From Glaciimonas sp. PAMC28666 (GTDB lineage Bacteria > Pseudomonadota > Gammaproteobacteria > Burkholderiales > Burkholderiaceae_D), in NCBI RefSeq assembly GCF_016917355.1, contig NZ_CP070304.1, positions 496,001 to 560,000 of the forward strand: a DNA stretch of 64,000 bases, written 5' to 3'. The number at the start of each line of letters is the position of its first letter. Position 1 is the stretch's first letter. Shown here one piece after another: positions 1 to 64,000 of the stretch. The notes under the pieces were generated by a model. That model ran no database searches. It was not told the DNA's origin and saw nothing but the letters and a program-made list of their open reading frames with translations. The translations under genes and the position numbers were made by a program.

Positions 1-786
1 GGTGGTGCCTCTGCGCTAACAACCATCAATATGTCCGAATATCAGGAGGCACATACCGTCTCACAATTAAAAGGCTCACCACCAGGATATGTTGGCTATG
101 GTCGTGGTGGACTTCTCACCGAAGCCGTGCGACAGCGCCCGTATGGTGTGATCCTGTTAGATGAGGTGGAAAAAGCCCATCGCGATGTGCTAGAGATGTT
201 CTATCAGGTATTTGATCGGGGTACCATGCGCGACGCTGAGGGCCGCGAAATCAATTTCTGCAATTGCGTCATCTTGATGACCTCTAATCTGGGAAGCCAG
301 GAAATTATGGAAATGTGCGCCAACGATCCGGCGGTTTCACATAGCCAATTGATGGAGGTGGTGAACCCCATATTCTCGACCCATTTTCAGCCTGCTTTGT
401 TGGCGCGCTTCCAGACTATCTTGTATCGCCCATTGCAAGCGGATGCACTGGCAAATATTTTGCGCATCAAACTGGCTGCAGTCGCTACCCGCCTCGAGCG
501 CCAATACAGCATTACGCTAGGTTATAACGAAACGTTCTTAGCGTCTTTGGCGCAAGCATGCATATTGCGTGAAGCGGGTGCACGAAATATCGATAGCTTG
601 CTCAACCAACAAATTTTTCCGGTGGTCGCAGTTAAAATATTGGAGCGTATCGGCACCGGTAGCATGCCGAAGGAGGTATATCTGTCGCATTCAAACTCAG
701 GCAATGTAGTAGTGGATTTTTTTCCAAACGAAGAAGCCGCCAAGAGCATCCCTGTGTTTGCCACCTCATCCGCCAAAGTCAGCTAA
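1..786 (+). CDS. clpV: Type VI secretion ATPase ClpV/TssH, 3' part (5' end outside window)
   Basis: This is the C-terminal AAA+ half of ClpV, the hexameric unfoldase that recycles the contracted TssB/TssC sheath of the type VI secretion system in the cytoplasm. The frame is open from base 1, so the gene begins before the window. Visible are the pore-loop segment GSPPGYVGYGRGG, the D2 Walker B motif VILLDEVEKAH, a sensor-1 stretch VILMTSNLGSQE, the arginine-finger region ALLARF, and the small C-terminal lid. The wording INMSEYQEAHTVS just after the missing Walker A is typical of ClpV rather than housekeeping ClpB. It is followed 14 nt later by tssE, which supports the T6SS assignment. The native start cannot be seen. 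Confidence 0.93.
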   Translation, partial: GGASALTTINMSEYQEAHTVSQLKGSPPGYVGYGRGGLLTEAVRQRPYGVILLDEVEKAHRDVLEMFYQVFDRGTMRDAEGREINFCNCVILMTSNLGSQEIMEMCANDPAVSHSQLMEVVNPIFSTHFQPALLARFQTILYRPLQADALANILRIKLAAVATRLERQYSITLGYNETFLASLAQACILREAGARNIDSLLNQQIFPVVAVKILERIGTGSMPKEVYLSHSNSGNVVVDFFPNEEAAKSIPVFATSSAKVS

Positions 787-800
787 GGAAGGGACAAATT

Positions 801-1208
801 ATGGCTACCGGGCCGTCTTTATACGACATGCTGATGGGGCACGTGGGCGCAGTGCCTCTCGGTGATTACGATAACAAGACGCTGGAAATTCTCAGCGTAA
901 TGGAAAATCTGCGGCGCATCCTGAACACGCGGGCGGGTTCGCTTAAGCACTTGCCCGATTTTGGGCTTCCTGATTTGACCAATGTTTACCGCAACCTCCC
1001 TGCTTCCGCACATGCACTCAAAAACCAAATGGAGGCGACGTTATTAATCTACGAACCACGTATCAGTGGCATAGAAATTGAGGTACTGCCAGCCGATCCC
1101 GGCATGGTAATTAGTTACGAGATGACCTGTCATTTACGCAAGCAAGGATTGGTGCGCTTCGGGACACATTTTGAGCCCGAGGGCCGGACTTTATTACAGT
1201 TGCGTTGA
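801..1208 (+). CDS. tssE: Type VI secretion baseplate protein TssE (gp25-like)
   Basis: TssE is the gp25-like wedge component of the T6SS baseplate. The 135-residue protein carries the family signature: a helix ending in NLRRILNTRAGS, then LPDFGLPDL, then a beta-rich C-terminal half (ISYEMTCHLRKQGLVRFGTHFE). The ATG at 801 follows a GGAAGGGA ribosome site and sits 14 nt behind clpV, so the two are probably one transcript. At 135 residues it is somewhat shorter than many TssE proteins and lacks much of an N-terminal extension. It is the last T6SS gene here: the next gene, metE, is unrelated and convergent, so this is the right boundary of the cluster. Confidence 0.85.
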   Translation: MATGPSLYDMLMGHVGAVPLGDYDNKTLEILSVMENLRRILNTRAGSLKHLPDFGLPDLTNVYRNLPASAHALKNQMEATLLIYEPRISGIEIEVLPADPGMVISYEMTCHLRKQGLVRFGTHFEPEGRTLLQLR

Positions 1209-1459
1209 ATCAAGGCGGCAGGTCTGGAGAATAGCCAAACGCAACTATGCACGTTCCTTTTCAACCGGTTAAGGGGATTACATTGCGCTATAAGGGGCGT
1301 ATCGCATCAATCTCGATTTTGATACAGTCAACTTAGCTGACCGAACACTTTAGGCCGAAAGTTGATTGCCCAGACCGGATTGAAGTAAAAAAACGTAGTT
1401 TACCAAATACCCGCCAACGTATGGTCTTGTTCAATCTTCAATCCTCCCTAACATCCAGC

Positions 1460-3823
1460 TTACGCGGCCTTAAGCTCCGCTTCAACCTCGGCCCGCAAGC
1501 GCCGGGCTGCGGTAACCATATTTTCTAACGCCGCGTAGGTTTCGGGCCACCCGCGGGTTTTTAAGCCGCAATCCGGGTTTACCCATAGTCGGCGGTCTGG
1601 AATGACGCCACGGGCTTTCCTGAGTAAACGTTCCATTTCATCGACTTGCGCTACCCGCGGAGAATGAATATCGTAGACACCGGGACCAATATCGTTCGGA
1701 TAAGAAAATGCACCGAATCCATTAAGTAACTTCATATCCGAGCGAGAAGTTTCGATGGTGATAACGTCGGCATCCATGGCGGCGATCCAAGGCAAGATAT
1801 CGTTAAATTCCGAATAACACATATGCGTGTGAATTTGGGTTTCGTCGGCCACACCGGCGGCGCTAATCCTGAACGCCCGCACCGCCCAATCGAGATAGTG
1901 TTTCCATTCGCTCGCTTTAAGCGGTAAACCTTCACGGAATGCCGGTTCGTCGATCTGAATCATGCCGATGCCTGCTCTTTCCAGATCGCGTACTTCGTCA
2001 CGCAGTGCCAAGGCAATTTGTAGCGCCGTGGTTTCGCGTGGTTGATCATCCCGGACAAACGACCATTGCAGCATCGTCACCGGACCGGTTAACATCCCCT
2101 TCATCGGTTTGTCGGTGAGGGTCTGCGCAAACTGGCTCCAACCCACCGTCATTGCCTCCGGTCGATACACATCGCCATAAATAATGGGCGGTTTGACGCA
2201 ACGTGAACCATAACTCTGGACCCAGCCGTTGGCGGTGAATGCGTATCCCCACAGCTGCTCACCGAAATATTCGACCATGTCATTACGTTCCGGTTCACCG
2301 TGCACAAGAACATCCAGGCCCAGTTCTTCCTGTTTTTGCACCACCAGACGAATTTCGTTGCGCATTTTATCGAGGTAATCCAGATGCCCAATGTCACCGC
2401 GTTTATAAGCGGCGCGTGAGATGCGGATCTCCTGCGTTTGTGGGAAGGAACCGATCGTCGTCGTAGGAAATAACGGCAAATTCCACTTAGCTTGCTGCTT
2501 GTCGATACGCGTATTAAATTGGCTGACGCGTTGGGCGTCAGCTTCTGTTATCGAGTCCAGTCTTTTCTGCACGAGTCTGTTATGAATCCGGCTCGAGATT
2601 TTTCGGCTAGCTAAAGCCGCCCTTGAAGCGATAAATTCTGCATCCGCTACCTTCGAACAATTCGAGAGACCATTCGTATTCAAGGCCAGTTTTAACGCAA
2701 CGATTTCTGATAGCTTTTGGGTCGCAAATGATAGCCAGCTTTTTAATTCAGTGTCGAGTTTATCTTCGCATTTGAGATCAACGGGAACGTGCAGCAAGGA
2801 GCAACTGGAACCCACCCACAAGCGGTCGCCCAATTGCGCCTGCAATGGCTTAAGTCGGGCCAGTACACTATCAAGATCGCATCGCCAGAGATTGCGCCCG
2901 TCAATCACGCCCAGCGACAGCACTTTGTCCTGTGGCCATTCACCGACAATTGTATCGAGTTGATCTGCGCCACGGACCAAATCCACGTGCACGCCCATCA
3001 CTGGAAGGCCGCGCAGTAATGCAGCATGCGCTTTGACTTCGCCAAAATACGTTGTCAGCAACAGCGGCGGTGCAGCCGGTTTCAGCGCCGCATAGGTCGG
3101 AGGAAAAGCCTGGACCCAGTCGTTTTCCAGTTCCAGCGCAAGTATCGGCTCATCAATCTGGACGACTTCAACCCCAGATACCTGCAACTGGGCCAGCAAT
3201 TTTTTGTAGCCAGCGATAATATTCGGCAGTAACGCTAACTTGGGATCAACCTTAGTTTCAACCTTAGTTTCAACCTTAGTTTCAACCTTGTTATCAAGCT
3301 CACCCCTATCGTTCGCTTTCATTTTCCCCAGATAAAGCAGCGTCAACGGTCCAATCAGCGCTACTTTGACGCGATAACCGAGCGCCTGCGCTTCCGCAAT
3401 TTCCTCAAATAACCAATCAACACCACCATTAAACTCGGTATCAGCCTTCCATTCCGGCACCAGATAGTGATAGTTGGTATCAAACCATTTGGTCATCTCC
3501 ATCGCAAAGTGCTGCTTACCGCCCCGCGCCAGCGTAAAATATTCGACCAGAGTCAATCGCTGCGGAACAAATCCAAAGCGAGCCGGAATTGCACCCAGCA
3601 ACGCCAACGTCCCCAAGACTTGGTCGTACCACGCAAAATCGCCAACGGTGACAAAATCGAGACCCGCATCGGCCTGTGCTTTCCAATGGCGGGCGCGTAA
3701 CAATGCACCGGTTTCACGTAATGCTGCTTCGTTAGTTACGCCTTGCCAGAAAGACTCCTGTGCAAATTTCAACTCTCTTTGGGCACCAATGCGAGGAAAT
3801 CCTAATACGTGTGCTAATGCCAT
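1460..3823 (-). CDS. metE: Cobalamin-independent methionine synthase MetE
   Basis: MetE transfers the methyl group of 5-methyltetrahydropteroyltriglutamate to homocysteine, the last step of methionine synthesis, in the cytoplasm. The 787-residue product has the two-barrel layout: an N-terminal half beginning [20 protein letters not shown] and a catalytic half beginning [15 protein letters not shown]. The zinc ligands are readable as HTHMCYSEF (His and Cys) and NPDCGLKTR (Cys). It is a little longer than the E. coli enzyme (753). Part of the excess is a low-complexity segment [17 protein letters not shown] in the N-terminal half, encoded by a 12-bp tandem repeat. The ATG at 3823 has an AAGGAAAA ribosome site. 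It is divergent from metR with a MetR-like box between, so MetR activation with homocysteine is expected. Confidence 0.97.
3248..3295. repeat. 12-bp tandem repeat inside metE
   Basis: Three perfect copies of AACCTTAGTTTC (3248-3259, 3260-3271, 3272-3283) and a fourth diverged copy (3284-3295). On the minus strand they encode three Val-Glu-Thr-Lys units and a diverged VDPK unit. The 12-bp unit keeps the frame, so copy-number change would only lengthen or shorten a charged loop in the N-terminal half of MetE. Confidence 0.95.
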
Positions 3824-3931
3824 GACTTTTCCTTAAGACGGTTTGGTGGTGCGTTGTAGCGCATTGATTGATGACTAGGAGTTTGGCGCAACTTGGACTA
3901 TGATTCAAACGACAAATATTAAGAATCAACT

Positions 3932-3944
3932 TGAATTTTATTCA
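3932..3944. promoter_or_regulatory. MetR-type binding box between metE and metR
   Basis: The sequence TGAATTTTATTCA is an exact match to the dyad TGAA-N5-TTCA known for MetR. It lies 109 nt upstream of the metE start and 50 nt before metR. A wider imperfect inverted repeat is also visible: GACTATGATTCAA begins at 3896 and the related complement lies at 3932-3950. The position suits activation of metE and control of metR itself. Inferred from the consensus and context. Confidence 0.7.
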
Positions 3945-3993
3945 TAGTCGATAACACCATGAATAGTACTAAGTCAGCGAAGGCGGTCCTCTA

Positions 3994-4914
3994 ATGCAAT
4001 CCATTCTGGAAATACGCCACCTGAAAACGTTGCACGCGTTGCGCGAGGCGGGCAATCTGCTGCGCGCTGCCACGCTGCTGAATGTGACCCAGTCGGCGTT
4101 ATCCCATCAAATCAAGCAGCTGGAGGATCATCACGGTACGCGTTTGTTCGAGCGTAAATCCATTCCGGTACGGTTCACGCCAGCCGGCGAACGCCTGTTG
4201 AAACTAGCGGACGCGGTACTGCCGCAGGTCGCAGAAAGTGAACGCGATCTGGTAAGAATGGCGCAGGGTGTGGCGGGGCAACTACGGATTGCGGTTGAAT
4301 GTCACACCTGTTTTGACTGGTTAATGCCAGCGATGGATATCTTCCGTAAACGCTGGCCTGAGGTGGAATTGGATATCGTGTCGGGCTTTCAGGCCGATCC
4401 GGTCGGCTTGTTATATGAGCATAAAGCCGACGTTGCTATTGTCGCGGAGATCGATCTGGACGAGAAGGTTGATTACCATCCGCTATTCAGTTTTGAAATC
4501 GTGGCACTGCTGGCGCACGACCATCCATTGGCGGCACACGACTTTCTGGTGGCAGAGGACTTTGCCAGTGACACCTTAATTACTTATCCCGTCCCGGACG
4601 ACATGCTCGACGTTGTGCGCCAGGTTCTAAAGCCAGCCGGCGTCAAGGCGGCGCGCCGCACGACTGAACTAACAGTTGCCATGCTTCAGTTGGTAGCGAG
4701 TCGGCGTGGGATAGCGACCTTGCCGATTTGGGCGGCGCAAAATTATTTGAATCGCGACTATGTCCTGTCAAAACGCATTACCCCAGCGGGATTGATCGGC
4801 AAACTGTATGCTGCGTGTCTGCCAGAGGCATCGCACAAACCCTACCTTGCGGACTTTGTGAACACTACGCGGGAAAGTTGTTATCTCAACTTGCTGAACG
4901 TCGAGCTACTTTAA
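3994..4914 (+). CDS. metR: LysR-family activator of methionine biosynthesis, MetR
   Basis: A 306-residue LysR-type transcriptional regulator. Residues 6-65 form the winged helix-turn-helix (LKTLHALREAGNLLRAATLL, then TQSALSHQIKQLE). The rest is the periplasmic-binding-protein-like effector domain, which in MetR senses homocysteine. The start of that domain, GQLRIAVECHTCFDWLMPAM, is characteristic of MetR. The divergent position next to metE, with a TGAA-N5-TTCA box between, is the classic metE-metR arrangement and is the main argument for MetR over another LysR protein. Confidence 0.92.
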   Translation: MQSILEIRHLKTLHALREAGNLLRAATLLNVTQSALSHQIKQLEDHHGTRLFERKSIPVRFTPAGERLLKLADAVLPQVAESERDLVRMAQGVAGQLRIAVECHTCFDWLMPAMDIFRKRWPEVELDIVSGFQADPVGLLYEHKADVAIVAEIDLDEKVDYHPLFSFEIVALLAHDHPLAAHDFLVAEDFASDTLITYPVPDDMLDVVRQVLKPAGVKAARRTTELTVAMLQLVASRRGIATLPIWAAQNYLNRDYVLSKRITPAGLIGKLYAACLPEASHKPYLADFVNTTRESCYLNLLNVELL

Positions 4915-5016
4915 ATAAAATCTTAACGCTTTGAAGAACTGCGGATAAATTGGTCCCATCGCTCGCCTTGGTCGCATTGACGGTAAGTGCTTCCCCTGAA
5001 ACGTAAAGCGTCAATT

Positions 5017-5040
5017 AATCAGGCTTTTAATCAGGCTTTT
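5017..5040. repeat. 12-bp direct repeat (two copies) upstream of earP
   Basis: Two perfect tandem copies of AATCAGGCTTTT end 11 nt before the earP ATG, which places them where a ribosome site or leader would be. No strong Shine-Dalgarno is visible between the repeat and the ATG. Confidence 0.85.
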
Positions 5041-5051
5041 AAATAATCAAA

Positions 5052-6221
5052 ATGCATTCCGAAAAAATTCCGTTAACCTCGCTGGCGCTGTTTTGCAAAG
5101 TCGTCGATAACTTTGGCGACATAGGAATCTGCTGGCGTTTGGCAAGGCAACTCGAACAGGAGCACGGGATTGCCGTTACCTTATGGGTAGATGATCTGCG
5201 GAGCTTTCAACGAATCTGCCCTGAAGTTGCACTTGACCGGGATACCCAGCGGATTGGTTCCATAACGGTCTATCATTGGTGCGATCAAAACGCCATCTTT
5301 TCGCCGGAAGATGTGGCCGATATAGTGATCGAATTTTTCGCTTGCGACATTCCTCCTGCTTATATTGCGGCGATGGCAAGGCGCACTCCTCTTCCGGTCT
5401 GGCTCAATCTGGAGGGTCTGAGTGCCGAAAGCTGGGTAGAAGGTTGTCACACTTTGTCTTCACCGCCTTCGCAATCCTTGATCAAATATTTTTTCTTCCC
5501 CGGCTTTAATAACCAAACTGGTGGGCTATTACGTGAAACGGGGATGCAACAACAGCGCCAGGCATTTCAACTTGATCAAGCCGAGATGCAAAGTTTTCTT
5601 GCCCAATTCGGGGTAACAGCGGCTGAGAAATCTTCATTCAAAGTGTCTCTGTTCTGCTATCCGCATGCGCCGGTGGCAGCGTTATTCCGGGCTTGGCAAA
5701 GCGCTGACACGGCGATAACCTGCCTGGTACCAGAAAGCGTGGCCGTCGCGGCAGTGCAAGCCTTCCTTGGGCAACCGGCGACTCCGGGCGCAATGGCAAC
5801 CCAAGGCGCATTGACAGTGCGCGTATTGCCTTTCCTGCCCCAGCCGGATTACGATAAATTGTTATGGGCGTGTGATTTAAATTTTGTACGCGGCGAGGAC
5901 TCCTTCGTCCGTGCGCAATGGGCAGCGAGACCTTTCATCTGGCATATCTATCCGCAGGATGAAGACTTGCATCACACCAAACTGAAGGCATTTCTAGCGT
6001 GCCATACCGCCAAAACTGAGCGCTCTGTGGCTTTTACCTTGGGCTGGAACGCTGCCGTCAGCGACAACCGTCATTGGGAATCAGATCTGGCAGAGAACTG
6101 GCCTCTATTTGCCGCGGACTTGCCAAAAATTGCCAAGATGTCTACGAGCTGGGAGCTCCAAATGATGGAAAATGGCGACTTCACCTCTAATTTACTGAAG
6201 TTTGCGGAAACAGTTCGCTAA
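5052..6221 (+). CDS. earP: EF-P arginine rhamnosyltransferase EarP
   Basis: EarP moves rhamnose from dTDP-beta-L-rhamnose to an arginine of elongation factor P, which activates EF-P for rescue of ribosomes stalled on polyproline. The 389-residue protein shows the family hallmark VVDNFGDIGICWRLARQL (residues 17-34), where the two Asp of DNFGD (19 and 23) correspond to the conserved pair near the active site. It also has the nucleotide-sugar pocket segment NFVRGEDSFVRAQWAARPFIW near the C-terminus. Its partner efp lies 136 nt downstream on the same strand, and EF-P has Arg at the modified position, so enzyme and substrate match. Neighbours outside this pair (metR, motB) are unrelated. Confidence 0.96.
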   Translation: MHSEKIPLTSLALFCKVVDNFGDIGICWRLARQLEQEHGIAVTLWVDDLRSFQRICPEVALDRDTQRIGSITVYHWCDQNAIFSPEDVADIVIEFFACDIPPAYIAAMARRTPLPVWLNLEGLSAESWVEGCHTLSSPPSQSLIKYFFFPGFNNQTGGLLRETGMQQQRQAFQLDQAEMQSFLAQFGVTAAEKSSFKVSLFCYPHAPVAALFRAWQSADTAITCLVPESVAVAAVQAFLGQPATPGAMATQGALTVRVLPFLPQPDYDKLLWACDLNFVRGEDSFVRAQWAARPFIWHIYPQDEDLHHTKLKAFLACHTAKTERSVAFTLGWNAAVSDNRHWESDLAENWPLFAADLPKIAKMSTSWELQMMENGDFTSNLLKFAETVR

Positions 6222-6357
6222 TTGGCCTCAAAAACTAGGTTAAAATGTAGGGCTAATTTTCACCGCATTACAAAATTCAATCAAACGTCGGCTCGCGGCT
6301 ATTTGCCAGTGACCGGCCTATGATTCTTAAGTAACCTCTTTTTTACGACTATTCGCT

Positions 6358-6933
6358 ATGAAACCTGCAAAAGAAATCCGCGTTGGCAACATTATTATGG
6401 TTGACAGCAAGCCAATGATCATTTTGCGCTCTGATGTTAACGGTTCGAGCCGTACGGGCTTTACCTATAAGTGGAAGATGAAGAATCTTTTGACTAATAG
6501 CCCACAGGAAAATGTCATGCGTGGCGACGACAAGTTTGATGTCGTTGTGCTGGATAAAAAATCAGTCACCTATTCTTATTTCGCCGATCCATTGTATGTA
6601 TTCATGGACGCTGACTATGAGCAGTATGAAATTGAAGGCGAAAACCTCGGCGATGCTTTGCATTACCTCAAAGACGGCATGGAATGCGAAGCTGTTTTTT
6701 ACGATGGCAAAGCCATTTCAGTCGAGCTGCCAACGACCATCGTTCGTCAGGTCGTCTACTCGGAGCCAGCAATTAAAGGCAACACTTCGGGCAACGTTCT
6801 GAAAGAAGCCAAGATTGAAAATGCAGTTGAAGCGCATCGTCACACTGTTCAAGTGCCACTGTTTGTGAGCCAGGACGACATGATCGAAATCGACACGCGT
6901 ACTAACGAATACAAAAAAGTTGTTCGTAATTAA
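6358..6933 (+). CDS. efp: Translation elongation factor P (arginine type)
   Basis: EF-P binds between the P and E sites of the ribosome and promotes peptide bonds in proline runs. The 191-residue protein has the three beta-barrel domains: the KOW-like N domain ([20 protein letters not shown]), the OB-like middle, and the C domain ending [16 protein letters not shown]. The tip of domain I reads NGSSRTGF, placing Arg at residue 32, the site rhamnosylated by EarP in bacteria that use this branch; lysine-type EF-Ps carry Lys near here. It is preceded by earP and followed by a strong intrinsic terminator, so it ends its transcription unit. Confidence 0.98.
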
Positions 6934-7010
6934 TATCTTGTATTGTTGATGCTGCTACGCCATCCAAAGCTCCACCCTGGTTGCCATAGCGGTATTACTT
7001 ACGTAGAAAG

Positions 7011-7047
7011 AATGCCCCGAAGTCTCACTAACTGTCGGGGCATTTTT
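7011..7047 (+). terminator. Rho-independent terminator after efp
   Basis: A 10-bp perfect stem, AATGCCCCGA (7011-7020) against TCGGGGCATT (7035-7044), with a 14-nt loop and a run of T on the plus-strand side. It lies about 80 nt after the efp stop and also separates efp from the convergent motB. Confidence 0.9.
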
Positions 7048-7136
7048 ACATCAATAGTTTTATGATGTGGATGATCGAGCATTTCGATAAATCACCCATC
7101 GGCCAGCGTTTCATGTGACCTTGCGTAAACGCCGGG

Positions 7137-8066
7137 TCATTTGGGGAGCGGCGCTTTCTTCGCTACCAATACATCTGGCTTGACGTCGCGCAGTTCTTCG
7201 GCAGAACCTCGTCCATTATCGATCGTGAGACCGGGCTTGCTACCGGTACCCGTATTTTCCTGTTCAATCCGCGTCTGTGCGCGACGGTTGAGCACGATAA
7301 TGCTGATGCGTCGATTAATCGGATCCAGCGGATCGGCTTTATTGAGAGGCATAGTCGATGCAACTCCGATGACCCGCAGCACTTTTTGTTCGTCCATGCC
7401 TCCGGTGACCAGCTCGCGCCGGGATGCATTGGCGCGATCAGCCGAGAGCTCCCAGTTGCTAAAGGACTTTTCTCCTTGCGCGTAAGGTGTCGCATCAGTG
7501 TGTCCGGATAAGGTAATTTTATTAGGCAATCCGTTTAGCTCTGGCCCAATCTCACGCAGAATAATGCCCATGTATGGTTCTACCTTCGCACTCGCAAGAT
7601 CGAACATCGGCCGCTTTTGGCTATCGACGATCTGAATCCGCAATCCTTCGCTGGTAATATCAATCAATAGTTGCGGCCGGAACTTTTTGAGGACAGGATT
7701 GGCGTCAATAACCGAATCCAGGTGACGCTTCAGTTCACGCAGCCGCTCGACGTCACGGGCGTCGGCATCGGAACGATGTACTTCGCCTTCCTTGTGCGTG
7801 GGGTCGGTGCCACCGCCGGGAATGACGCTGGTGCTGGTACTGCTGTTGACGCCGCCGCTTATTGCGACTTTGAGCGGCGTGTTGAAATACTGGGCAATGC
7901 CGACTAATTGTTTTGGCGATGAACTCGTCAACAACCACATCACCAGAAAGAATGCCATCATCGCCGTCATGAAGTCGGCGTAGGCAATTTTCCAGCTACC
8001 GCCATGCGACTGATGTTTTCTCGCGACGATGCGCTTTACGACAATGCGACTTTTTTCCTTGCTCAT
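7137..8066 (-). CDS. motB: Flagellar stator protein MotB
   Basis: MotB anchors the stator to peptidoglycan and carries the proton-accepting aspartate. The 309-residue protein has a short basic N-terminus, one membrane helix ([20 protein letters not shown]) with the critical Asp at residue 31, a plug and linker region, and a C-terminal OmpA-like peptidoglycan-binding domain ([13 protein letters not shown], then [17 protein letters not shown], then NRRISIIVL). The ATG at 8066 is 27 nt behind motA, so the pair is co-transcribed downstream of flhDC. Confidence 0.97.
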
Positions 8067-8093
8067 ACCGTCTGCTTCCAGAGCACTATCACC

Positions 8094-8954
8094 TTAACGG
8101 CTCTTGACTTGACGTACATGATCATCCAGCTCGGTGAATGAGGGGCGTTCGGTCGAATACAATACCTTGCGGCCGAACTCGACCGCCAACTGCGGTGCAT
8201 AGCCATTGAGGTTCGCCAGCAACGTCACCTTGATACACTGATACGGTTTAGTCGACTCCGCTACATGATGTTCAATCAGCGATGCCAGCGGCGACACAAA
8301 CCCATAGGCCATTAAAATCCCGAGAAAAGTACCAACCATCGCATGCGCGATCAACTCACCCATTTGCGATGGCGGCAGGTCGGCCGAAGCAAGCGCATGC
8401 ACCACTCCCATCACCGCCGCCACAATCCCGAACGCAGGCAACGCATCGCCAACCTTGGACAAACTGTGCGCAGGGACTTCAGCCTCGTGTCTGTAGGTAT
8501 CGATTTCGTGATCCATCAGAGACTCGATTTCGAATGGATTCATGTTGCCGCTGACGATCAGGCGCAGATAATCGGTGAGAAATTCGACGATAGGGGCATC
8601 GCCGAGAATCATCGGATATTGCGCAAAAATCGGGCTGTTCAACGGATCATCGACATCCATTTCAAGCGCCATCATGCCGTCTTTACGTCCTTTCGATAGC
8701 AGGACATAAAGCAGCGCCATCAACTCCATGTAAAGCGCTTTATCGTGCTTTGAACCGTGCAACAATTTTGGCAATCCCTTAAGAGTGGCCTTGATTGCCT
8801 TGCTATCGTTTCCCACCACAAACGCACCGATACCGGCGCCGGCAATCATCAATAACTCTACTGGCTGGTACAAGGCGCCAAATTGGCCCCCCATCATTGC
8901 AAAACCGCCGAACACCGAAGCCAACACGACGACGTAGCCGAATAAAACTAGCAC
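8094..8954 (-). CDS. motA: Flagellar stator protein MotA
   Basis: MotA forms the pentameric ring of the proton-driven stator and pushes on FliG. The 286-residue protein has four membrane segments, two near the start (LVLFGYVVVLASVFGGFAMM, then PVELLMIAGAGIGAFVVG) and two in the second half. A large cytoplasmic loop between them carries the charged residues that contact FliG: Arg90 in LLSKGRKDGM and Glu98 in ALEMD, at the same positions as in E. coli. The start is GTG at 8954, supported by AGGGGAG seven bases upstream. It lies 66 nt after flhC, as in the enteric flhDC-motAB order, although no sigma-28 promoter is evident in that gap. Confidence 0.97.
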   Translation of the reverse strand: MLVLFGYVVVLASVFGGFAMMGGQFGALYQPVELLMIAGAGIGAFVVGNDSKAIKATLKGLPKLLHGSKHDKALYMELMALLYVLLSKGRKDGMMALEMDVDDPLNSPIFAQYPMILGDAPIVEFLTDYLRLIVSGNMNPFEIESLMDHEIDTYRHEAEVPAHSLSKVGDALPAFGIVAAVMGVVHALASADLPPSQMGELIAHAMVGTFLGILMAYGFVSPLASLIEHHVAESTKPYQCIKVTLLANLNGYAPQLAVEFGRKVLYSTERPSFTELDDHVRQVKSR

Positions 8955-9020
8955 TATCCACTCCCCTTGAGATGAGCCATATGCGAAAAACCGGCAGCTA
9001 AATGCAGGTACATTGTTGTA

Positions 9021-9626
9021 TCAGGCAACATTTGTAAGCGTTGCTGGCAATCGCATGTAACCTTTTTTACTCAAGCTTGAAGCTGATACAGCGGGAACCG
9101 CATCGAACGCAATTTTGCGCGTCTTTCCGGCGCGCGAAGGCGGTCGGCATAGTACGCAGACAAAACCGCTCTGCGGATCATGCGCATGGGCCACAAACTG
9201 ACCACTGCAACGGGTACAACTGCTTAACTGCAGCATGCCGCTTTCAAAGAATCGCGTCAGAGTCCAGGCCCGGGTGAAATCAAGAACGGGTTCGCATCCA
9301 TTCTGAGTCGTATGCTCGAGATAAAGCTGATAGCTTTTGATGACAGCGACGATCGGCTCGCATTCGCCCTGATTCACCATAAAACGATAGGTGCCGTAGA
9401 ACATCGACGAATGAATATTCGATAACCATGTCATGAACCAGTCAGTCGAAAAGGGCAGCAATCCCTTGGGCGGGGAGATGCCTTTGATTTCTTTGTACAA
9501 CTTGATCAGTCGATCCCGACTCAAACTGGTTTCCGCCTCCAGAAACTGCAAACGAGCGCCAATTTTTATCAGGTTAATTGCGAGCTGAATATCCTGGGCT
9601 TCCAAGACAACGCTTTTGCTAGCCAT
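9021..9626 (-). CDS. flhC: Flagellar master regulator subunit FlhC
   Basis: FlhC is the DNA-contacting, zinc-binding subunit of the FlhD4C2 complex that activates class II flagellar operons with sigma-70. The 201-residue protein keeps the four zinc cysteines at 137, 140, 157 and 160 (CTRC and CVLC), identical in numbering to E. coli, and the segments [18 protein letters not shown] and [20 protein letters not shown]. The C-terminus after the zinc site is basic. It is 45 nt downstream of flhD on the same strand. Confidence 0.97.
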
Positions 9627-9671
9627 GGTTGACTCTTTTATGAACTATCTGGACAAAATCGATGGCGTACA

Positions 9672-9989
9672 TTACCGAATCCCCTCGACCGGTTGACCCG
9701 CCAGCAAGATCGCAGCATGCGCCTGCTGCAATGCATGGTCTTTACCGCTATGCGTGAGCGACGAGAGAATAGTATGGTCGTCAAACCGGAAACGACACAA
9801 AAGAAGACTTGATGCCGCTAGCTTAACCACCTGCGAAAGCGTGAGACTTGCGATCACATCGGCAAGCTCGCGACTCAATCCCAGCCGGAACATTGCGGTT
9901 GCCCGGTCCTCACGCAACAGACGCTGCGCCAGCAAAAGATAGGACAGGTTAACCTCTTTTATCTCATTCACCACTTCACTACCGTCCAT
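9672..9989 (-). CDS. flhD: Flagellar master regulator subunit FlhD
   Basis: FlhD partners FlhC in the class I activator complex of the flagellar cascade. The 105-residue helical protein has the family core [24 protein letters not shown], and Cys65 ([11 protein letters not shown]), the residue that links FlhD dimers by a disulfide in E. coli. The ATG at 9989 follows a strong AGGGGGAAG ribosome site. It opens the operon flhD-flhC-motA-motB and is preceded by about 650 nt without a gene, the expected site of promoter input. Confidence 0.96.
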
Positions 9990-10136
9990 GCTTCCCCCTG
10001 GGGCTAGAGTATCTGAATTTGTTTTCCAGCAACATTTGGGCGCGTCACGGCTGTTACTTCACGTCAATAATAGGGGGTTTTAGATAAGGAATATATCGGT
10101 ACTATTCGGAAAATCGGAGAAATATTTGTCCGCTGG

Positions 10137-10159
10137 CGTGTAGGAGTTATTCCTACACG
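10137..10159. promoter_or_regulatory. Hairpin in the flhDC upstream region
   Basis: A 9-bp perfect stem, CGTGTAGGA (10137-10145) against TCCTACACG (10151-10159), with a 5-nt loop GTTAT. It lies about 150 nt upstream of the flhD ATG. No T-run follows on either strand, so it is not a simple terminator. It could sit in the 5' leader of flhDC mRNA or be a protein-binding dyad. Confidence 0.55.
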
Positions 10160-10505
10160 GGAACGTTTCGCAGGGATCGAGAGTTCGTCAGGCCGAACGG
10201 ATCGTAGCGAATAGGGGATTGAGGCAGGTCTTTTTTCTATCAACCGGCTAAAATAAGTCCCGTTGAATTATTATCTCTTAGCTAATTTTACATACCTTTT
10301 TGATAATCTGGAGAAAAATGAAAATTCTGTTTTTTTACTGGATGCATTGCCTATTCAGCAAATAACATGCCTACTTGAACGTTCCATCAAAGCACTTGAT
10401 CTAAATCTCACAATGCTCACATAAATTTGATATTTTCTTCAATATCAACAACTTACAATATTTACATTGATTGAAATTTAATTTCTTAACTCCGCTGATG
10501 TCACG

Positions 10506-10533
10506 ATCGTTACGTTACATGTAACGTAACGAT
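10506..10533. promoter_or_regulatory. Perfect 28-bp palindrome
   Basis: The half site ATCGTTACGTTACA (10506-10519) is followed directly by its exact reverse complement (10520-10533), with no spacer. Each arm contains two GTTAC steps. It lies 107 nt past the stop of the receiver-HPt gene and about 520 nt upstream of flhD. There is no T-tract, so a regulator operator for flhDC is more likely than a terminator. The binding protein is unknown. Confidence 0.7.
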
Positions 10534-10640
10534 GAGGATGTGTCGATGGATCGCATCACTCAATATCAATGTTGCTTTTCCTGTTTTTGCGCTTGTGAAA
10601 CCACCAAAAAATGGATCGCCAAAGATTTCGAATCGTTTTT

Positions 10641-11333
10641 TTAATGTTGCAGAGCCAGTTTATGGAGCGCGATCTGCAAGCGCCCATATGCCATCTCGAG
10701 CTTATCTGACATCCCGACACCAATTTGGTTCTCAATTTCCGCAGCAGATTGCGCAATCTCTGTTTCCTGCAAAACAGCAGCTGCGCCGCGCAGACTGTGG
10801 GCGATGCGGGTCGCCTCGGCTGTTTCTCCATTGGCGATGCTTTTGCGCAACATAGCAAGCTGCTGATAGCCGAATTGCACCAGATCTATCAACAGGTCGT
10901 CCGGCATTTCGATCGGTTTTGAGAGCTTGGGCGGAGTCGGAAGCGCGCGCTGTGATAGCAACGGTGCCAATGTTTGCCGCAAGTGGGTGCGGCTGATGGG
11001 CTTGGTCATGATGGCACTAAAGCCCAGTCCATGCGCTTCGGCCCTAAGGTAATCCTGCGGCATCCCGCTATATAAGACGAGCGGAATCGGGATCGTTTCG
11101 TGGAAGCTTGCCTCCCAATGGCGTACGCCTTGCAGCAGTTCGATGCCGGTCATGTCGGCCAGCAAATAATCAATGACAACCAGCATCGGCCGCGTATGCT
11201 TTAGCCAATCCAAAGTCTCTGCGCCGCTGGCGAGCACGTCGCTCTGCCAGCCTTCCGCCGCAAGCTGCGCCTGCAACAGCCGTCGACTGATCGGGTGATC
11301 GTCGACCACCAGGATGAGAGAGGAAGATTGCAT
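10641..11333 (-). CDS. Response regulator with receiver and C-terminal HPt domain
   Basis: A 230-residue two-domain signalling protein. Residues 6-125 form a receiver domain: acidic pair DDH near residue 12, phospho-acceptor Asp55 (VVIDYLLADM), conserved Ser/Lys positions (YSGMP, then Lys111 in MTKPIS). Residues 145-230 form a histidine phosphotransfer helix bundle with His179 in RIAHSLRGAAA. There is no DNA-binding domain, so it can relay phosphate but not act on DNA directly. The ATG at 11333 is preferred over a GTG one codon upstream. It lies 55 nt behind the histidine kinase and is probably co-transcribed with it. The partner that receives the phosphate is not apparent. Confidence 0.85.
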   Translation of the reverse strand: MQSSSLILVVDDHPISRRLLQAQLAAEGWQSDVLASGAETLDWLKHTRPMLVVIDYLLADMTGIELLQGVRHWEASFHETIPIPLVLYSGMPQDYLRAEAHGLGFSAIMTKPISRTHLRQTLAPLLSQRALPTPPKLSKPIEMPDDLLIDLVQFGYQQLAMLRKSIANGETAEATRIAHSLRGAAAVLQETEIAQSAAEIENQIGVGMSDKLEMAYGRLQIALHKLALQH

Positions 11334-11388
11334 CACTAACTGTTATTCGAAGCAGTGGCACCATGTGCAGCGCTTACATAAACCATAC

Positions 11389-13140
11389 CTACCCCATCTC
11401 CAAAGGCACGCGCAAATACACTGCTGTGCCAACACCGACCTCGGAGTCGATCCGGATCGTGCCACCAATCAAATCCGTGAAATCTTTAGTAAGAGATAAA
11501 CCCAGTCCCAGCCCTAATCCCGGCCCTGTTCGCACGCGCACCAATTCAGTTTGATAGAAATATTCGAACAGATGGCGCAGCTCGGACTCTGGTATTCCCT
11601 GGCCGGTATCAAGAACCGTGATGCTAAGTTGGTCCTGGTCCAACTCAACGCTCATGGTCACCCCGCCCGTTTCGGTAAACTTAATAGCATTATCGATCAG
11701 ATTATTGATAATTTGGGACAGTCTAAGCCGATCGCAAACAAAGCTGACTGGTAAATCCGGGGCCAGCGTCATCTGCAACGAAAGTTGCTTTTTATGTGCA
11801 TTGATTTGATGCGTCAGGCCGATATATTCGAAGAAAGCCACTGTTTCGATGCCTTCGTTCAATAGCACCACCTTTCCGGCTTCAATTCTGGCCAGGTCGA
11901 ACAGCGTGCTCAGCAAGCCGTTGAGATCGGTCGCGCTTTGATAAATCAGCGCACCGAACTCCCGACTCTGCGCATCGATACTGGTATCTCGTACCAATTC
12001 TGCATACCCATGCACGCCGCTTAGTGGGGAGCGTAATTCATGCACAACCGTCGTAAGAAAGCGTGACTTTTGCTGATTGGCATCGTTGGCCCGTCGTCGC
12101 AAAGCATCATATTTGCGCAGCACCACGTATTGGCGTCTAAGTGTGCGAAAGACGAAGAACATCAATATAAAAATGAGAGCGGTAGGAATGCACGCATACA
12201 TTAAATACGAAGCGCGTCTGGCGCTTGCCTCAGCAAGCAGCAAGTCCGACTCTGGCACCGTAACAGAGAGCAAAATCGGGTATGGGTGCAATATTCTGGA
12301 TAATAACAGGCGCGGCTCTCCGCCGACCAATTCGGTCGCGACGCTACTGTTCTTGCCGTCATCGATATCGTTTGGCCGACTAACCGACCTATCCATACGC
12401 ATCAATACAAAGTCGCCCTGCGCCGGCGCTAAGCCGGTGGCAATACCATCATCGTTAGTCCCGAGGGGGTCATTGCTCCGAGGCATACCTGACTGATGGT
12501 ACAGGGCCGGTAACTGCTCCACCGCGAAATCCAATTCCACCACGCCCGCAAATTTATCCCGCCTGGAGGAAATGCGCCGCGTGATGTGCATCATCCATTG
12601 ACCGGTTCGGTGCACCTGTACCGGCTCTCCTATACCCAGGGAATCAAGAGGATTGTCTCGGTGTGTTACGTACAACGGGTCGTGACTCCTATCGGTACCC
12701 TTGGCCAAGTTGGTCGACGCTATCACCCGACCGCTGGCATCAATCACCGTCAGCTCGCCATACAAATCGCCAAATAGTTTTACATAACGTTTCAGATCAA
12801 TTTTGCCAGCGGCGGCCCCGTCGTCGGCACGGACTAATTTCAGAAAGCGGTCGCGTTCGTCAATCGATCCTATCAATCGCTGCGCAAAATCACGCACAAG
12901 AATGACATCGCTGTCTTGTAAGGACCTGAAATCTTCGTTCGATTTCAAGCCAATCTGATAACCTGTGTAGAGCCAGATGTAACCAATAATCACCATTGCC
13001 GTTAGCACAATGGCATACACAAAATGCGTGAAACGCACCCTGCCGTTACTTCCACTGCTTTCTGCCAGAACGGTAGAAAACAGATGCTGTTTGGCAGAGG
13101 TCAACATTTGCATTACGGTTGATATACAGGTGAGTGGCAT
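11389..13140 (-). CDS. Membrane sensor histidine kinase
   Basis: A 583-residue kinase (counted from ATG 13140) of the two-component family. It has a membrane helix near residues 40-63 (FVYAIVLTAMVIIGYIWLYT) and a roughly 245-residue extracytoplasmic sensor region that looks PDC/dCache-like (ELTVIDASGRVIAST, later LLLSRILHPYPILLSV). A second helix lies at about 311-333. Then come the HisKA domain with phospho-acceptor His367 (VVHELRSPLSG) and a complete ATPase domain: N box NLIDNAIKF, G1 DTGQGIPE, G2 GLGLGLSL. No receiver is attached; the downstream gene supplies receiver plus HPt. The start is uncertain: a TTG at 13185 and ATGs at 13113 and 13107 are alternatives, and none has a strong ribosome site. 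The ligand is unknown. Confidence 0.85.
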   Translation of the reverse strand: MPLTCISTVMQMLTSAKQHLFSTVLAESSGSNGRVRFTHFVYAIVLTAMVIIGYIWLYTGYQIGLKSNEDFRSLQDSDVILVRDFAQRLIGSIDERDRFLKLVRADDGAAAGKIDLKRYVKLFGDLYGELTVIDASGRVIASTNLAKGTDRSHDPLYVTHRDNPLDSLGIGEPVQVHRTGQWMMHITRRISSRRDKFAGVVELDFAVEQLPALYHQSGMPRSNDPLGTNDDGIATGLAPAQGDFVLMRMDRSVSRPNDIDDGKNSSVATELVGGEPRLLLSRILHPYPILLSVTVPESDLLLAEASARRASYLMYACIPTALIFILMFFVFRTLRRQYVVLRKYDALRRRANDANQQKSRFLTTVVHELRSPLSGVHGYAELVRDTSIDAQSREFGALIYQSATDLNGLLSTLFDLARIEAGKVVLLNEGIETVAFFEYIGLTHQINAHKKQLSLQMTLAPDLPVSFVCDRLRLSQIINNLIDNAIKFTETGGVTMSVELDQDQLSITVLDTGQGIPESELRHLFEYFYQTELVRVRTGPGLGLGLGLSLTKDFTDLIGGTIRIDSEVGVGTAVYLRVPLEMG

Positions 13141-13236
13141 CCGGGACTGAATTTTATCGTCGCAATTCTTCGCGCATGGCGACAATGGTGGTCATAGCTA
13201 AAGATGCAAAACACATCAAAAACGCATCAAATTCGG

Positions 13237-13277
13237 CCCGGTGCCCTCGCCCAATTGGGAAAATCGAGGGTGCCGGG
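13237..13277. repeat. Inverted repeat between chemoreceptor and kinase genes
   Basis: Arms CCCGG-TG-CCCTCG (13237-13249) and CGAGGG-TG-CCGGG (13265-13277) pair over 11 bp with a two-base mismatch, around a 15-nt loop. Minus-strand transcription leaving the chemoreceptor gene would cross it before the kinase gene. A terminator is possible, but the T-rich stretch is not adjacent, so the role is open. Confidence 0.45.
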
Positions 13278-13356
13278 AAAATCATGTTGTTTCCACACTG
13301 AATCAATCAGTGCCTCTGGGTTAATGTGCCTCTTTCAGCGTTTGCGGCACTTTCAC

Positions 13357-15018
13357 TTATAGTGGAAAGACGAGTGCGTTAGTCTTATTTTCAGTTATCG
13401 TACTTGATTGATGGTTGGTGGCAGAGGATACAACATCCTGCCTTTCAACGTTACCCAAGTCACCATTTTCGGAGCGATTTGCCAGCCGGAAAATATGCAC
13501 GGCTTGCAGCAACTCTTCAGCCTGCTCCTGCAAACTGTGTGCAGCAGCGGCAGCCTCCTCAACCAGAGCGGCATTCTGCTGTGTCACCTGGTCCATCTGG
13601 CCGACTGCCTGGTTGACCTGTTCGATCCCACTCCTTTGCTCTTCACTGGCCACAGTAATTTCCGCCATAATATTCACTACGTGCTTAATAGAACCCACAA
13701 TGTCGGTCATTGTCCGCCCGACATCGCCAACCTGCTTGCTCCCGGCATCGACTTTTTCAACCGAGTCATTGATCAATGACTTGATGTCCTTGGCGGCCGC
13801 GGCGGCGCGCTTGGCCAGATGCCGGACTTCAGTCGCGACCACCGCAAAGCCGCGTCCTTGATCACCGGCACGTGCAGCTTCTACCGCTGCATTCAGAGCT
13901 AGGATATTCGTCTGAAAAGCAATTCCTTCAATAACGCCGATGATGTCCACAATCTTGCGTGAACTGTCTTGAATGACGACCATAGTCTCGACCGCGTCCG
14001 CCACCATTCTCCCACCGCTCTGCGCCACTGCCGACGCACTTTCGGCAAGCTGGTTGGCCTGGCGCGCATTGTCGGCATTTTGCTTGACCGTTGCGGTCAA
14101 CTGCTCCATGGATGCGGCAGTTTGTTCCAGACTAGCGGCTTGCGCTTCCGTTCGACTCGATAGATCGAGGTTGCCGGCGGCGATCTGGCGTGAGGCGGCA
14201 ACGATCGTCTCGGTCCCAGCACGAACGCGGCTGACAGTGTGCGCCAGAGCGGCATTCATTTCCTTCACGGCGAGCAATAATTGCCCCGTCTCATCTGTCG
14301 ACCGAACCTCGATGACAGAGCTGAGATCGCCCTGCGCCACTCGCCGCGCGACCCGAACTGCTGCGTTTAGTGGATTGACAATACCGACCGTCAAACGCCA
14401 GGCAAGTAACGCTCCTGCAATCATTGCCGACATACCAAGCAGGATTAACAGCATGCGCCCAGAGCGATAATTCGCATTGATTTTCAATGCGGCGGCATCA
14501 ATTTCTGCCTGTTGAAGTTCAACAAATTTTCTTAACCTGCCCTGATATTCGTTGAGTGCCGGCATCATTTTCTGCTCGATCAGCAGATTGGTTTCTTCCG
14601 GCGTGACCGACTTCCGTGACGCCAGCAAGGATTTTCGTATTTCTACGTACGATTCCCGCGCTGCGGCGATTTCCGCCAGACCCTGCCGGCCTTGATCGTT
14701 TACCAGCGACTGGAGCCGATTCTGCAGTTCAGTAGCACGCTCAGATGTCGCTTTCATTTGGGCCGAAAAAGACTCCTGCGTCTTGATGTTGTCGCTACGC
14801 GTCAGCGCGATGGTGCGCACAGAATTAATCGTAACCGCACTTTCCCATTGCGTTGCCAATCTTTCGCGCAGCAGGTACTGCGATACCATGACCTCAACCG
14901 CGTTACCGGTTTGCTGTAATCGCCAGATGCCGATACCGGCAATCATCGCCACCAGCAGCAGGATCAACGTGAATCCCAGCGCCAGACGACTACCTATTCT
15001 TGTGTTAGCGAATGTCAT
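13357..15018 (-). CDS. Methyl-accepting chemotaxis protein
   Basis: A 553-residue transmembrane chemoreceptor. It has an N-terminal helix (RLALGFTLILLLVAMIAGIG), a periplasmic four-helix-bundle ligand domain of about 150 residues, and a second membrane helix (LLILLGMSAMIAGALLAW). A HAMP domain (VARRVAQGDLSSVIEV) and the long signalling coiled coil follow; the highly conserved hairpin tip reads [20 protein letters not shown]. The ATG at 15018 is chosen because GAGGAGTGAG stands directly in front; an upstream in-frame start at 15069 has no such site. It follows cheW by 58 nt and is likely in one operon with it. The C-terminus lacks a tryptophan-containing CheR/CheB tether, unlike the other receptor here. 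Ligand unknown. Confidence 0.95.
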   Translation of the reverse strand: MTFANTRIGSRLALGFTLILLLVAMIAGIGIWRLQQTGNAVEVMVSQYLLRERLATQWESAVTINSVRTIALTRSDNIKTQESFSAQMKATSERATELQNRLQSLVNDQGRQGLAEIAAARESYVEIRKSLLASRKSVTPEETNLLIEQKMMPALNEYQGRLRKFVELQQAEIDAAALKINANYRSGRMLLILLGMSAMIAGALLAWRLTVGIVNPLNAAVRVARRVAQGDLSSVIEVRSTDETGQLLLAVKEMNAALAHTVSRVRAGTETIVAASRQIAAGNLDLSSRTEAQAASLEQTAASMEQLTATVKQNADNARQANQLAESASAVAQSGGRMVADAVETMVVIQDSSRKIVDIIGVIEGIAFQTNILALNAAVEAARAGDQGRGFAVVATEVRHLAKRAAAAAKDIKSLINDSVEKVDAGSKQVGDVGRTMTDIVGSIKHVVNIMAEITVASEEQRSGIEQVNQAVGQMDQVTQQNAALVEEAAAAAHSLQEQAEELLQAVHIFRLANRSENGDLGNVERQDVVSSATNHQSSTITENKTNALVFPL

Positions 15019-15076
15019 CTCACTCCTCGTTTTAATTATTTTGCGGCGGTGCGGGATTCGATGAAGCAAACTGCGC

Positions 15077-15589
15077 TCATGCTGTCAGATTATTGACCAG
15101 GCCAATTTCTTCGCTCGACATCAACTTATCGATATCCAGCAGTATCAACATACGGTCATCAAGCGCGCCCAGGCCGATCAGATAATCGGTCTTCAGCACC
15201 GTTCCCATCTGCGGAGGTGGCTTGATCTGGTCGGCCGACAAGGTAATCACATCGGACACACCGTCGACAACAATCCCCGCAGTCCGACTCTCAAAGTGCA
15301 AAATAATAACCACTGTAAACTGATCATAAGGTGTCGCCGTGAGCTTGAATTTGATGCGCATGTCGATGATGGGCGTGATAACCCCGCGCAGATTTACCAC
15401 CCCTTTCAGAAAATCAGGCGCGTTGGCAATATACGTGACGTTGTCGTAACCGCGCAGCTCCTGCACTTTAAGGATATCGATCCCATATTCTTCCTTACCC
15501 AGGGTAAAGATAAGAAATTCGCGACCTGCAACATCTGGTATTGCCGCAGAACGGCGCGTCGAACTGTAAGCTTGAGCGACAATCGTCAT
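15077..15589 (-). CDS. cheW: Chemotaxis coupling protein CheW (copy next to fliA)
   Basis: CheW links chemoreceptors to the CheA kinase in membrane-bound arrays. The 170-residue protein is a single CheW domain: [21 protein letters not shown], the receptor-contact region [23 protein letters not shown], and [21 protein letters not shown]. The ATG at 15589 has AAGGA in front; a longer reading from 15688 would add 33 residues with no CheW homology. It closely resembles the second CheW at 63149-63694 and, like it, is immediately followed by a chemoreceptor gene. Confidence 0.95.
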
Positions 15590-15859
15590 CAACTTCGTCC
15601 TTGATAAAAGAAAATATGGTTGCCGGACCGGACAGTGGTCGGGACGTAACACCTTTGCGCAACCAATATATACAAAACGAGCACGCATTGATGAGGCAAA
15701 GAGGACACGGAAGAGCTCTCTATTTACGACATGGAAACATTTTCATATTGATCGTCCTGCGTGGCGAAATCCATCACGCCAATCTGAAAATGATATCGCG
15801 CCCACTCTGCAAATGACTTTTTTCATTGAGAATAGCTCAGTTGCCGCATCACTCAAGCC

Positions 15860-16603
15860 TCAGGCCGCTTCGCTCCACGCCGTCTCACGCAATCGTGTAC
15901 GCAGCCGGCTGATTGCCTGGCTGTGCATCTGGCATACGCGCGATTGACTCACTTCCATTACCGCACCGATTTCCCGCAGATTGAGTTCCTGCTCGTAATA
16001 CAAACTGAGTAGCAGACGTTCGCGTTCCGGCATCGCCTCAATGGCTTCGACCAGAGTATCCCGCATACCGCTTTCCAGCATGCGCTCCAACGGTCCGTTT
16101 TGCGCATAACGTGTCTCTCCGCCGCTCTGCTGATCGAGGAACGAATTGTCGTTATTACCACCGTCGAAGTCTTCATAATACAAGAGTTGGGAGCCATGAA
16201 TTTCGGACAATAACTGTTGATACGCCTCTAATGTCAACTTCATCGACTCCGCAATTTCCCGTTCTGTGGGTGCCCGTGCCAACGTCTGCTCCAACGCCTG
16301 CACAGCCGCATCAACGCTACGCGAAGATTGTCGCAAGCCGCGCGATAGCCAATCGTTTGCCCGCAACTCATCGAGCATCGCGCCTCGAATACGCTGACTC
16401 GCATAAGTCTCAAACTTGGCGCCCAAATTATCTTGATAACGATTGGCGGCATCCAGCAAGCCCAGCATACCGGCCTGAATCATGTCGTCGAGCTCGACAT
16501 TGGCGGGCAATTTGGCGATTAACTGCAAAGCCAGCCGCCTGACGAGCGGCGCGTGCTGTTCCAGCGTATCGGACTTATCGATTTTTCCCTGCGGTGTATA
16601 CAT
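15860..16603 (-). CDS. fliA: Flagellar sigma factor FliA (sigma-28)
   Basis: FliA directs RNA polymerase to late flagellar promoters (flagellin, hook-associated proteins, chemotaxis). The 247-residue protein has region 2 (VELDDMIQAGMLGLLDAANRY, KFETYASQRIRGAMLDELR), region 3, and region 4 (LLLSLYYEQELNLREIGAVMEVSQSRVCQMH), the standard sigma-28 layout. The ATG at 16603 has a GGAAGAG ribosome site. It follows flhG by 36 nt and is probably the last gene of the flhB-flhA-flhF-flhG-fliA operon. Its inhibitor FlgM is encoded at 24134-24457. Matching promoters are seen upstream of flgM, flgK and fliC. Confidence 0.97.
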   Translation of the reverse strand: MYTPQGKIDKSDTLEQHAPLVRRLALQLIAKLPANVELDDMIQAGMLGLLDAANRYQDNLGAKFETYASQRIRGAMLDELRANDWLSRGLRQSSRSVDAAVQALEQTLARAPTEREIAESMKLTLEAYQQLLSEIHGSQLLYYEDFDGGNNDNSFLDQQSGGETRYAQNGPLERMLESGMRDTLVEAIEAMPERERLLLSLYYEQELNLREIGAVMEVSQSRVCQMHSQAISRLRTRLRETAWSEAA

Positions 16604-16639
16604 GACTGATTTCTCTTCCCGCTTTACTAAACTGAACGG

Positions 16640-17479
16640 TCAAACTGCGATGGTTGCTACGGCGCATTGCGAATGTGAAGCGGCCGTTCGTGGTCGCCAC
16701 GGCCATACAAGTAATTCAGTCGCAATGCGGCGAAAATCGACGGCTGCAGGACTTGTCTGAAACGCTTCCACCACAGTCCGATGCAATTGGTGCGCATGCG
16801 GTAAATGTGGATCGGTCACCACGCAACCGGCAGGCTCCAGCGCAAGCGCCAGGTAGCGGCTGCCGGTGCTGGCAAGATTACTTTGCACGCGCTGCGCCTC
16901 GGGTAAGCTCGCGGCGCCATTAATCATGATGCGCAGCTGTTGCAGGGCATGGACATAATGCAGCCGCTTGATACAGGCGTAAGCCGCCGTAATCGACGCC
17001 GCTTGCGGCCGCAAAATCACGACCACGTCGTCGGCCTGCGCGGCTAGCGGCGACAACGCGCCATCGCTATCGAGGCGGGCGTCGATCAATAAAACCTGCC
17101 CTTGAAACAGGGCGCGCAAATCTGCAGATCCGCTGTCCGGGGTACGATCGGCCTCAGCTATCGGCATGACCAGAACACCGCAATCAGCCCGTCCGGCAGC
17201 AGCACCCAACGACAAGCGTTGCGCGGTGACATCAGCCCAAACTCCCGTGGCCTGGATATTCCAGATTGCACAGGCCGACTGCGCTCCACCGGTCTCGTCG
17301 AGCAACAGCACCTCCTTGCCCTGTTGCGCCAATGCAGCGCCCAGATTGAGTGCGACGCTGGTCGCGCCCACCATCGGGCTGCTGCCAACCAGCGCAACAA
17401 CGCGGGTCGGATGAGCGCCGGAGTGACGCGCCATCAAACGACGTAAACCATCAGCCTGATCGCTCACCAGCTTATTCAA
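16640..17479 (-). CDS. flhG: FlhG/FleN-type MinD-like ATPase with degenerate P-loop
   Basis: FlhG is the MinD/ParA-like partner of FlhF that controls flagellar number and stimulates FlhF GTPase. The 279-residue product starts at TTG 17479, chosen because a perfect GAGGAGG stands five bases upstream; a longer ATG reading from 17548 overlaps flhF and adds unrelated residues. The N-terminus carries the FlhF-activating motif as SDQADGLRRL (residues 6-15). The expected deviant Walker A (KGGVGKT) is instead GSSPMVGATS (32-41): both the signature Lys and the P-loop Lys are missing. The fold context (VVALVG, NLGAALAQQGKEVLLLDE, VLLIDA) is still that of the family. It lies between flhF and fliA. ATP hydrolysis is doubtful, but a role as FlhF regulator remains plausible. 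Confidence 0.85.
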   Translation of the reverse strand: MNKLVSDQADGLRRLMARHSGAHPTRVVALVGSSPMVGATSVALNLGAALAQQGKEVLLLDETGGAQSACAIWNIQATGVWADVTAQRLSLGAAAGRADCGVLVMPIAEADRTPDSGSADLRALFQGQVLLIDARLDSDGALSPLAAQADDVVVILRPQAASITAAYACIKRLHYVHALQQLRIMINGAASLPEAQRVQSNLASTGSRYLALALEPAGCVVTDPHLPHAHQLHRTVVEAFQTSPAAVDFRRIATELLVWPWRPRTAASHSQCAVATIAV

Positions 17480-17489
17480 AATCGCCTCC

Positions 17490-20129
17490 TCAACCCTGTA
17501 CCGCGGCGACACCCGGCACGCGCTGCGACGCCATTCCGCTATCCGCATCCAGTGTCAGTGCCAACGTCTCCAGTAATACGAACAATTTGCCTAAACCCTC
17601 AAACAACACCGCAGCGGACGCCGGACGCGCCGCGCCGGCCCGTACCGGACGCCCGGATAGTTGCACCAGCAGACTACGCGCCACCTTGGCCCAGTCATCC
17701 CGCGCCTGCAACAGACGCCATACCGTGATGCTGGCCTGGCCGGCGGTCAACATACGCTTGAGCATGTCGGCATCGCCCGGCTGACCGCAACCGCCAAGCT
17801 GATTTACGGCCTCCTTCAGTAATCTGAAATACGGATCAACCTCGACCCGCCAGCGGTACCATGCAACAAGCTGCGACCCGCTCACTTGCGCACCCAGATT
17901 GCTCAGCAAATACCAGTGCGCCAGTAGCTTGCCGCTTTGCGGGTCGACAATCCGAGCAACGACACAGCGCAAAGTCGGCAACAAGCTTGATAAGACCTCG
18001 GTATCGGGCCTGCCTTTGACGCTCAAGCGCAACCTGACCGGCATCTCCGCCAATGATTGCAGGGCCGCCTTGCCCTTGTACATGACGCTTTGTGGGGGAG
18101 CGAATGCGAGTTTGTCAGCCAGTCTGGCCAGGGTCGCGCCAGGCTTACCATCGGCGTCGATCACTGCGCTTGTGGCGCGGCCCCGCACCAGCCAGCATAG
18201 TCCGCTGGCCTGCCATGTCAGCAGCATGTCGGGTAGTGGCATGCGCTCCGGCAGATGCACCATCGGCTTTCCAAAGTCTTGCTGCCGCAACCAATCGAGT
18301 TGCCGCAAACTGGCAGCGGCCGCCTTGCCTGACGTTGAATCCGGCATGCTGGCAGCAGTTGTCAGCAACTGGTGTGGGGCCGCCAATGGTATACCGTCAC
18401 GGTCCGACAGCAACAAGCTCCCATGCAATGCATAGGCGTCACCACTCTGCTCTGAATGCAGGGCAACTTTGCCGCCCATTGCCAATACATAGGCATCGCA
18501 ACCCGAATCTACTTCGGTACTGGCCTGCATCAACAGTTTCTTCTCCAGCATTCTGGTACTGATGGTGTCGTCGGTCAGGTCGCGCCACAAAGCCCGCGTA
18601 CCGTCGAAACCGATTTGACCACCGGCCAGCGCATCAACATTCGCGGAGAGCTCTTGTGCATCGTGCGTCAGCGCGCGGATCAACTGTTGACATTGCGTCC
18701 GCAGGCGGGCCATTAGTGCGGCTTGTGCGGCTTGCGCAACTGCCTCCGCGGCCGCGCCTTCGACTTCCTGTGGTAACGGCGTCGGACTTTGGTCCAGATC
18801 CGCCTCGCCGGGAACGAACAACGCACTTCGACTCTCTGCCTGAAACACGCTTTCGACAAGTTGTAATCGGTCGGCGACCATCAGGTTTTCCGGTACCTTC
18901 TGGCCTGTCGAGACATAATGTACCGGCAACCGGTGCCGAATCACTGTATCGATCAGCACGCCTGGATGCGTGGCCTCGTCAACTTTGGTGAAGATACAGC
19001 CAGCCAGCTCGTTGTCGCCCGCGCCATGTTTATAGGCGTGCACCACTTCGTTGAGGGTATCGCCATGGCAGGCAGCGTTGAGCAACAGCAGACGCTTGAC
19101 CGGACGGCCGGCACCACACAGCATGGCAACCTGATCAGAGACGCTGCGGTCGCGCTGGCTCTTGCCAACGGTATCGATCAGCACCATGTGCTTGTCACGC
19201 AAATCGTTCAGTACCAGCCGCAGATCGCTGGCATCTTTCACCGCATGAACCGACACGCCCAGAATCTGTCCATAGATACGCAACTGCTCAAAAGCGCCGA
19301 TCCGATAACTGTCAGTTGTCAGCAGCGCCAGCTTTTCCGGGCCGAAGCGCATCACGCACCGGGCCGCAAGCTTTGCAGTGGTCGTCGTTTTTCCGACACC
19401 GGTAGGTCCCATCAATGCATAAACGCCGCCGCTGTCCATCATGGCGCTTTCGTTTTCCATCACAGGAAGATTCCGTGCCAGTTCTGCCTTTACCCAAGCC
19501 GTGCCGGAGGCGAAATTCTGGCCGGTCGGCAGATGATCAAGCATCGCCTTGGCCAGCCGTGCGCTAAAACCAGCACCGAGCAACATCCGCAACAGATGTC
19601 CGCGCACCGGATCGCGCCGTTGCTTGTCATTCCATGCCAGGCCGGCAAACTGCTCTTCGATCATGCTGCGCATCGCATGAATTTCGCTGATGACACTATC
19701 GGTCGCTGGCCCCGGTGGCAGACCGTCCGACAAAGCGGCGACCGGTAATGATACCTGGACAGGAGCGACGATGGGCGCCACCGCGGGAACGGCTGCCATC
19801 ACTGGCATGATCGGACGGGTTGAGATAGCCGGATCCATTGTCGCGGCAAAGGACGGTGCAGCGATGGGCGCGATGGTCGGCATAACAGCGGGAGGCGATT
19901 CCATGACCGGCATGACTGGACGTTCTGGCGCAACCGCTTGCCTCGGTGCCAGACGGGACGGCACCGGTGGCAGGTCCGCACTATCGGCGATGGCGATGAT
20001 TTCTACGCCGTCGGCGTGGGCACGATTCGACAAAATAACGGCGTCAGGTCCCAGTTGCTCGCGAACCAGGCGCAAGGCTTCCCGACTGGTGGGAGCAACG
20101 ATGGTGGTCGCATTGTTAGGGGTGTTCAA
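17490..20129 (-). CDS. flhF: FlhF SRP-type GTPase fused to a transposase-like C-terminal domain
   Basis: FlhF is an SRP-family GTPase that sets the site and number of flagella. The protein has 879 residues, about twice the common 400-500. Residues 1-50 form the N-terminal B region (SREALRLVREQLGPDAVILSNR), 50-145 a Pro/Ala/Met-rich linker, and 150-435 the NG domain with P-loop GPTGVGKT (241-248), DSYRIGAFEQL, DTVGKSQRD (319-327) and TKVDE (381-385). Residues about 505-820 resemble a Tn5/IS4-type DDE transposase core with altered catalytic residues and a YREK-like signature Tyr758, Arg761, Asp765, Lys772. The start is TTG 20129, overlapping the flhA stop by four bases, with GGAGG upstream. The reading frame is unbroken and translationally coupled on one side and nearly abutting flhG on the other. 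The FlhF assignment is sure; the role of the extension is unknown. Confidence 0.93.
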   Translation of the reverse strand: MNTPNNATTIVAPTSREALRLVREQLGPDAVILSNRAHADGVEIIAIADSADLPPVPSRLAPRQAVAPERPVMPVMESPPAVMPTIAPIAAPSFAATMDPAISTRPIMPVMAAVPAVAPIVAPVQVSLPVAALSDGLPPGPATDSVISEIHAMRSMIEEQFAGLAWNDKQRRDPVRGHLLRMLLGAGFSARLAKAMLDHLPTGQNFASGTAWVKAELARNLPVMENESAMMDSGGVYALMGPTGVGKTTTTAKLAARCVMRFGPEKLALLTTDSYRIGAFEQLRIYGQILGVSVHAVKDASDLRLVLNDLRDKHMVLIDTVGKSQRDRSVSDQVAMLCGAGRPVKRLLLLNAACHGDTLNEVVHAYKHGAGDNELAGCIFTKVDEATHPGVLIDTVIRHRLPVHYVSTGQKVPENLMVADRLQLVESVFQAESRSALFVPGEADLDQSPTPLPQEVEGAAAEAVAQAAQAALMARLRTQCQQLIRALTHDAQELSANVDALAGGQIGFDGTRALWRDLTDDTISTRMLEKKLLMQASTEVDSGCDAYVLAMGGKVALHSEQSGDAYALHGSLLLSDRDGIPLAAPHQLLTTAASMPDSTSGKAAAASLRQLDWLRQQDFGKPMVHLPERMPLPDMLLTWQASGLCWLVRGRATSAVIDADGKPGATLARLADKLAFAPPQSVMYKGKAALQSLAEMPVRLRLSVKGRPDTEVLSSLLPTLRCVVARIVDPQSGKLLAHWYLLSNLGAQVSGSQLVAWYRWRVEVDPYFRLLKEAVNQLGGCGQPGDADMLKRMLTAGQASITVWRLLQARDDWAKVARSLLVQLSGRPVRAGAARPASAAVLFEGLGKLFVLLETLALTLDADSGMASQRVPGVAAVQG
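17670..18617 (-). other. Transposase-like (Tn5/IS4 fold) region within flhF
   Basis: This is the part of flhF coding residues about 505-820. Read against the Tn5 transposase as I recall it, collinear blocks appear: RALWRDLTDDTIS (AYRF...N block), YVLAMGGKVAL (first Asp block, LLAIEDTTSL in Tn5), YALHGSLLLSDRDGIPLA (VHSVLLL block), SGKAAAA, then MVHLPERMP (second Asp block, VCDREAD in Tn5) and CWLVRGR (FVVR). Next comes MPVRLRLSVKGR, and HWYLLSNL leads into the YREK block. The catalytic positions read Gly552/553, Glu628 and Asp765 where Tn5 has Asp97, Asp188 and Glu326. No terminal inverted repeats or target duplications flank it. Confidence 0.75.
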
Positions 20130-22240
20130 CCTTTTCCTCCGATAGTGGCGGTCACTTTAATGGTACGGGTATCCGGAATCTCAGCATGAGACAGCACCTT
20201 GAGCTGCGGCAGGCTGCGGCGCAAAAAGCGCGCCAGCAAAGCCCGTAGCGGATGTTGTACAACCAGGATGGGGACCAAACCAATTTGTTCCTGTCGGGCA
20301 ATTGCCGCCTGCGTTTGTCGTAACAGGTTGTCCGCTAGTCCCGGCTCCAAACCGCTGCCATTGCTCAATGCCTGCAGTAACACGCGATCAAGCGAAGCGT
20401 CGAGGCCGATGACCTGCAGCGCCTCTTTACCGGGGAACAATTGCTGCGTGATCGCACGACCCAGCGCCAGACGCACTAACGACGTCAACTCGTTGACATC
20501 GCTCACGCTTGGGCCATTTTCGGATAACACATCAAGAATGGTGCGCATGTCGCGGATCGATACACTTTCATCAAGCAAGTTCTGCAATACCTTCTGCACA
20601 CTGGTCAGACTGAGTATCTTGGGCACCAGATCCTCGGATAGCTTGGGTGCGTCCTTGGCGATACGGTCCAGCAGTTGCTGAACTTCCTGCCGTCCCAGCA
20701 ACTCGGCCGAATGCGTATGGATCAGGTGGTTCAGATGGGTCGCCACGACGGTACTGGCATCAACCACGGTATACCCGAATATCTGCGCCTGTTCGCGCAA
20801 ATTCTTATCGATCCAGAAGGCCGGCAGACCGAAGGCCGGATCAATCGTCTGGGTGCCCGGCAGCTTGGCGCTCACCTGCCCCGGATTGATGGCCATCCAT
20901 TGACCGGGCCAGGTTTCGCCATGGCCGATCTCGACGCCCTTGAGCGTAATCACATAGGCATTCGGTTTCAGTTCCAGATTGTCGCGGATGTGCACCACCG
21001 GCACCAGAAAACCGATATCCTGCGCAAATTTCTTACGGATGCTCTTGATGCGGCCCAACAACTCTCCCTTTTGGGCTTTATCCACCATTGAAATCAGCCG
21101 ATAGCCGACTTCCAGCCCAAGCGTATCCACCAGCACAACGTCGTCCCAGGTCGCCTCGGCAGGCTCTTCCGATCCCGTAAATGCCACCGCTGGTGTTTTC
21201 GACGCCACCGCTCCGCGCGCAGTACTCTGCATCCGGCGGCGTCCGATCCAGCAAAGGCCGCCGGCGATAATTAGAAACGCCACATGCGGCATACCAGGCA
21301 CCAGGCCCATGAGCCCAATAATACCGGCCGTCAAAAACAGCACCTTGGGATTGGCAAACAACTGCCCCATCAATTGCTGCCCGACGTCTTCATTAGTCGT
21401 CACGCGCGACACAATCACACCGGCGGCGGTCGAAATCACCAATGCCGGAATCTGCGCCACCAGGCCATCACCGATCGTCAGCAAGGTGTAATTCTTTGCG
21501 GCCACCGACAGATCCAGCCCATGTTGGGCGACACCGACAACCAAACCGCCGATGATGTTGATGAACATAATGAGCAATCCGGCAACCGCGTCACCGCGCA
21601 CGAATTTACTGGCGCCATCCATCGACCCGTAAAAATCAGCTTCTTGCGCCACTTCGGCCCGGCGCTTGCGCGCAACATCCTCGCCGATCAGACCGGCATT
21701 GAGATCGGCATCAATCGCCATCTGCTTGCCCGGCATTGCATCGAGCGTAAAGCGCGCGCCAACCTCGGCGATACGCCCGGCACCTTTGGTGATCACCATA
21801 AAGTTGATGACTACCAGAATGATAAAGACCACAATGCCGACCGCAAAATTGCCGCCGACCAGGAAATGTCCGAAAGCTTCGATGACCTTGCCGGCTGCAT
21901 CTGGCCCGGTGTGGCCTTCGAGCAAAACAATTCGGGTAGAGGCAACGTTAAGCGACAGCCGCAATAGAGTTGAAAACAGCAAAACTGCCGGGAAAGCAGC
22001 GAAGTCGAGCGCCTTCATCGTGTACATGCTGACCAGCAGCACCATCACCGACAGGGCGATATTGAAGGTAAACAGCAAATCAAGCAGAAATGGCGGGAGT
22101 GGCAGGATCATCATGCCAAGGATCATGATGATCAGGATCGGCCCGGCCAAACCTTTCATCTGTCCGCTTGCCTGCAATAGCGTTGGCAAGCGCAACAAGG
22201 AAGACAATCCTGCCATCAATGAGGTATTTTCCTGCTTCAT
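20126..22240 (-). CDS. flhA: Flagellar export gate protein FlhA
   Basis: FlhA is the large gate protein of the flagellar type III export apparatus; it forms a nonameric cytoplasmic ring that docks chaperone-substrate complexes and couples export to proton flow. The 704-residue protein has eight predicted membrane helices in its first half, with the family motif region GAGRIAEVGARFTLDAMPGKQMAIDADLNAG in the cytoplasmic loop. A linker and the large soluble domain follow (DDVVLVDTLGLEVGYRLISMVD and onward, ending ILVVQHPLRALLARFLRRSL). Its ATG overlaps the flhB stop as ATGA, and its stop overlaps the flhF TTG start, so the three genes are translationally coupled. Confidence 0.98.
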   Translation of the reverse strand: MKQENTSLMAGLSSLLRLPTLLQASGQMKGLAGPILIIMILGMMILPLPPFLLDLLFTFNIALSVMVLLVSMYTMKALDFAAFPAVLLFSTLLRLSLNVASTRIVLLEGHTGPDAAGKVIEAFGHFLVGGNFAVGIVVFIILVVINFMVITKGAGRIAEVGARFTLDAMPGKQMAIDADLNAGLIGEDVARKRRAEVAQEADFYGSMDGASKFVRGDAVAGLLIMFINIIGGLVVGVAQHGLDLSVAAKNYTLLTIGDGLVAQIPALVISTAAGVIVSRVTTNEDVGQQLMGQLFANPKVLFLTAGIIGLMGLVPGMPHVAFLIIAGGLCWIGRRRMQSTARGAVASKTPAVAFTGSEEPAEATWDDVVLVDTLGLEVGYRLISMVDKAQKGELLGRIKSIRKKFAQDIGFLVPVVHIRDNLELKPNAYVITLKGVEIGHGETWPGQWMAINPGQVSAKLPGTQTIDPAFGLPAFWIDKNLREQAQIFGYTVVDASTVVATHLNHLIHTHSAELLGRQEVQQLLDRIAKDAPKLSEDLVPKILSLTSVQKVLQNLLDESVSIRDMRTILDVLSENGPSVSDVNELTSLVRLALGRAITQQLFPGKEALQVIGLDASLDRVLLQALSNGSGLEPGLADNLLRQTQAAIARQEQIGLVPILVVQHPLRALLARFLRRSLPQLKVLSHAEIPDTRTIKVTATIGGKG

Positions 22241-23379
22241 GCCCGACCTTCCAAAGGATCAAGCGCTTCAGAGACCGGCAGGTCGCTCGGCGTGCGTGGC
22301 GCGACGCCACCTTCTTTGTGCCATTGCTTCAATTGAAAAACCCAGGCCAGCACTTCCGCCACCGCGGTGTAAAGCGCGGTAGGAATTTCGTCGCCCAGAT
22401 TGGTATGCCAGTACAGCGCCCGCGTCAATGGCGGCGCCTCCAGAATCGGCACGTTGTTTTGTTCACCGAGGGCGCGGATGCGTAATGCCACCAGATCGCT
22501 GCCCTTGGCAACCACCCGTGGTGCGCGCATTTTTTTATCGTCGTACTTCAGCGCTACCGCAAAGTGGGTCGGATTGGTTAGGACGACATCGGCGGTTGCG
22601 ACTTTCGCCATCATGCGGCGCTTGGCCATCGCCTGCTGCTGTTTGCGGATCTTGGCTTTGATCTGCGGATCGCCGTCGCTTTCCTTGTGCTCCTGGCGCA
22701 GATCTTCTTTCGACATACGCAGCTTGCGGTAATGACTCCACAATTGATAAGGCACATCCAGCGCCACTACTATTAACAACGAAAGGATAATCATCGTGCA
22801 GCAGTTGGCAACCACGCTGGCCATATGCGGGAGGGCAATCCGTACCGGCTCGCTCAACAGGGCCAGAATGCTCTTCACATTGCGGGAGATCACCAGATAG
22901 GCGACACCGCCTACCAGCGCCGACTTGGCAATCGCTTTGGTCAGTTCGGCCAGCGTTTGCGTGGAGAACATGCGGCCGATACCTGCTGCAGGATTGAGTT
23001 TGGAGAAATGGGGAAGCAGCGATTCGGTCGTGAACAGCCAACCGCCCAGCATCAGCGGTGCCGCCAGTGCCGCCAGCGCCATCATGCCCAACAATGGTAG
23101 GACTGCCTCGAGCCCTTCGAAAGCGACTTTACCGGCTAGCTCCATCATTGTCGTTGGATTAAAGGCGGCGGCCCGCTCAAACTGCAAGCTCTGGCTTAGC
23201 ACATGTTTCAAATGCGCACTCAGCGGCCCGGCGTTAAGCCACAGCCCAAAAATACCGGTTGCCAATAATACAAATGTGCTTAATTCTCGGGAGCGCGCAA
23301 CCTGCCCTTGCTCCCGCGCCTTTTCAATGCGCTTGGCAGAGCCGGGTTCAGTCTTTTCGAGATCACTTTCTTCCGCCAT
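22237..23379 (-). CDS. flhB: Flagellar export switch protein FlhB
   Basis: FlhB is the specificity switch of the flagellar export gate: it self-cleaves and changes export from rod/hook to filament proteins when FliK signals hook completion. The 380-residue protein has four membrane helices between about residues 30 and 210, a connecting helix (LRMSKEDLRQEHKESDGDP), and the C-terminal domain with the autocleavage motif NPTH at residues 269-272. It is the first gene of the flhB-flhA-flhF-flhG-fliA operon. A second gene encoding only the C-terminal domain (42227-42502) is its paralogue. Confidence 0.98.
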   Translation of the reverse strand: MAEESDLEKTEPGSAKRIEKAREQGQVARSRELSTFVLLATGIFGLWLNAGPLSAHLKHVLSQSLQFERAAAFNPTTMMELAGKVAFEGLEAVLPLLGMMALAALAAPLMLGGWLFTTESLLPHFSKLNPAAGIGRMFSTQTLAELTKAIAKSALVGGVAYLVISRNVKSILALLSEPVRIALPHMASVVANCCTMIILSLLIVVALDVPYQLWSHYRKLRMSKEDLRQEHKESDGDPQIKAKIRKQQQAMAKRRMMAKVATADVVLTNPTHFAVALKYDDKKMRAPRVVAKGSDLVALRIRALGEQNNVPILEAPPLTRALYWHTNLGDEIPTALYTAVAEVLAWVFQLKQWHKEGGVAPRTPSDLPVSEALDPLEGRA

Positions 23380-23681
23380 GCTTGCTCCGAACCAGCAGAG
23401 GCGAAGAGCGCCCCATCAGGAAGGATTATCGATGCACAGGCAATGAATTGATCGGCCAAACAAGGCGGGGATTGACCTGCTTCTCACACAATCGGGCGAA
23501 GCTGGATCGGAGGACATAAGGGGACATCATCAATGGATTTTGTGGCTTGGATCTTGACGTCCGTCCTGGTGAGCACGGCCCGGTGTAGTTTCCAGATACA
23601 TGGTCAAATACAGGATCAAATATAGGGGCAAATACAGTGAAGCGACTGTGTCTATTTTGGGTCACCGCTCTACCAAAAATC
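23380..23681. other. Non-coding gap between flhB and flgN with a 12-bp repeat
   Basis: No gene is supported here. A 112-codon frame on the minus strand (23426-23764) overlaps the flgN end and has no family features. Three imperfect tandem 12-bp units (GGTCAAATACAG, GATCAAATATAG, GGGCAAATACAG) lie at 23602-23637. The flhB promoter must lie in this gap or further upstream, but no motif is clear. Confidence 0.7.
23602..23637. repeat. Three imperfect 12-bp tandem units
   Basis: Units at 23602-23613, 23614-23625 and 23626-23637 share the core NNNCAAATANAG. Located between flgN and flhB, outside any gene. One of several 12-15 bp tandem duplications in the window. Confidence 0.8.
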
Positions 23682-24137
23682 TCAGCCTGAAGCAATATTA
23701 TTGCCATAGCCAAGCGCGCCCTTATGTCTGCCATCCGGCCCATACAAGGACTGACTCTTGCCACGCAATTGGTTGATCGACTGCCGGGTGTAATTCAAAT
23801 GAGTATGAATCAGTACACCATTGTGATGATTGCGCTTCTGCGCCTGCGCAGCACGCTCAAGCAAGGTTTGCCAAGCCCGTTGCAACGTGACACCGCCTGC
23901 TGCTGCAGCGGCGTCAGCACCGTCGCGATCGACCGGATACCCACCTGCCCGGAGCTGGTGCTCGCGCTCCAGATCAAGCGCAGCAATGCGATCCACCAGT
24001 TGCGCCTTGTGTTCGGTAATGGCTGACAATGTATCAAAGTTACCATTAGTCATTGCTGCCTCTTCCTGATCCAACAATTTCAGAAAAGCATCGACAACCG
24101 CACTTTCCTCGGTCAGGTGAGTCAGCAGTTTGTTCAT
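23682..24137 (-). CDS. flgN: Flagellar export chaperone FlgN
   Basis: FlgN is the cytoplasmic chaperone of the hook-associated proteins FlgK and FlgL. The 151-residue product is helical, with the family features LLDQEEAAMTNGNFDTLSAITEHKAQLVDRIAALDLER and a C-terminal binding helix (NGVLIHTHLNYTRQSINQLRG). The ATG overlaps the flgM stop as ATGA, so the two are translationally coupled under the sigma-28-type promoter upstream of flgM. Its clients flgK and flgL are encoded at 33349-36559. Confidence 0.9.
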   Translation of the reverse strand: MNKLLTHLTEESAVVDAFLKLLDQEEAAMTNGNFDTLSAITEHKAQLVDRIAALDLEREHQLRAGGYPVDRDGADAAAAAGGVTLQRAWQTLLERAAQAQKRNHHNGVLIHTHLNYTRQSINQLRGKSQSLYGPDGRHKGALGYGNNIASG

Positions 24138-24457
24138 GATGTTTGCTGGCCGAATAATTCACGTACCGATTTAATCAGTCCATCGGCAATGTTGCCGGTA
24201 TTCACTTGATATTGTCCACTACTAATGGCCAGACGAATTTGCTCCACGCGTGCAGCATTAAAATCGCCCGCGCCAGGTTGCGCCAATTGGGTTTGCAGTT
24301 GACGCACTTGCGCTCCCAGCGACGTCAGGTCCGCTGGTGACTGTGGCGTAACACTCGTCGCGACGCCTGCGGCGTCAGATGCAGTTGATGCGCGCGCCTG
24401 GCCGCCGGGCGGACTGATTGCACTACTCAGCGCAGTGATGGGTTGCTGGATTTTCAC
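24134..24457 (-). CDS. flgM: Anti-sigma-28 factor FlgM
   Basis: FlgM binds and inhibits FliA until the hook-basal body is finished, then is exported. The 107-residue protein has a disordered, Ala/Ser/Pro-rich N-terminal half and the conserved C-terminal FliA-binding helices (RVEQIRLAISSGQYQVNTGNIADGLIKSVREL). It begins KIQQPITALSS, as is usual in the family. It forms an operon with flgN and is preceded by a sigma-28-type promoter, which gives the standard feedback loop: FliA drives synthesis of its own inhibitor. Confidence 0.95.
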   Translation of the reverse strand: MKIQQPITALSSAISPPGGQARASTASDAAGVATSVTPQSPADLTSLGAQVRQLQTQLAQPGAGDFNAARVEQIRLAISSGQYQVNTGNIADGLIKSVRELFGQQTS

Positions 24458-24485
24458 AATATTTCCTCAGTTTTCTCTGATAGCT

Positions 24486-24512
24486 ATAACGGTAGATTAC
24501 GCTAAAACTTTA
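24486..24512 (-). promoter_or_regulatory. Sigma-28 (FliA) promoter of flgM-flgN
   Basis: Read on the minus strand: -35 TAAAGTTT (24512-24505), an 11-nt spacer, and -10 ACCGTTAT (24493-24486). This is one base off the element found before flgK and has the exact sigma-28 spacing. It lies 29 nt upstream of the flgM start. Confidence 0.85.
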
Positions 24513-24612
24513 GGGAAGCTTTAAAACTTGCACCGCGCCCGGCCTTGGATTGCGTTAATAATCCATCCATCAAGTATAGGAGAAGATCAAAATCGCTCAA
24601 AGACATATATTA

Positions 24613-25350
24613 TCAATTCGATATTTCCACTGTACCATCTGGCCCCACGATGCCACTGAGTTGCTGCCCGCTCTGGGCCTTTACCGCTACCGCACCACCG
24701 ACCGCGGCGTTGCCGACGGCTTTACCTTCAGTGCTGACGACGAACCCGTTCCCTTGTGCCACCAACCTGACATTTTGGCCATAGCGCACCACGATCGCAC
24801 CGCTTAGCAGCTCCGCGCGCAGCGGCGCACCCGACCCGATGTGGTTAGAAGCAATCATGCCGTTGATCTGGGCCGGATTAGTAATAACACTGCGTGGCAG
24901 TGTCGTCAGATCGCCTTCACGCACCTCGATATCGGCTGGAGTCAGCTTCTCCCCGGCGGGAATAGGGCGCGTCGCGACATAATAATTCCCAACGATGGCA
25001 ACATAGGCCGGCACATAGCGGGTCCAGGCTGATGGTCCTACTTGCCCAGCATTGCAGCGGACCCCGACCGACACCCGTCCCCATAATCTGGCGCCGCTCG
25101 GCAAAAAGGCTTCGGGCGCATCGCAAGCCGGTAACGCACCGGACATGGGCGTGTCGATCGTAATGCTGACCTTGCCCGGCATTCCGGCGGTCTGACTTAT
25201 TAAAAAGCGTTCAATGACAGGTCGCGCCTCCCCGTCAAGCGGTGCCAGTCGCGACCCGGCTGCGGAACTTGCGGCTGGCGTCAGCGTTGCTCCGACGAGA
25301 CAAAATAATGTCGCCGCGAACAATCCAGGCCAGTTTCTATTTGCATGCAT
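24613..25350 (-). CDS. flgA: P-ring assembly chaperone FlgA
   Basis: FlgA is the periplasmic chaperone that helps FlgI assemble into the P ring. The 245-residue protein begins with a signal peptide (LFAATLFCLVGATLTPAASSAAG). It has the SAF-like domain VATRPIPAGEKLTPADIEVREGDLTTLP and the C-terminal beta domain ending LSGIVGPDGTVEIS. It lies on the minus strand, 100 nt upstream of flgM's promoter region and divergent from flgBCDEFGHIJ, the common betaproteobacterial layout. Confidence 0.95.
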   Translation of the reverse strand: MHANRNWPGLFAATLFCLVGATLTPAASSAAGSRLAPLDGEARPVIERFLISQTAGMPGKVSITIDTPMSGALPACDAPEAFLPSGARLWGRVSVGVRCNAGQVGPSAWTRYVPAYVAIVGNYYVATRPIPAGEKLTPADIEVREGDLTTLPRSVITNPAQINGMIASNHIGSGAPLRAELLSGAIVVRYGQNVRLVAQGNGFVVSTEGKAVGNAAVGGAVAVKAQSGQQLSGIVGPDGTVEISN

Positions 25351-25745
25351 GTTAGATCAATTTTCTATCTTGTAGAACTTGCCGGGCTGAAAAACAGGAG
25401 CGGTGACATGCAAGTTGCGCCCACGATAAAGTAATTTTTGATTGTAGGCAATTGCAGACAGAGCGAAACTGTTGATGTGCGTCGAATTTTGGGCCTTGTT
25501 CATACGATTGCACGAAAGTTTGTCGACATCCAACACGCAGATCACGCGGACGCCGCTCCGCAAAGCGCTGCACAAAGCGCTCCGCAACACGCATCGCCCC
25601 TGCAGCGTAGCAATTTCCTGCAAGGCGTGAATTGCACCGGAATTTCCCACCTGTTCCTACGATTGCTGCCCGTCGTGCCTGCCTATAATCCGTTGATACA
25701 AAGTTCCGGGATGCCGCCCGGAAAACTTCACATGACAGGTATAAC
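25351..25745. other. Divergent regulatory gap between flgA and flgB
   Basis: About 395 nt with no supported gene; the open frames here show no family features. It should hold the class II promoters for flgA (minus) and flgBCDEFGHIJ (plus). A TATAAT hexamer at 25684-25689 lies about 57 nt before the flgB start, but no convincing -35 is seen, as expected if FlhDC is needed. Three related 12-bp units lie at 25556-25591. Confidence 0.6.
25556..25591. repeat. Three diverged 12-bp units in the flgA-flgB gap
   Basis: CTCCGCAAAGCG (25556-25567), CTGCACAAAGCG (25568-25579) and CTCCGCAACACG (25580-25591). Could be a duplicated operator or slippage remnant. Confidence 0.7.
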
Positions 25746-26159
25746 GTGGTTGATAGACTTGATTCAGCACTTCACTTCCAACAGGAAGCACTCAACTTGC
25801 GCGCAGAACGACAACAGGTCTTATCGTCGAATATCGCCAATGCAGATACGCCTAATTACAAAGCACGCGATTTCGATTTCGGCAAGACCCTGACTCAGGC
25901 AGTTGAGCGGGGGCGGCAGTCGCAATCGATGTCGATGACCACCACCTCAGCGGGACACATGTCAGGCACAGCAACAGCAACAGCAGCTGGCGGTGCCGAC
26001 CTGCAATATCGCAGCCCTACCCAGTCCAGCATCGACGGCAACACCGTCGAAATGGATGTCGAACGCGTGAATTTTGCGGATAACGCGGTGCATTACGAAG
26101 CCAGTCTGACGGTACTCGGTGCGCAGATCAAGACCATGCTATCGGCGGTTTCGTCATAA
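25746..26159 (+). CDS. flgB: Flagellar proximal rod protein FlgB
   Basis: FlgB is a rod component between the MS ring/FliE and FlgC. The 137-residue protein has the rod-family N-terminus (LDSALHFQQEALNLRAERQQVLSSNIANADTPNYKARDFDF) and C-terminal helix (NFADNAVHYEASLTVLGAQIKTML). The start is taken as GTG 25746; no closer ATG fits. It opens the class II operon flgBCDEFGHIJ and is 17 nt from flgC. Confidence 0.95.
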   Translation: MVDRLDSALHFQQEALNLRAERQQVLSSNIANADTPNYKARDFDFGKTLTQAVERGRQSQSMSMTTTSAGHMSGTATATAAGGADLQYRSPTQSSIDGNTVEMDVERVNFADNAVHYEASLTVLGAQIKTMLSAVSS

Positions 26160-26176
26160 TCTCTTAAGGCACGCGC

Positions 26177-26593
26177 ATGTCATCTTCCAATGTTTCGATG
26201 AATATTTTTGATATTGCCGGTTCCGCGATGAGCGCGCAATCACAACGCATGAACGTCACCGCCAGCAATCTGGCGAATGCCGACAGCGCCACCGGCCCCG
26301 ACGGTCAGCCGTACCATGCGAAGCAAGTGGTGTTTGCTGTCGCACCAACCGGTCAACAAAATCTTGGCGGGGTCCAGGTCGCTGGCGTGATCGAAGATCC
26401 GTCGCCGCTGCGCACCGTCTACGATCCCAAGAATCCAATGGCTAACGAGAGCGGCTACATCTCCATGCCGAACGTCAACGTCGTCGAAGAAATGGTCAAC
26501 ATGATTTCGGCATCGCGGTCTTACCAGGCCAACGTTGAGGTACTCAATACGGCCAAAACCATGATGTTAAAAACCCTCACCGTCGGTCAATAA
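26177..26593 (+). CDS. flgC: Flagellar proximal rod protein FlgC
   Basis: FlgC is the second proximal rod protein. The 138-residue sequence shows the conserved start [30 protein letters not shown] and the signature C-terminus [38 protein letters not shown]. The ATG at 26177 has an AAGG ribosome site. It sits between flgB and flgD in the standard order. Confidence 0.97.
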
Positions 26594-26641
26594 CGCCACC
26601 CAATTTAAGACGACGTCGTCGCCACCCAAGAAAGCCAGATC

Positions 26642-27319
26642 ATGACAATCAGTTCAGCTACCGCCGCATCTTCCGCTTCATCGACCTCTAGCGCCACGGC
26701 AGCGTTAGCTGCTGCTTCTGATTCAGCGGAGCAACTGAACTCGCAGTTTCTCACGCTACTGGTCTCGCAACTGAATAACCAAGATCCACTGCAACCACTC
26801 GACAACGCACAGATGACATCGCAAATGGCGCAGATGAGCACGGTCAGCGGCATTCAAACGCTCAACAGCACGTTGAATTCGCTGGTGAGCCAAACCGGCT
26901 CCAGTCAAACCCTGCAAGCCGCTTCACTAATCGGAAAAGGTGTATTAGTGGCAGGCAATACGGAAACAGTGAGCAGCGGCAAGGCTACCCCGTTTGGCGT
27001 TCAATTATCCGGCGCCTCCGATACGACCACCGTCACTATTACCAATTCTGCCGGCAATGTAGTGAGCACTATGAATCTGGGTGCGCAAAGTGCCGGTTCG
27101 CAAACGCTGTCCTGGAATGGGCAGAACGGCAGCGGCCAGCAGGTCCCGGACGGCACTTACCAAATCGCTGTCGCCGCTTCCCTGGCCGGACAGTCTGTGA
27201 CCGCGAACGCATTGAACTATGCACAGGTCTCAAGCGTCGCGCAAGGTACCACCGGCGTCAACCTGAGTCTGAGCAACGGTAGCACCACAGCCTTAAGCAA
27301 CGTTCAACAGTTTTTTTAA
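26642..27319 (+). CDS. flgD: Hook capping protein FlgD
   Basis: FlgD caps the growing hook and guides FlgE assembly; it is absent from the finished flagellum. The 225-residue protein has a Ser/Ala-rich N-terminus, the conserved FLTLLVSQLNNQDPLQPLDNAQMTSQMAQMS block, and a C-terminal FlgD Ig-like/TUDOR-type domain (TPFGVQLSGASDTTTVTITN, LSWNGQNGSGQQVPDGTYQIAVAA). About 110 nt without a gene separate it from flgE. Confidence 0.96.
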   Translation: MTISSATAASSASSTSSATAALAAASDSAEQLNSQFLTLLVSQLNNQDPLQPLDNAQMTSQMAQMSTVSGIQTLNSTLNSLVSQTGSSQTLQAASLIGKGVLVAGNTETVSSGKATPFGVQLSGASDTTTVTITNSAGNVVSTMNLGAQSAGSQTLSWNGQNGSGQQVPDGTYQIAVAASLAGQSVTANALNYAQVSSVAQGTTGVNLSLSNGSTTALSNVQQFF

Positions 27320-27429
27320 GCGCGCTTTTAATTACCCGATAGTTCGTTTGGATCAGATCTCGTTTTGCGGTGGATTTGCGCGATCAGGGTTCGGATTTTT
27401 AATTCAATTGACTAAATTAGAGGCACATC

Positions 27430-28656
27430 ATGGGTTTTGAACAAGGCGTCAGCGGCTTAAATGCCTCCTCCAGTAATCTCGACGTGATCGGGAATAACAT
27501 TGCCAACTCTGGTACCACAGGCTTCAAGACCGGCACTGCGCAGTTCGCCGACGTATATGCCGGCTCGCAAAGCGGTCTCGGCGTCCAGGTCGCGACGGTT
27601 TCGCAAAATCTTTCGCAGGGGGTGGTAACGACCAACGGCGTCGGAACAGATGTCGCGATTTCCGGTAATGGATTTTTTCAGTTAATGGGTCCAACCGGCC
27701 AGATGTCGTATTCGCGCGATGGGGCCTTTACTCAGAATAGTAGCGGCTATCTCGTCGATTCCGCCGGCTTGCAAGTAACCGGCTATCAGGTTGGCGCCAA
27801 CGGTGCAATCGCGGGTGGTACGCCCTCAGCATTAAAGCTGCCTATCAGCACACCGATGCCACCCAATCCGACGACCCAGATCAGCGCTGAATTCAATCTG
27901 AATTCAGGTGACACGACGCCGGCTACCACTCCATTCAACACCACAGATGCGACCAGTTACAACTATTCAAATACCATCACAGCATATGATTCGCTGGGAA
28001 ATTCGCATGAGATCACCAGCTTTTTCGTCAATTCAGGCAGCAGTACCTGGAACGTTTACCAGACAATTGATGGTAAATCACTGACCTCTTCCAGCGCGTC
28101 CACTACTGGGACCAACATTGGCTCGCTGACGTTCAATAGCAGCGGCACGCTGGTCACACCTGCAAACGGCACCTTGACGTCCGGTAGTATCGCCTTAAGT
28201 AATGGTGCTGCGCCGATGAATTACACGCTCAATCTAACTGGCACCACCCATTACGGTAGCGCCGATGGCATGGTTTCTGCAGCGAAACAGAACGGCTACA
28301 CATCGGGCATGCTGACGTCGTTTGCAATCAATAAAGACGGCACGGTGACCGGTCAGTTTTCCAATAACCAGACCAATACCCTGGGCCAGATCGTTTTGGC
28401 GTCGTTTGCCAATCCGAACGGCCTGGCAAACTCCACTGGGAACATCCTTACGGCAACCGCCGCCTCGGGTAACCCGCTGATTAGTGCCCCGGGCGGTAGC
28501 GCCGGGTCGCTAACCTCGGGCGCGCTGGAAACGTCGAACGTTGATCTGACTTCCGAGCTGGTCAATCTGATCATTGCCCAGCGCACCTATCAGGCCAACG
28601 CACAAACCATCAAGACTCAGGATGAAATCATGCAAACATTGGTGAGTGGTTTGTGA
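27430..28656 (+). CDS. flgE: Flagellar hook protein FlgE
   Basis: FlgE polymerises into the curved hook, the universal joint outside the outer membrane. The 408-residue protein begins GFEQGVSGLNASSSNLDVIGNNIANSGTTGFKTG, with the rod/hook N-terminal motif. It has beta-rich central domains with Ser/Thr/Asn-rich sequence, and ends with the conserved ETSNVDLTSELVNLIIAQRTYQANAQTIKTQDEIMQTLV. Hook length would be measured by FliK (54343-55716). Confidence 0.97.
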   Translation: MGFEQGVSGLNASSSNLDVIGNNIANSGTTGFKTGTAQFADVYAGSQSGLGVQVATVSQNLSQGVVTTNGVGTDVAISGNGFFQLMGPTGQMSYSRDGAFTQNSSGYLVDSAGLQVTGYQVGANGAIAGGTPSALKLPISTPMPPNPTTQISAEFNLNSGDTTPATTPFNTTDATSYNYSNTITAYDSLGNSHEITSFFVNSGSSTWNVYQTIDGKSLTSSSASTTGTNIGSLTFNSSGTLVTPANGTLTSGSIALSNGAAPMNYTLNLTGTTHYGSADGMVSAAKQNGYTSGMLTSFAINKDGTVTGQFSNNQTNTLGQIVLASFANPNGLANSTGNILTATAASGNPLISAPGGSAGSLTSGALETSNVDLTSELVNLIIAQRTYQANAQTIKTQDEIMQTLVSGL

Positions 28657-28723
28657 TGATCTCGCAATCGTCGGACGCTACTGACAATATCGGCTTCAGC
28701 ACGGAAGAGGTAGGGGAGCGTTT

Positions 28724-29467
28724 ATGGATCGCATGATCTATATCGCCATGGGCGGTGCATCGCAGACCCTGGACCAGCAGGCATCGATAGCGAGCAACAT
28801 GGCGAACGTATCGACGCCCGGTTTTCGTGCACAGCTCAATAACTTTCGCTCGGTACCGGTGGTAGGCAGCGAGTCACCCACCCGCGCTTTCGTCGTTGCT
28901 TCAACGCCCGGTGCAGACATGCGCAACGGTCCTACAACGGCCACCGGCCGCAGCCTCGATATCGCGGTCAACGGCGATGGTTGGCTGGCTGTGCAAATGC
29001 CCGACGGCACCGAAGCGTATACGCGGACCGGCAACTTGCAGGTCACCGCAGATGGTCAGTTGACGACCATGGATTTGCATCCGGTAATTGGCGAAGCAGG
29101 GCCGATAGCGATACCGCCCGGCTCAGCAGTGACCATTACCAAAGATGGATTGGTGAGTGCGCTCGGCGCAGGCGCTGCGCTAACCGACGCCGCGACGATC
29201 GGCCATCTGAAACTGGTCAATCCCCCCTCCGCCGATTTGGTACGCGGCGACGATGGACTGTTCCGCATGCGCCCGGATGTGGCGACACCCGCGGCCGATC
29301 CGTCGGTCACGTTGTTGACCGGCACCGTGGAGGGCAGCAATGTCAATCCGATCGAATCGATGGTCAGTATGATTACCAATGCACGCCGCTACGAGATGCA
29401 GATGAAGACGATATCGACCGCCGAGAGTAACGAACAACAGGCCAACCAGTTACTGACCATGACCTGA
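28724..29467 (+). CDS. flgF: Proximal rod protein FlgF
   Basis: FlgF is a single-ring rod protein between FlgC and FlgG. The 247-residue product starts MDRMIYIAMGGASQTLDQQASIASNMANVSTPGFRAQL and ends GSNVNPIESMVSMITNARRYEMQMKTISTAESNEQQANQLL, both typical of FlgF rather than FlgG. An AGGGGAG site precedes the ATG. Confidence 0.96.
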   Translation: MDRMIYIAMGGASQTLDQQASIASNMANVSTPGFRAQLNNFRSVPVVGSESPTRAFVVASTPGADMRNGPTTATGRSLDIAVNGDGWLAVQMPDGTEAYTRTGNLQVTADGQLTTMDLHPVIGEAGPIAIPPGSAVTITKDGLVSALGAGAALTDAATIGHLKLVNPPSADLVRGDDGLFRMRPDVATPAADPSVTLLTGTVEGSNVNPIESMVSMITNARRYEMQMKTISTAESNEQQANQLLTMT

Positions 29468-29566
29468 TGCCGCAACAATTATGCGGGGCGGCGTCGGCTC
29501 GTCGGAAAGCGACCAACATACGTTATTTAAATCCAGTTCCAGCCTTACCATTTGCAGGAGTTTTTT

Positions 29567-30349
29567 ATGATCTCATCTCTCTCGATTGCCAAAACCGGTC
29601 TTGATGCGCAACAGACCCAGCTCGATGTGATTTCGAATAACCTGGCTAACGTCGGCACTACCGGTTTTAAACGCAGCCGCGCCGTGTTCCAGGATCTGAT
29701 GTATCAGAACCTGAGCCAGGCTGGCAGCCAAACCTCTGACCAAACCAACATGCCATCCGGACTGCAAGTTGGCGGCGGAGTGCGTGTTGTCACCACTGAA
29801 CGCATCAACACTCAGGGCACACCGACCCAGACAAGTAATCCTACCGACGTCGCAATTAACGGCAACGGCTACTTTCAGGTACTGATGCCTGACGGCACGC
29901 TGGCTTATACCCGCGACGGCTCGTTTCAGACCAATCAGAACGGCCAGCTAGTCACCGCCAGCGGCTATCCGGTACAACCGGCGATTACCTTGCCGGCCAA
30001 TTCCACCAGTCTGACCATCGCATCGACTGGCGCGGTCACAGTGACGCAAGCCAACAGCACCGCCAATGTGCAGGTCGGCACCCTGCAACTGGCGACTTTT
30101 CTGAATCCAACCGGTCTGCAAAGCAGCGGCAGCAATCTTTACGTCGAAACCGATTCGTCAGGGGCACCAACCCAGAGCGCACCTGGCCAGAGCGGTACCG
30201 GCACCCTGAGCCAGGGTTATGTCGAAGCATCGAACGTCAACGTGGTGGAAGAACTTGTCAACATGATCCAGACCCAACGCGCGTACGAAATCAACAGCAA
30301 AGCGGTCACGACTTCAGATCAGATGCTGCAGAAGCTGACCGATTTGTGA
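29567..30349 (+). CDS. flgG: Distal rod protein FlgG
   Basis: FlgG builds the distal rod that crosses the P and L rings. Starting at ATG 29567 it has 260 residues, the usual FlgG length; GCAGGAG stands just upstream, and a TTG reading from 29552 would start within that ribosome site. It shows [45 protein letters not shown] at the N-terminus and [41 protein letters not shown] at the C-terminus. Confidence 0.97.
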
Positions 30350-31059
30350 TGAATGGCGCATTCATGGCGAGTAATAAGGTGAATAATCGGTTTCACGGCT
30401 TGACCGCGTTAGCTGCGATGTTGACTCTGATGTTGGCTGGATGCGCACAAATACCGCGCAAGCCGCTGGTGCAGCAGCCAATGACTGCGCGCCCGCCCCT
30501 GCAACCGATCGTCGCCGTGAATGCCGCGATTTATCAATCAGGTTTTGGGGCGCAGGCCCTGTTCGAAGATCCTCGTCCACGCAGTGTCGGCGACATTCTG
30601 ACCATTGTCGTTGTCGAAAATGTCAACGCCAGCAAGAACTCAGCAGCCAACAGCAGTCGCACCAGCGCCGTCAATTCCACGCTGGGGATATTACCGAAAA
30701 TCATGGGCAGTCTGACGAACAGTATGAGCGCCGATGGCAGCGGTGCCAACACCCTGAATGCCAAGGGCGGTGCCAATGCTGCCAATACCTTCAACGGTGT
30801 CATTACTGTGACGGTGACCGAGGTGCTGGGTAACGGCAATCTGCTGGTCAGCGGTGAAAAACAGATGATGATCAATCAAGGCACCGAATTTATTCGATTC
30901 TCGGGCGTGGTCAATCCCCGCACGGTCACCGGCACCAACACTGTATCGTCGACGCAGGTAGCAGATGCGCGCGTCGAATATAGCGCCAAAGGCTATATCG
31001 ACGAAGCCCAGAACATGGGTTGGCTGCAACGATTCTTCCTTAACGTATTGCCCTACTGA
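30349..31059 (+). CDS. flgH: Outer-membrane L-ring lipoprotein FlgH
   Basis: FlgH forms the L ring, the outer-membrane bushing of the flagellum. The 236-residue protein has a lipoprotein signal ending LTLMLAGC, with the modified Cys at residue 32. The conserved core follows ([82 protein letters not shown]). The ATG at 30349 overlaps the flgG stop (TGATG); another in-frame ATG at 30364 would give a shorter signal peptide and cannot be excluded. Its stop overlaps the flgI start by one base. Confidence 0.95.
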
Positions 31060-32195
31060 TGACCCCTACCCCATTCTTCAGGCGCAGCGGCCGACGCTGG
31101 AACACTCTGGTATGCAGCATATTGTTCTGCTGCGCCTGTGCCGTCCCAGCCCAGGCGGAACGGCTCAAGGAACTGGTCAGTATTCAGGGTGTGCGCGACA
31201 ATCCCCTGATCGGCTACGGCTTGATGGTCGGCCTCGATGGAAGCGGCGATCAAACCACGCAGACGCCGTTCACCACCCAGACACTCACCAACATGCTGTC
31301 TCAGCTTGGCATTTCCGTGGCGGCCGGCACCACCATGCAGCTAAAAAACGTCGCTGCGGTGATGGTCACCGCCACCCTGCCATCGTTTGCCCGTCCCGGC
31401 CAGACCATTGATGTCACCGTGTCTTCACTGGGTACATCCAAGAGCCTGCGTGGCGGCACGCTGCTGATGACGCCATTGAAGGGCGCCGATAATATGGTGT
31501 ATGCGATTGCTCAGGGCAATATGGTCGTCGGCGGTGCAGGTGCGTCGGCTAATGGCAGCAAGGTACAGATCAATCAACTCAACTCTGGTCGAATTCCTGC
31601 CGGTGCGATTGTCGAACGCGCAGTGGCTTCAGCGCTTACAGACGACGCGAATGTGATGCTGGAACTCAACGAATCCGATTTCGGCACCGCGGAAGCTGTG
31701 GTCGAAGCGATTGATCGCGCCATGGGAGACGGCACCGCCACCGCTCTGGATGCGCGTGTCATTCGTCTAATCGCACCAGGCGGCCCACGGGCACGCGTGA
31801 GCTTTCTGGCCCGCATCGAAAATATCGATGTGATACCGGCGTTGGCCTCAGCCAAGGTCGTCATCAACGCTCGCACCGGCTCGGTGGTGATGAATCAAGC
31901 GGTCCGTATTCAGGATTGTGCGGTCGCGCATGGCAGCTTATCGGTCGTCATCACGACCAAAACCGAGGTCAGTCAACCCAATGCATTTTCCGGCGGAACT
32001 ACCGTCGCATCACCGACCTCCCAGATTTCAGTGAACCAGGCAGGCGGCGCATTGCAGGTAGTGCGCAAGGGCGCTTCGCTGGCCGATGTTGTAAAGGGCT
32101 TGAATTCGCTCGGTGCCAATCCGCAGGATCTGGTATCGATCCTGCAAGCGTTAAAAGCTGCTGGCGCATTGCGTGCCGAGCTGGAAATTATCTAG
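31059..32195 (+). CDS. flgI: Periplasmic P-ring protein FlgI
   Basis: FlgI forms the P ring in the peptidoglycan layer, with help from FlgA. The 378-residue product has a Sec signal peptide ([17 protein letters not shown]), then [32 protein letters not shown], the family signature. It ends with [48 protein letters not shown], as in most FlgI proteins. Confidence 0.97.
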
Positions 32196-32199
32196 CAAC

Positions 32200-33168
32200 A
32201 TGAGTCTGACCTCGACCAGTACCACGACCGGGCTAACGACTTCCAGCGGCGCTCTCGATCAGCGTTTTGCACTCGACGTGCAAGGTGTCGATAAGCTGCG
32301 CCTGACAACCCGGACCTCACCGCAGGAAGGTCTGAAACAGGTATCGCGCCAGTTCGAAGCCATGTTCATGCAGATGGTGCTCAAGAGCATGCGTGACGCG
32401 ACCCCGTCCGACGGCCCCTTCGATAGCGATCAGCAAAAAATGTTCACCTCGATGTTGGATCAGCAGCTCGCGCAAAGCCTGTCCGGTCGCGGCCTTGGAC
32501 TAGCTGACGCGATGCAAGCCCAACTCAAGCGCAGCATCAATCCCGTTCCGGACGATGACACAGCGCCGATCAAACCCCTGAATTCGCCCGCTAAGGCTTT
32601 CGACCTCATGCAGCACGGCTTGCCATTACCCGCAGTAGCGCCAGCCGCCGCGCCGAATCTCTCGTTCTACGACGCCGCATCCGGTCACTCCGCACGCGCC
32701 GCCAGCGGCACTTCGCAAGCACGCATTGAGCAGTTCGTCGCACGCATGGGTGCATCCGCGCAAGCCGCTAGTGTGGCCAGCGGAGTACCAGCACAACTGA
32801 TTTTGGCGCAGGCAGCACTAGAATCCGGCTGGGGTCAGCGCGAGATCAAAGACGAGAATGGCAACCAGAGTTACAACCTGTTCAGTATCAAGGCTGGCAG
32901 GAACTGGAAAGGGCCGGTGGTCGAGGCCACTACCACGGAATATGTCAATGGCATTGCGCAATATACCAAGGCAACTTTCCGGGCCTACGGATCGTATCAA
33001 GAGGCGTTCACAGACTACGGGAAGTTCCTCACCAGCAACCCACGTTATGCGCAGGCACTGGCGGCTGGCGATCCGGTAGAGGCGGCGTACGGCCTGCAAC
33101 GTGCAGGCTACGCCACCGATCCGCAATACGGAGGAAAGCTGGTGCGTATCATGAAGCAGATTGCATAA
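32200..33168 (+). CDS. flgJ: Rod cap and peptidoglycan hydrolase FlgJ
   Basis: FlgJ caps the growing rod and clears peptidoglycan for it. The 322-residue protein is the two-domain form: the N-terminal rod-binding domain (GLKQVSRQFEAMFMQMVLKSMRDA, DQQKMFTSMLDQQLAQSLSGRGLGLADAM) and a C-terminal glucosaminidase domain. The latter has the catalytic-Glu segment AQAALESGWGQREI, then NLFSIKAG and YVNGIAQYTKATFRAYGSYQEAFTDYGKFL. ATG 32200 is preferred; a GTG at 32173 would overlap flgI and add nine residues. It closes the flgB operon. Confidence 0.96.
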   Translation: MSLTSTSTTTGLTTSSGALDQRFALDVQGVDKLRLTTRTSPQEGLKQVSRQFEAMFMQMVLKSMRDATPSDGPFDSDQQKMFTSMLDQQLAQSLSGRGLGLADAMQAQLKRSINPVPDDDTAPIKPLNSPAKAFDLMQHGLPLPAVAPAAAPNLSFYDAASGHSARAASGTSQARIEQFVARMGASAQAASVASGVPAQLILAQAALESGWGQREIKDENGNQSYNLFSIKAGRNWKGPVVEATTTEYVNGIAQYTKATFRAYGSYQEAFTDYGKFLTSNPRYAQALAAGDPVEAAYGLQRAGYATDPQYGGKLVRIMKQIA

Positions 33169-33245
33169 AGGTCCGTTATTTCTCTGATTTTGCACCACGA
33201 CCTCATCGCCACCGATGGCAATACGCGACGACTTTTAGAATACCC

Positions 33246-33272
33246 TAAAGTTTACGGCTAGCCTGCCGTTAT
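33246..33272 (+). promoter_or_regulatory. Sigma-28 (FliA) promoter of flgK-flgL
   Basis: TAAAGTTT (33246-33253), an 11-nt spacer and GCCGTTAT (33265-33272): the -35 is a perfect match and the -10 nearly perfect to the sigma-28 consensus. Transcription would begin near 33279-33280, about 70 nt before the flgK ATG. Confidence 0.93.
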
Positions 33273-33348
33273 ATCGAATGTGAGCAGTATTAGCAAAGCT
33301 AGCAATATCGGCAATATCGATTACTTGATTTTTTCAGAACGGACTGGC

Positions 33349-35325
33349 ATGTCGAACAGCTTAATTTCTATCGGGATCAGTGGCCTGGCGGCAGCACAGG
33401 CAGGCTTGACGACTACCGGCAATAATACCGCCAACGTTAATACTCCCGGCTACGACCTCGAAACGGTACAGACCGTGCCGGGCGCCGGTTCATCGACCTC
33501 AGGCACCTATATAGGCTCCGGTACCCAGGTAAGCAATATCACGCGCAGTTACAGTCAATATCTCACTACCCAATTGAATCAGGCGCAAGCAAGCAGCGCT
33601 TCGCTAAGCACCTATTCCACGCAGATCAACCAGATCGACAGCCAGTTGGGCAGTACGACTACCGGCCTGGCACCGTTGATGCAGACTTTCTTTACCGACG
33701 TTCAGGGGGTCGCCAATTCACCCGACGATACCGCCGCGCGTCAGCAATTGATCAGTTCAGCGCAATCGTTGGCCAATCAGTTCAGCACCACGAGTGCCTA
33801 TCTTTCAGGTCTGAGCACCGGTGTTAACAGCGAGATTGCAGGCAATGTCAGCCAGATCAATTCGTACACCAGCCAGATTGCTGGTCTGAATACCCAAATT
33901 TCACAGGCCAGCATCGCAGCCGGCGGCCAGGCACCAAACGGCTTGCTCGACCAACGCGATCAGCTCGTGAGCCAGCTAAGCAAGGTGGTCGGCACCACAG
34001 TCGTGACGCAAAGCAACGGTCAACTCAACATCATCATCGGTAACGGCCAGAGTCTGGTTCAGGGCGGCAAGTCCTACGCACTGCAAGCGGTTAGTTCTGC
34101 TGCCAATCCAAATCAGACAGTCGTAGCACTGACAACCGGCAGTGGCCAGCCAACGGTATTGCCGGATAGCACGCTGACCGGCGGATCGCTTGGGGGAGTG
34201 CTGCAATTCCGAGACAGCTCCCTGGCGTCAGCACAAAACGCGATTGGACAATTGGCTATCACCGTAGCCTCTACAGTCAATGCGCAGCAAAGCCTCGGCG
34301 TCGATCTGAATGGTACGCAAGGGCAGAACATATTCTCCCAGGCCAGTCCGACGATCGTCGCAAACACGGCAAACACCGGCAATATGGCATTCACGGCAGC
34401 TTTCTCAAATGCCGCGCAATTGACCAACAGCGACTACAAGCTCACTGTGTCAGGCGCTCAAAATGCCTTGCAATACTCGGTCACCCGCTTGTCGGATAAT
34501 ACCGTTGTAGTTCCTCCTACCGCTACCGCCTCGCCACTTGCCTTTGATGGCGTGACGCTGTCAGTTGCCAGCGGTGCAGCGAATTCAGGCGATTCATTCT
34601 TGATTCAACCGACTCTCAACGGCGCGCAAAATATGCAGATGACGCTGACCGATCCGGCCGGCGTGGCCGCGGCCTCGCCCATCGTTACCGGCAATACAAC
34701 CACCAATCAGGGAAGCGGCGCGCTTAGTGCCGGCACGGTCAACGCAGCCTATCTGGCGACGCCTTTGACAAGTGGCGTGACACTCACCTATAACAGCACC
34801 TCGGGCACATTAAGCGGATTCCCGACTTCGGCTCCCGTCACTGTGACGCCATCGGGTGGCACGCCAACCACTTATGCCGCGGGAACTGCAGTCCCCTTTA
34901 CCGCCGGTGCCGCGATGAGCTTTAACGGCATCAGCGTCAGCCTCAGCGGCAAGCCGTCCAACGGCGATACCTTCACTATCGGTCAAAATACAAGTGGCGT
35001 GTCCGACGGCAGCAATGCGCTGTTGATGGGAGCGTTACAGAACGCAAAGACCATGAACGGCGGCACCACCAACTATAACGCCAGCTACACGCAACTCGTC
35101 AGCAGCGTTGCCAACCAGGCCAGCCAGCTGAATACCGCGAGTACGGCGCAAACCTCCCTGACCTCGCAAATTCAGGCATCTCAACAATCGGTATCAGGTG
35201 TGAACCTGGATGAAGAAACCAGCAACCTCTTGATGTACCAGCAAATGTATCAAGCCAATGCCCAGGTGATCCAGGCTGCGGTGACGACCTTTGCAGCGAT
35301 ATTAGCTGTGGCCACAAGTACTTAA
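33349..35325 (+). CDS. flgK: Hook-filament junction protein FlgK (HAP1)
   Basis: FlgK is the first hook-filament junction protein, exported with help from FlgN. From ATG 33349 it has 658 residues: N-terminal LISIGISGLAAAQAGLTTTGNNTANVNTPGYDLETV, a long variable middle rich in Ser/Thr/Gly, and the C-terminal coiled segment GVNLDEETSNLLMYQQMYQANAQVIQAA. An upstream GTG at 33280 would begin at the transcription start of the sigma-28 promoter, so the ATG at 33349 is the likely start. It heads the late operon flgKL. Confidence 0.97.
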   Translation: MSNSLISIGISGLAAAQAGLTTTGNNTANVNTPGYDLETVQTVPGAGSSTSGTYIGSGTQVSNITRSYSQYLTTQLNQAQASSASLSTYSTQINQIDSQLGSTTTGLAPLMQTFFTDVQGVANSPDDTAARQQLISSAQSLANQFSTTSAYLSGLSTGVNSEIAGNVSQINSYTSQIAGLNTQISQASIAAGGQAPNGLLDQRDQLVSQLSKVVGTTVVTQSNGQLNIIIGNGQSLVQGGKSYALQAVSSAANPNQTVVALTTGSGQPTVLPDSTLTGGSLGGVLQFRDSSLASAQNAIGQLAITVASTVNAQQSLGVDLNGTQGQNIFSQASPTIVANTANTGNMAFTAAFSNAAQLTNSDYKLTVSGAQNALQYSVTRLSDNTVVVPPTATASPLAFDGVTLSVASGAANSGDSFLIQPTLNGAQNMQMTLTDPAGVAAASPIVTGNTTTNQGSGALSAGTVNAAYLATPLTSGVTLTYNSTSGTLSGFPTSAPVTVTPSGGTPTTYAAGTAVPFTAGAAMSFNGISVSLSGKPSNGDTFTIGQNTSGVSDGSNALLMGALQNAKTMNGGTTNYNASYTQLVSSVANQASQLNTASTAQTSLTSQIQASQQSVSGVNLDEETSNLLMYQQMYQANAQVIQAAVTTFAAILAVATST

Positions 35326-35338
35326 ACAGGAAAATATA

Positions 35339-36559
35339 ATGCGTATCAGTACTCAGACGTTTTATGCACAAAGTATGGCCGCGATGAGTTCGCAGCAAAG
35401 CAGTCTGTCTCAGGTTCAGGCAAAGCTCGCTTCGTCGAGCCAAATGGTTTCTCCTTCGGACGACCCGGTTGGCGCAGCGAATGCGCTTACGGTCTCACAA
35501 GCGATGTCGCTCAATGGCCAATACGCTGCCAGTAATACCCAGGCAACGCAATCGCTATCGATGGAATCAAACGCGCTGCAAAGCATCTCCACCCTGTTGA
35601 TCAGCGTCAAGAGCCTGGTAATAGAAGCTGGCGATGGCGCATTATCGGATGCTGACCGAGGCTCAATCGCGATTCAATTGCAAAGCGACTACACTCAGTT
35701 GCAAGGATTAGGCAACAGCCAGGACGGCAATGGCCAATATCTGTTTGCCGGTTTTGTGAGCGGCAATGCACCATTTACGCAGCGGGCAAACGGCAGCATG
35801 TCGTATAACGGCGATCAGGGCCAGCGCATGATGCAGGTGAGCGCATCGCAGCAGATCTCGGCCAGCGATGCCGGCGGCACTGTTTTCCAGTCGGTTCAGA
35901 GAGGCGCAGGGTATGTCACGTCTGCCGCCAGCGGCAATAGCGGCAGCGCCGCGTTCGGACAGACCGCGATGGCAAATGCATCCGATCCCAATTACGGTCA
36001 GGATTTTGTCGTCAGTTTTACCGGCGGCAACTATAGCGTCGCCACGACCACCGCCCCAAACACCTTGATCGCGAGCGGCACTTACACCGCAGGCACGCCG
36101 ATTAGCTTCGGTGGCGTCACCCTGTCCGTCACCGGCACCCCAGCGAACGGCGACAGCTTGAATGTGACCACCGCCAAAAATGCAGGCACCGATATGTTCG
36201 GCGCTATCAGCGACATTATTACGGCGCTCCAACAACCGGTTAGTAATGGCACCCCTGCTGCTTTGGCGCAATTGCAGAACGCCTTAACTACCGGCAACGT
36301 CAAGATCACGAATGCACTCAACAACGTAACGACGGTGAATGCGTCAGCCGGTTCGCGCCTGAATGAATTATCGACACTCAGTACCGCCGGCACCACCTCC
36401 AGTCTGGCGTATCAGACCACGCTATCGAACTTGCAGGACGTGGACTATGCGAGCACGATTGCGCAGTTCTATCAGGCCCAGACAGCGTTGCAGGCATCGC
36501 AACAGGTATTTGTGAAGATGCAAGGCATTTCACTGATGAATTACGTACAAGGCCGTTAA
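35339..36559 (+). CDS. flgL: Hook-filament junction protein FlgL (HAP3)
   Basis: FlgL is the second junction protein, between FlgK and the filament. The 406-residue protein has the flagellin-like ends: MRISTQTFYAQSMAAMSSQQSSLSQVQAKLAS, with VSPSDDPVGAANAL close behind, and a C-terminus LSNLQDVDYASTIAQFYQAQTALQASQQVFVKMQGISLMNYV. It is 13 nt behind flgK and shares its sigma-28 promoter. The window's flg block ends here. Confidence 0.96.
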   Translation: MRISTQTFYAQSMAAMSSQQSSLSQVQAKLASSSQMVSPSDDPVGAANALTVSQAMSLNGQYAASNTQATQSLSMESNALQSISTLLISVKSLVIEAGDGALSDADRGSIAIQLQSDYTQLQGLGNSQDGNGQYLFAGFVSGNAPFTQRANGSMSYNGDQGQRMMQVSASQQISASDAGGTVFQSVQRGAGYVTSAASGNSGSAAFGQTAMANASDPNYGQDFVVSFTGGNYSVATTTAPNTLIASGTYTAGTPISFGGVTLSVTGTPANGDSLNVTTAKNAGTDMFGAISDIITALQQPVSNGTPAALAQLQNALTTGNVKITNALNNVTTVNASAGSRLNELSTLSTAGTTSSLAYQTTLSNLQDVDYASTIAQFYQAQTALQASQQVFVKMQGISLMNYVQGR

Positions 36560-36756
36560 GCCTGATTGTTCCGTTAATAAGGCCCGCGACGGATGCTAAT
36601 CATCAGCCATCTTTCCCCGGCCCCACTCCTTACCCGCGCCAACGGTCCGAAGTTGTAAACAAAGACGCGCCGCTCATCCAGTGCCCTGCTTAAAAAACCT
36701 GACTTCGGTGTGTTCGCCTGGCTCGAACGCGCCTTTGACACCGCGCTGCATCACAG

Positions 36757-38874
36757 TCAAGCTAGAATCGGCAATGGAACCGGGACCAGCGAACGCGTGT
36801 CCAGCTTCGTTCTAAATTTTTCCACGGCACCGATGAACAGCGCCGGGTCCATTGGCCGCCCGAACAAATAGCCTTGCAGCGCATCACATCCGAGTTCGGT
36901 CAGGAACGCCTGCTGTGCTTCGGTTTCGACGCCTTCGGCCACGATCCGTAAATCAAGCGTACGGCCAAGTGCCACAATCGCGGCGACGATCGCAGCATCG
37001 TCCGTGCCGTATTCCAGATCGCTGACAAAACCACGATCTATCTTCAATTCATTAGCAGGCATCCGCTTCAGGTAGAGCAAACTGGAATAACCGGTACCAA
37101 AATCGTCGATTGAAATATCAATGCCAAGATCTGCTATCTGTTCCAGGATTGCCATGCTGGCATCGACGTCCTCCATAGCGGTTGACTCGGTCACTTCCAG
37201 CGTGAGGCAATGCGCAGGGAGATCGTGGCGGGCTAAAGTTTTTTGGAGGACCTCCAGCAGATCGTCATGCACGAACTGTAATGTAGACAGGTTAACCGCT
37301 ATTCTCCAGTCGTGGTTGCCGAGGTCGTACCACTTCCGCATCTGGCGGCAGGCTTCGTCCAGTACCCATTCGCCGATCGGCACGATCAATCCGGATATTT
37401 CCGCCAACGGGATAAAATCGGCAGGCATGACGAGTCCACGGGTCGGATGCTGCCAGCGCAGTAAGGCTTCCGCACCTAACACCGGACCGTTGGGCGCGTT
37501 CAGCTTAGGCTGATAATGCAGCACGAATTCGTTACGCTCCAGCGCCAGTCTCAATTCCTGCAGTCCGCGCAACTGATTTTGCGTCTTGGCGTTCATCGAC
37601 ACTTTGAAAAAATGATAAGCGTTGCGCCCCGTTTTCTTGGTGTGATACATGGCCGACTCGGCGTTCACCATCAGATCGTGCTCGTTGCTGCCGTCTTCCG
37701 GATAGATAGCAATACCGACGCTAGCCGATAACTGGAATTCATGCGCGTTGATGTGAAAGGGCTTGTTGATCAGCGCAACCAGGCGGCTGGCAATAGTGGC
37801 GGCCGCTACCGGCTCGCTAAACTCCACCAGCACCATGAATTCATCACCCCCCAGGCGTGCCACTGTGTCCTGCGCCCGCATGATGGTCCTGATCCGCCCC
37901 GCTACTTCGACCAACAGCAGATCTCCTGTGTTGTGACCGAGCGAATCGTTGATGATCCTGAAACCGTCGAGATCCGTGAACATCAGTGCGAAATGGCTTT
38001 GATCGCGAGCCGCTTTGTGAATTGCCTGGTTGAGACGATCTTTCAGCAGGCTGCGATTCGGCAGCTTGGTGAGGTTGTCGTAGAGCGCCTGGTGCGAGAG
38101 TTCCTCGTTAGACTCGGCCAGCGACATCGCCCATTTGGCCGTACGCGCTTCCAGCCGTGCATCAAACGCCGAAATCATCAATGTAACGGTTAGTACCGCC
38201 AACACCACCACCACGATCACAAGCGCCAGCCAGCCAGGTCCGACTGCCGCGCTGGCCGGCATGCTAACGCTGTTAAGCGGAATTCTGGCCGCCGCCATGC
38301 CTGTATAATGGATGCTGGAAATAGCCGCACCCATGACTGTCGCCGCGACGACCCGTGCCAACAAGACATGCGATGTGTTCTTGCGTAACCGGAAGGTAAT
38401 CCACAATGCGGCAGCGGCAGCAGCGATCGCAATCGCAACAGAGGCGGCAAGTAGCGACGGATCGTATTGGATACCGGGCTGAATCCGCAGCGCTGCCATG
38501 TCGGTGTAGTGCACGGCAGTGATGCCAGCGCCCACCACAATCGCACTGGTGCTGAGCCGCTCCAACGGTAGCTCAGGCCGACTGACCTGCCACAGCGCGA
38601 ACCCCGCCACCACCACTGCAATGAGCACCGATAACAAGGTAATAGATAGATCGTAGCTCAGCGGAATCGACAAACTGAAGGCCATCATGCCGACAAAATG
38701 CATGGTCCAGATACCAAGTCCCATCGAGACGGCACCGCCGAACAGCCAGCCGTATACAGCTGTTCCTGCCGCGGCACCTATTCTTGCCGCCATGTCCAGC
38801 GCCATAAACGAAACGAACATGGCAACCAGAAAGGAAATTACCACCATAGAACTGTTGTAATGATGAATGAGCAT
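36757..38874 (-). CDS. MHYT-GGDEF-EAL c-di-GMP signalling protein
   Basis: A 705-residue membrane protein able in principle to make or break c-di-GMP. Residues 1-240 form an MHYT sensor with about seven helices and the repeated motifs MHFVGM (58-63), VHYTDM (121-126) and IHYTGM (189-194), proposed in this family to bind metal and sense a diatomic gas. A GGDEF domain follows with intact GGDEF (342-346) and an I-site RAQD (333-336) five residues before it. Then comes an EAL domain with EALLRW (469-474), DDFGTGYSS and EGVETE, so both catalytic halves look active. It sits between flgL and the glycosyltransferase gene and probably tunes the motile-sessile switch, with YcgR (60404-61198) as a possible effector. 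Which activity dominates cannot be told. Confidence 0.95.
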   Translation of the reverse strand: MLIHHYNSSMVVISFLVAMFVSFMALDMAARIGAAAGTAVYGWLFGGAVSMGLGIWTMHFVGMMAFSLSIPLSYDLSITLLSVLIAVVVAGFALWQVSRPELPLERLSTSAIVVGAGITAVHYTDMAALRIQPGIQYDPSLLAASVAIAIAAAAAALWITFRLRKNTSHVLLARVVAATVMGAAISSIHYTGMAAARIPLNSVSMPASAAVGPGWLALVIVVVVLAVLTVTLMISAFDARLEARTAKWAMSLAESNEELSHQALYDNLTKLPNRSLLKDRLNQAIHKAARDQSHFALMFTDLDGFRIINDSLGHNTGDLLLVEVAGRIRTIMRAQDTVARLGGDEFMVLVEFSEPVAAATIASRLVALINKPFHINAHEFQLSASVGIAIYPEDGSNEHDLMVNAESAMYHTKKTGRNAYHFFKVSMNAKTQNQLRGLQELRLALERNEFVLHYQPKLNAPNGPVLGAEALLRWQHPTRGLVMPADFIPLAEISGLIVPIGEWVLDEACRQMRKWYDLGNHDWRIAVNLSTLQFVHDDLLEVLQKTLARHDLPAHCLTLEVTESTAMEDVDASMAILEQIADLGIDISIDDFGTGYSSLLYLKRMPANELKIDRGFVSDLEYGTDDAAIVAAIVALGRTLDLRIVAEGVETEAQQAFLTELGCDALQGYLFGRPMDPALFIGAVEKFRTKLDTRSLVPVPLPILA

Positions 38875-39263
38875 TTTTTTAGGCTGTCAACATTGTGGAT
38901 CAGCACTTCCTGGTATGTTTACCTGATCGCCGGAGATATGCTTGAAAGCACTGATTTGGATGTGACGCAACGTCGGCAGTTGCCGTAATGATGCTGAAAA
39001 ATGCACGTTGCGTACGGAGTCCAGAGTAAAAAACATGCCAAAACCTTATAAAAGCAAAAAGCGGGGGCGCTCTACCTAAGTTAACGGCAATCCCTCGAAA
39101 AGTATTAGGGTCAGATTGGCGGTAAATAGCGATATCGGTGGTTACAATCCTCAACCTATAATCCTGAAATTAGCATTCTGAAATTAGCATTCTGAAATTA
39201 GCGTTCTGAAATTAGCGTTCTGAAACCCAGCGACATAGCGGCCTCCGGCCTGACAGCGACACA
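38875..39263. other. Divergent non-coding region before the TPR-glycosyltransferase gene
   Basis: About 390 nt without a supported gene, between two divergent genes. It ends in the 14-bp tandem repeat at 39161-39225. No sigma-28 element or convincing sigma-70 pair could be read. Confidence 0.65.
39161..39225. repeat. 14-bp tandem repeat upstream of the TPR-glycosyltransferase gene
   Basis: Four full units and a partial fifth of ATTCTGAAATTAGC: 39161-39174 (one change), 39175-39188, 39189-39202, 39203-39216 (first base G) and 39217-39225. The array ends 38 nt before the ATG, where changes in copy number would alter promoter or leader spacing. Confidence 0.93.
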
Positions 39264-41360
39264 ATGCAAAAACCCTCCCAAGCTTGGTCCTCCGGACCGG
39301 CACCAGAGACGCCCGTGCAGCAAATCGGCGGTCTGCTGTCGCGTGGACTTTTTGCGCAAGGACTACAAGTTGCCACGGATGCTCTGGCCCACGATAGCGA
39401 TAACCCCGACCTCTGCCAACTGGCCGGCATCTGCGCGGTGAATCTCGGCCTCCACGCGCAAGCGGAACAATTCTGGCGACGGGCCGTCGCGCTTGCACCA
39501 TACGCAGCTGGCGTCCACGCCAACCTTGCCGTCTTGCTGGAACAACTGCAACGCGACGAGGAGGCTGAGCAATGCCATAGGCAGGCCTTGAAACTGGCAC
39601 CGGCGAATGCCGGAAACCATTTCAATCTGGGTATTTTTTTATCACATCGACAGCGTGTCGACGAAGCGGAACAATGCTATCGGCAAGCACTGACGCTTGC
39701 ACCCACAAACGCCAGGATACACGCCAGCCTCGGTGTATTAATGGCTTCGCATCAACGCGATAAAGAGGCTGAATACAGCTATCGGCAAGCCCTTGTGCTA
39801 GCGCCGGCGGACGCCGGAACGCACGCCAACCTCGGTGTCTTGCTGGCATCCCGACTGCGCAACGAGGAAGCGGAGCAATGCTATCGACAAGCGCTTGCAC
39901 TGGACCCGGCAAATGCTGGAACACACTCCAACCTCGGGCTATTGCTCGTGGCACAGAAACGTCCCGAAGAGGCGGAGCGGCATTATCGGGAGGCGCTCGC
40001 GCTTGATCCAGGCAATGCGAAAGCCCATACCAATCTCGGACTGTTGCTGGAATACCGCAAACAGGACGATCTGGCCGAGCAGCACCACCGCGAGGCAATC
40101 TGCCTGAACCCGGCATCTTCGGAAACCCGCTTCAATCTGGCGAATTTGTTAGCAAGCCAGCAGCGCGACGCGGAAGCCGAGCAACTCTACCGGCAAGCAA
40201 TTGTCCTCAAACCGATCAGCGCCATTGCCTATTCCAATCTTGGCACCATGCTGATGAATTGCCAGCGCTTCGACGAAGCGGAACTGTGCTTCCGCCAAGC
40301 AATGACATTGCAACCAGACTACCTGCTGGCACGCCACAATCTCGCGCTATTGCTGCTGTCTCTCGGTCGCTTTTCCGAGGGCTGGGGCTATTACGAGGCA
40401 CGTACCAACACCGGCACGACAACGCCTGAACTGGCCTGCCGGCAGTGGCAGGGCGAGTCTCTGGCTGGAAAATCACTTCTAGTATGGCCAGAACAAGGCT
40501 TGGGCGACATGATGCAGTTCACGCGCTACGTGCCGTTTTTGAAGGAACAAGGGGCGACATACATCACACTGGTTTGTCATCCCCCACTGAAAAGCCTGAT
40601 GACCACGCTGGCGGGTGTCGATAAGGTGGTTGCCATTGGCGACATGGGAGTGCTCCCAACGCATGATTACTGGACCTTGCCGCTCAGCTTTCCGCTGCAT
40701 TGCAAGACCGGACTGGAGACGATCCCGGCACATTTGCCCTACCTGCACGCGCAACCGCAGCGTCTGGCCGAATGGTTGCCACATTTGCCGCAGCAGGGAT
40801 TTCGAGTCGGGCTGGTCTGGAAAGGCAACCCCTTGCATGAAAATGATCGGCACCGCTCCTTGCCGGGATTAGCGAACCTGGCCCCACTCTGGTCGGTACC
40901 AGGTGTGACATTTATTAGCCTTCAAAAAGGCGCGGATGAAGATGTCGCCCAACAACCTGGCCCAACGCAGCCGTTACGGCATCTTGGCAGCGCCGTCGCC
41001 GATCTGGCGGACAGCGCCGCCATCATTGCACAACTCGATTTACTGATCTGCGTCGACACCGCCGTCGCGCATCTCGCTGGCGCGCTTGGCAAGGACTGCT
41101 GGGTACTTTTGCCTGCTTACAAAACCGATTGGCGCTGGATGCAAACGCGACATGATACGCCGTGGTATCCGGGCGCACTGCGCTTATTCCGCCAACAGCA
41201 TAAGGAGAAAGGGGAATGGACGGCGCTGATAGCGGAAGTGACGCACGCACTAATGGAGAAAGTTGCAGAAGCTGGCGCAAATTTTGCTGCCTGCCGCGTT
41301 GAGGCTTTTGCCCTTACGTCAGATCAACTGGCACTATACCCACAGGAACGAAGGCCATAG
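39264..41360 (+). CDS. TPR protein with C-terminal glycosyltransferase-like domain
   Basis: A 698-residue soluble protein. Residues about 15-370 are some ten tetratricopeptide repeats of 34 residues (repeated AEQCYRQALALDPANAGTH-type units), a protein-binding superhelix. Residues about 390-660 resemble a GT-B glycosyltransferase of the heptosyltransferase/GT9 kind: WPEQGLGDMMQFTRYVPFLK, then VGLVWKGNPLHENDRHRS, then DLLICVDTAVAHLAGALGK. TPR plus glycosyltransferase proteins beside flagellin genes, such as FlmG of Caulobacter, glycosylate flagellin, and this one lies between flgL and fliDC. That is the best guess for its role; the sugar donor and its pathway are not in the window. No clear Shine-Dalgarno precedes the ATG. 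Confidence 0.85.
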   Translation: MQKPSQAWSSGPAPETPVQQIGGLLSRGLFAQGLQVATDALAHDSDNPDLCQLAGICAVNLGLHAQAEQFWRRAVALAPYAAGVHANLAVLLEQLQRDEEAEQCHRQALKLAPANAGNHFNLGIFLSHRQRVDEAEQCYRQALTLAPTNARIHASLGVLMASHQRDKEAEYSYRQALVLAPADAGTHANLGVLLASRLRNEEAEQCYRQALALDPANAGTHSNLGLLLVAQKRPEEAERHYREALALDPGNAKAHTNLGLLLEYRKQDDLAEQHHREAICLNPASSETRFNLANLLASQQRDAEAEQLYRQAIVLKPISAIAYSNLGTMLMNCQRFDEAELCFRQAMTLQPDYLLARHNLALLLLSLGRFSEGWGYYEARTNTGTTTPELACRQWQGESLAGKSLLVWPEQGLGDMMQFTRYVPFLKEQGATYITLVCHPPLKSLMTTLAGVDKVVAIGDMGVLPTHDYWTLPLSFPLHCKTGLETIPAHLPYLHAQPQRLAEWLPHLPQQGFRVGLVWKGNPLHENDRHRSLPGLANLAPLWSVPGVTFISLQKGADEDVAQQPGPTQPLRHLGSAVADLADSAAIIAQLDLLICVDTAVAHLAGALGKDCWVLLPAYKTDWRWMQTRHDTPWYPGALRLFRQQHKEKGEWTALIAEVTHALMEKVAEAGANFAACRVEAFALTSDQLALYPQERRP

Positions 41361-41389
41361 CCACAGATTGCCGTGATGGGGAGATGCGG

Positions 41390-42064
41390 TCAAATTGTCC
41401 AGGCAGATACAGAGTCAAGCAAGCCATGCTTGATCGCGTAATGGGTCAACTGCGCATTCGTCCTCACGCCCATTTTTTCGAACACCCGGGAGCGATAAAC
41501 GCTAACGGTCTTCGGACTGATGGATAGATTCTTGGCTATTTCGGTGCGGGTCTGGCCCGAGGCAATCATTCGCACGGTCTGGAATTCACGGTTCGATAAT
41601 TGTTGGTGCGGCATCAACTCGTCTTCGTGTATGACGTGGTTAGCGAGTGACTCCGCCAGGTTCTGGCTGATGTATTTCTTTCCACGTGCAACCACACGCA
41701 CCGCTTCCAGAAGTTCATCGGGGGTGCTGTCTTTGGTCATGTAGGCTGCCGCTCCGGCTTTCAGGGCGCGTACCGCGAACTGTTCCGGACCGTAACTGCT
41801 AAGCACCATGATCCGCAGCATCGGTTCACGCTTCTTCAGTAAATGCAGAATTTCGATGCCATCCTTGTCGGGCATCGCAATATCCAATATCAATACATCG
41901 CATGGTTGTTCGCGCAAAACCTGCGTGATACCAACATAATCGCTGGCCTCACCGATGACTACGATACCCGGGCTGGCACACAGAATGTGCTGCAATCCCC
42001 GACGAACGAGCCGTTGATCATCGGCAATCAGTACGCGAATCGGTGCTACAGCTGAAATATCCAT
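41390..42064 (-). CDS. NarL/FixJ-type response regulator
   Basis: A 224-residue two-domain regulator. The receiver spans residues 8-125, with the acidic pair DD near 15-16, phospho-acceptor Asp61 (VLILDIAMPDKDG) and Lys in MTKDSTPDE. The C-terminal LuxR-type helix-turn-helix reads LSNREFQTVRMIASGQTRTEIAKNLSISPKTVSVYRSRVFEKMGV. Its cognate kinase is not adjacent. Its place between the glycosyltransferase gene and the fliDST block suggests a link to motility, but the targets are unknown. A 160-nt gap separates it from flhB2. Confidence 0.92.
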   Translation of the reverse strand: MDISAVAPIRVLIADDQRLVRRGLQHILCASPGIVVIGEASDYVGITQVLREQPCDVLILDIAMPDKDGIEILHLLKKREPMLRIMVLSSYGPEQFAVRALKAGAAAYMTKDSTPDELLEAVRVVARGKKYISQNLAESLANHVIHEDELMPHQQLSNREFQTVRMIASGQTRTEIAKNLSISPKTVSVYRSRVFEKMGVRTNAQLTHYAIKHGLLDSVSAWTI

Positions 42065-42226
42065 CTCTATCTATGCGGTTTGTGAACAACTGTTAAAAGT
42101 GATGCGATTATCGGCCATTGATCGAGTCCGCACAAAGCAAAATTTAACATTTGAGCAACAATTTGTTACACAGGCGAATAAAGTGTGCATACGTGATCAA
42201 TAAGCTAATAATTTTCGTTATTCGTT

Positions 42227-42502
42227 CTATTCTGCTTCCTTTTCCAATCGATGTAACCAAGCCAACAGTTCCGCTACTGCCACATACAACTGCGGTGGAA
42301 TATGAGCATCCAGATCGACCCGCAGCAAAAGGTTAACCAGCTCTGGCGACGCGTGCACATACAATCCATTTTCACGGGCCCGCTCAATGATCGCTTCGGC
42401 GACCAAACCATAGCCTTTTGCCAATACCAGAGGGGCTTGGTCCCCCCTGCCCGATGATAGTGCTACCGCGCTTTGGCGCTGTTCATGTCCGGTTTCCATC
42501 AA
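42227..42502 (-). CDS. FlhB-like C-terminal domain protein (FlhB2)
   Basis: A 91-residue protein matching only the cytoplasmic C-terminal domain of FlhB: QAPLVLAKGYGLVAEAIIERARENGLYVHASPELVNLLLRVDLDAHIPPQLYVAVAELLAWLHRL. It lacks the membrane part and the NPTH cleavage site; its sequence corresponds to FlhB after the cleavage point. Such stand-alone copies often pair with a second FliK, as here (three bases after fliK2). It may modulate export switching, though the role in this organism is inferred only. Confidence 0.88.
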   Translation of the reverse strand: MMETGHEQRQSAVALSSGRGDQAPLVLAKGYGLVAEAIIERARENGLYVHASPELVNLLLRVDLDAHIPPQLYVAVAELLAWLHRLEKEAE

Positions 42503-42505
42503 GCC

Positions 42506-43726
42506 TTATTCCGTCGTGTCGGTTGATCTCAGCGGTGCCAGCGGTACCACATGCAAGCCGCTCAACTGTAGTCCGACATCGGCAAAACGTTGTCGCAAAG
42601 CCGCACTCTCGTTCCGCAGCGCCACCCTGCTGGCATCTTCGCCGGCGGCCATATCGGCATGTACATTGTCGCCGCAGACGCTCACGCTTAGTTCGATAGT
42701 CCCCAGCTTCGGCAGGGTAATTGCCACGCGCGTATTCCAGATGCGCGCCACGCCTGATACGACAGCGGCTTCCGGCTGCGCATCCTTGCGCTCGTTAATT
42801 TCCCACTCCATCCTGGCATCCGGCCAGGCTTCGCCACTCCAGCGAAATACCGGCATTGCCAGCAATTCGAGCTGCTGACGGACTAGCCCCGCAGCGTCCG
42901 GGTGCACCGTCGGTATTAATGGACGATCAGCACGTATGATGGCCGAAGACATCGACGCAGAATTGTCGTCCAGTGCGCGTGTCGGGAGCGGCGCCCTGCT
43001 GCCGGCTCGATAAGCTGCCTCCACACTGACAGAACCGGAATTGTTGCGTGGCGAGATCGCTAGCGTTGTTAGCGCAGCAGTCGTTACTAACTGCGCATCG
43101 CCATTGATGAAGGTGACAATCGATGCGGCTGAGGTGGGTTGTTGAGGAATTTGTGACGTCAGTGCGTCGCTACCCGTATCGGGTATGGAGGTTGGATACA
43201 TAGCGTCATCTGCTACCGGCGGTGCCACATCGTCGTCCGGTGCCGGCCATCCGAGAGCTGCCTGTGGCTCCTGCAGCATTTGCTCCCATGTACGACCACC
43301 GGCTGCAAACTGCAGCAGATGCGCTTCGTAGAACAGACCACTGGTGATGACCGTGCTGGCAAGTTCTGCCGCCAGCAGATCCGGCGCCGGACTAAGCGTT
43401 GACGACCAGATCGGTACACTGCCTTGCAGCGCTTCAACGTCCGCTGGCGTGGGCCCCAGAATGGCGCTGATCACACGCGCGGCAATACTCAGAGTGGCCC
43501 CGTCAGCGGATGGGGTCGATGGCAATACATCGCCATTGGCATCCTGGCCAACTAGCAAATCCAGCGCCTGTCGGGATGGAATACGCGGATCGTTAGCGAT
43601 CACCTGTGTGCTGACGGCCGCTCCAGGACCACCAACGTCGGTCTGTGCACGCAATGGCAACAAATCAGCCCGCTGCCCCAGCGTAGTTGCCATTAACGTA
43701 TCAACTCTGGGCATCACGCCACGCAT
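42506..43726 (-). CDS. Second FliK-like hook-length control family protein
   Basis: A 406-residue protein with a long variable, Ala/Pro/Asp-rich N-terminal region and a C-terminal domain of the hook-length-control type: EAWPDARMEWEINERKD, then ITLPKLGTIELSVSVCGDNVHADMAAGEDASRVALRNESAALRQRFADVGLQLSGLHV. That is the FliK C-domain pattern with weaker conservation than the main fliK at 54343-55716. It lies directly downstream of fliT and upstream of flhB2 in the fliD-fliS-fliT set. Probably a paralogue acting on the FlhB/FlhB2 switch. The start at 43726 is uncertain by a few codons. Confidence 0.8.
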   Translation of the reverse strand: MRGVMPRVDTLMATTLGQRADLLPLRAQTDVGGPGAAVSTQVIANDPRIPSRQALDLLVGQDANGDVLPSTPSADGATLSIAARVISAILGPTPADVEALQGSVPIWSSTLSPAPDLLAAELASTVITSGLFYEAHLLQFAAGGRTWEQMLQEPQAALGWPAPDDDVAPPVADDAMYPTSIPDTGSDALTSQIPQQPTSAASIVTFINGDAQLVTTAALTTLAISPRNNSGSVSVEAAYRAGSRAPLPTRALDDNSASMSSAIIRADRPLIPTVHPDAAGLVRQQLELLAMPVFRWSGEAWPDARMEWEINERKDAQPEAAVVSGVARIWNTRVAITLPKLGTIELSVSVCGDNVHADMAAGEDASRVALRNESAALRQRFADVGLQLSGLHVVPLAPLRSTDTTE

Positions 43727-43741
43727 GCATTTCTCGCCGTG

Positions 43742-44080
43742 TTACGCGCCATAAGCCTGATTAAGGGACTGCTGGCGCTTTAAACTTCCCATCAGCGCGC
43801 TTAATTGCGCCAGTTTCGGCGAGATATTGTCACGAATCTCGGCGTCGTCAGCCAGTATCCGCTTCAATAACCGGTGTTTGTGAGCCAGTTGCGAAGCATC
43901 GAGTGCGTCAACCGCGACCAGCCTCTCCTCAATCGACTTGATGTAAGCGACATGCGCCCTGAATTGCAATTCCACTGCGATCAGCTCGTCCCAGTTGGCC
44001 GCTCGTGCCAATGCGACCATATGCTCGGTCACTGCCGCAATCTGCTCGTAGCAGTGTATTACCTCACTCTGATATCCCAT
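43742..44080 (-). CDS. fliT: Flagellar chaperone FliT
   Basis: FliT is the export chaperone of the filament cap FliD and, in enterics, also restrains FlhDC. The 112-residue helical product starts at ATG 44080, behind GAGGGTGAG and one base past the fliS stop; a longer reading to 44116 would overlap fliS. Conserved features include VIHCYEQIAAVTEHMVALARAANWDELIAVE and the C-terminal helix LSALMGSLKRQQSLNQAYG. Confidence 0.88.
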   Translation of the reverse strand: MGYQSEVIHCYEQIAAVTEHMVALARAANWDELIAVELQFRAHVAYIKSIEERLVAVDALDASQLAHKHRLLKRILADDAEIRDNISPKLAQLSALMGSLKRQQSLNQAYGA

Positions 44081-44081
44081 C

Positions 44082-44549
44082 TCACCCTCTGGATTGCGCA
44101 GGCAGCGACTGCCCACCCTGTTGTTGGGTTTTACCTTCGATTTCGCGCCACGCCGAACCTATATTGTCGAGCAGACGCTCGGCTTCATCCAGTTTGGTCG
44201 GATCGTTATGCAGATTGGCATTCAGCAGGCATTGAATAACGTAGTCGTATAGTTGCGCAAGGTTTGCCACCAACTCGCCCCCTGGCCCCGGATCTTCCGA
44301 AGCATCGAGACTAGCCTTCAGACCGCTCCCGACAATATTGATCGCTTTCGAAATGGCGTTGCCCTTACCCTCGATATCGCTGTTCGCCATGTGGTAGCGC
44401 GCCATAGTGATCGCCGCTTTGGCGCCATCGAATAACAGCGTGATCAACTGATGCGGCGATGCGCTCATGACTGCAGTTTCGATACCGATCCTGGCGTAAG
44501 CGTTACTGGCCTTGTTGCCGGCGGGTGTTCTGGAGTGTGACATGTACAT
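44082..44549 (-). CDS. fliS: Flagellin chaperone FliS
   Basis: FliS keeps flagellin unfolded for export. The 155-residue protein has the family core NAYARIGIETAVMSASPHQLITLLFDGAKAAITMARYHM, then IEGKGNAISKAINIVGSGLKASLD and NLAQLYDYVIQCLLNANLHNDPTKLDEAERLLDNIGSAWREI. It sits 14 nt behind fliD and directly before fliT. Confidence 0.96.
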   Translation of the reverse strand: MYMSHSRTPAGNKASNAYARIGIETAVMSASPHQLITLLFDGAKAAITMARYHMANSDIEGKGNAISKAINIVGSGLKASLDASEDPGPGGELVANLAQLYDYVIQCLLNANLHNDPTKLDEAERLLDNIGSAWREIEGKTQQQGGQSLPAQSRG

Positions 44550-44563
44550 GAGAATGGACCCTA

Positions 44564-46051
44564 TTAGGCTGTCGTGGTCGCCGGTGCGAATTGCTGCGTC
44601 AAATAAGTGCTGGTCGAATTTAACTTATTGATAAGCACGTCCAGATTGGTAAACTGTTTTTGATAGTTTGCCATGGTGGTGTTGATCTGATTCTGCATGA
44701 CCGTGTATTGCTTGCCAAGTGCCGTATAGGAATCGTTTGCGCTGGACGTAGCATCAGTCAACAACCCCGACGTACTGGAAAAACCTGTGATCAGCGCTGA
44801 CATTTGGGAACCGAAACCGGTGGTGCCGCTGGCGCTGGAAAATAAACTTGCGACACCGCTGAGGTTGGTGCTGAGTGCGCTCGCCAGCTTGGTCGAATTC
44901 ACGGCGAGGGTGCCGTCGGCCTGAAACGTCACACCAAGCTGAGCCAGCGTTGTCAGCGACCCGCTCCCCCCATTTTGCGGGATGTTAAAAGCGCTAGTGA
45001 TCTGGCTCTCGATATTGCTTAAGGTTGAGCTGCCGATGAGTGATCCGGCGGCGGCCCCTGTGGTGCTGTTATACGCGGTCAAACTCGCCTCGGTACTGTG
45101 TAGCGAGTTATACGCCGTTACAAAATTGTTGATCGCAGTGGTTACCCCGGAGGTATCCGTTTGCACTGCGACGCTGGTACTGCCGGTTCCGGCTAACGTC
45201 ATCGTGACACCTTGCATAGCCTGCGCAACGGTATTGGTAGTGCTGGTGACGGCGATACCATTGACTGTCAGCTGGGCATTTTGGGCCGCCGAGGTCTGCT
45301 GCAGATTCTGCGTACTACTGGTATCGTTCGACAATAGATTCGACAAGGCGGTATCTCCAGTCACCGAAATCTGCATACTGGAGGTCTGGCCTGTGGCCAG
45401 TGCAGTTAGCACCAGACGGTTCGGGCTGCTGCTGCCGTCGCTGATAATCGATGCCGATACGCCAAGCGCTTTATTGGCGTTAATTGCCGAGCTAATGCCG
45501 GCCAATGTATTGTTGGAACTGTTAATCGTCAGCGAAGCTGCTACCTGAGTCGTGTCTGCGGTAAAAGTCGCGCCGCTATAGGTGCCTGTCGCGGCGTTGA
45601 GCGTACCACCCGAAGTGGTGCCGAACTGGATGGTCACCGTGCCATTGCCGATTGCCGTAGTGGTGCTGGCCACACCGGTTGTTGCCACCGTCTGGGCCTG
45701 CGCCATTTGCGTTACATTGACCGAATATGTTCCACTCACCGCGGTTGAGTCGGCAGTCGCTGTCAGCACACCGGTCAACGACGACGTCGCCGAAACATTG
45801 GTGTAAAGACTCGGTTTTCCTAGCGCAGCAGCAGCCGTCTGCACCCCGCTCAACGCACCGCTCAACAAGCCGTATGACGTTAAGGTGGCGGTGTAACTGG
45901 CTTGCTGGTTGTTAATGTTGGTTAACCCAACGCTCTCGGCGTTCTGCAAACTGGTCATCAAACCATTCAGATCAAGTCCGGAGCCTACCCCAATTGTAGA
46001 AACAACCGCCGCATCAGAAGGCGTGGTAATCGGCGAAAGCGTAGAAGACAT
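44564..46051 (-). CDS. fliD: Filament cap protein FliD (HAP2)
   Basis: FliD caps the filament tip and folds flagellin monomers in. From ATG 46051 it has 495 residues; the start is supported by AGGA upstream, and the longer reading to 46108 adds unlikely residues. Features: VSTIGVGSGLDLNGLMTSLQNAE at the N-terminus, a Ser/Thr-rich variable middle with Flagellin_IN-like repeats (TQVAASLTINSSNNTLAGISSAIN), and the C-terminal coiled coil YTVMQNQINTTMANYQKQFTNLDVLINKLNSTSTYLTQQF. It heads fliD-fliS-fliT and lies behind fliC. Confidence 0.95.
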   Translation of the reverse strand: MSSTLSPITTPSDAAVVSTIGVGSGLDLNGLMTSLQNAESVGLTNINNQQASYTATLTSYGLLSGALSGVQTAAAALGKPSLYTNVSATSSLTGVLTATADSTAVSGTYSVNVTQMAQAQTVATTGVASTTTAIGNGTVTIQFGTTSGGTLNAATGTYSGATFTADTTQVAASLTINSSNNTLAGISSAINANKALGVSASIISDGSSSPNRLVLTALATGQTSSMQISVTGDTALSNLLSNDTSSTQNLQQTSAAQNAQLTVNGIAVTSTTNTVAQAMQGVTMTLAGTGSTSVAVQTDTSGVTTAINNFVTAYNSLHSTEASLTAYNSTTGAAAGSLIGSSTLSNIESQITSAFNIPQNGGSGSLTTLAQLGVTFQADGTLAVNSTKLASALSTNLSGVASLFSSASGTTGFGSQMSALITGFSSTSGLLTDATSSANDSYTALGKQYTVMQNQINTTMANYQKQFTNLDVLINKLNSTSTYLTQQFAPATTTA

Positions 46052-46088
46052 ATGAGATCCTGGAATGAACTTTTTCGATAGGGCGCGG

Positions 46089-46118
46089 GCCGGACAACTA
46101 ACACGCAACGTGTCCGGC
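46089..46118. repeat. Inverted repeat between fliC and fliD
   Basis: GCCGGACA (46089-46096) and TGTCCGGC (46111-46118) form an 8-bp perfect stem with a 14-nt loop, about 40 nt upstream of the fliD start. No T-run follows. It may attenuate read-through from fliC or be an operator for fliD. Confidence 0.5.
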
Positions 46119-46222
46119 TGTTTGCATCAAACCGCTATCGACTCACGCCTGAAACAATCTCCAAGCGTGACTGGATAGCGCAGGCAGAGAAAAAACCCCC
46201 TGCCTGAAACACCTTAAAACGA

Positions 46223-47947
46223 TTATTGCAACAGTGACATCACGCCTTGCGCAGTGCTGTTAGCTTGCTTCAAGACGGCAGTACCTGCTTGTTGCTCGAT
46301 CTGTGCGGTAGTCATCGCCGACACTTCAACTGCATAATCTGCATCCTGAATGTGCGAACGTGACGAAGACAGATTGGTAGTCATCGACTGAGCAGTTGAA
46401 ATCGCTGACTGAAGACGGTTTTGGACCGCACCAAGGGAGCTGTTCAAAGCCGAAACGATCGCCAGCGCTGCATCGATCTTTGCCAGCGGGTTAGCTGTGG
46501 AGGTCGTGCCGCTAGTTGTGCTCAGCGTGAATTTGCCTGCGTTAGCGGAGTCGTCATACACCGTGTTGGCCGAACCGTCGGTCACCGTACCATTTGCTTG
46601 CACGTAGAGCGATTGGGCAGTATTGGTTGTCAGTGCACCGTTGTTGTCGATATTCACCTGCGCGCCGCCAGTTGTCGCTGTGACGGCGCCCGTGCCAGCA
46701 CCCGAACCCGCTGCTATGCTGTAACCCGTTCCACCCAAGGTTGCAGCGATTGCAGTGCCAGCCTTATTGTCTGTCTGGACTTTCGTCGCCAAGGCAGCGT
46801 TTGAAATGCTCAGGTTAGTCGCTGCTGCGGTAGCAGTACCTACGGTGTAGGTGTAAGTCGCAGGTGCAGCACCGCTTCCAACCGTGATAGTACCGCCAGT
46901 ACCGGCGGACGCTTTACCCATGCTGCCCAGCAAGTCACCGCCCGCGACGTCGGTAGCAAGGGTAGCACTGGCAACGGCGCCATTGACGTTGGCTTGTGCT
47001 AAAGTGCCGCCGCTTGTTTCAGTCAGGTTACCGGTACCGTCCAGATATAGCGCTTTGCCATCACTTGAATTCGTCAGGTTGCCGTTACTGTCAATATTGG
47101 CGTTAGTGGTCGTGCCGCCAATTTTGATGGTGACGTTGGTTGACCCGCCTGCGGCTGGCTTCAGGTCGCTGGTAACGTTCGCGGCTGTACGCGCAGTATC
47201 GCCGTAGGTATAACCAGTTCCGGTAGAGGTATAAACGTTGCCATCGGTTACTGTATCGCCACTTACTGCTTTACCAACAACAGTAGCCAGCGATGCATTG
47301 TCAGCGGATGTGTAAGTTCTGGCGTAGGCAGTCGTACCGTTGACGGTCGAGCCTTTGACGTAGCCACCCGAAGTCAGGTCGCTGGCGGTAGCAGCAACGT
47401 TGGCTGTACCCGTACCGTTCACGTTAAAGCCAGTCAGACCGAGGGTCGAAGAATTGATTTGCTGTAAAGCAATAGCGATGGTCTGACCATCGTTCGCACC
47501 AACCTGAATGTTGGCAGTAGTAGCGCTAGCGCCCAGAACACTGTTACCGTTGAAGCTGGTTTGTTGCGAAGTGCGGTTGATCTCAGCCAGACTTTGGCTG
47601 ATTGCAGTCTGAATGGACTGCAAGTCACTGGCGGAATTGGTGCCATTCGCGGCTTGCACGGCCAGGTCACGGATATTTTGCAGGTTCGCAGTAACCTGTG
47701 TCAACGCGCCTTCTGTCGTTTGGGTCAACGAAATGCCATCGTTGGCATTGCTTTGTGCTTGGGTCAGGCCATTGATCTGTGATGTGAAGCGCGTCGCAAT
47801 TGCGAAACCCGCAGCATTGTCAGCTGCGCTGTTGATTTTCATACCGGAAGACAGATCCTGGATCGCGCCGGACAATGCGTTTTGCGATTTGTTCAGGTTA
47901 TTCTGTGTGATTAACGACAGTACGTTGGTGTTAATGGTCATTGCCAT
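46223..47947 (-). CDS. fliC: Flagellin FliC
   Basis: FliC is the filament subunit. The 574-residue protein has the conserved ends that form the inner tube: INTNVLSLITQNNLNKSQNALSGAIQDLSSGMKINSAADNAAGFAIA and SSSRSHIQDADYAVEVSAMTTAQIEQQAGTAVLKQANSTAQGVMSLLQ. The middle, about 330 residues, is a Gly/Thr/Ala/Asn-rich surface domain with two repeats of the type ALYLDGTGNLT / SLYVQANGTVT. CAGGAG precedes the ATG at 47947. It is the only flagellin in the window and has its own sigma-28-type promoter. Its many Ser/Thr would suit O-glycosylation by the TPR-glycosyltransferase (inference). Confidence 0.98.
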   Translation of the reverse strand: MAMTINTNVLSLITQNNLNKSQNALSGAIQDLSSGMKINSAADNAAGFAIATRFTSQINGLTQAQSNANDGISLTQTTEGALTQVTANLQNIRDLAVQAANGTNSASDLQSIQTAISQSLAEINRTSQQTSFNGNSVLGASATTANIQVGANDGQTIAIALQQINSSTLGLTGFNVNGTGTANVAATASDLTSGGYVKGSTVNGTTAYARTYTSADNASLATVVGKAVSGDTVTDGNVYTSTGTGYTYGDTARTAANVTSDLKPAAGGSTNVTIKIGGTTTNANIDSNGNLTNSSDGKALYLDGTGNLTETSGGTLAQANVNGAVASATLATDVAGGDLLGSMGKASAGTGGTITVGSGAAPATYTYTVGTATAAATNLSISNAALATKVQTDNKAGTAIAATLGGTGYSIAAGSGAGTGAVTATTGGAQVNIDNNGALTTNTAQSLYVQANGTVTDGSANTVYDDSANAGKFTLSTTSGTTSTANPLAKIDAALAIVSALNSSLGAVQNRLQSAISTAQSMTTNLSSSRSHIQDADYAVEVSAMTTAQIEQQAGTAVLKQANSTAQGVMSLLQ

Positions 47948-48043
47948 GGTACGACTCCTGTATTCGAAATGTGGATTCTGGCAAAATTGCCCTAACGCTG
48001 GATCCGTTCCTTAAGAAGGATAAGCACACCACCGTTATTCAGG

Positions 48044-48070
48044 TTATCGGCAGCGACAGGGAAAACATTT
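48044..48070 (-). promoter_or_regulatory. Sigma-28 (FliA) promoter of fliC
   Basis: Read on the minus strand: -35 AAATGTTT (48070-48063), an 11-nt spacer, -10 GCCGATAA (48051-48044). The -10 is an exact consensus; the -35 differs at two positions. The start site would be near 48037, giving a leader of about 90 nt before the fliC ATG. Confidence 0.85.
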
Positions 48071-48234
48071 AGGGTTAGCAAAAAGAAAGTTTTATCCATC
48101 TGTCCGTCAACCCGGGACATTCAGCGCCTTGCAGCACATCCCATGGCCAGAAAATCGAGGAATCCATTGTGCGCCGACGCACATCATTACCGGTATTCGT
48201 CGACGCAACTCATATTAGAGCGTGGAGCGAACTA

Positions 48235-48552
48235 TCAGACCGACATATTCATCACATCCTGATAGGCGCTCACCAGCTTATTACGGACCTGCAAACCCAT
48301 CTGAAAGTCGATGTTGGCTTTTTGCAAATCCACCATAACGTCATTTAGCGCCACCCCCGGCTTGCCTAGCTCAAATGATTCAGCCTGACCGTACGCATGC
48401 TGTTGGGAGTCACTGATGCGATCCAGCGATTTCCGCAGCTCGTCGGAAAATCCGCCCGCCGCGACGCCCTCTGCAGGCCCGGCCAATGAACTTGCGGAAA
48501 GCGCCGTCGTTTGCAGCTGTTGTAGTACCGATTGAATAGCCGATATCGTCAT
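48235..48552 (-). CDS. fliE: MS ring-rod junction protein FliE
   Basis: FliE links the MS ring to the rod and is among the first exported subunits. The 105-residue product has the conserved C-terminal part [39 protein letters not shown]. It is divergent from fliF, with 268 nt between them, the classic FlhDC-controlled fliE/fliF arrangement. No clear FlhDC box could be read in that gap. Confidence 0.96.
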
Positions 48553-48820
48553 GTCGTTGACCTGCGGAGAACCGCATTAGGGGTGGACCAAAGATATTAA
48601 GCGTATCAGCTATCAATTTAAACATAGGCCTCAAATGGTGCCAAAAATCATAGCTATTCAACAGATCGAAAGAGGGACAAGCGATTCACAATCTGAATCA
48701 TCGCCACGGTCTGCTCACGCACCCCTCTCCTCCCATTCGAAAGAACCCTTGCTGTATGTCACACAAGCAGAAGCGAAACGCTAATAATCGTTGTGACCGG
48801 CGCTCACCTGGATTGCAAGC

Positions 48821-50533
48821 ATGAATGCAGTTGTAAAGGGCGGCAACCCGGCCAACCTGCAAAAGAAGTCATTGCTGGATCAAGTGCGCGCCAATCCGCG
48901 TCTGCCAGCGATCATCGGCGGCGCCATTGCGATGGCGGCCATCGCCGTATTTTGGCTATGGAGCCGCGCTCCTGACTACCGAGTCTTGTTCAGCAAACTG
49001 GACGACCGCGACGGCGGCGCCATCATCGCCCAGTTGCAGCAGATGAACATTCCCTACAAGTTGGCCGAAGGCGGCGGCGCCATCATGGTGGTTGCCGATC
49101 AGGTGCATGAAGCACGTCTCCGACTAGCATCGCAAGGCCTGCCCAAAGGCGGCGCAGTCGGCTTTGAGTTGATGGACAACGAAAAATTCGGCGTCAGTGC
49201 ATTTGCTGAGCAGGTCAATTACCAACGTTCGTTAGAAGGCGAACTGGCACGTTCGATTGAATCGATCGGCGCGGTCGAAACGGCCCGGGTCCACCTGGCG
49301 CTGCCCAAGCCGTCTTTGTTTGTACGCGAACAGCAACAGCCAAGCGCCTCAGTAGTGCTGACCTTGCGTCACGGCCGTTCGCTCGACGAATCGCAAGTCA
49401 GCGCGGTGGCTTACCTGATTTCCAGCAGCGTCCCTGAACTCAACGTCAAGAACGTCACTCTGGTGGATCAAGGCGGCAATCTGCTGTCGGCACCGAACAC
49501 CGGCAACCGTGGCCTGGACGCCAGCCAATTGAAATATGCACAAGACATCGAGCAAACCTACATCCACCGGATCGAGGCCATCCTGCAGCCCATTGTCGGT
49601 GCCAGAAATGTACGTGCGCAGGTGGCAGCAGACGTCGATTTCTCGACTGTCGAAAATACCGACGAAAAATACCATCCGAATCAGGACGGTGGCAGCGGCG
49701 CTATGCGCAGTCAGCAATCGAGCGACTCTAACCAATCAAGTGCCAACACGCCCGGCGGCGTACCTGGCGCATTGTCCAATCAGCCCCCGCCGAGTCCGGT
49801 GGCACCGATCACCAACCCCGCAGCCAAGCCGGGAGCGCCCAACACCGGGGCCAAACCGCTTGCCACCGGTCCAGCCAGCGGCGCCACGAGCGGCGCTGGC
49901 AATCCAGGTAATACGCGGCGCGATGTCACCACCAACTACGAGCTTGATCGCAGTATCAGCCATACGCAACAGTCAGCCGGCGGCATCAAACGGCTTTCGG
50001 TCGCGGTGGTCGTCAATTACCGCGACGTTGCCAATAGTAAAGGCGACGTTGTAGCCCAGGCACTTTCGACAACCGAGCTGGAACAGGTCAGAAACCTGGT
50101 TAAAGAAGCCATGGGCTATAACGACAAGCGCGGTGATTCGCTCAATGTCGTCAACAGTCAATTTGCCGCCGTCAGCGACAACAGCGCACCGCCGCAACCC
50201 TGGTGGCGTCAGTCGGAAAACATCGCTCTGGCCAAGGACGTCGGCCAATATCTGATGTTCGGCATCTTCGCGTTATGGATCTGGTTTGGCCTGGTGCGCC
50301 CATTGCTGCGCAAGCATTTACAAGATATTCCTGTAGCGGACCCGCAATTCCCGCTGATATCCGCCAGCGGATCAGACCCTGACCCGCACCTGAAAATTGC
50401 ACTCAGTGGCGAAGCACAGGAACGGCGCGTCGCATTGCACGAGTCCAATCTGCAATACGCCAAAGACATAGCCGAAAAAGATCCAAGGCTGGTTGCCATG
50501 GTCATCAAGAACTGGATGGGCAACGATGAATGA
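48821..50533 (+). CDS. fliF: MS-ring protein FliF
   Basis: FliF forms the MS ring in the inner membrane, the base of the flagellum. The 570-residue protein has one helix near the N-terminus (LPAIIGGAIAMAAIAVFWLW), ring-building motifs (KGGAVGFELMDNEKFGVSAFAEQVNYQRSLEGELARSIESI, LVDQGGNLLSA), a long Pro/Gly/Ala/Ser-rich periplasmic insert, and a second helix near the C-terminus (YLMFGIFALWIWFGLVRPLL). The cytoplasmic tail that holds FliG follows (YAKDIAEKDPRLVAMVIKNWM). It starts the class II operon fliFGHIJK. Confidence 0.97.
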   Translation: MNAVVKGGNPANLQKKSLLDQVRANPRLPAIIGGAIAMAAIAVFWLWSRAPDYRVLFSKLDDRDGGAIIAQLQQMNIPYKLAEGGGAIMVVADQVHEARLRLASQGLPKGGAVGFELMDNEKFGVSAFAEQVNYQRSLEGELARSIESIGAVETARVHLALPKPSLFVREQQQPSASVVLTLRHGRSLDESQVSAVAYLISSSVPELNVKNVTLVDQGGNLLSAPNTGNRGLDASQLKYAQDIEQTYIHRIEAILQPIVGARNVRAQVAADVDFSTVENTDEKYHPNQDGGSGAMRSQQSSDSNQSSANTPGGVPGALSNQPPPSPVAPITNPAAKPGAPNTGAKPLATGPASGATSGAGNPGNTRRDVTTNYELDRSISHTQQSAGGIKRLSVAVVVNYRDVANSKGDVVAQALSTTELEQVRNLVKEAMGYNDKRGDSLNVVNSQFAAVSDNSAPPQPWWRQSENIALAKDVGQYLMFGIFALWIWFGLVRPLLRKHLQDIPVADPQFPLISASGSDPDPHLKIALSGEAQERRVALHESNLQYAKDIAEKDPRLVAMVIKNWMGNDE

Positions 50534-51521
50534 ACAAGGTCTGCAAAAAAGCGCGATTCTGCTCATGTCTCTGGGTGAAGACGGCGCTGCCGCCGTGCTC
50601 CAGCACATGACCCAGCGCGAGGTTCAGCAATTGGGAACCGCAATGTCCGCCCTGCGCAAGATAACGCACGAACAGATCTCCACGGCACTTTCAGAGTTTC
50701 ATAAAGAAACGGAGCAGTTCTCGGCCCTCAACCTCGATTCCAACAGCTATATCCGCGCCGTGCTAAATAAAGCTCTCGGCAATGACCGCGCCGCCAGCCT
50801 GATCGAAGACATTCTCGATTCCGGTGACAAGACCCATGGGATCGATACGCTGAACTGGCTGGAAGCCACCGAGGTGGCTGAATTGATCCGCGATGAACAC
50901 CCGCAAATCATTGCTACCATGCTGGTTCATCTGGAACGCAGCAAAGCTTCTGAAGTCCTCGAACTGTTCACCGAACGTTTACGCCACGATGTTTTGCTAC
51001 GGATCGCCACCTTTGGCGGCGTGCAACCGGCCGCATTGAATGAACTCACCGACGTGCTCACCAACCTGTTGTCCGGACAGGGCGTCAAGCGCAGCCGTCT
51101 GGGCGGGGTCAGGGCCGCTGCCGAAATCATCAATCTGATGACCAGCACCCAAGAAGAAAGCATCATCAAGCACATGCGCGACTACGACGGCGATTTGGCT
51201 CAACGTATCATCGACGAAATGTTCTTGTTCGAGAACCTGCTGGAGCTTGAGGATCGTGGCATCCAGTCGCTGCTCAAGGAAGTCGAATCGGAATCGCTCA
51301 TTACAGCGCTCAAGGGTGCGCCCGAGGAACTCCGGGAAAAATTCTTCCGCAACATGTCACAACGTGCCGCCGAAATGCTACGCGAGGATCTCGAAGTGCG
51401 CGGTCCGGTGCGGGTATCGCAGGTCGAGGCCGAACAAAAAGCCATCTTGCAAATCGTGCGCCGCCTGGCCGATGCAGGCGAACTCGTGATCGGCGGACAA
51501 GGCAGCGATGCTTATGTATAA
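50526..51521 (+). CDS. fliG: Flagellar motor switch protein FliG
   Basis: FliG is the C-ring subunit that takes torque from MotA. From ATG 50526, overlapping the fliF stop by eight bases, it has 331 residues, the family length. Domains: N (QKSAILLMSLGEDGAAAVLQHM), middle with the EHPQ motif (DEHPQIIATMLVHLE) and C-terminal torque helix (MFLFENLLELEDRGIQSLLKEVESESLITALKGA). The upstream in-frame start at 50493 lies inside fliF and is not used. Confidence 0.97.
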   Translation: MNEQGLQKSAILLMSLGEDGAAAVLQHMTQREVQQLGTAMSALRKITHEQISTALSEFHKETEQFSALNLDSNSYIRAVLNKALGNDRAASLIEDILDSGDKTHGIDTLNWLEATEVAELIRDEHPQIIATMLVHLERSKASEVLELFTERLRHDVLLRIATFGGVQPAALNELTDVLTNLLSGQGVKRSRLGGVRAAAEIINLMTSTQEESIIKHMRDYDGDLAQRIIDEMFLFENLLELEDRGIQSLLKEVESESLITALKGAPEELREKFFRNMSQRAAEMLREDLEVRGPVRVSQVEAEQKAILQIVRRLADAGELVIGGQGSDAYV

Positions 51522-51616
51522 GGATAAGCGTGCGATGTCAGTGCAATGTGCTCTTCCCCCGCAGGCGAGAGCAGAGAATCGGTCGTCGTTTGGTCGATCA
51601 GGAAGCGGGATGAGTG

Positions 51617-52435
51617 ATGTTTAACAAGCCCCTGTTTAACAAGCCCCTGTTTAACAAGCCCCTGCTTAACAAGCCATTGCTTGATAATCCATTGTTTGAT
51701 AGTCCAATTTATTCTGGGCAAGAAGCTGACGAGAGCGCGGCCGCCACTTATACAGCAGGGCCTCGACCTGCCTCTCCCAAGCAGCCGATGAGTGCATGGC
51801 AACGCTGGGAAATGGGGTCCTTCGAGGCACCATACGAAGAACTTGCGACAACACCCGACGCCGAAGTGTTACTTGCGAAGCTGACGCCTCCCCTGCTGAT
51901 CGACGAAGCTGAGCTCAGCCGCCTGCGCGAGGAAGCCCAACAGGCCGGAGCCAGCGCAGGCCATGCAGAGGGCTACAGCGCCGGGCAAGAACAAGGCTAT
52001 GCCGCCGGGCAGGCGGTTGCCGCACAAGAAGCGGCCGCCTTGCGAAAACTGTCTTTGGCGCTGCCTGAGGCCTTGCGCCAGGCCGACCATGAGGTTGCCG
52101 ATGCATTGCTGGCGCTGGCGCTCGACATTGCACGTCAGCTGGTTGGACAGGCACTGACGGTAGAGCCAGAACTGATCCTGGTTACCGTACGCGAACTGTT
52201 GCTAACAGAGCCGGCATTAAGCGGCACACCGCGCCTGTTATTGCATCCGGATGATATGGCGCTGGTGCAGCAATACCTGAACGATGATTTGCAAACAGCA
52301 GGCTGGTTGCTGCGCGCAGATCCGACACTTACGCGCGGCGATTGCCGGGTCCATGCCAGCAGTGGCGAGCTGGATGCCACGCTGGCTACCCGCTGGCAAC
52401 GCGTAACAGCGGCACTTGGCCTCAATCATGACTAA
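51617..52435 (+). CDS. fliH: Flagellar export ATPase regulator FliH with repeat N-terminus
   Basis: FliH dimerises on the ATPase FliI and delivers it to the C ring. The 272-residue protein has the usual features from about residue 58: [14 protein letters not shown], the glycine-rich helix [23 protein letters not shown], and the C-terminal FliI-binding part ([35 protein letters not shown]). Before it stand six pentapeptides of the form [FL][ND]xP[LI], starting [15 protein letters not shown], not known to me in other FliH. A downstream ATG at 51788 (MSAWQRWEM) would give a conventional N-terminus, so the repeat region may be untranslated or a real extension. Confidence 0.92.
51620..51709. repeat. 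15-bp tandem repeat at the start of fliH
   Basis: Three identical copies of TTTAACAAGCCCCTG (51620-51664) followed by three progressively diverged copies (51665-51709). In the fliH frame each encodes one pentapeptide. The identical 5' copies and diverged 3' copies suggest recent growth at the 5' end. Confidence 0.95.
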
Positions 52436-53864
52436 CACGCTGCCATCCGATACCAGCGCTGCCGTGAATCCCCATCTGCAGGCATGGCGCAGCGCCCTGG
52501 TTAAAGCCAGTCATGATGTCGGTCGCAGCATTCCTATCCGAACCTACGGGCGGCTCACCCGTGCGGTTGGCCTGGTACTGGAAGCGGTCGGGCTGCGGCT
52601 CCCGGTTGGCAGCGATTGTCTGATTGAACTTCCCGCAGGTTATGCGCAACGGACCACCGAGGCCGAAGTGGTCGGCTTCGCCGGCGACCGGGTGTTTCTG
52701 ATGCCACAACGCGAAGTGGCAGGGTTGCTGCCCGGCGCCCGCGTGTATCCGCTCGAAAGTCCGGTCTCCCGCAATCACAGCAGTAACACCGAACCTGGCA
52801 CCAAACGGCTACCGGTCGGCTACGGCATGCTGGGACGCGTAGTCGATGCTGCTGGTCGCCCGCTTGACGGCCTCGGCCCGCTGAATAGCGCCGCTGAAGT
52901 ACCGCTGTCGGCGGCGCCGATCAATCCGCTCACGCGCGCACCGATCGACTCCGTACTCGATGTCGGCGTGCGTGCCATCAACGCCCTGCTGACAGTCGGC
53001 CGCGGTCAGCGCATGGGTCTGTTTGCCGGTTCCGGGGTCGGTAAAAGCGTCCTGCTCGGCATGATGGCGAGATATACCAGCGCGGACGTAATTGTGGTCG
53101 GCCTGATTGGAGAACGCGGTCGCGAAGTCAAGGAATTCATCGAAAACACGCTCGGACCTGAAGGTCTGGCGCGTGCGGTAGTCGTCGCCGCTCCCGCCGA
53201 CACCTCGCCGCTGCTGCGCTTGCAAGGTGCGGCCTATGCCACCTGTCTGGCCGAATATTTCCGCGATCAGGGTAAAAACGTCTTGCTTATCATGGATTCG
53301 CTGACCCGCTACGCCATGGCACAACGCGAAATCGCGCTGGCTGTGGGCGAGCCGCCTGCCACCAAGGGCTATCCGCCATCGGTATTTGCCAAATTGCCAG
53401 CGCTGGTGGAGCGTGCCGGCAACGGTGCGCGCGATGCCGACGGCAACGGTGGTTCCATTACGGCTTTTTATACCGTGTTGACCGAAGGCGACGATCAACA
53501 GGACCCGATCGCTGACGCAGCCCGGGCGATTCTGGACGGCCATATAGTGCTGTCGCGCGGCTTGGCCGAAGCCGGTCACTATCCGGCGATCGACATTGAA
53601 GCCTCGATCAGCCGCGCCATGACCTCACTGATTACGCCGCCGCAATTCGACGCGGTGCGCCGTTTCAAGCAGATGCTGTCGCGCTATCAGCGCAATCGCG
53701 ACCTCATCAGTGTCGGGGCCTATGCCGCCGGGCACGATCTACAGCTGGATCAGGCGATCGCCCTGTACCCGAAGATTGAAGCATTTTTACAACAAGAGAT
53801 GCATGAGCGCGCCGACTATGCGGGCGCGACCACGCAATTACACGCACTGTTGAGCAAGGACTGA
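52428..53864 (+). CDS. fliI: Flagellum-specific export ATPase FliI
   Basis: FliI is the F1-beta-like hexameric ATPase of the flagellar export apparatus. From ATG 52428, overlapping fliH by eight bases, it has 478 residues. Walker [15 protein letters not shown], Walker [41 protein letters not shown] and the C-terminal [20 protein letters not shown] are all intact. A TTG twelve bases upstream is a less likely start. FliH and FliJ flank it as usual. Confidence 0.98.
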
Positions 53865-53868
53865 CGCC

Positions 53869-54324
53869 ATGCAACACACCTTACCGCTTGCCATGTTGAT
53901 CGAACTGACACAAACCAAAACGGACGATTCCACCCGTCGGCTGGGTCAGTTGCAAAGCGCGCAAACCAGTGCGCAGGAAAAGTTGAACATGCTGATGGAG
54001 TACCGTCAGGAATATTGCGTACGCATGCAAGCACAAATGCAAGACGGCATTCCTGCCACGCAGTGGCAGAATTTTCAGCACTTCATCACTACGCTGGACG
54101 GCGCAATTGAACAACAACGCAGCGTCGTCGCCCAAGCCCTTACCAGGCTGGCACAAGGCCGCGCCGACTGGCAGCATCAAAAACGCCGCCTGAATTCATT
54201 CGGGACGTTGGCCGAGCGCGTGCGTCAGCAGCAAGCGGTGGTGCTGAACCGGCGTGAGCAACGCGACAGCGACGAACATGCCGCCAGACAATTCCGATTG
54301 CGTGCCACCACAGTGACAGACTAA
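53869..54324 (+). CDS. fliJ: Flagellar export protein FliJ
   Basis: FliJ is the coiled-coil stalk of the export ATPase and an escort for chaperones. The 151-residue protein is almost entirely helical (LAMLIELTQTKTDDSTRRLGQLQSAQTSAQEKLNMLMEYRQEYCVRMQAQM, then WQHQKRRLNSFGTLAERVRQQQAVVLNRREQRDSDEHAARQ). It starts five bases after fliI. Confidence 0.93.
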   Translation: MQHTLPLAMLIELTQTKTDDSTRRLGQLQSAQTSAQEKLNMLMEYRQEYCVRMQAQMQDGIPATQWQNFQHFITTLDGAIEQQRSVVAQALTRLAQGRADWQHQKRRLNSFGTLAERVRQQQAVVLNRREQRDSDEHAARQFRLRATTVTD

Positions 54325-54342
54325 AACTACTCGAGGATTGCC

Positions 54343-55716
54343 ATGCCTTTAATGCTCACACCGGCCGCCATCAGTCAGCCCGGCCCGCAGGTTTCGACAA
54401 CCACTTCGACGTCCGATCAGAACGCCAATGATGTTCGCAGTTTCGGCGACGCCTATCAGCACTCGCTGGCGAATGGCGCTGTGAAGGCGCCTGTCGCAAA
54501 AGCCACCGCGCCGCCACTCGATAAAACATCCGTCCGGACAACGTTGCGGCACCAGGCCGACAGCATTGACGACAACCCGCAAAACGCAACCGCAGCTTTA
54601 TTATTAGCGATGCTGCCGGCGACTCCGACCGCAGATTACTCTGCGATCAACGCCGCTACCGACCCGGCACCAGTCAGCAGCCAGGCTACGACGGCGGAGA
54701 TGCAACTCAATCAGGCAATCGCCGCAGCAAGCGGGCAGCAAAGCCAGTTTTACTCCCCTGGGACCGCTGGAAAAATATCTCCCAACAATGCCAACTTTGC
54801 CAGCGACACCACTGCGGACAAGGGCGGCGCAAACATCGCTGCCACCTCAACCACAATGCCAACGATCGACACCGTCACGCCAATCGCAGCGGAGCCGACC
54901 TCGGCTGCCAACACCCAAAAACAAGGCCAGCAAGCCTTTCCGGAAGGCGACGCCGCCCCACTCGCTGCGGTAAGTGCCAACGCCCCCCCTGTTGTAACTG
55001 CGCCGGACACGAATTCAACCCAGCAGCATGCGCAACACGAGCACACCAGGCAAGACACCCGTATCAATCAACTGGCGGACCTAACCGCTTCCGCGACCAC
55101 CCCTCCGAGCGGTGCCACGCAAACAATCGCCATCGCTGCCAGCGATGCAAGCGACCAGCGAACCGCACCTCAGGCAAACCAAATCAGCCCCGGCGCGCTG
55201 CTGGCACTTAGTCCGACGCCACCCGCACCGGCCATCAGCAGCCAGCAGATCACAACGCCAGCTCCTGTCAGTCTGGCGCTCACGCCGCAGGTCGGCAGTA
55301 GCGAATGGGCCGGCGCCCTAAGCCAACAAGTAATTTTCATGGGGAATGCCAATCATCAGGTCGCTGAATTGCACCTGAACCCGCCAGATCTTGGACCGCT
55401 CAAGGTGACCATCACCATGAACGACAATCAGGCGCAGGCGATTTTTGTTTCCGGTCATGAGTCGGTACGTGCTGCAGTGGAGGCGGCGTTGCCACAATTA
55501 CGCACAAATTTGGCCGACAATAACATCAACCTCAGCCATACTTCGGTCAGCGCGGATACCCCACAGCAACAAAGCACATTCACACAGAATCAGGACGGGC
55601 AGCCAGCTCAGCGTAACGGCCAGCGCTTTAATAGCAAAGCAGCGGCGAGCAGCACACCACTGACGAGTACAGCATCGGTAAGCACCAGTCAGGGCGTCAT
55701 CGATACTTTCGCCTAG
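54343..55716 (+). CDS. fliK: Hook-length control protein FliK
   Basis: FliK is the molecular ruler that signals FlhB to stop hook export. The 457-residue protein has a long Ala/Thr/Pro/Gln-rich, disordered N-terminal ruler and the conserved C-terminal domain: QVIFMGNANHQVAELHLNPPDLGPLKVTITMNDNQAQAIFVSGHESVRAAVEAALPQLR. A Ser/Gln-rich tail follows. It ends the fliFGHIJK set; about 186 nt separate it from fliL. Confidence 0.95.
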   Translation: MPLMLTPAAISQPGPQVSTTTSTSDQNANDVRSFGDAYQHSLANGAVKAPVAKATAPPLDKTSVRTTLRHQADSIDDNPQNATAALLLAMLPATPTADYSAINAATDPAPVSSQATTAEMQLNQAIAAASGQQSQFYSPGTAGKISPNNANFASDTTADKGGANIAATSTTMPTIDTVTPIAAEPTSAANTQKQGQQAFPEGDAAPLAAVSANAPPVVTAPDTNSTQQHAQHEHTRQDTRINQLADLTASATTPPSGATQTIAIAASDASDQRTAPQANQISPGALLALSPTPPAPAISSQQITTPAPVSLALTPQVGSSEWAGALSQQVIFMGNANHQVAELHLNPPDLGPLKVTITMNDNQAQAIFVSGHESVRAAVEAALPQLRTNLADNNINLSHTSVSADTPQQQSTFTQNQDGQPAQRNGQRFNSKAAASSTPLTSTASVSTSQGVIDTFA

Positions 55717-55902
55717 CGCAAGGAGCCTTGATCCGAAAAAATTCGGGATGATGAAAAAACTCGTGCATCCCGCAACCAGGACGGTTGTACTAAGCCCTGC
55801 GTTGCAAATGCCTGAGTTGCGTCGGATTATCCCCTTTTATCGAGGGATGGCACAGCACGCTTTTCGCCGAAAATGCAGACTGGAATTTTATGCGGGAATG
55901 CA

Positions 55903-56382
55903 ATGGCAACAACTAGCACCGATACGACGGTATCACCCAAAAAAAGCAAGCTCGGCCTGATCCTGGTCGTGTTGGCGGTGCTTGCTGTGCTCGGCGGCGG
56001 CGCTGCTGCCTATTATTACCTGATGCCAAACCAACACCATACCGAAGTCGTGGTTGCAACGGCGGAAGCGCCTATTTTTATAGCTCTGGAGCCGTTCACC
56101 GTCAATCTGCAATCGGAAGATCACGACCGCTACTTGCACATTGGCATTACGCTCAAGCTTGCCGATATTCTATCGCAGGAGCAAACCACCGTATATTTGC
56201 CGGAAGCACGCAGCCGTATCCTGTTGCTGTTATCGAATCGCAAAGCCGAAACGCTGATTACTGCCGATGAAAAAATCCAGTTGGCAGCTGAAATCCGCAC
56301 CGTGTTAAACAAGCCGCTCAGCACTACCAAACCGTCACAGCGCATTACAGATGTGCTGTTTACCACCTTTGTGGTGCAGTAG
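55903..56382 (+). CDS. fliL: Flagellar basal body-associated protein FliL
   Basis: FliL is an inner-membrane protein that surrounds and supports stators. From ATG 55903 it has 159 residues: a basic N-terminus (KKSKLG), one helix (LILVVLAVLAVLGGGAAAYYYL) and a periplasmic SPFH/stomatin-like domain (FIALEPFTVNLQSEDHDRYLHIGITLKLADILSQEQTTVYLPEARSRILLLLSNRKAETL). The alternative start at 55873 has no better ribosome site. An overlapping 70-codon frame at 55748-55960 is not supported. Confidence 0.94.
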   Translation: MATTSTDTTVSPKKSKLGLILVVLAVLAVLGGGAAAYYYLMPNQHHTEVVVATAEAPIFIALEPFTVNLQSEDHDRYLHIGITLKLADILSQEQTTVYLPEARSRILLLLSNRKAETLITADEKIQLAAEIRTVLNKPLSTTKPSQRITDVLFTTFVVQ

Positions 56383-56403
56383 AACCATCAATGAGATCCA
56401 TCA

Positions 56404-57405
56404 ATGGCTTATGAACAGCTACTGTCTCAAGACGAAGTAGATGCGCTTTTGCAAGGTGTCACCGGCGAGCCCGAAGGCAGTCCTGCGCCACCGGCTCCCG
56501 AGGATAGTTTGCCCACCTTTAATCTGGGCACGCAGGCGCGCATGGTCCGCGGGCGCATGCAAACGCTGGAAATCATCAACGAACGTTTTTCCCGGCATTT
56601 ACGTAGCGCGCTATTCGATTTCATGCGCCGCAGCGTCGACATTTCGGTCGGTGCTGTCTGTATCCAGAAGTACAGCGAGTTCACGCGCCATCTGCCCGTT
56701 CCCGCCAACATAAATCTGTTGCACATGAAACCGCTGCGCGGAACGGCTCTGTTCGTGTTCGATCCGAATCTGGTTTTTCTGGTGGTGGACAACCTGTTCG
56801 GCGGCGATGGTCGGTTTCCCATGCGCGTCGAAGGCCGCGGCTTCACGCTCACCGAGCAGCGCATCATCACGCGCTTGCTGAACCTGGCACTGGAAAGCTA
56901 TGGTCGTGCGTGGCAACCGCTGTATCCACTGGAATTCGAATATCTCCGCTCAGAAATGCATGCCAAGGTTGCCAACATCGCCACGCCCAACGAAGTGGTG
57001 GTGAATACCACCTTTCATATCGAGCTCGGCTCCGCCGGTGGGGCGCTACACATCTGCATGCCCTATTCGATGCTAGAACCGATCCGCGATCTGCTGACCA
57101 ATCCGCTCCAAAATGAGGTCGAAGTCGACAAGCGCTGGGTCAAGCAACTGTCGCGCCAGGTTCAGAGTGTCGACGTCAAACTGACAGCCGATTTCCAGAC
57201 CGTATCATCGACCATCGGACAGTTGTTAAAATTAAAAGTCGGTGACGTCTTGCCGCTCGACATGCCGGAATCTATCGTCGCCAGTGTCGACGGGGTACCG
57301 GTCATGGAGTGTGGCTACGGCACATCCAATGGTCACTATGCATTACGAGTACAGAAAATGATCAATCACCGGGACAGCGATTTAAAAGGAAGCAACAATG
57401 AGTGA
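56404..57405 (+). CDS. fliM: Flagellar motor switch protein FliM
   Basis: FliM is the C-ring subunit that binds phosphorylated CheY and passes the switch signal to FliG. The 333-residue protein has the CheY-binding N-terminus (LSQDEVDALLQGV), the linker, the CheC-like middle domain with FliG-binding GGxG (FGGDGRFPMRVEGRGFT), and the C-terminal SpoA domain (VDVKLTADFQTVSSTIGQLLKLKVGDVLPLDM). It overlaps fliN by eight bases. Confidence 0.98.
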   Translation: MAYEQLLSQDEVDALLQGVTGEPEGSPAPPAPEDSLPTFNLGTQARMVRGRMQTLEIINERFSRHLRSALFDFMRRSVDISVGAVCIQKYSEFTRHLPVPANINLLHMKPLRGTALFVFDPNLVFLVVDNLFGGDGRFPMRVEGRGFTLTEQRIITRLLNLALESYGRAWQPLYPLEFEYLRSEMHAKVANIATPNEVVVNTTFHIELGSAGGALHICMPYSMLEPIRDLLTNPLQNEVEVDKRWVKQLSRQVQSVDVKLTADFQTVSSTIGQLLKLKVGDVLPLDMPESIVASVDGVPVMECGYGTSNGHYALRVQKMINHRDSDLKGSNNE

Positions 57406-57829
57406 CGACAACATGCAAGACGCGCTGGCCGATGACTGGGCCGCAGCGCTGGCTGCACAGACGGAAGCGTCCCAGCCAGCCGCAGCCGCCGTCTTCCCTC
57501 CCAAAGGTACGGACAGCAGTGCCAATGTGTTCAAACCGCTTAGCGGCGACGGTGCAACCGTGGCAAAAACCGATATCGACATGATTCTCGATATCCCGGT
57601 GCAGCTGACAGCCGAATTGGGACATACCCGTATCACCATCAAAAGCTTGCTGCAACTGGCTCAGGGTTCGGTCGTCGAGCTCGACGGCCTGGCGGGGGAG
57701 CCGATGGACGTGCTGATCAATGGCTATCTGATCGCTCAGGGAGAAGTCGTGGTGGTCAACGATAAATTCGGTATTCGCCTGACCGATATCATTACCCCTT
57801 CCGAACGCATTCACAAACTGAATCGATGA
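57398..57829 (+). CDS. fliN: Flagellar motor switch protein FliN
   Basis: FliN forms the lower C ring and docks the FliH-FliI complex. The 143-residue protein has a variable Ala/Pro-rich N-terminus and a SpoA domain (DMILDIPVQLTAELGHTRITIKSLLQLAQGSVVELDGLAGEPMDVLINGYLIAQGEVVVVNDKFGIRLTDII). Its stop overlaps the fliO ATG as ATGA. Confidence 0.98.
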   Translation: MSDDNMQDALADDWAAALAAQTEASQPAAAAVFPPKGTDSSANVFKPLSGDGATVAKTDIDMILDIPVQLTAELGHTRITIKSLLQLAQGSVVELDGLAGEPMDVLINGYLIAQGEVVVVNDKFGIRLTDIITPSERIHKLNR

Positions 57830-58317
57830 AACAGCAGCGCATACTTTTACTACTGCCGGGTCTGGTGATGCCATTGCTGGCATTGGCCGCCCTGCCAGCT
57901 GGCGCTACCATGCCGTCCACGCAGCAGATTGCGGCCGAGACCGTCCCCACTTGGGGTGCTGGCAGTTTCCTGCAGGCCGGCTTCGGTCTGGTAATGGTGC
58001 TGGGATTGATTTTTCTATGCGCCTGGGTGGCACGCCGCCTTGGGCTGCAGCGTCATAACAGCGGGCGTCTGGTGAAGGTCGTCGCCAGCACCATGGTCGG
58101 CCAGCGCGAACGCGTGGTTGTCGTGGAAGTCGGTGGCTCCTGGCTAGTCCTCGGCGTGACGCCGGGCCAGATCCGTTCGTTGCACACGATGCCGGCGGGA
58201 GAGCTGCCATCAAACGAAACAACCTCCGCCACCGGTCTCGCCGGCGCAACCACCCTTTCCGCCAATGCATTCTCGCAAAAGCTACGCGACTCTATCACCA
58301 ATTTTCGGCGCTCCTGA
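57826..58317 (+). CDS. fliO: Flagellar export assembly protein FliO
   Basis: FliO is a small membrane protein that helps assemble the FliP ring of the export gate. The 163-residue product has a signal-like N-terminal helix (ILLLLPGLVMPLLALAALPAGA), a second helix (FLQAGFGLVMVLGLIFLCAWVAR) and a cytoplasmic tail (VKVVASTMVGQRERVVVVEVGGSWLVLGVTPGQIRSLHTM), the FliO family pattern. It overlaps fliN and precedes fliP by three bases. Confidence 0.9.
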   Translation: MKQQRILLLLPGLVMPLLALAALPAGATMPSTQQIAAETVPTWGAGSFLQAGFGLVMVLGLIFLCAWVARRLGLQRHNSGRLVKVVASTMVGQRERVVVVEVGGSWLVLGVTPGQIRSLHTMPAGELPSNETTSATGLAGATTLSANAFSQKLRDSITNFRRS

Positions 58318-58320
58318 ACC

Positions 58321-59115
58321 TTGAAACATCCTCTGCCCCTTGTGCCGCCACAGGCACGCCTACGGTCGTATTGCTGTCGGCTTGGCGCTGTGCTGGTCTT
58401 CATTTTCCCCTTGCTATTACCGGCGCTCGCTTCGGCCCAGGGCATCCCAGGCATTACCACAAGCCCCGCCGCTGGCGGCGGCCAGACCTGGTCGCTCAGC
58501 GTCCAGACCATGCTGTTACTGACTTCACTGTCGTTTCTGCCGGCGGTCTTGCTGACCATGACAGGGTTCACCCGCATCGTCATTGTGCTCAGCCTGCTTC
58601 GCAATGCGATTGGTGCCCAGACCTCCCCGCCGAATCATATTCTGGTCGGGCTGGCATTGTTTCTGACTTTTTTTGTCATGTCGCCGGTGTTCGATAAAGC
58701 GTATAACGATGCTTACAAGCCATTTTCGGAAAACAAGATCAGTAGCGAGCAAGCGCTCGATCGCGGCATCCAGCCGTTCAAGCAATTCATGCTGAAACAA
58801 ACTCGGGAAAACGATCTGGCCCTGTTTGCCAAGCTGGCGCACACGCCGCCGATGCAGGGTCCGGAGGAGGTGCCGTTGCGGATCCTGGTTCCCGCGTTCA
58901 TGATCAGCGAACTGAAAACCGCGTTTCAGATTGGCTTCACTATCTTTATCCCGTTTCTGGTGGTCGATCTGGTGGTGGCCAGCGTCCTGATGTCGTTGGG
59001 GATGATGATGGTGCCGCCGGCGAATATTTCCCTGCCGTTCAAATTAATGCTGTTCGTACTGGTCGACGGCTGGCACCTGATCGTCGGGGCGCTGGCACAA
59101 AGTTTCTATACGTAG
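58321..59115 (+). CDS. fliP: Flagellar export gate protein FliP
   Basis: FliP forms the pentameric core of the export gate together with FliQ and FliR. The 264-residue protein has a signal peptide ([18 protein letters not shown]) and the conserved blocks [57 protein letters not shown], and [41 protein letters not shown]. The start is read as TTG 58321 and is uncertain, because no ATG lies upstream of the signal peptide and no strong ribosome site is visible. Confidence 0.97.
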
Positions 59116-59209
59116 CGGCGCTGACATGGTCACCCTTGCGCTTTAATTCATATTTTTATAGGTTGCCTGAAACGGTCCAGCGCCGTTCCAGGGCTCGGAA
59201 CATACATCC

Positions 59210-59479
59210 ATGACTCCTGAATCGGTAATGTCCCTTGGCTACCATGCCATGAAAGTCGCGGTGTTGCTGGCTGCGCCGTTGCTGTTGGTAGCCCTGGTCA
59301 CGGGCCTCGTCATCAGCCTGTTTCAGGCGGCCACCCAGATCAACGAAATGACGCTCTCGTTTATTCCCAAACTGCTGGCGGTACTGGCAACGATGGTAAT
59401 TGCCGGCCCTTGGATGCTGAGCGTGATTCTCGACTACATGCGTGACCTGTTCAGCAGCATCCCGCAGCTGGTTGGCTGA
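59210..59479 (+). CDS. fliQ: Flagellar export gate protein FliQ
   Basis: FliQ is a two-helix subunit of the export gate. The 89-residue protein has the expected VMSLGYHAMKVAVLLAAPLLLVALVTGLVISLFQAATQINEMTLSFIPKLLAVLATMVIAGPWMLSVILDYMRDLF. About 94 nt separate it from fliP. Confidence 0.97.
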   Translation: MTPESVMSLGYHAMKVAVLLAAPLLLVALVTGLVISLFQAATQINEMTLSFIPKLLAVLATMVIAGPWMLSVILDYMRDLFSSIPQLVG

Positions 59480-59555
59480 TCTTGCATTCTCCGATGAGCG
59501 CTTACTTTTGTACGAACAGCAGCATGAGCACACACTTTCCTCCGTTCGCTAACTG

Positions 59556-60350
59556 ATGCAGCCGGTCCTGTCCGTCACGTCGGCCCAGCTCAGCGCCTGG
59601 CTGGTCGCGTTTTTGTGGCCGTTCGTACGAATTCTCGCACTGGTCGGCACCGCCCCTGTCTTCAGTGAAACGCCGGTCCCTCGCGAAGCCAAAGTTGGCC
59701 TCGCCGTCCTCCTGACGCTGGTCATTGCACCCACCGTTACAGCGCTTCCAGCCACCCCGTTAATGTCGGCGGGCGGCGTCTGGATCATCATCCAGCAATT
59801 CATTATTGGCGCCGCAATGGGTCTGGTGATGCAAATGGTATTCGCCGCCGTTGAGGCGGCAGGCGACTATATCGGACTGCAAATGGGTTTGTCCTTCGCA
59901 TCGTTCTTCGACGTCATGAGCGGCGGCAGCACCGCGGTCCTGTCGACTTTGCTGAAATCGCTGGCGATGCTGGTTTTCCTGGCAGTCGACGGTCATTTGA
60001 TGATGGTCCAGACCTTGGCTACCAGCTTTCAGACCTTACCGATTTCCGTATCCCCGCTGGCGGCGGGCGGCTGGTATCTGCTGGTGTTGGCCGGTGGCGA
60101 GGTATTTACCGCCGGCCTGATGCTGGCGCTGCCGCTGGTTACGGCCATCCTGACATTGAATCTGGCACTGGGCATTCTCAACCGTGCGTCCCCGCAATTC
60201 AGCGTGTTTGCCATCGGCTTTCCGCTAACGCTGCTCAGCGGCGTCATTGCGCTGCAGTTATTGATGCCCCATATGGCGCCCTTCATGGAGCAGCAATTCT
60301 CCGCGAGTCTGACGACCATGTTGCATCTGACGCAGGCCCTGCGAAAGTGA
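59556..60350 (+). CDS. fliR: Flagellar export gate protein FliR
   Basis: FliR closes the FliP/FliQ/FliR gate and contacts FlhB. The 264-residue protein has about six membrane helices with family blocks FLWPFVRILALVGTAPVFSETPVPREAKVGLAVLLTLVIAPT, FAAVEAAGDYIGLQMGLSFASFFDVMSG and LGILNRASPQFSVFAIGFPLTLLSGVIALQLLMP. It is the last gene of the plus-strand fli block; ycgR is convergent. Confidence 0.97.
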   Translation: MQPVLSVTSAQLSAWLVAFLWPFVRILALVGTAPVFSETPVPREAKVGLAVLLTLVIAPTVTALPATPLMSAGGVWIIIQQFIIGAAMGLVMQMVFAAVEAAGDYIGLQMGLSFASFFDVMSGGSTAVLSTLLKSLAMLVFLAVDGHLMMVQTLATSFQTLPISVSPLAAGGWYLLVLAGGEVFTAGLMLALPLVTAILTLNLALGILNRASPQFSVFAIGFPLTLLSGVIALQLLMPHMAPFMEQQFSASLTTMLHLTQALRK

Positions 60351-60403
60351 CCATTCACTGAGCAGTCATCGATTTCAGTAAATAGGTTATTGAGCGTAAC
60401 TAA

Positions 60404-61198
60404 TCAGCGTTTATTCCGACGCAACTCCAAAAATGTAATAAACCGCTGCAAGCTCGCTTCCTTGGCTTTCGGTAAGGTCAAAAAGCGGCAACCGAAGTGG
60501 TAGATAGGATCGGTGGAAGTTTTGGCGTTTTGGAAAATGATGATTTTAAGGTCTGATTCCATTGTCCCGAGATCACGATAGTCAAACGTAGCCCCGGTTA
60601 GCGTTGTGCCGATTGTCAGTTCGTCCCCATCCGGATCGACATCGGCGGAACGCAGTCGGACGCCGGTGAGCGACAGATCGACCAGGTTGAACCTTACTCG
60701 CCGCTGATTTGGTAGTGTGGCGGTGCAGACGTAGGGATCAGCGATCGGCATTTCAACCCGAAAGTTTTCACGCCGCTGTATGCGGTACAGACTTTCAGGC
60801 AACTGCGATTTAAACGCCGGCAAGCCATCATGCAGATCCGGCGCTGCCCGGCCGCATACAAACTTAATATGCACACCTGCTTGCATGCCTGAAAACAGAT
60901 TCTCTTCCGACTGTTGAAAGCGAAGGTTCTCTGCATTGCCGGCACCATAATCGTACAAAAACGATCCGCTGGCTTCATCCACGTCCAGAATCCGTGTGAC
61001 GATGCGCTCCCCATTTCTGCCAAAGGAGACGTTCAGAACATTCCTGTGGCGCGCCAGCTGGCGCAGCAGGCTAATGATTTCCTTGGGATGCGTTTTCCGA
61101 AAATCGGCAAGCGCGGCCAGCGCGGCCGTCAGGCTTGGCGACTCACGTGGCTCTACGCCTGTTTCAGGTACTGTTGGGATTAAATCAGGTGCCATCAT
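60404..61198 (-). CDS. ycgR: YcgR-type flagellar brake protein (PilZ domain)
   Basis: YcgR binds c-di-GMP and slows or biases the motor through FliG/FliM/MotA. The 264-residue protein has an N-terminal YcgR domain (LLRQLARHRNVLNVSFGRNGERIVTRILDVDEASGSFLYDYG). The C-terminal PilZ domain has the binding motif RIQRRENFRVEMP (RxxxR) and DLSLTGVRL (DxSxxG). AGGAAA precedes the ATG pair at 61198. It lies convergent to fliR and may act on c-di-GMP made or removed by the MHYT-GGDEF-EAL protein. Confidence 0.93.
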   Translation of the reverse strand: MMAPDLIPTVPETGVEPRESPSLTAALAALADFRKTHPKEIISLLRQLARHRNVLNVSFGRNGERIVTRILDVDEASGSFLYDYGAGNAENLRFQQSEENLFSGMQAGVHIKFVCGRAAPDLHDGLPAFKSQLPESLYRIQRRENFRVEMPIADPYVCTATLPNQRRVRFNLVDLSLTGVRLRSADVDPDGDELTIGTTLTGATFDYRDLGTMESDLKIIIFQNAKTSTDPIYHFGCRFLTLPKAKEASLQRFITFLELRRNKR

Positions 61199-61424
61199 TT
61201 TACTTTCCTATAGCTGCATACACCATGCCGCAGCAATAGGATGTGGCTAAAGTGTGAAAACCGTTGCAATATTTTTAGATTTTTATCTGTTGGGACAGTC
61301 TTGTAGTCCGTATTTTCCGACTTTTTTGGCATAATCTAGCAATTATTACAATAATAGCAAAAAGATACCGAATTTTAGCATTCTGGCGTTGCAAAACAAT
61401 CGCACAGATCACTTAAGAGACGCA

Positions 61425-63152
61425 TTAAAAAGTCGCCCAGTCACCGTCATCATTAACGGCAACATTCGGTACGCGTTTCAACGGTTTCACGTTCATTGCC
61501 ACCGATTGCCTGACGACGCGTGGCGCGGTAGCGATACGGGCGGGCAACGCAACCATTGACGACCGGTGAACTGCCGTCTTTAACGAGGCGCCGCCGGACG
61601 TTGACGTATCGTCGATACTGAACACGCTGACCACTTGCACAAGGTTAGCGGCCTGGTCTTGCAGAGATGCGGCAGCGGCAGCAGCCTCCTCTACCAACGC
61701 AGCGTTCTGTTGCGTGACCTGATCCATTTGTATGATCGCCTGGTTAACCTGTCCAATCCCGGCAGTTTGTTCCTCGCTAGCGGCGGCAATCTCACTCATG
61801 ATATCGGTCACGCGTTTGACGCTATCGACGATTTCGCCCATCGTGATGCCAGCCTGGTCGACCAGTTTCACCCCGATGTGAACTTTTTCCACAGAGGCGT
61901 CGATCAAAGTTTTAATCTCTTTCGCTGCCGCAGCGGAGCGATGCGCCAGGCTACGCACCTCGCTGGCGACGACCGCAAAACCGCGCCCCTGCTCGCCCGC
62001 GCGCGCTGCTTCGACCGCCGCATTTAGCGCCAGGATATTGGTCTGAAACGCGATACTGTCAATAACGCCAATGATGTCGACGATCTTCTTGGCAGACGTA
62101 TTAATCGCTCCCATTGTTTCAACCACTTGCGCCACGACGCCACCACCCTTGACCGCAACACCGGACGCCGACACCGCTAGCCGACTGGCTTGTCGGGCAT
62201 TATCGGCATTCTGTTTTACCGTGCTGGTCAATTGCTCCATCGATGCTGCGGTTTCTTCCAGCGAACTGGCCTGTTGCTCGGTACGCGACGATAAATCCTG
62301 ATTACCTGATGCGATCTGGCTTGATGCTGCAGCGATAGTATCCGTGCCGACGCGGACGTCGCCAACAACGCTTAACAAGCTGTCGTTCATGTCCTTCAAT
62401 GCCTGCATCAACTGCCCGGTTTCATCCGTGGTTTTCACTTCGATACGACTGCTCAGATCGCCGGATGCCACGGTTTGCGCAACCTTGATTGCCTCACTCA
62501 GCGGGCGTGTAATGGAACGTGAAATCAGGAATGCACACACTACGCCCAATGCAACCAGCAACCCACCTAACAACACCATAAGATTGAAGCTGTGGTTATA
62601 TAACTGCGCGACGTCACGCCCGGTCTGGTCGATACTTTGCCTTTGAAAAGCAAGAAATTTATCAAGCTGGGCTTTGTATTTTTTCGAATTCGGTAAAAAT
62701 AGTTCGTTATAAACCCGAGATGACTCCTCGCTGTTGCCGGCTTGTTTTGCTTTCATCGCCAATACTTTAGCGTTCTGGTATTTTTCGCGAAGAATCTTGA
62801 TCGACTTAAATATTTCTTTTTCTGCGTCTGAAGTCAATAAAGGCTCCAACGCTTTCTGGAGTTCGCTCCCCTGTTTTACGCCTGTATCGATGTCTTCCGC
62901 AAACGTCGTTGCTAGCGATCCATCCGCACTTTTAACAATGAACGAGGTACGCACGATGGCGGAGGTAGTGAGAACATTCCAGTCTGAGACCAGCCTTTCT
63001 TTTACCAAAGGCTCTGCCGTCATTTGTTGCGTCGCCATCGCAACCTGATGCAGGTTTGATATTCCTATGACGGTCGAAACGACCGACAGGGCAAGAATAG
63101 TTGCGAACCCTATTCCCATTCGGGTACCGACCCTAAGATTAGTAATTTTCAT
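61425..63152 (-). CDS. Methyl-accepting chemotaxis protein with C-terminal tether
   Basis: A 575-residue chemoreceptor: N-terminal helix ([21 protein letters not shown]), a four-helix-bundle periplasmic domain, a second helix ([20 protein letters not shown]), HAMP ([21 protein letters not shown]) and the signalling coiled coil with tip [20 protein letters not shown]. It ends DGDWATF, resembling the NWETF pentapeptide that recruits CheR and CheB. Its ATG overlaps the cheW stop as ATGA, so cheA-cheW-receptor is one operon. Close in layout to the receptor at 13357-15018. The ligand is unknown. Confidence 0.96.
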
Positions 63153-63694
63153 TTTTTTGAACCACTCCCGGTTTCAAACAATTCCATGTCTTCGCTGCAC
63201 ATCAATCTTTCGATATCGATCAATATGAGCATACGGTTTTCTATCGCACCGAGGCCGGTCAGATATTCAGCAGACCACGTAGCGCCAAACTCCGGCGCTG
63301 GCTTAATCTGCGCTGCGCTGAGTGTCAGCACATCAGAAACACCATCCACCAAAATGCCGACCACGCGATCCCGAATGTTGAGGATGATGACAACGGTGTG
63401 TTGACCGTGTTGCGTGTTTTCCAGTCCAAACTTAATACGCAAATCGACAATCGGAACGATAATGCCGCGTAAATTAGTCACGCCCTTGATGAATGCCGGG
63501 GCATGTGCAATACGTGTTACCGCTTCATAGTCCCGTATTTCCTGCACGCGCAGAATGTCTATGCCGTACTCTTCAGTTCCGAGTGTAAAGACGAGGAATT
63601 TCTCGCCATCCCCTTCCCCATCATTTTCCAGCGTACTGATTTTATTTAGCGCAACAATAATATCTCTCCTGTATTCAAAGGTCATGTTCGGCAT
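63149..63694 (-). CDS. cheW: Chemotaxis coupling protein CheW (copy next to cheA)
   Basis: The 181-residue CheW couples CheA to receptors. Core segments [60 protein letters not shown] and [25 protein letters not shown] are intact. The ATG at 63694 directly follows the cheA stop; a second ATG at 63685 is also possible. It is closely similar to the CheW at 15077-15589. Confidence 0.96.
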
Positions 63695-64000
63695 TTACGC
63701 CAAGGCCAACGCTGCTGATTTCTCGCGGCTAGCGCGCTGCAATGCCGGAACGTCAATAATCAGTGCGACACTACCGTCACCCAAAATGGTTGCCGCAGAA
63801 ATGCCGGCGACCTTGCGATAGTTGGTTTCCAGATTTTTAACCACAACCTGATGCTGGCCAATCAGTTGATCAACCAATAATGCAAAGCGTTGTCCCTCTG
63901 CCTGTACGATCACGACAATCCCTTGCGTGGGATCGCGGCCCGCACCAGCGACATCAAACACCCTATGCAACGCGGTCAACGGCAGATATTCGCCGCGTAC
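63695..64000 (-). CDS. cheA: Chemotaxis histidine kinase CheA, C-terminal end (5' part outside window)
   Basis: Only the last 101 residues are in the window; the frame runs open to base 64000. They form the end of the CheW-like regulatory domain: GIVVIVQAEGQRFALLVDQLIGQHQVVVKNLETNYRKVAGISAATILGDGSVALIIDVPALQR. CheA phosphorylates CheY and CheB in response to receptors. The stop codon abuts the cheW start, so the pair is one operon; the kinase domain cannot be inspected here. Confidence 0.95.
   Translation of the reverse strand, partial: VRGEYLPLTALHRVFDVAGAGRDPTQGIVVIVQAEGQRFALLVDQLIGQHQVVVKNLETNYRKVAGISAATILGDGSVALIIDVPALQRASREKSAALALA

Follow-up and report, generated by a model that had tools for sequence, protein, structure and literature searches.

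The window analysed here is a stretch of 64,000 nucleotides from Glaciimonas sp. PAMC28666 (contig NZ_CP070304.1, positions 496,001 to 560,000). Its flhF gene lies on the minus strand at 17490..20129 and runs through 879 codons from a TTG start at 20129 to a stop codon at 17492-17490; the preliminary description had placed the gene correctly and left out the strand. Upstream, flhA (20126..22240, minus strand) overlaps the flhF start by 4 nt (TTGA), and on the other side flhG (16640..17479, minus strand, 279 aa) begins with a TTG at 17479, 10 nt past the flhF stop, which confirms the coupled arrangement at the positions first reported. GGAGG stands ahead of both the flhF start and the flhG start. 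The order flhA-flhF-flhG is accompanied by an FlhG whose N-terminus, SDQADGLRRL, fits the FlhF-activating motif DQAxxLR, and because of this stretch the FlhG-FlhF switch looks intact in the window. The DQAxxLR helix of FlhG is described in sections of two papers as stimulating the FlhF GTPase (PMC12826062, PMC11236974).

The encoded protein comprises an N-terminal B domain with a linker, an SRP-type NG GTPase and a further C-terminal domain. The GTPase region (approximately residues 143-439; 18813..19703, minus strand) has its P-loop, GPTGVGKT, at residues 241-248 and TKVDE at 381-385 of the 879 aa, all where they had been placed before. SRP54 (PF00448) matched residues 236-429 at E = 3.1e-33 (115.5 bits vs a cut-off of 22.7), and the FlhF model TIGR03499 was passed with 256.8 bits against a cut-off of 174.15. 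The window protein shares with the FlhF of this model the NG GTPase, the P-loop, TKVDE, the flhA and flhG neighbours and a DQAxxLR-type FlhG, but differs from it by an extra, transposase-derived domain of ~390 residues behind the G domain. In the sections of a 2025 review that bear on its architecture, FlhF has B, N and G domains only (PMC12826062). The NCBIfam model NF011312 (PRK14723, 'flagellar biosynthesis regulator FlhF', 768 positions), by contrast, models the long form end to end with the C-terminal domain included, although its name mentions no transposase. It spans residues 9-856 of the window FlhF, which means that catalogues already list the long form under FlhF; the window protein scores 859.8 bits, below the cut-off of 951.

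Between the GTPase and the extra domain lies a linker (residues 440-471, beginning PGEADL; 18717..18812, minus strand), which is outside the stretch matched by a free-standing transposase. The transposase-derived domain, as bounded by that match and by hhalign, covers residues 472-858 (17556..18716, minus strand) and contains an N-terminal region, a region homologous to the catalytic core and a C-terminal region. The only inverted repeats between 17300 and 18900 were a 20-nt pair (80%) and a 14-nt pair (93%) with every arm inside the domain; the statement that no inverted repeats flank it was upheld.

Descent of the C-terminal domain

Residues 440-879 of the window FlhF served as the C-terminal domain (CTD) query. 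Among 392 searched genomes of the family, its closest free-standing relative was L044, a 436-aa ORF in genome G082, which matched CTD residues 33-418 at E = 2.8e-45 with 35% identity. When L044 was used as the query in turn, the flhF CTD was the sole match in the window genome at E ≤ 1e-20 (6.5e-45). Alignment of 12 CTDs with the L044 group by hhalign gave 100% (E = 2.3e-46, 372 columns), and with nine Tn5-type transposases 94.3% (E = 1.1e-7, 275 columns). The score with the L044 group was 333.6, compared to a maximum of 25.0 in 40 column shuffles and 14.4 for the reversed profile; with the Tn5-type set it was 63.1, compared to 24.3 and 20.8. The C-terminal region of the CTD aligned with the corresponding region of the transposases. 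The proposed homology to a transposase was thus found well above chance, whereas the bounds first given for it, residues 505-820, were too narrow, the real span being ~472-858. Judged by these alignments, the CTD descends from a transposase, its homology extending over nearly the whole length of an IS4-type enzyme.

General libraries recorded little of this relationship. The IS4_3 model of NCBIfam matched the window CTD alone weakly (E = 2.5e-4) and, at E ≤ 0.01, no more than three CTDs out of 20. Pfam gave no match to the window CTD alone and no transposase family at E ≤ 0.1 in 15 CTDs, and its Tn5 dimerisation and Tnp_DNA_bind families were unmatched in the CTD. Nothing was found at E ≤ 1 in a PDB search with the CTD profile (A3), no CTD match at E ≤ 0.01 in PHROGs, and no CTD relatives in scans of viral contigs. 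Among incidental matches, a heat shock protein, the best PDB match of a single-sequence CTD search, was meaningless at E = 0.32, and we took as chance three non-transposase Pfam families that each matched one of the 15 CTDs (E 0.017 or worse), a fosfomycin-resistance NCBIfam model with one match among 20 CTDs (E = 0.0016) and ribosomal protein S8, matched by the L044-group profile (A5) at E = 0.5. Single-sequence AlphaFold2 modelling of residues 466-862 gave a mean pLDDT of 37.2, too low for a reading of the fold.

L044 keeps HDW, VDREAD and Y-x2-R-x3-E-x6-K intact, with a complete D-D-E triad, and passes the DDE_Tnp_1 cut-off (27.3 vs 23 bits); against IS4_3 it reached E = 3.8e-26, yet its 92 bits were under the cut-off of 160. 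It also matched positions 409-767 of NF011312 at E = 2.1e-41. Searched against the PDB, the L044-group profile found the Tn5 transposase (E = 0.003), as did the Tn5-type set (7.4e-42). A further ORF of the L044 kind, in G063, was truncated by a contig end, and nine ORFs in the family genomes with weaker matches were IS4-type transposases with D-D-E, one of which was checked against Pfam. Genome G656 contained two copies of the element, one of them interrupted, with stretches 92-98% identical over ~1.36 kb of the first copy and with ends that match each other in inverted orientation over 32 nt (91%) and 44 nt (84%); the donor transposase group looks mobile, since these copies are near-identical and carry such inverted matches, and internal stops mark copies in G656 as broken. 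Their intact DDE and the repeats of the group make it unlikely that the free-standing relatives were derived from flhF.

IS4-type transposases near L044 (in Acinetobacter, Citrobacter and, as a plasmid 'transposase', Methylotuvimicrobium) have nearly their whole sequence in common with the window CTD, at 24-35% identity. The FlhF domain differs from them in being fused, in having no flanking repeats and in the absence of the first catalytic Asp with ~13 residues that follow it. With Tn5 and Tn5-type IS4 transposases the homology is distant, and a remnant of YREK is present in the window domain but the DDE triad is not.

At the catalytic places, hhalign against the free-standing relatives reproduced the mapping made earlier and the residues reported there (G552/G553, E628 and D765). 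G553 (18471..18473, minus strand) stands where the first catalytic Asp would be, E628 (18246..18248, minus strand) at the second and D765 (17835..17837, minus strand) in place of the catalytic Glu, the last within a YREK remnant formed with Y758, R761 and K772. The first Asp was absent in all 20 fused proteins; the second position was D or E in 17 of the 20, and the third in 15, the five exceptions all belonging to family f4. The window reads Y-R-D-K with the right spacing, as had been claimed, but only 3 of 20 fused proteins, the window included, have Tyr at the place of Y758, so the exact YREK is a remnant rather than a conserved motif. Tn5-type DDE transposases cut by a two-metal mechanism, and since the first catalytic Asp is lost, cutting of this style is not expected of the fused domain, which is predicted to be inactive.

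Distribution and history

The fusion was read in 20 surveyed genomes from four families of the Burkholderiales, the window included, and in two named Cupriavidus. Its architecture was alike in these 20 proteins and the two named records, and an assembly or frameshift artefact was ruled out. NF011312 matched the CTDs of all 20. The search of 392 family genomes yielded 31 matches at E ≤ 0.001, which comprised 12 fused FlhF (window included), L044 in G082, the ORF in G063 and 17 others at 6e-8 to 9e-4. Across the order, 7 of 399 genomes matched the CTD profile at E ≤ 1e-15, six of them through a fused FlhF and the seventh through a free-standing transposase. NF011312 matched 255 of the 399 at E ≤ 1e-60, with at least 10 of these extending to model position 742 or further, in families f1, f4, f18 and f212; the length survey of FlhF in Burkholderiales suggested in the preliminary description thereby found the long form in four families. 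Among the matches listed, the cut-off of 951 was passed in two genomes, both of genus g401 in f212. The long form was present in all nine genomes of genus g44 that matched at E ≤ 1e-40 (9 of 15), and in one of four genomes of genus g13. Of the four congeners of the window genome that were searched, three matched weakly, to the GTPase part of the model alone. A survey of 345 genomes of the class gave five matches at 1e-6, namely the window and four free-standing copies or fragments.

Four Cupriavidus plasmid records carried the CTD; a plasmid search with an f4-type CTD gave no match. The fused FlhF has 825 aa in C. metallidurans CH34 and 835 aa in C. campinensis, each encoded between flhA and flhG. 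Because the FlhF of g401 is 70-77% identical to these two, g401 is probably Cupriavidus.

We built a tree of the CTD with five of the nine collected Tn5-type ORFs and with the first 20 CTD residues cut off, and a tree of the GTPase with the 20 fused proteins and 35 of 38 hand-picked loci with a short FlhF (L012, L013 and L096, which the motif used did not catch, were left out). On the CTD tree all 20 fused proteins fell on one side of a branch with support of 100/99, adjoining the L044 group, with G1016 and G1098 as long branches. On the GTPase tree the 20 formed one clade (100/99) together with three short FlhF, two f212 proteins and L031, a record from a metagenome-assembled genome (Burkholderiales) whose short FlhF ends in a stump of ~59 residues of the domain. 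Three changes between fused and short forms are needed on this tree; one gain of the domain followed by two losses is most simply inferred, the change count alone not telling gain from loss. It would likewise be simplest that catalysis was lost before the fused forms spread. Since some short FlhF inside the fused clade do without the domain, it is dispensable for basic FlhF function.

Exchange among lineages was also seen. The flhA of G094, which has a fused FlhF, is 88-90% identical to that of the g44 genome G047 and 67-68% identical to that of its own congener G016, which has a short FlhF; because G094 flhA is nearer to g44 than to the congener, flagellar clusters must have been exchanged. 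Transfer is likewise indicated by G1096, a member of f18 that sits among f1 on the GTPase tree.

The operon setting varied by family. At six loci of f1, f18 and f212 (L123, L124, L126, L128, L135 and L136), flhF lay between flhA and an flhG bearing DQAxxL. At the four f4 loci with enough upstream sequence (L116, L122, L125 and L127) flhA runs into flhF, and no ORF with a DQAxxL motif was found within 1.5-3.3 kb downstream of flhF at five f4 loci. The operon setting is conserved just in part, since flhG does not follow flhF at these five. A profile of five FlhG matched next to flhF at E 1.8e-80 or better in six of six f1, f18 and f212 genomes searched; in five f4 genomes with a fused FlhF its best matches (2.0e-12 to 9.9e-9) began behind the motif and resembled those of other ParA/MinD-type ATPases. 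In G026, an f4 genome with a short FlhF, a weak match (1.0e-6) lay just downstream of flhF. Family f4 seems to pair a fused FlhF with loss of FlhG, unless its FlhG has diverged past the reach of this search.

Selection and residue retention

Pairwise dN/dS of the domain was 0.12-0.38 in nine pairs, the value of 0.12 coming from a nearly saturated dS, and a tenth pair was saturated. The GTPase gave 0.012-0.067 in ten pairs, and in ten pairs CTD dN amounted to ~4-23 times GTPase dN. Five pairs were tested further, and in these synonymous exceeded non-synonymous change in the CTD with Fisher p of 4.7e-5 to 1.3e-29. Purifying selection acts on the domain, more weakly than on the GTPase. The reading frame, described as unbroken in the window, was intact in all 20 surveyed FlhF and the two Cupriavidus proteins. 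The core of the preliminary description, an FlhF fused to a domesticated and probably dead transposase of the IS4/Tn5 type, appears sound on the strength of matches far beyond chance, unbroken frames and this selection.

We then compared columns invariant as Lys/Arg, acidic or hydrophobic in the mobile relatives with random columns as a control, leaving out one of the two near-identical G656 copies; the basic class, taken without His and without columns poorly filled in FlhF, comprised 14 columns rather than 21. Invariant columns are generally conserved, which makes random columns a lenient control; a comparison between classes is fairer. Lys/Arg columns were still K/R at 12 of 14 (0.86) in the window, at 0.77 in 13 f1 and f18 proteins, which are close kin, at 0.36 in f212 and at 0.39 in f4, compared to 0.08-0.10 for random columns, which were as high as the f212 and f4 values in 8 and 0 of 2000 draws, respectively. 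Acidic columns (n = 7) were kept at 2 of 7 (0.29) in the window, 0.33 in f1 and f18, 0.32 in f212 and 0.20 in f4 (random, 0.08-0.11). Hydrophobic columns (n = 52) kept their class at 0.88, 0.82, 0.68 and 0.69, in the same order (random, 0.46-0.48). Identity in the window's clade was 0.45 for basic, 0.49 for hydrophobic core, 0.13 for acidic and 0.21 for polar positions. The pI of the CTD was 9.1 in the window and 5.8-9.1 across the 20, not strongly basic overall.

Discussion

We propose that the flhF of some Burkholderiales ancestor received an in-frame insertion of an IS4-type insertion sequence at its 3' end, and that the whole transposase would have turned into the C-terminal domain of FlhF by a single fusion, with catalysis lost before the fused forms spread and two later losses of the domain. 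The dead domain would retain its fold and provide the FlhF homodimer with an accessory binding module; placed behind the G domain, it would add two such domains per dimer. In the window's clade the ligand would most likely be DNA (or another polyanion), which is favoured because this clade has preserved the mobile relatives' basic positions but not their acidic ones. At the nucleoid, or at DNA, FlhF might then be retained or counted, on top of its usual contacts. In FlhF of the Cupriavidus and f4 types, where the basic positions are mostly changed, the domain may act mainly by protein contact or dimerisation. To this reading, origin by in-frame IS4-type fusion with the dead domain as an accessory binding module that binds DNA in the window's clade, we assign a probability of about 0.6.

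Its boldest element is a nucleic-acid-binding tether, in which the dead domain would grip DNA via the retained basic residues and so tie the place or number of flagella to the nucleoid or to particular DNA. We consider this possible but doubtful. The retained Arg and Lys may be structural, and DNA binding may not be general, because basic retention is so much lower in f212 and f4. If true, a DNA tether would be a layer of control not known for FlhF.

The domain might instead bind no nucleic acid and serve as a protein-protein scaffold, either to strengthen FlhF homodimerisation or as a docking site for the C-ring or a polar landmark, and we put this at slightly under even odds. Transposases of the IS4/Tn5-type family act as dimers, and the C-terminal region of the CTD aligns with its transposase counterpart. 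Hydrophobic positions are kept in all groups (0.82, 0.68 and 0.69), whereas basic ones drop to 0.36-0.39 outside f1 and f18. FlhF itself, as presented in parts of two papers, is a GTP-dependent homodimer in contact with FliG and HubP, and it anchors early flagellar parts via an N-terminal FliG-binding domain and a HubP-binding NG domain (PMC12826062, PMC11236974). The window's clade, however, retains basic and hydrophobic positions to a similar degree (class 0.77 vs 0.82; identity 0.45 vs 0.49) and does not keep polar and acidic positions, which argues against a scaffold free of nucleic acid there.

The faster divergence of the CTD relative to the GTPase and the three short FlhF within the fused clade, one of them with a stump, are what a functionless, slowly decaying relic would show, tolerated because its truncation would upset translational coupling to flhG. 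This seems improbable to us, as none of the 20 surveyed proteins or two Cupriavidus proteins has a stop or frameshift, dN is well under dS (p ≤ 4.7e-5 in five pairs), and five f4 genomes keep the domain where no flhG follows, so coupling to flhG is not the reason there. That the resemblance is accidental or stems from a generic RNase H-like fold in common, as the missing Pfam match and weak IS4 match of the window CTD might suggest, can hardly be true of a near-full-length homology to one free-standing IS4-type group that goes far past shuffled and reversed controls.

Of the two roles suggested at the outset, nucleic-acid binding gained some support from the kept basic positions, whereas contact with FlhG was weakened by the five f4 FlhF: docking of FlhG is unlikely as a general role because f4 has retained the domain although no FlhG is recognisable in it.

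The fusion is old, has been kept by evolution and seems so far undescribed. We found no paper on an FlhF with a transposase domain, domesticated transposase or fusion in open PMC text, which covers a minority of subscription papers, and no report of it in the accessible portions of the literature on FlhF C-terminal extensions and domain architecture or on transposase domestication. The word 'transposase' is absent from the main text of PMC12826062, PMC11236974 and one further FlhF paper. The initial view that no such system had been described holds in that no paper found names a transposase in FlhF; it does not hold for the long form as such, which NF011312 (PRK14723) already models.

For a bacterial insertion sequence it would be unusual to end up exapted in this way, with its whole transposase serving as one domain of a GTPase of flagellar placement. 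To our knowledge, the mechanism of FlhF is poorly understood outside polar gammaproteobacteria, and the domain gives FlhF a new testable part. Natural comparisons are offered by relatives whose FlhF is without the domain and by f4, with the domain and without a recognisable FlhG, and the fused flhF is present in Cupriavidus metallidurans CH34, a laboratory strain available in culture.

FlhG and flagellar clusters in genomes with fused FlhF

In all five family f4 loci encoding fused FlhF, which carries a transposase-derived C-terminal domain (L122, L125, L127, L116 and L091), no flhG follows flhF. Genome-wide searches with a profile built from five FlhG found no recognisable FlhG in any of these genomes (5/5), the best matches being ParA/MinD-like at E-values of 2e-12 or weaker. 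Another f4 genome, G026, encodes a short FlhF, lacking the domain, with a weak FlhG-like ORF immediately 3' of flhF.

Genomes G094 and G016, of one genus, have differing flagellar clusters (L128 and L129, respectively). Their flhA identity was only 67–68%, compared to 88–90% between G094 and a genome of g44, a genus with fused FlhF. These sequence identities suggest that the flagellar cluster was exchanged.

In FlhF of a Burkholderiales MAG (L031:2849-4183), the transposase-derived region is reduced to ~59 residues, an apparent footprint of domain loss. An IS-like element of ~1.36 kb with imperfect inverted ends is present in two copies in G656 (L062 and L067); its transposase belongs to the group ancestral to the FlhF domain.

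FlhF of family f9 (L119:198-2420, 741 aa) has several hundred additional residues N-terminal to the GTPase and lacks the C-terminal domain, so its length has a different cause than that of fused FlhF. The fused FlhF of G891 in f4 (L125:2162-5209, 1016 aa) has a very long region ahead of the GTPase.
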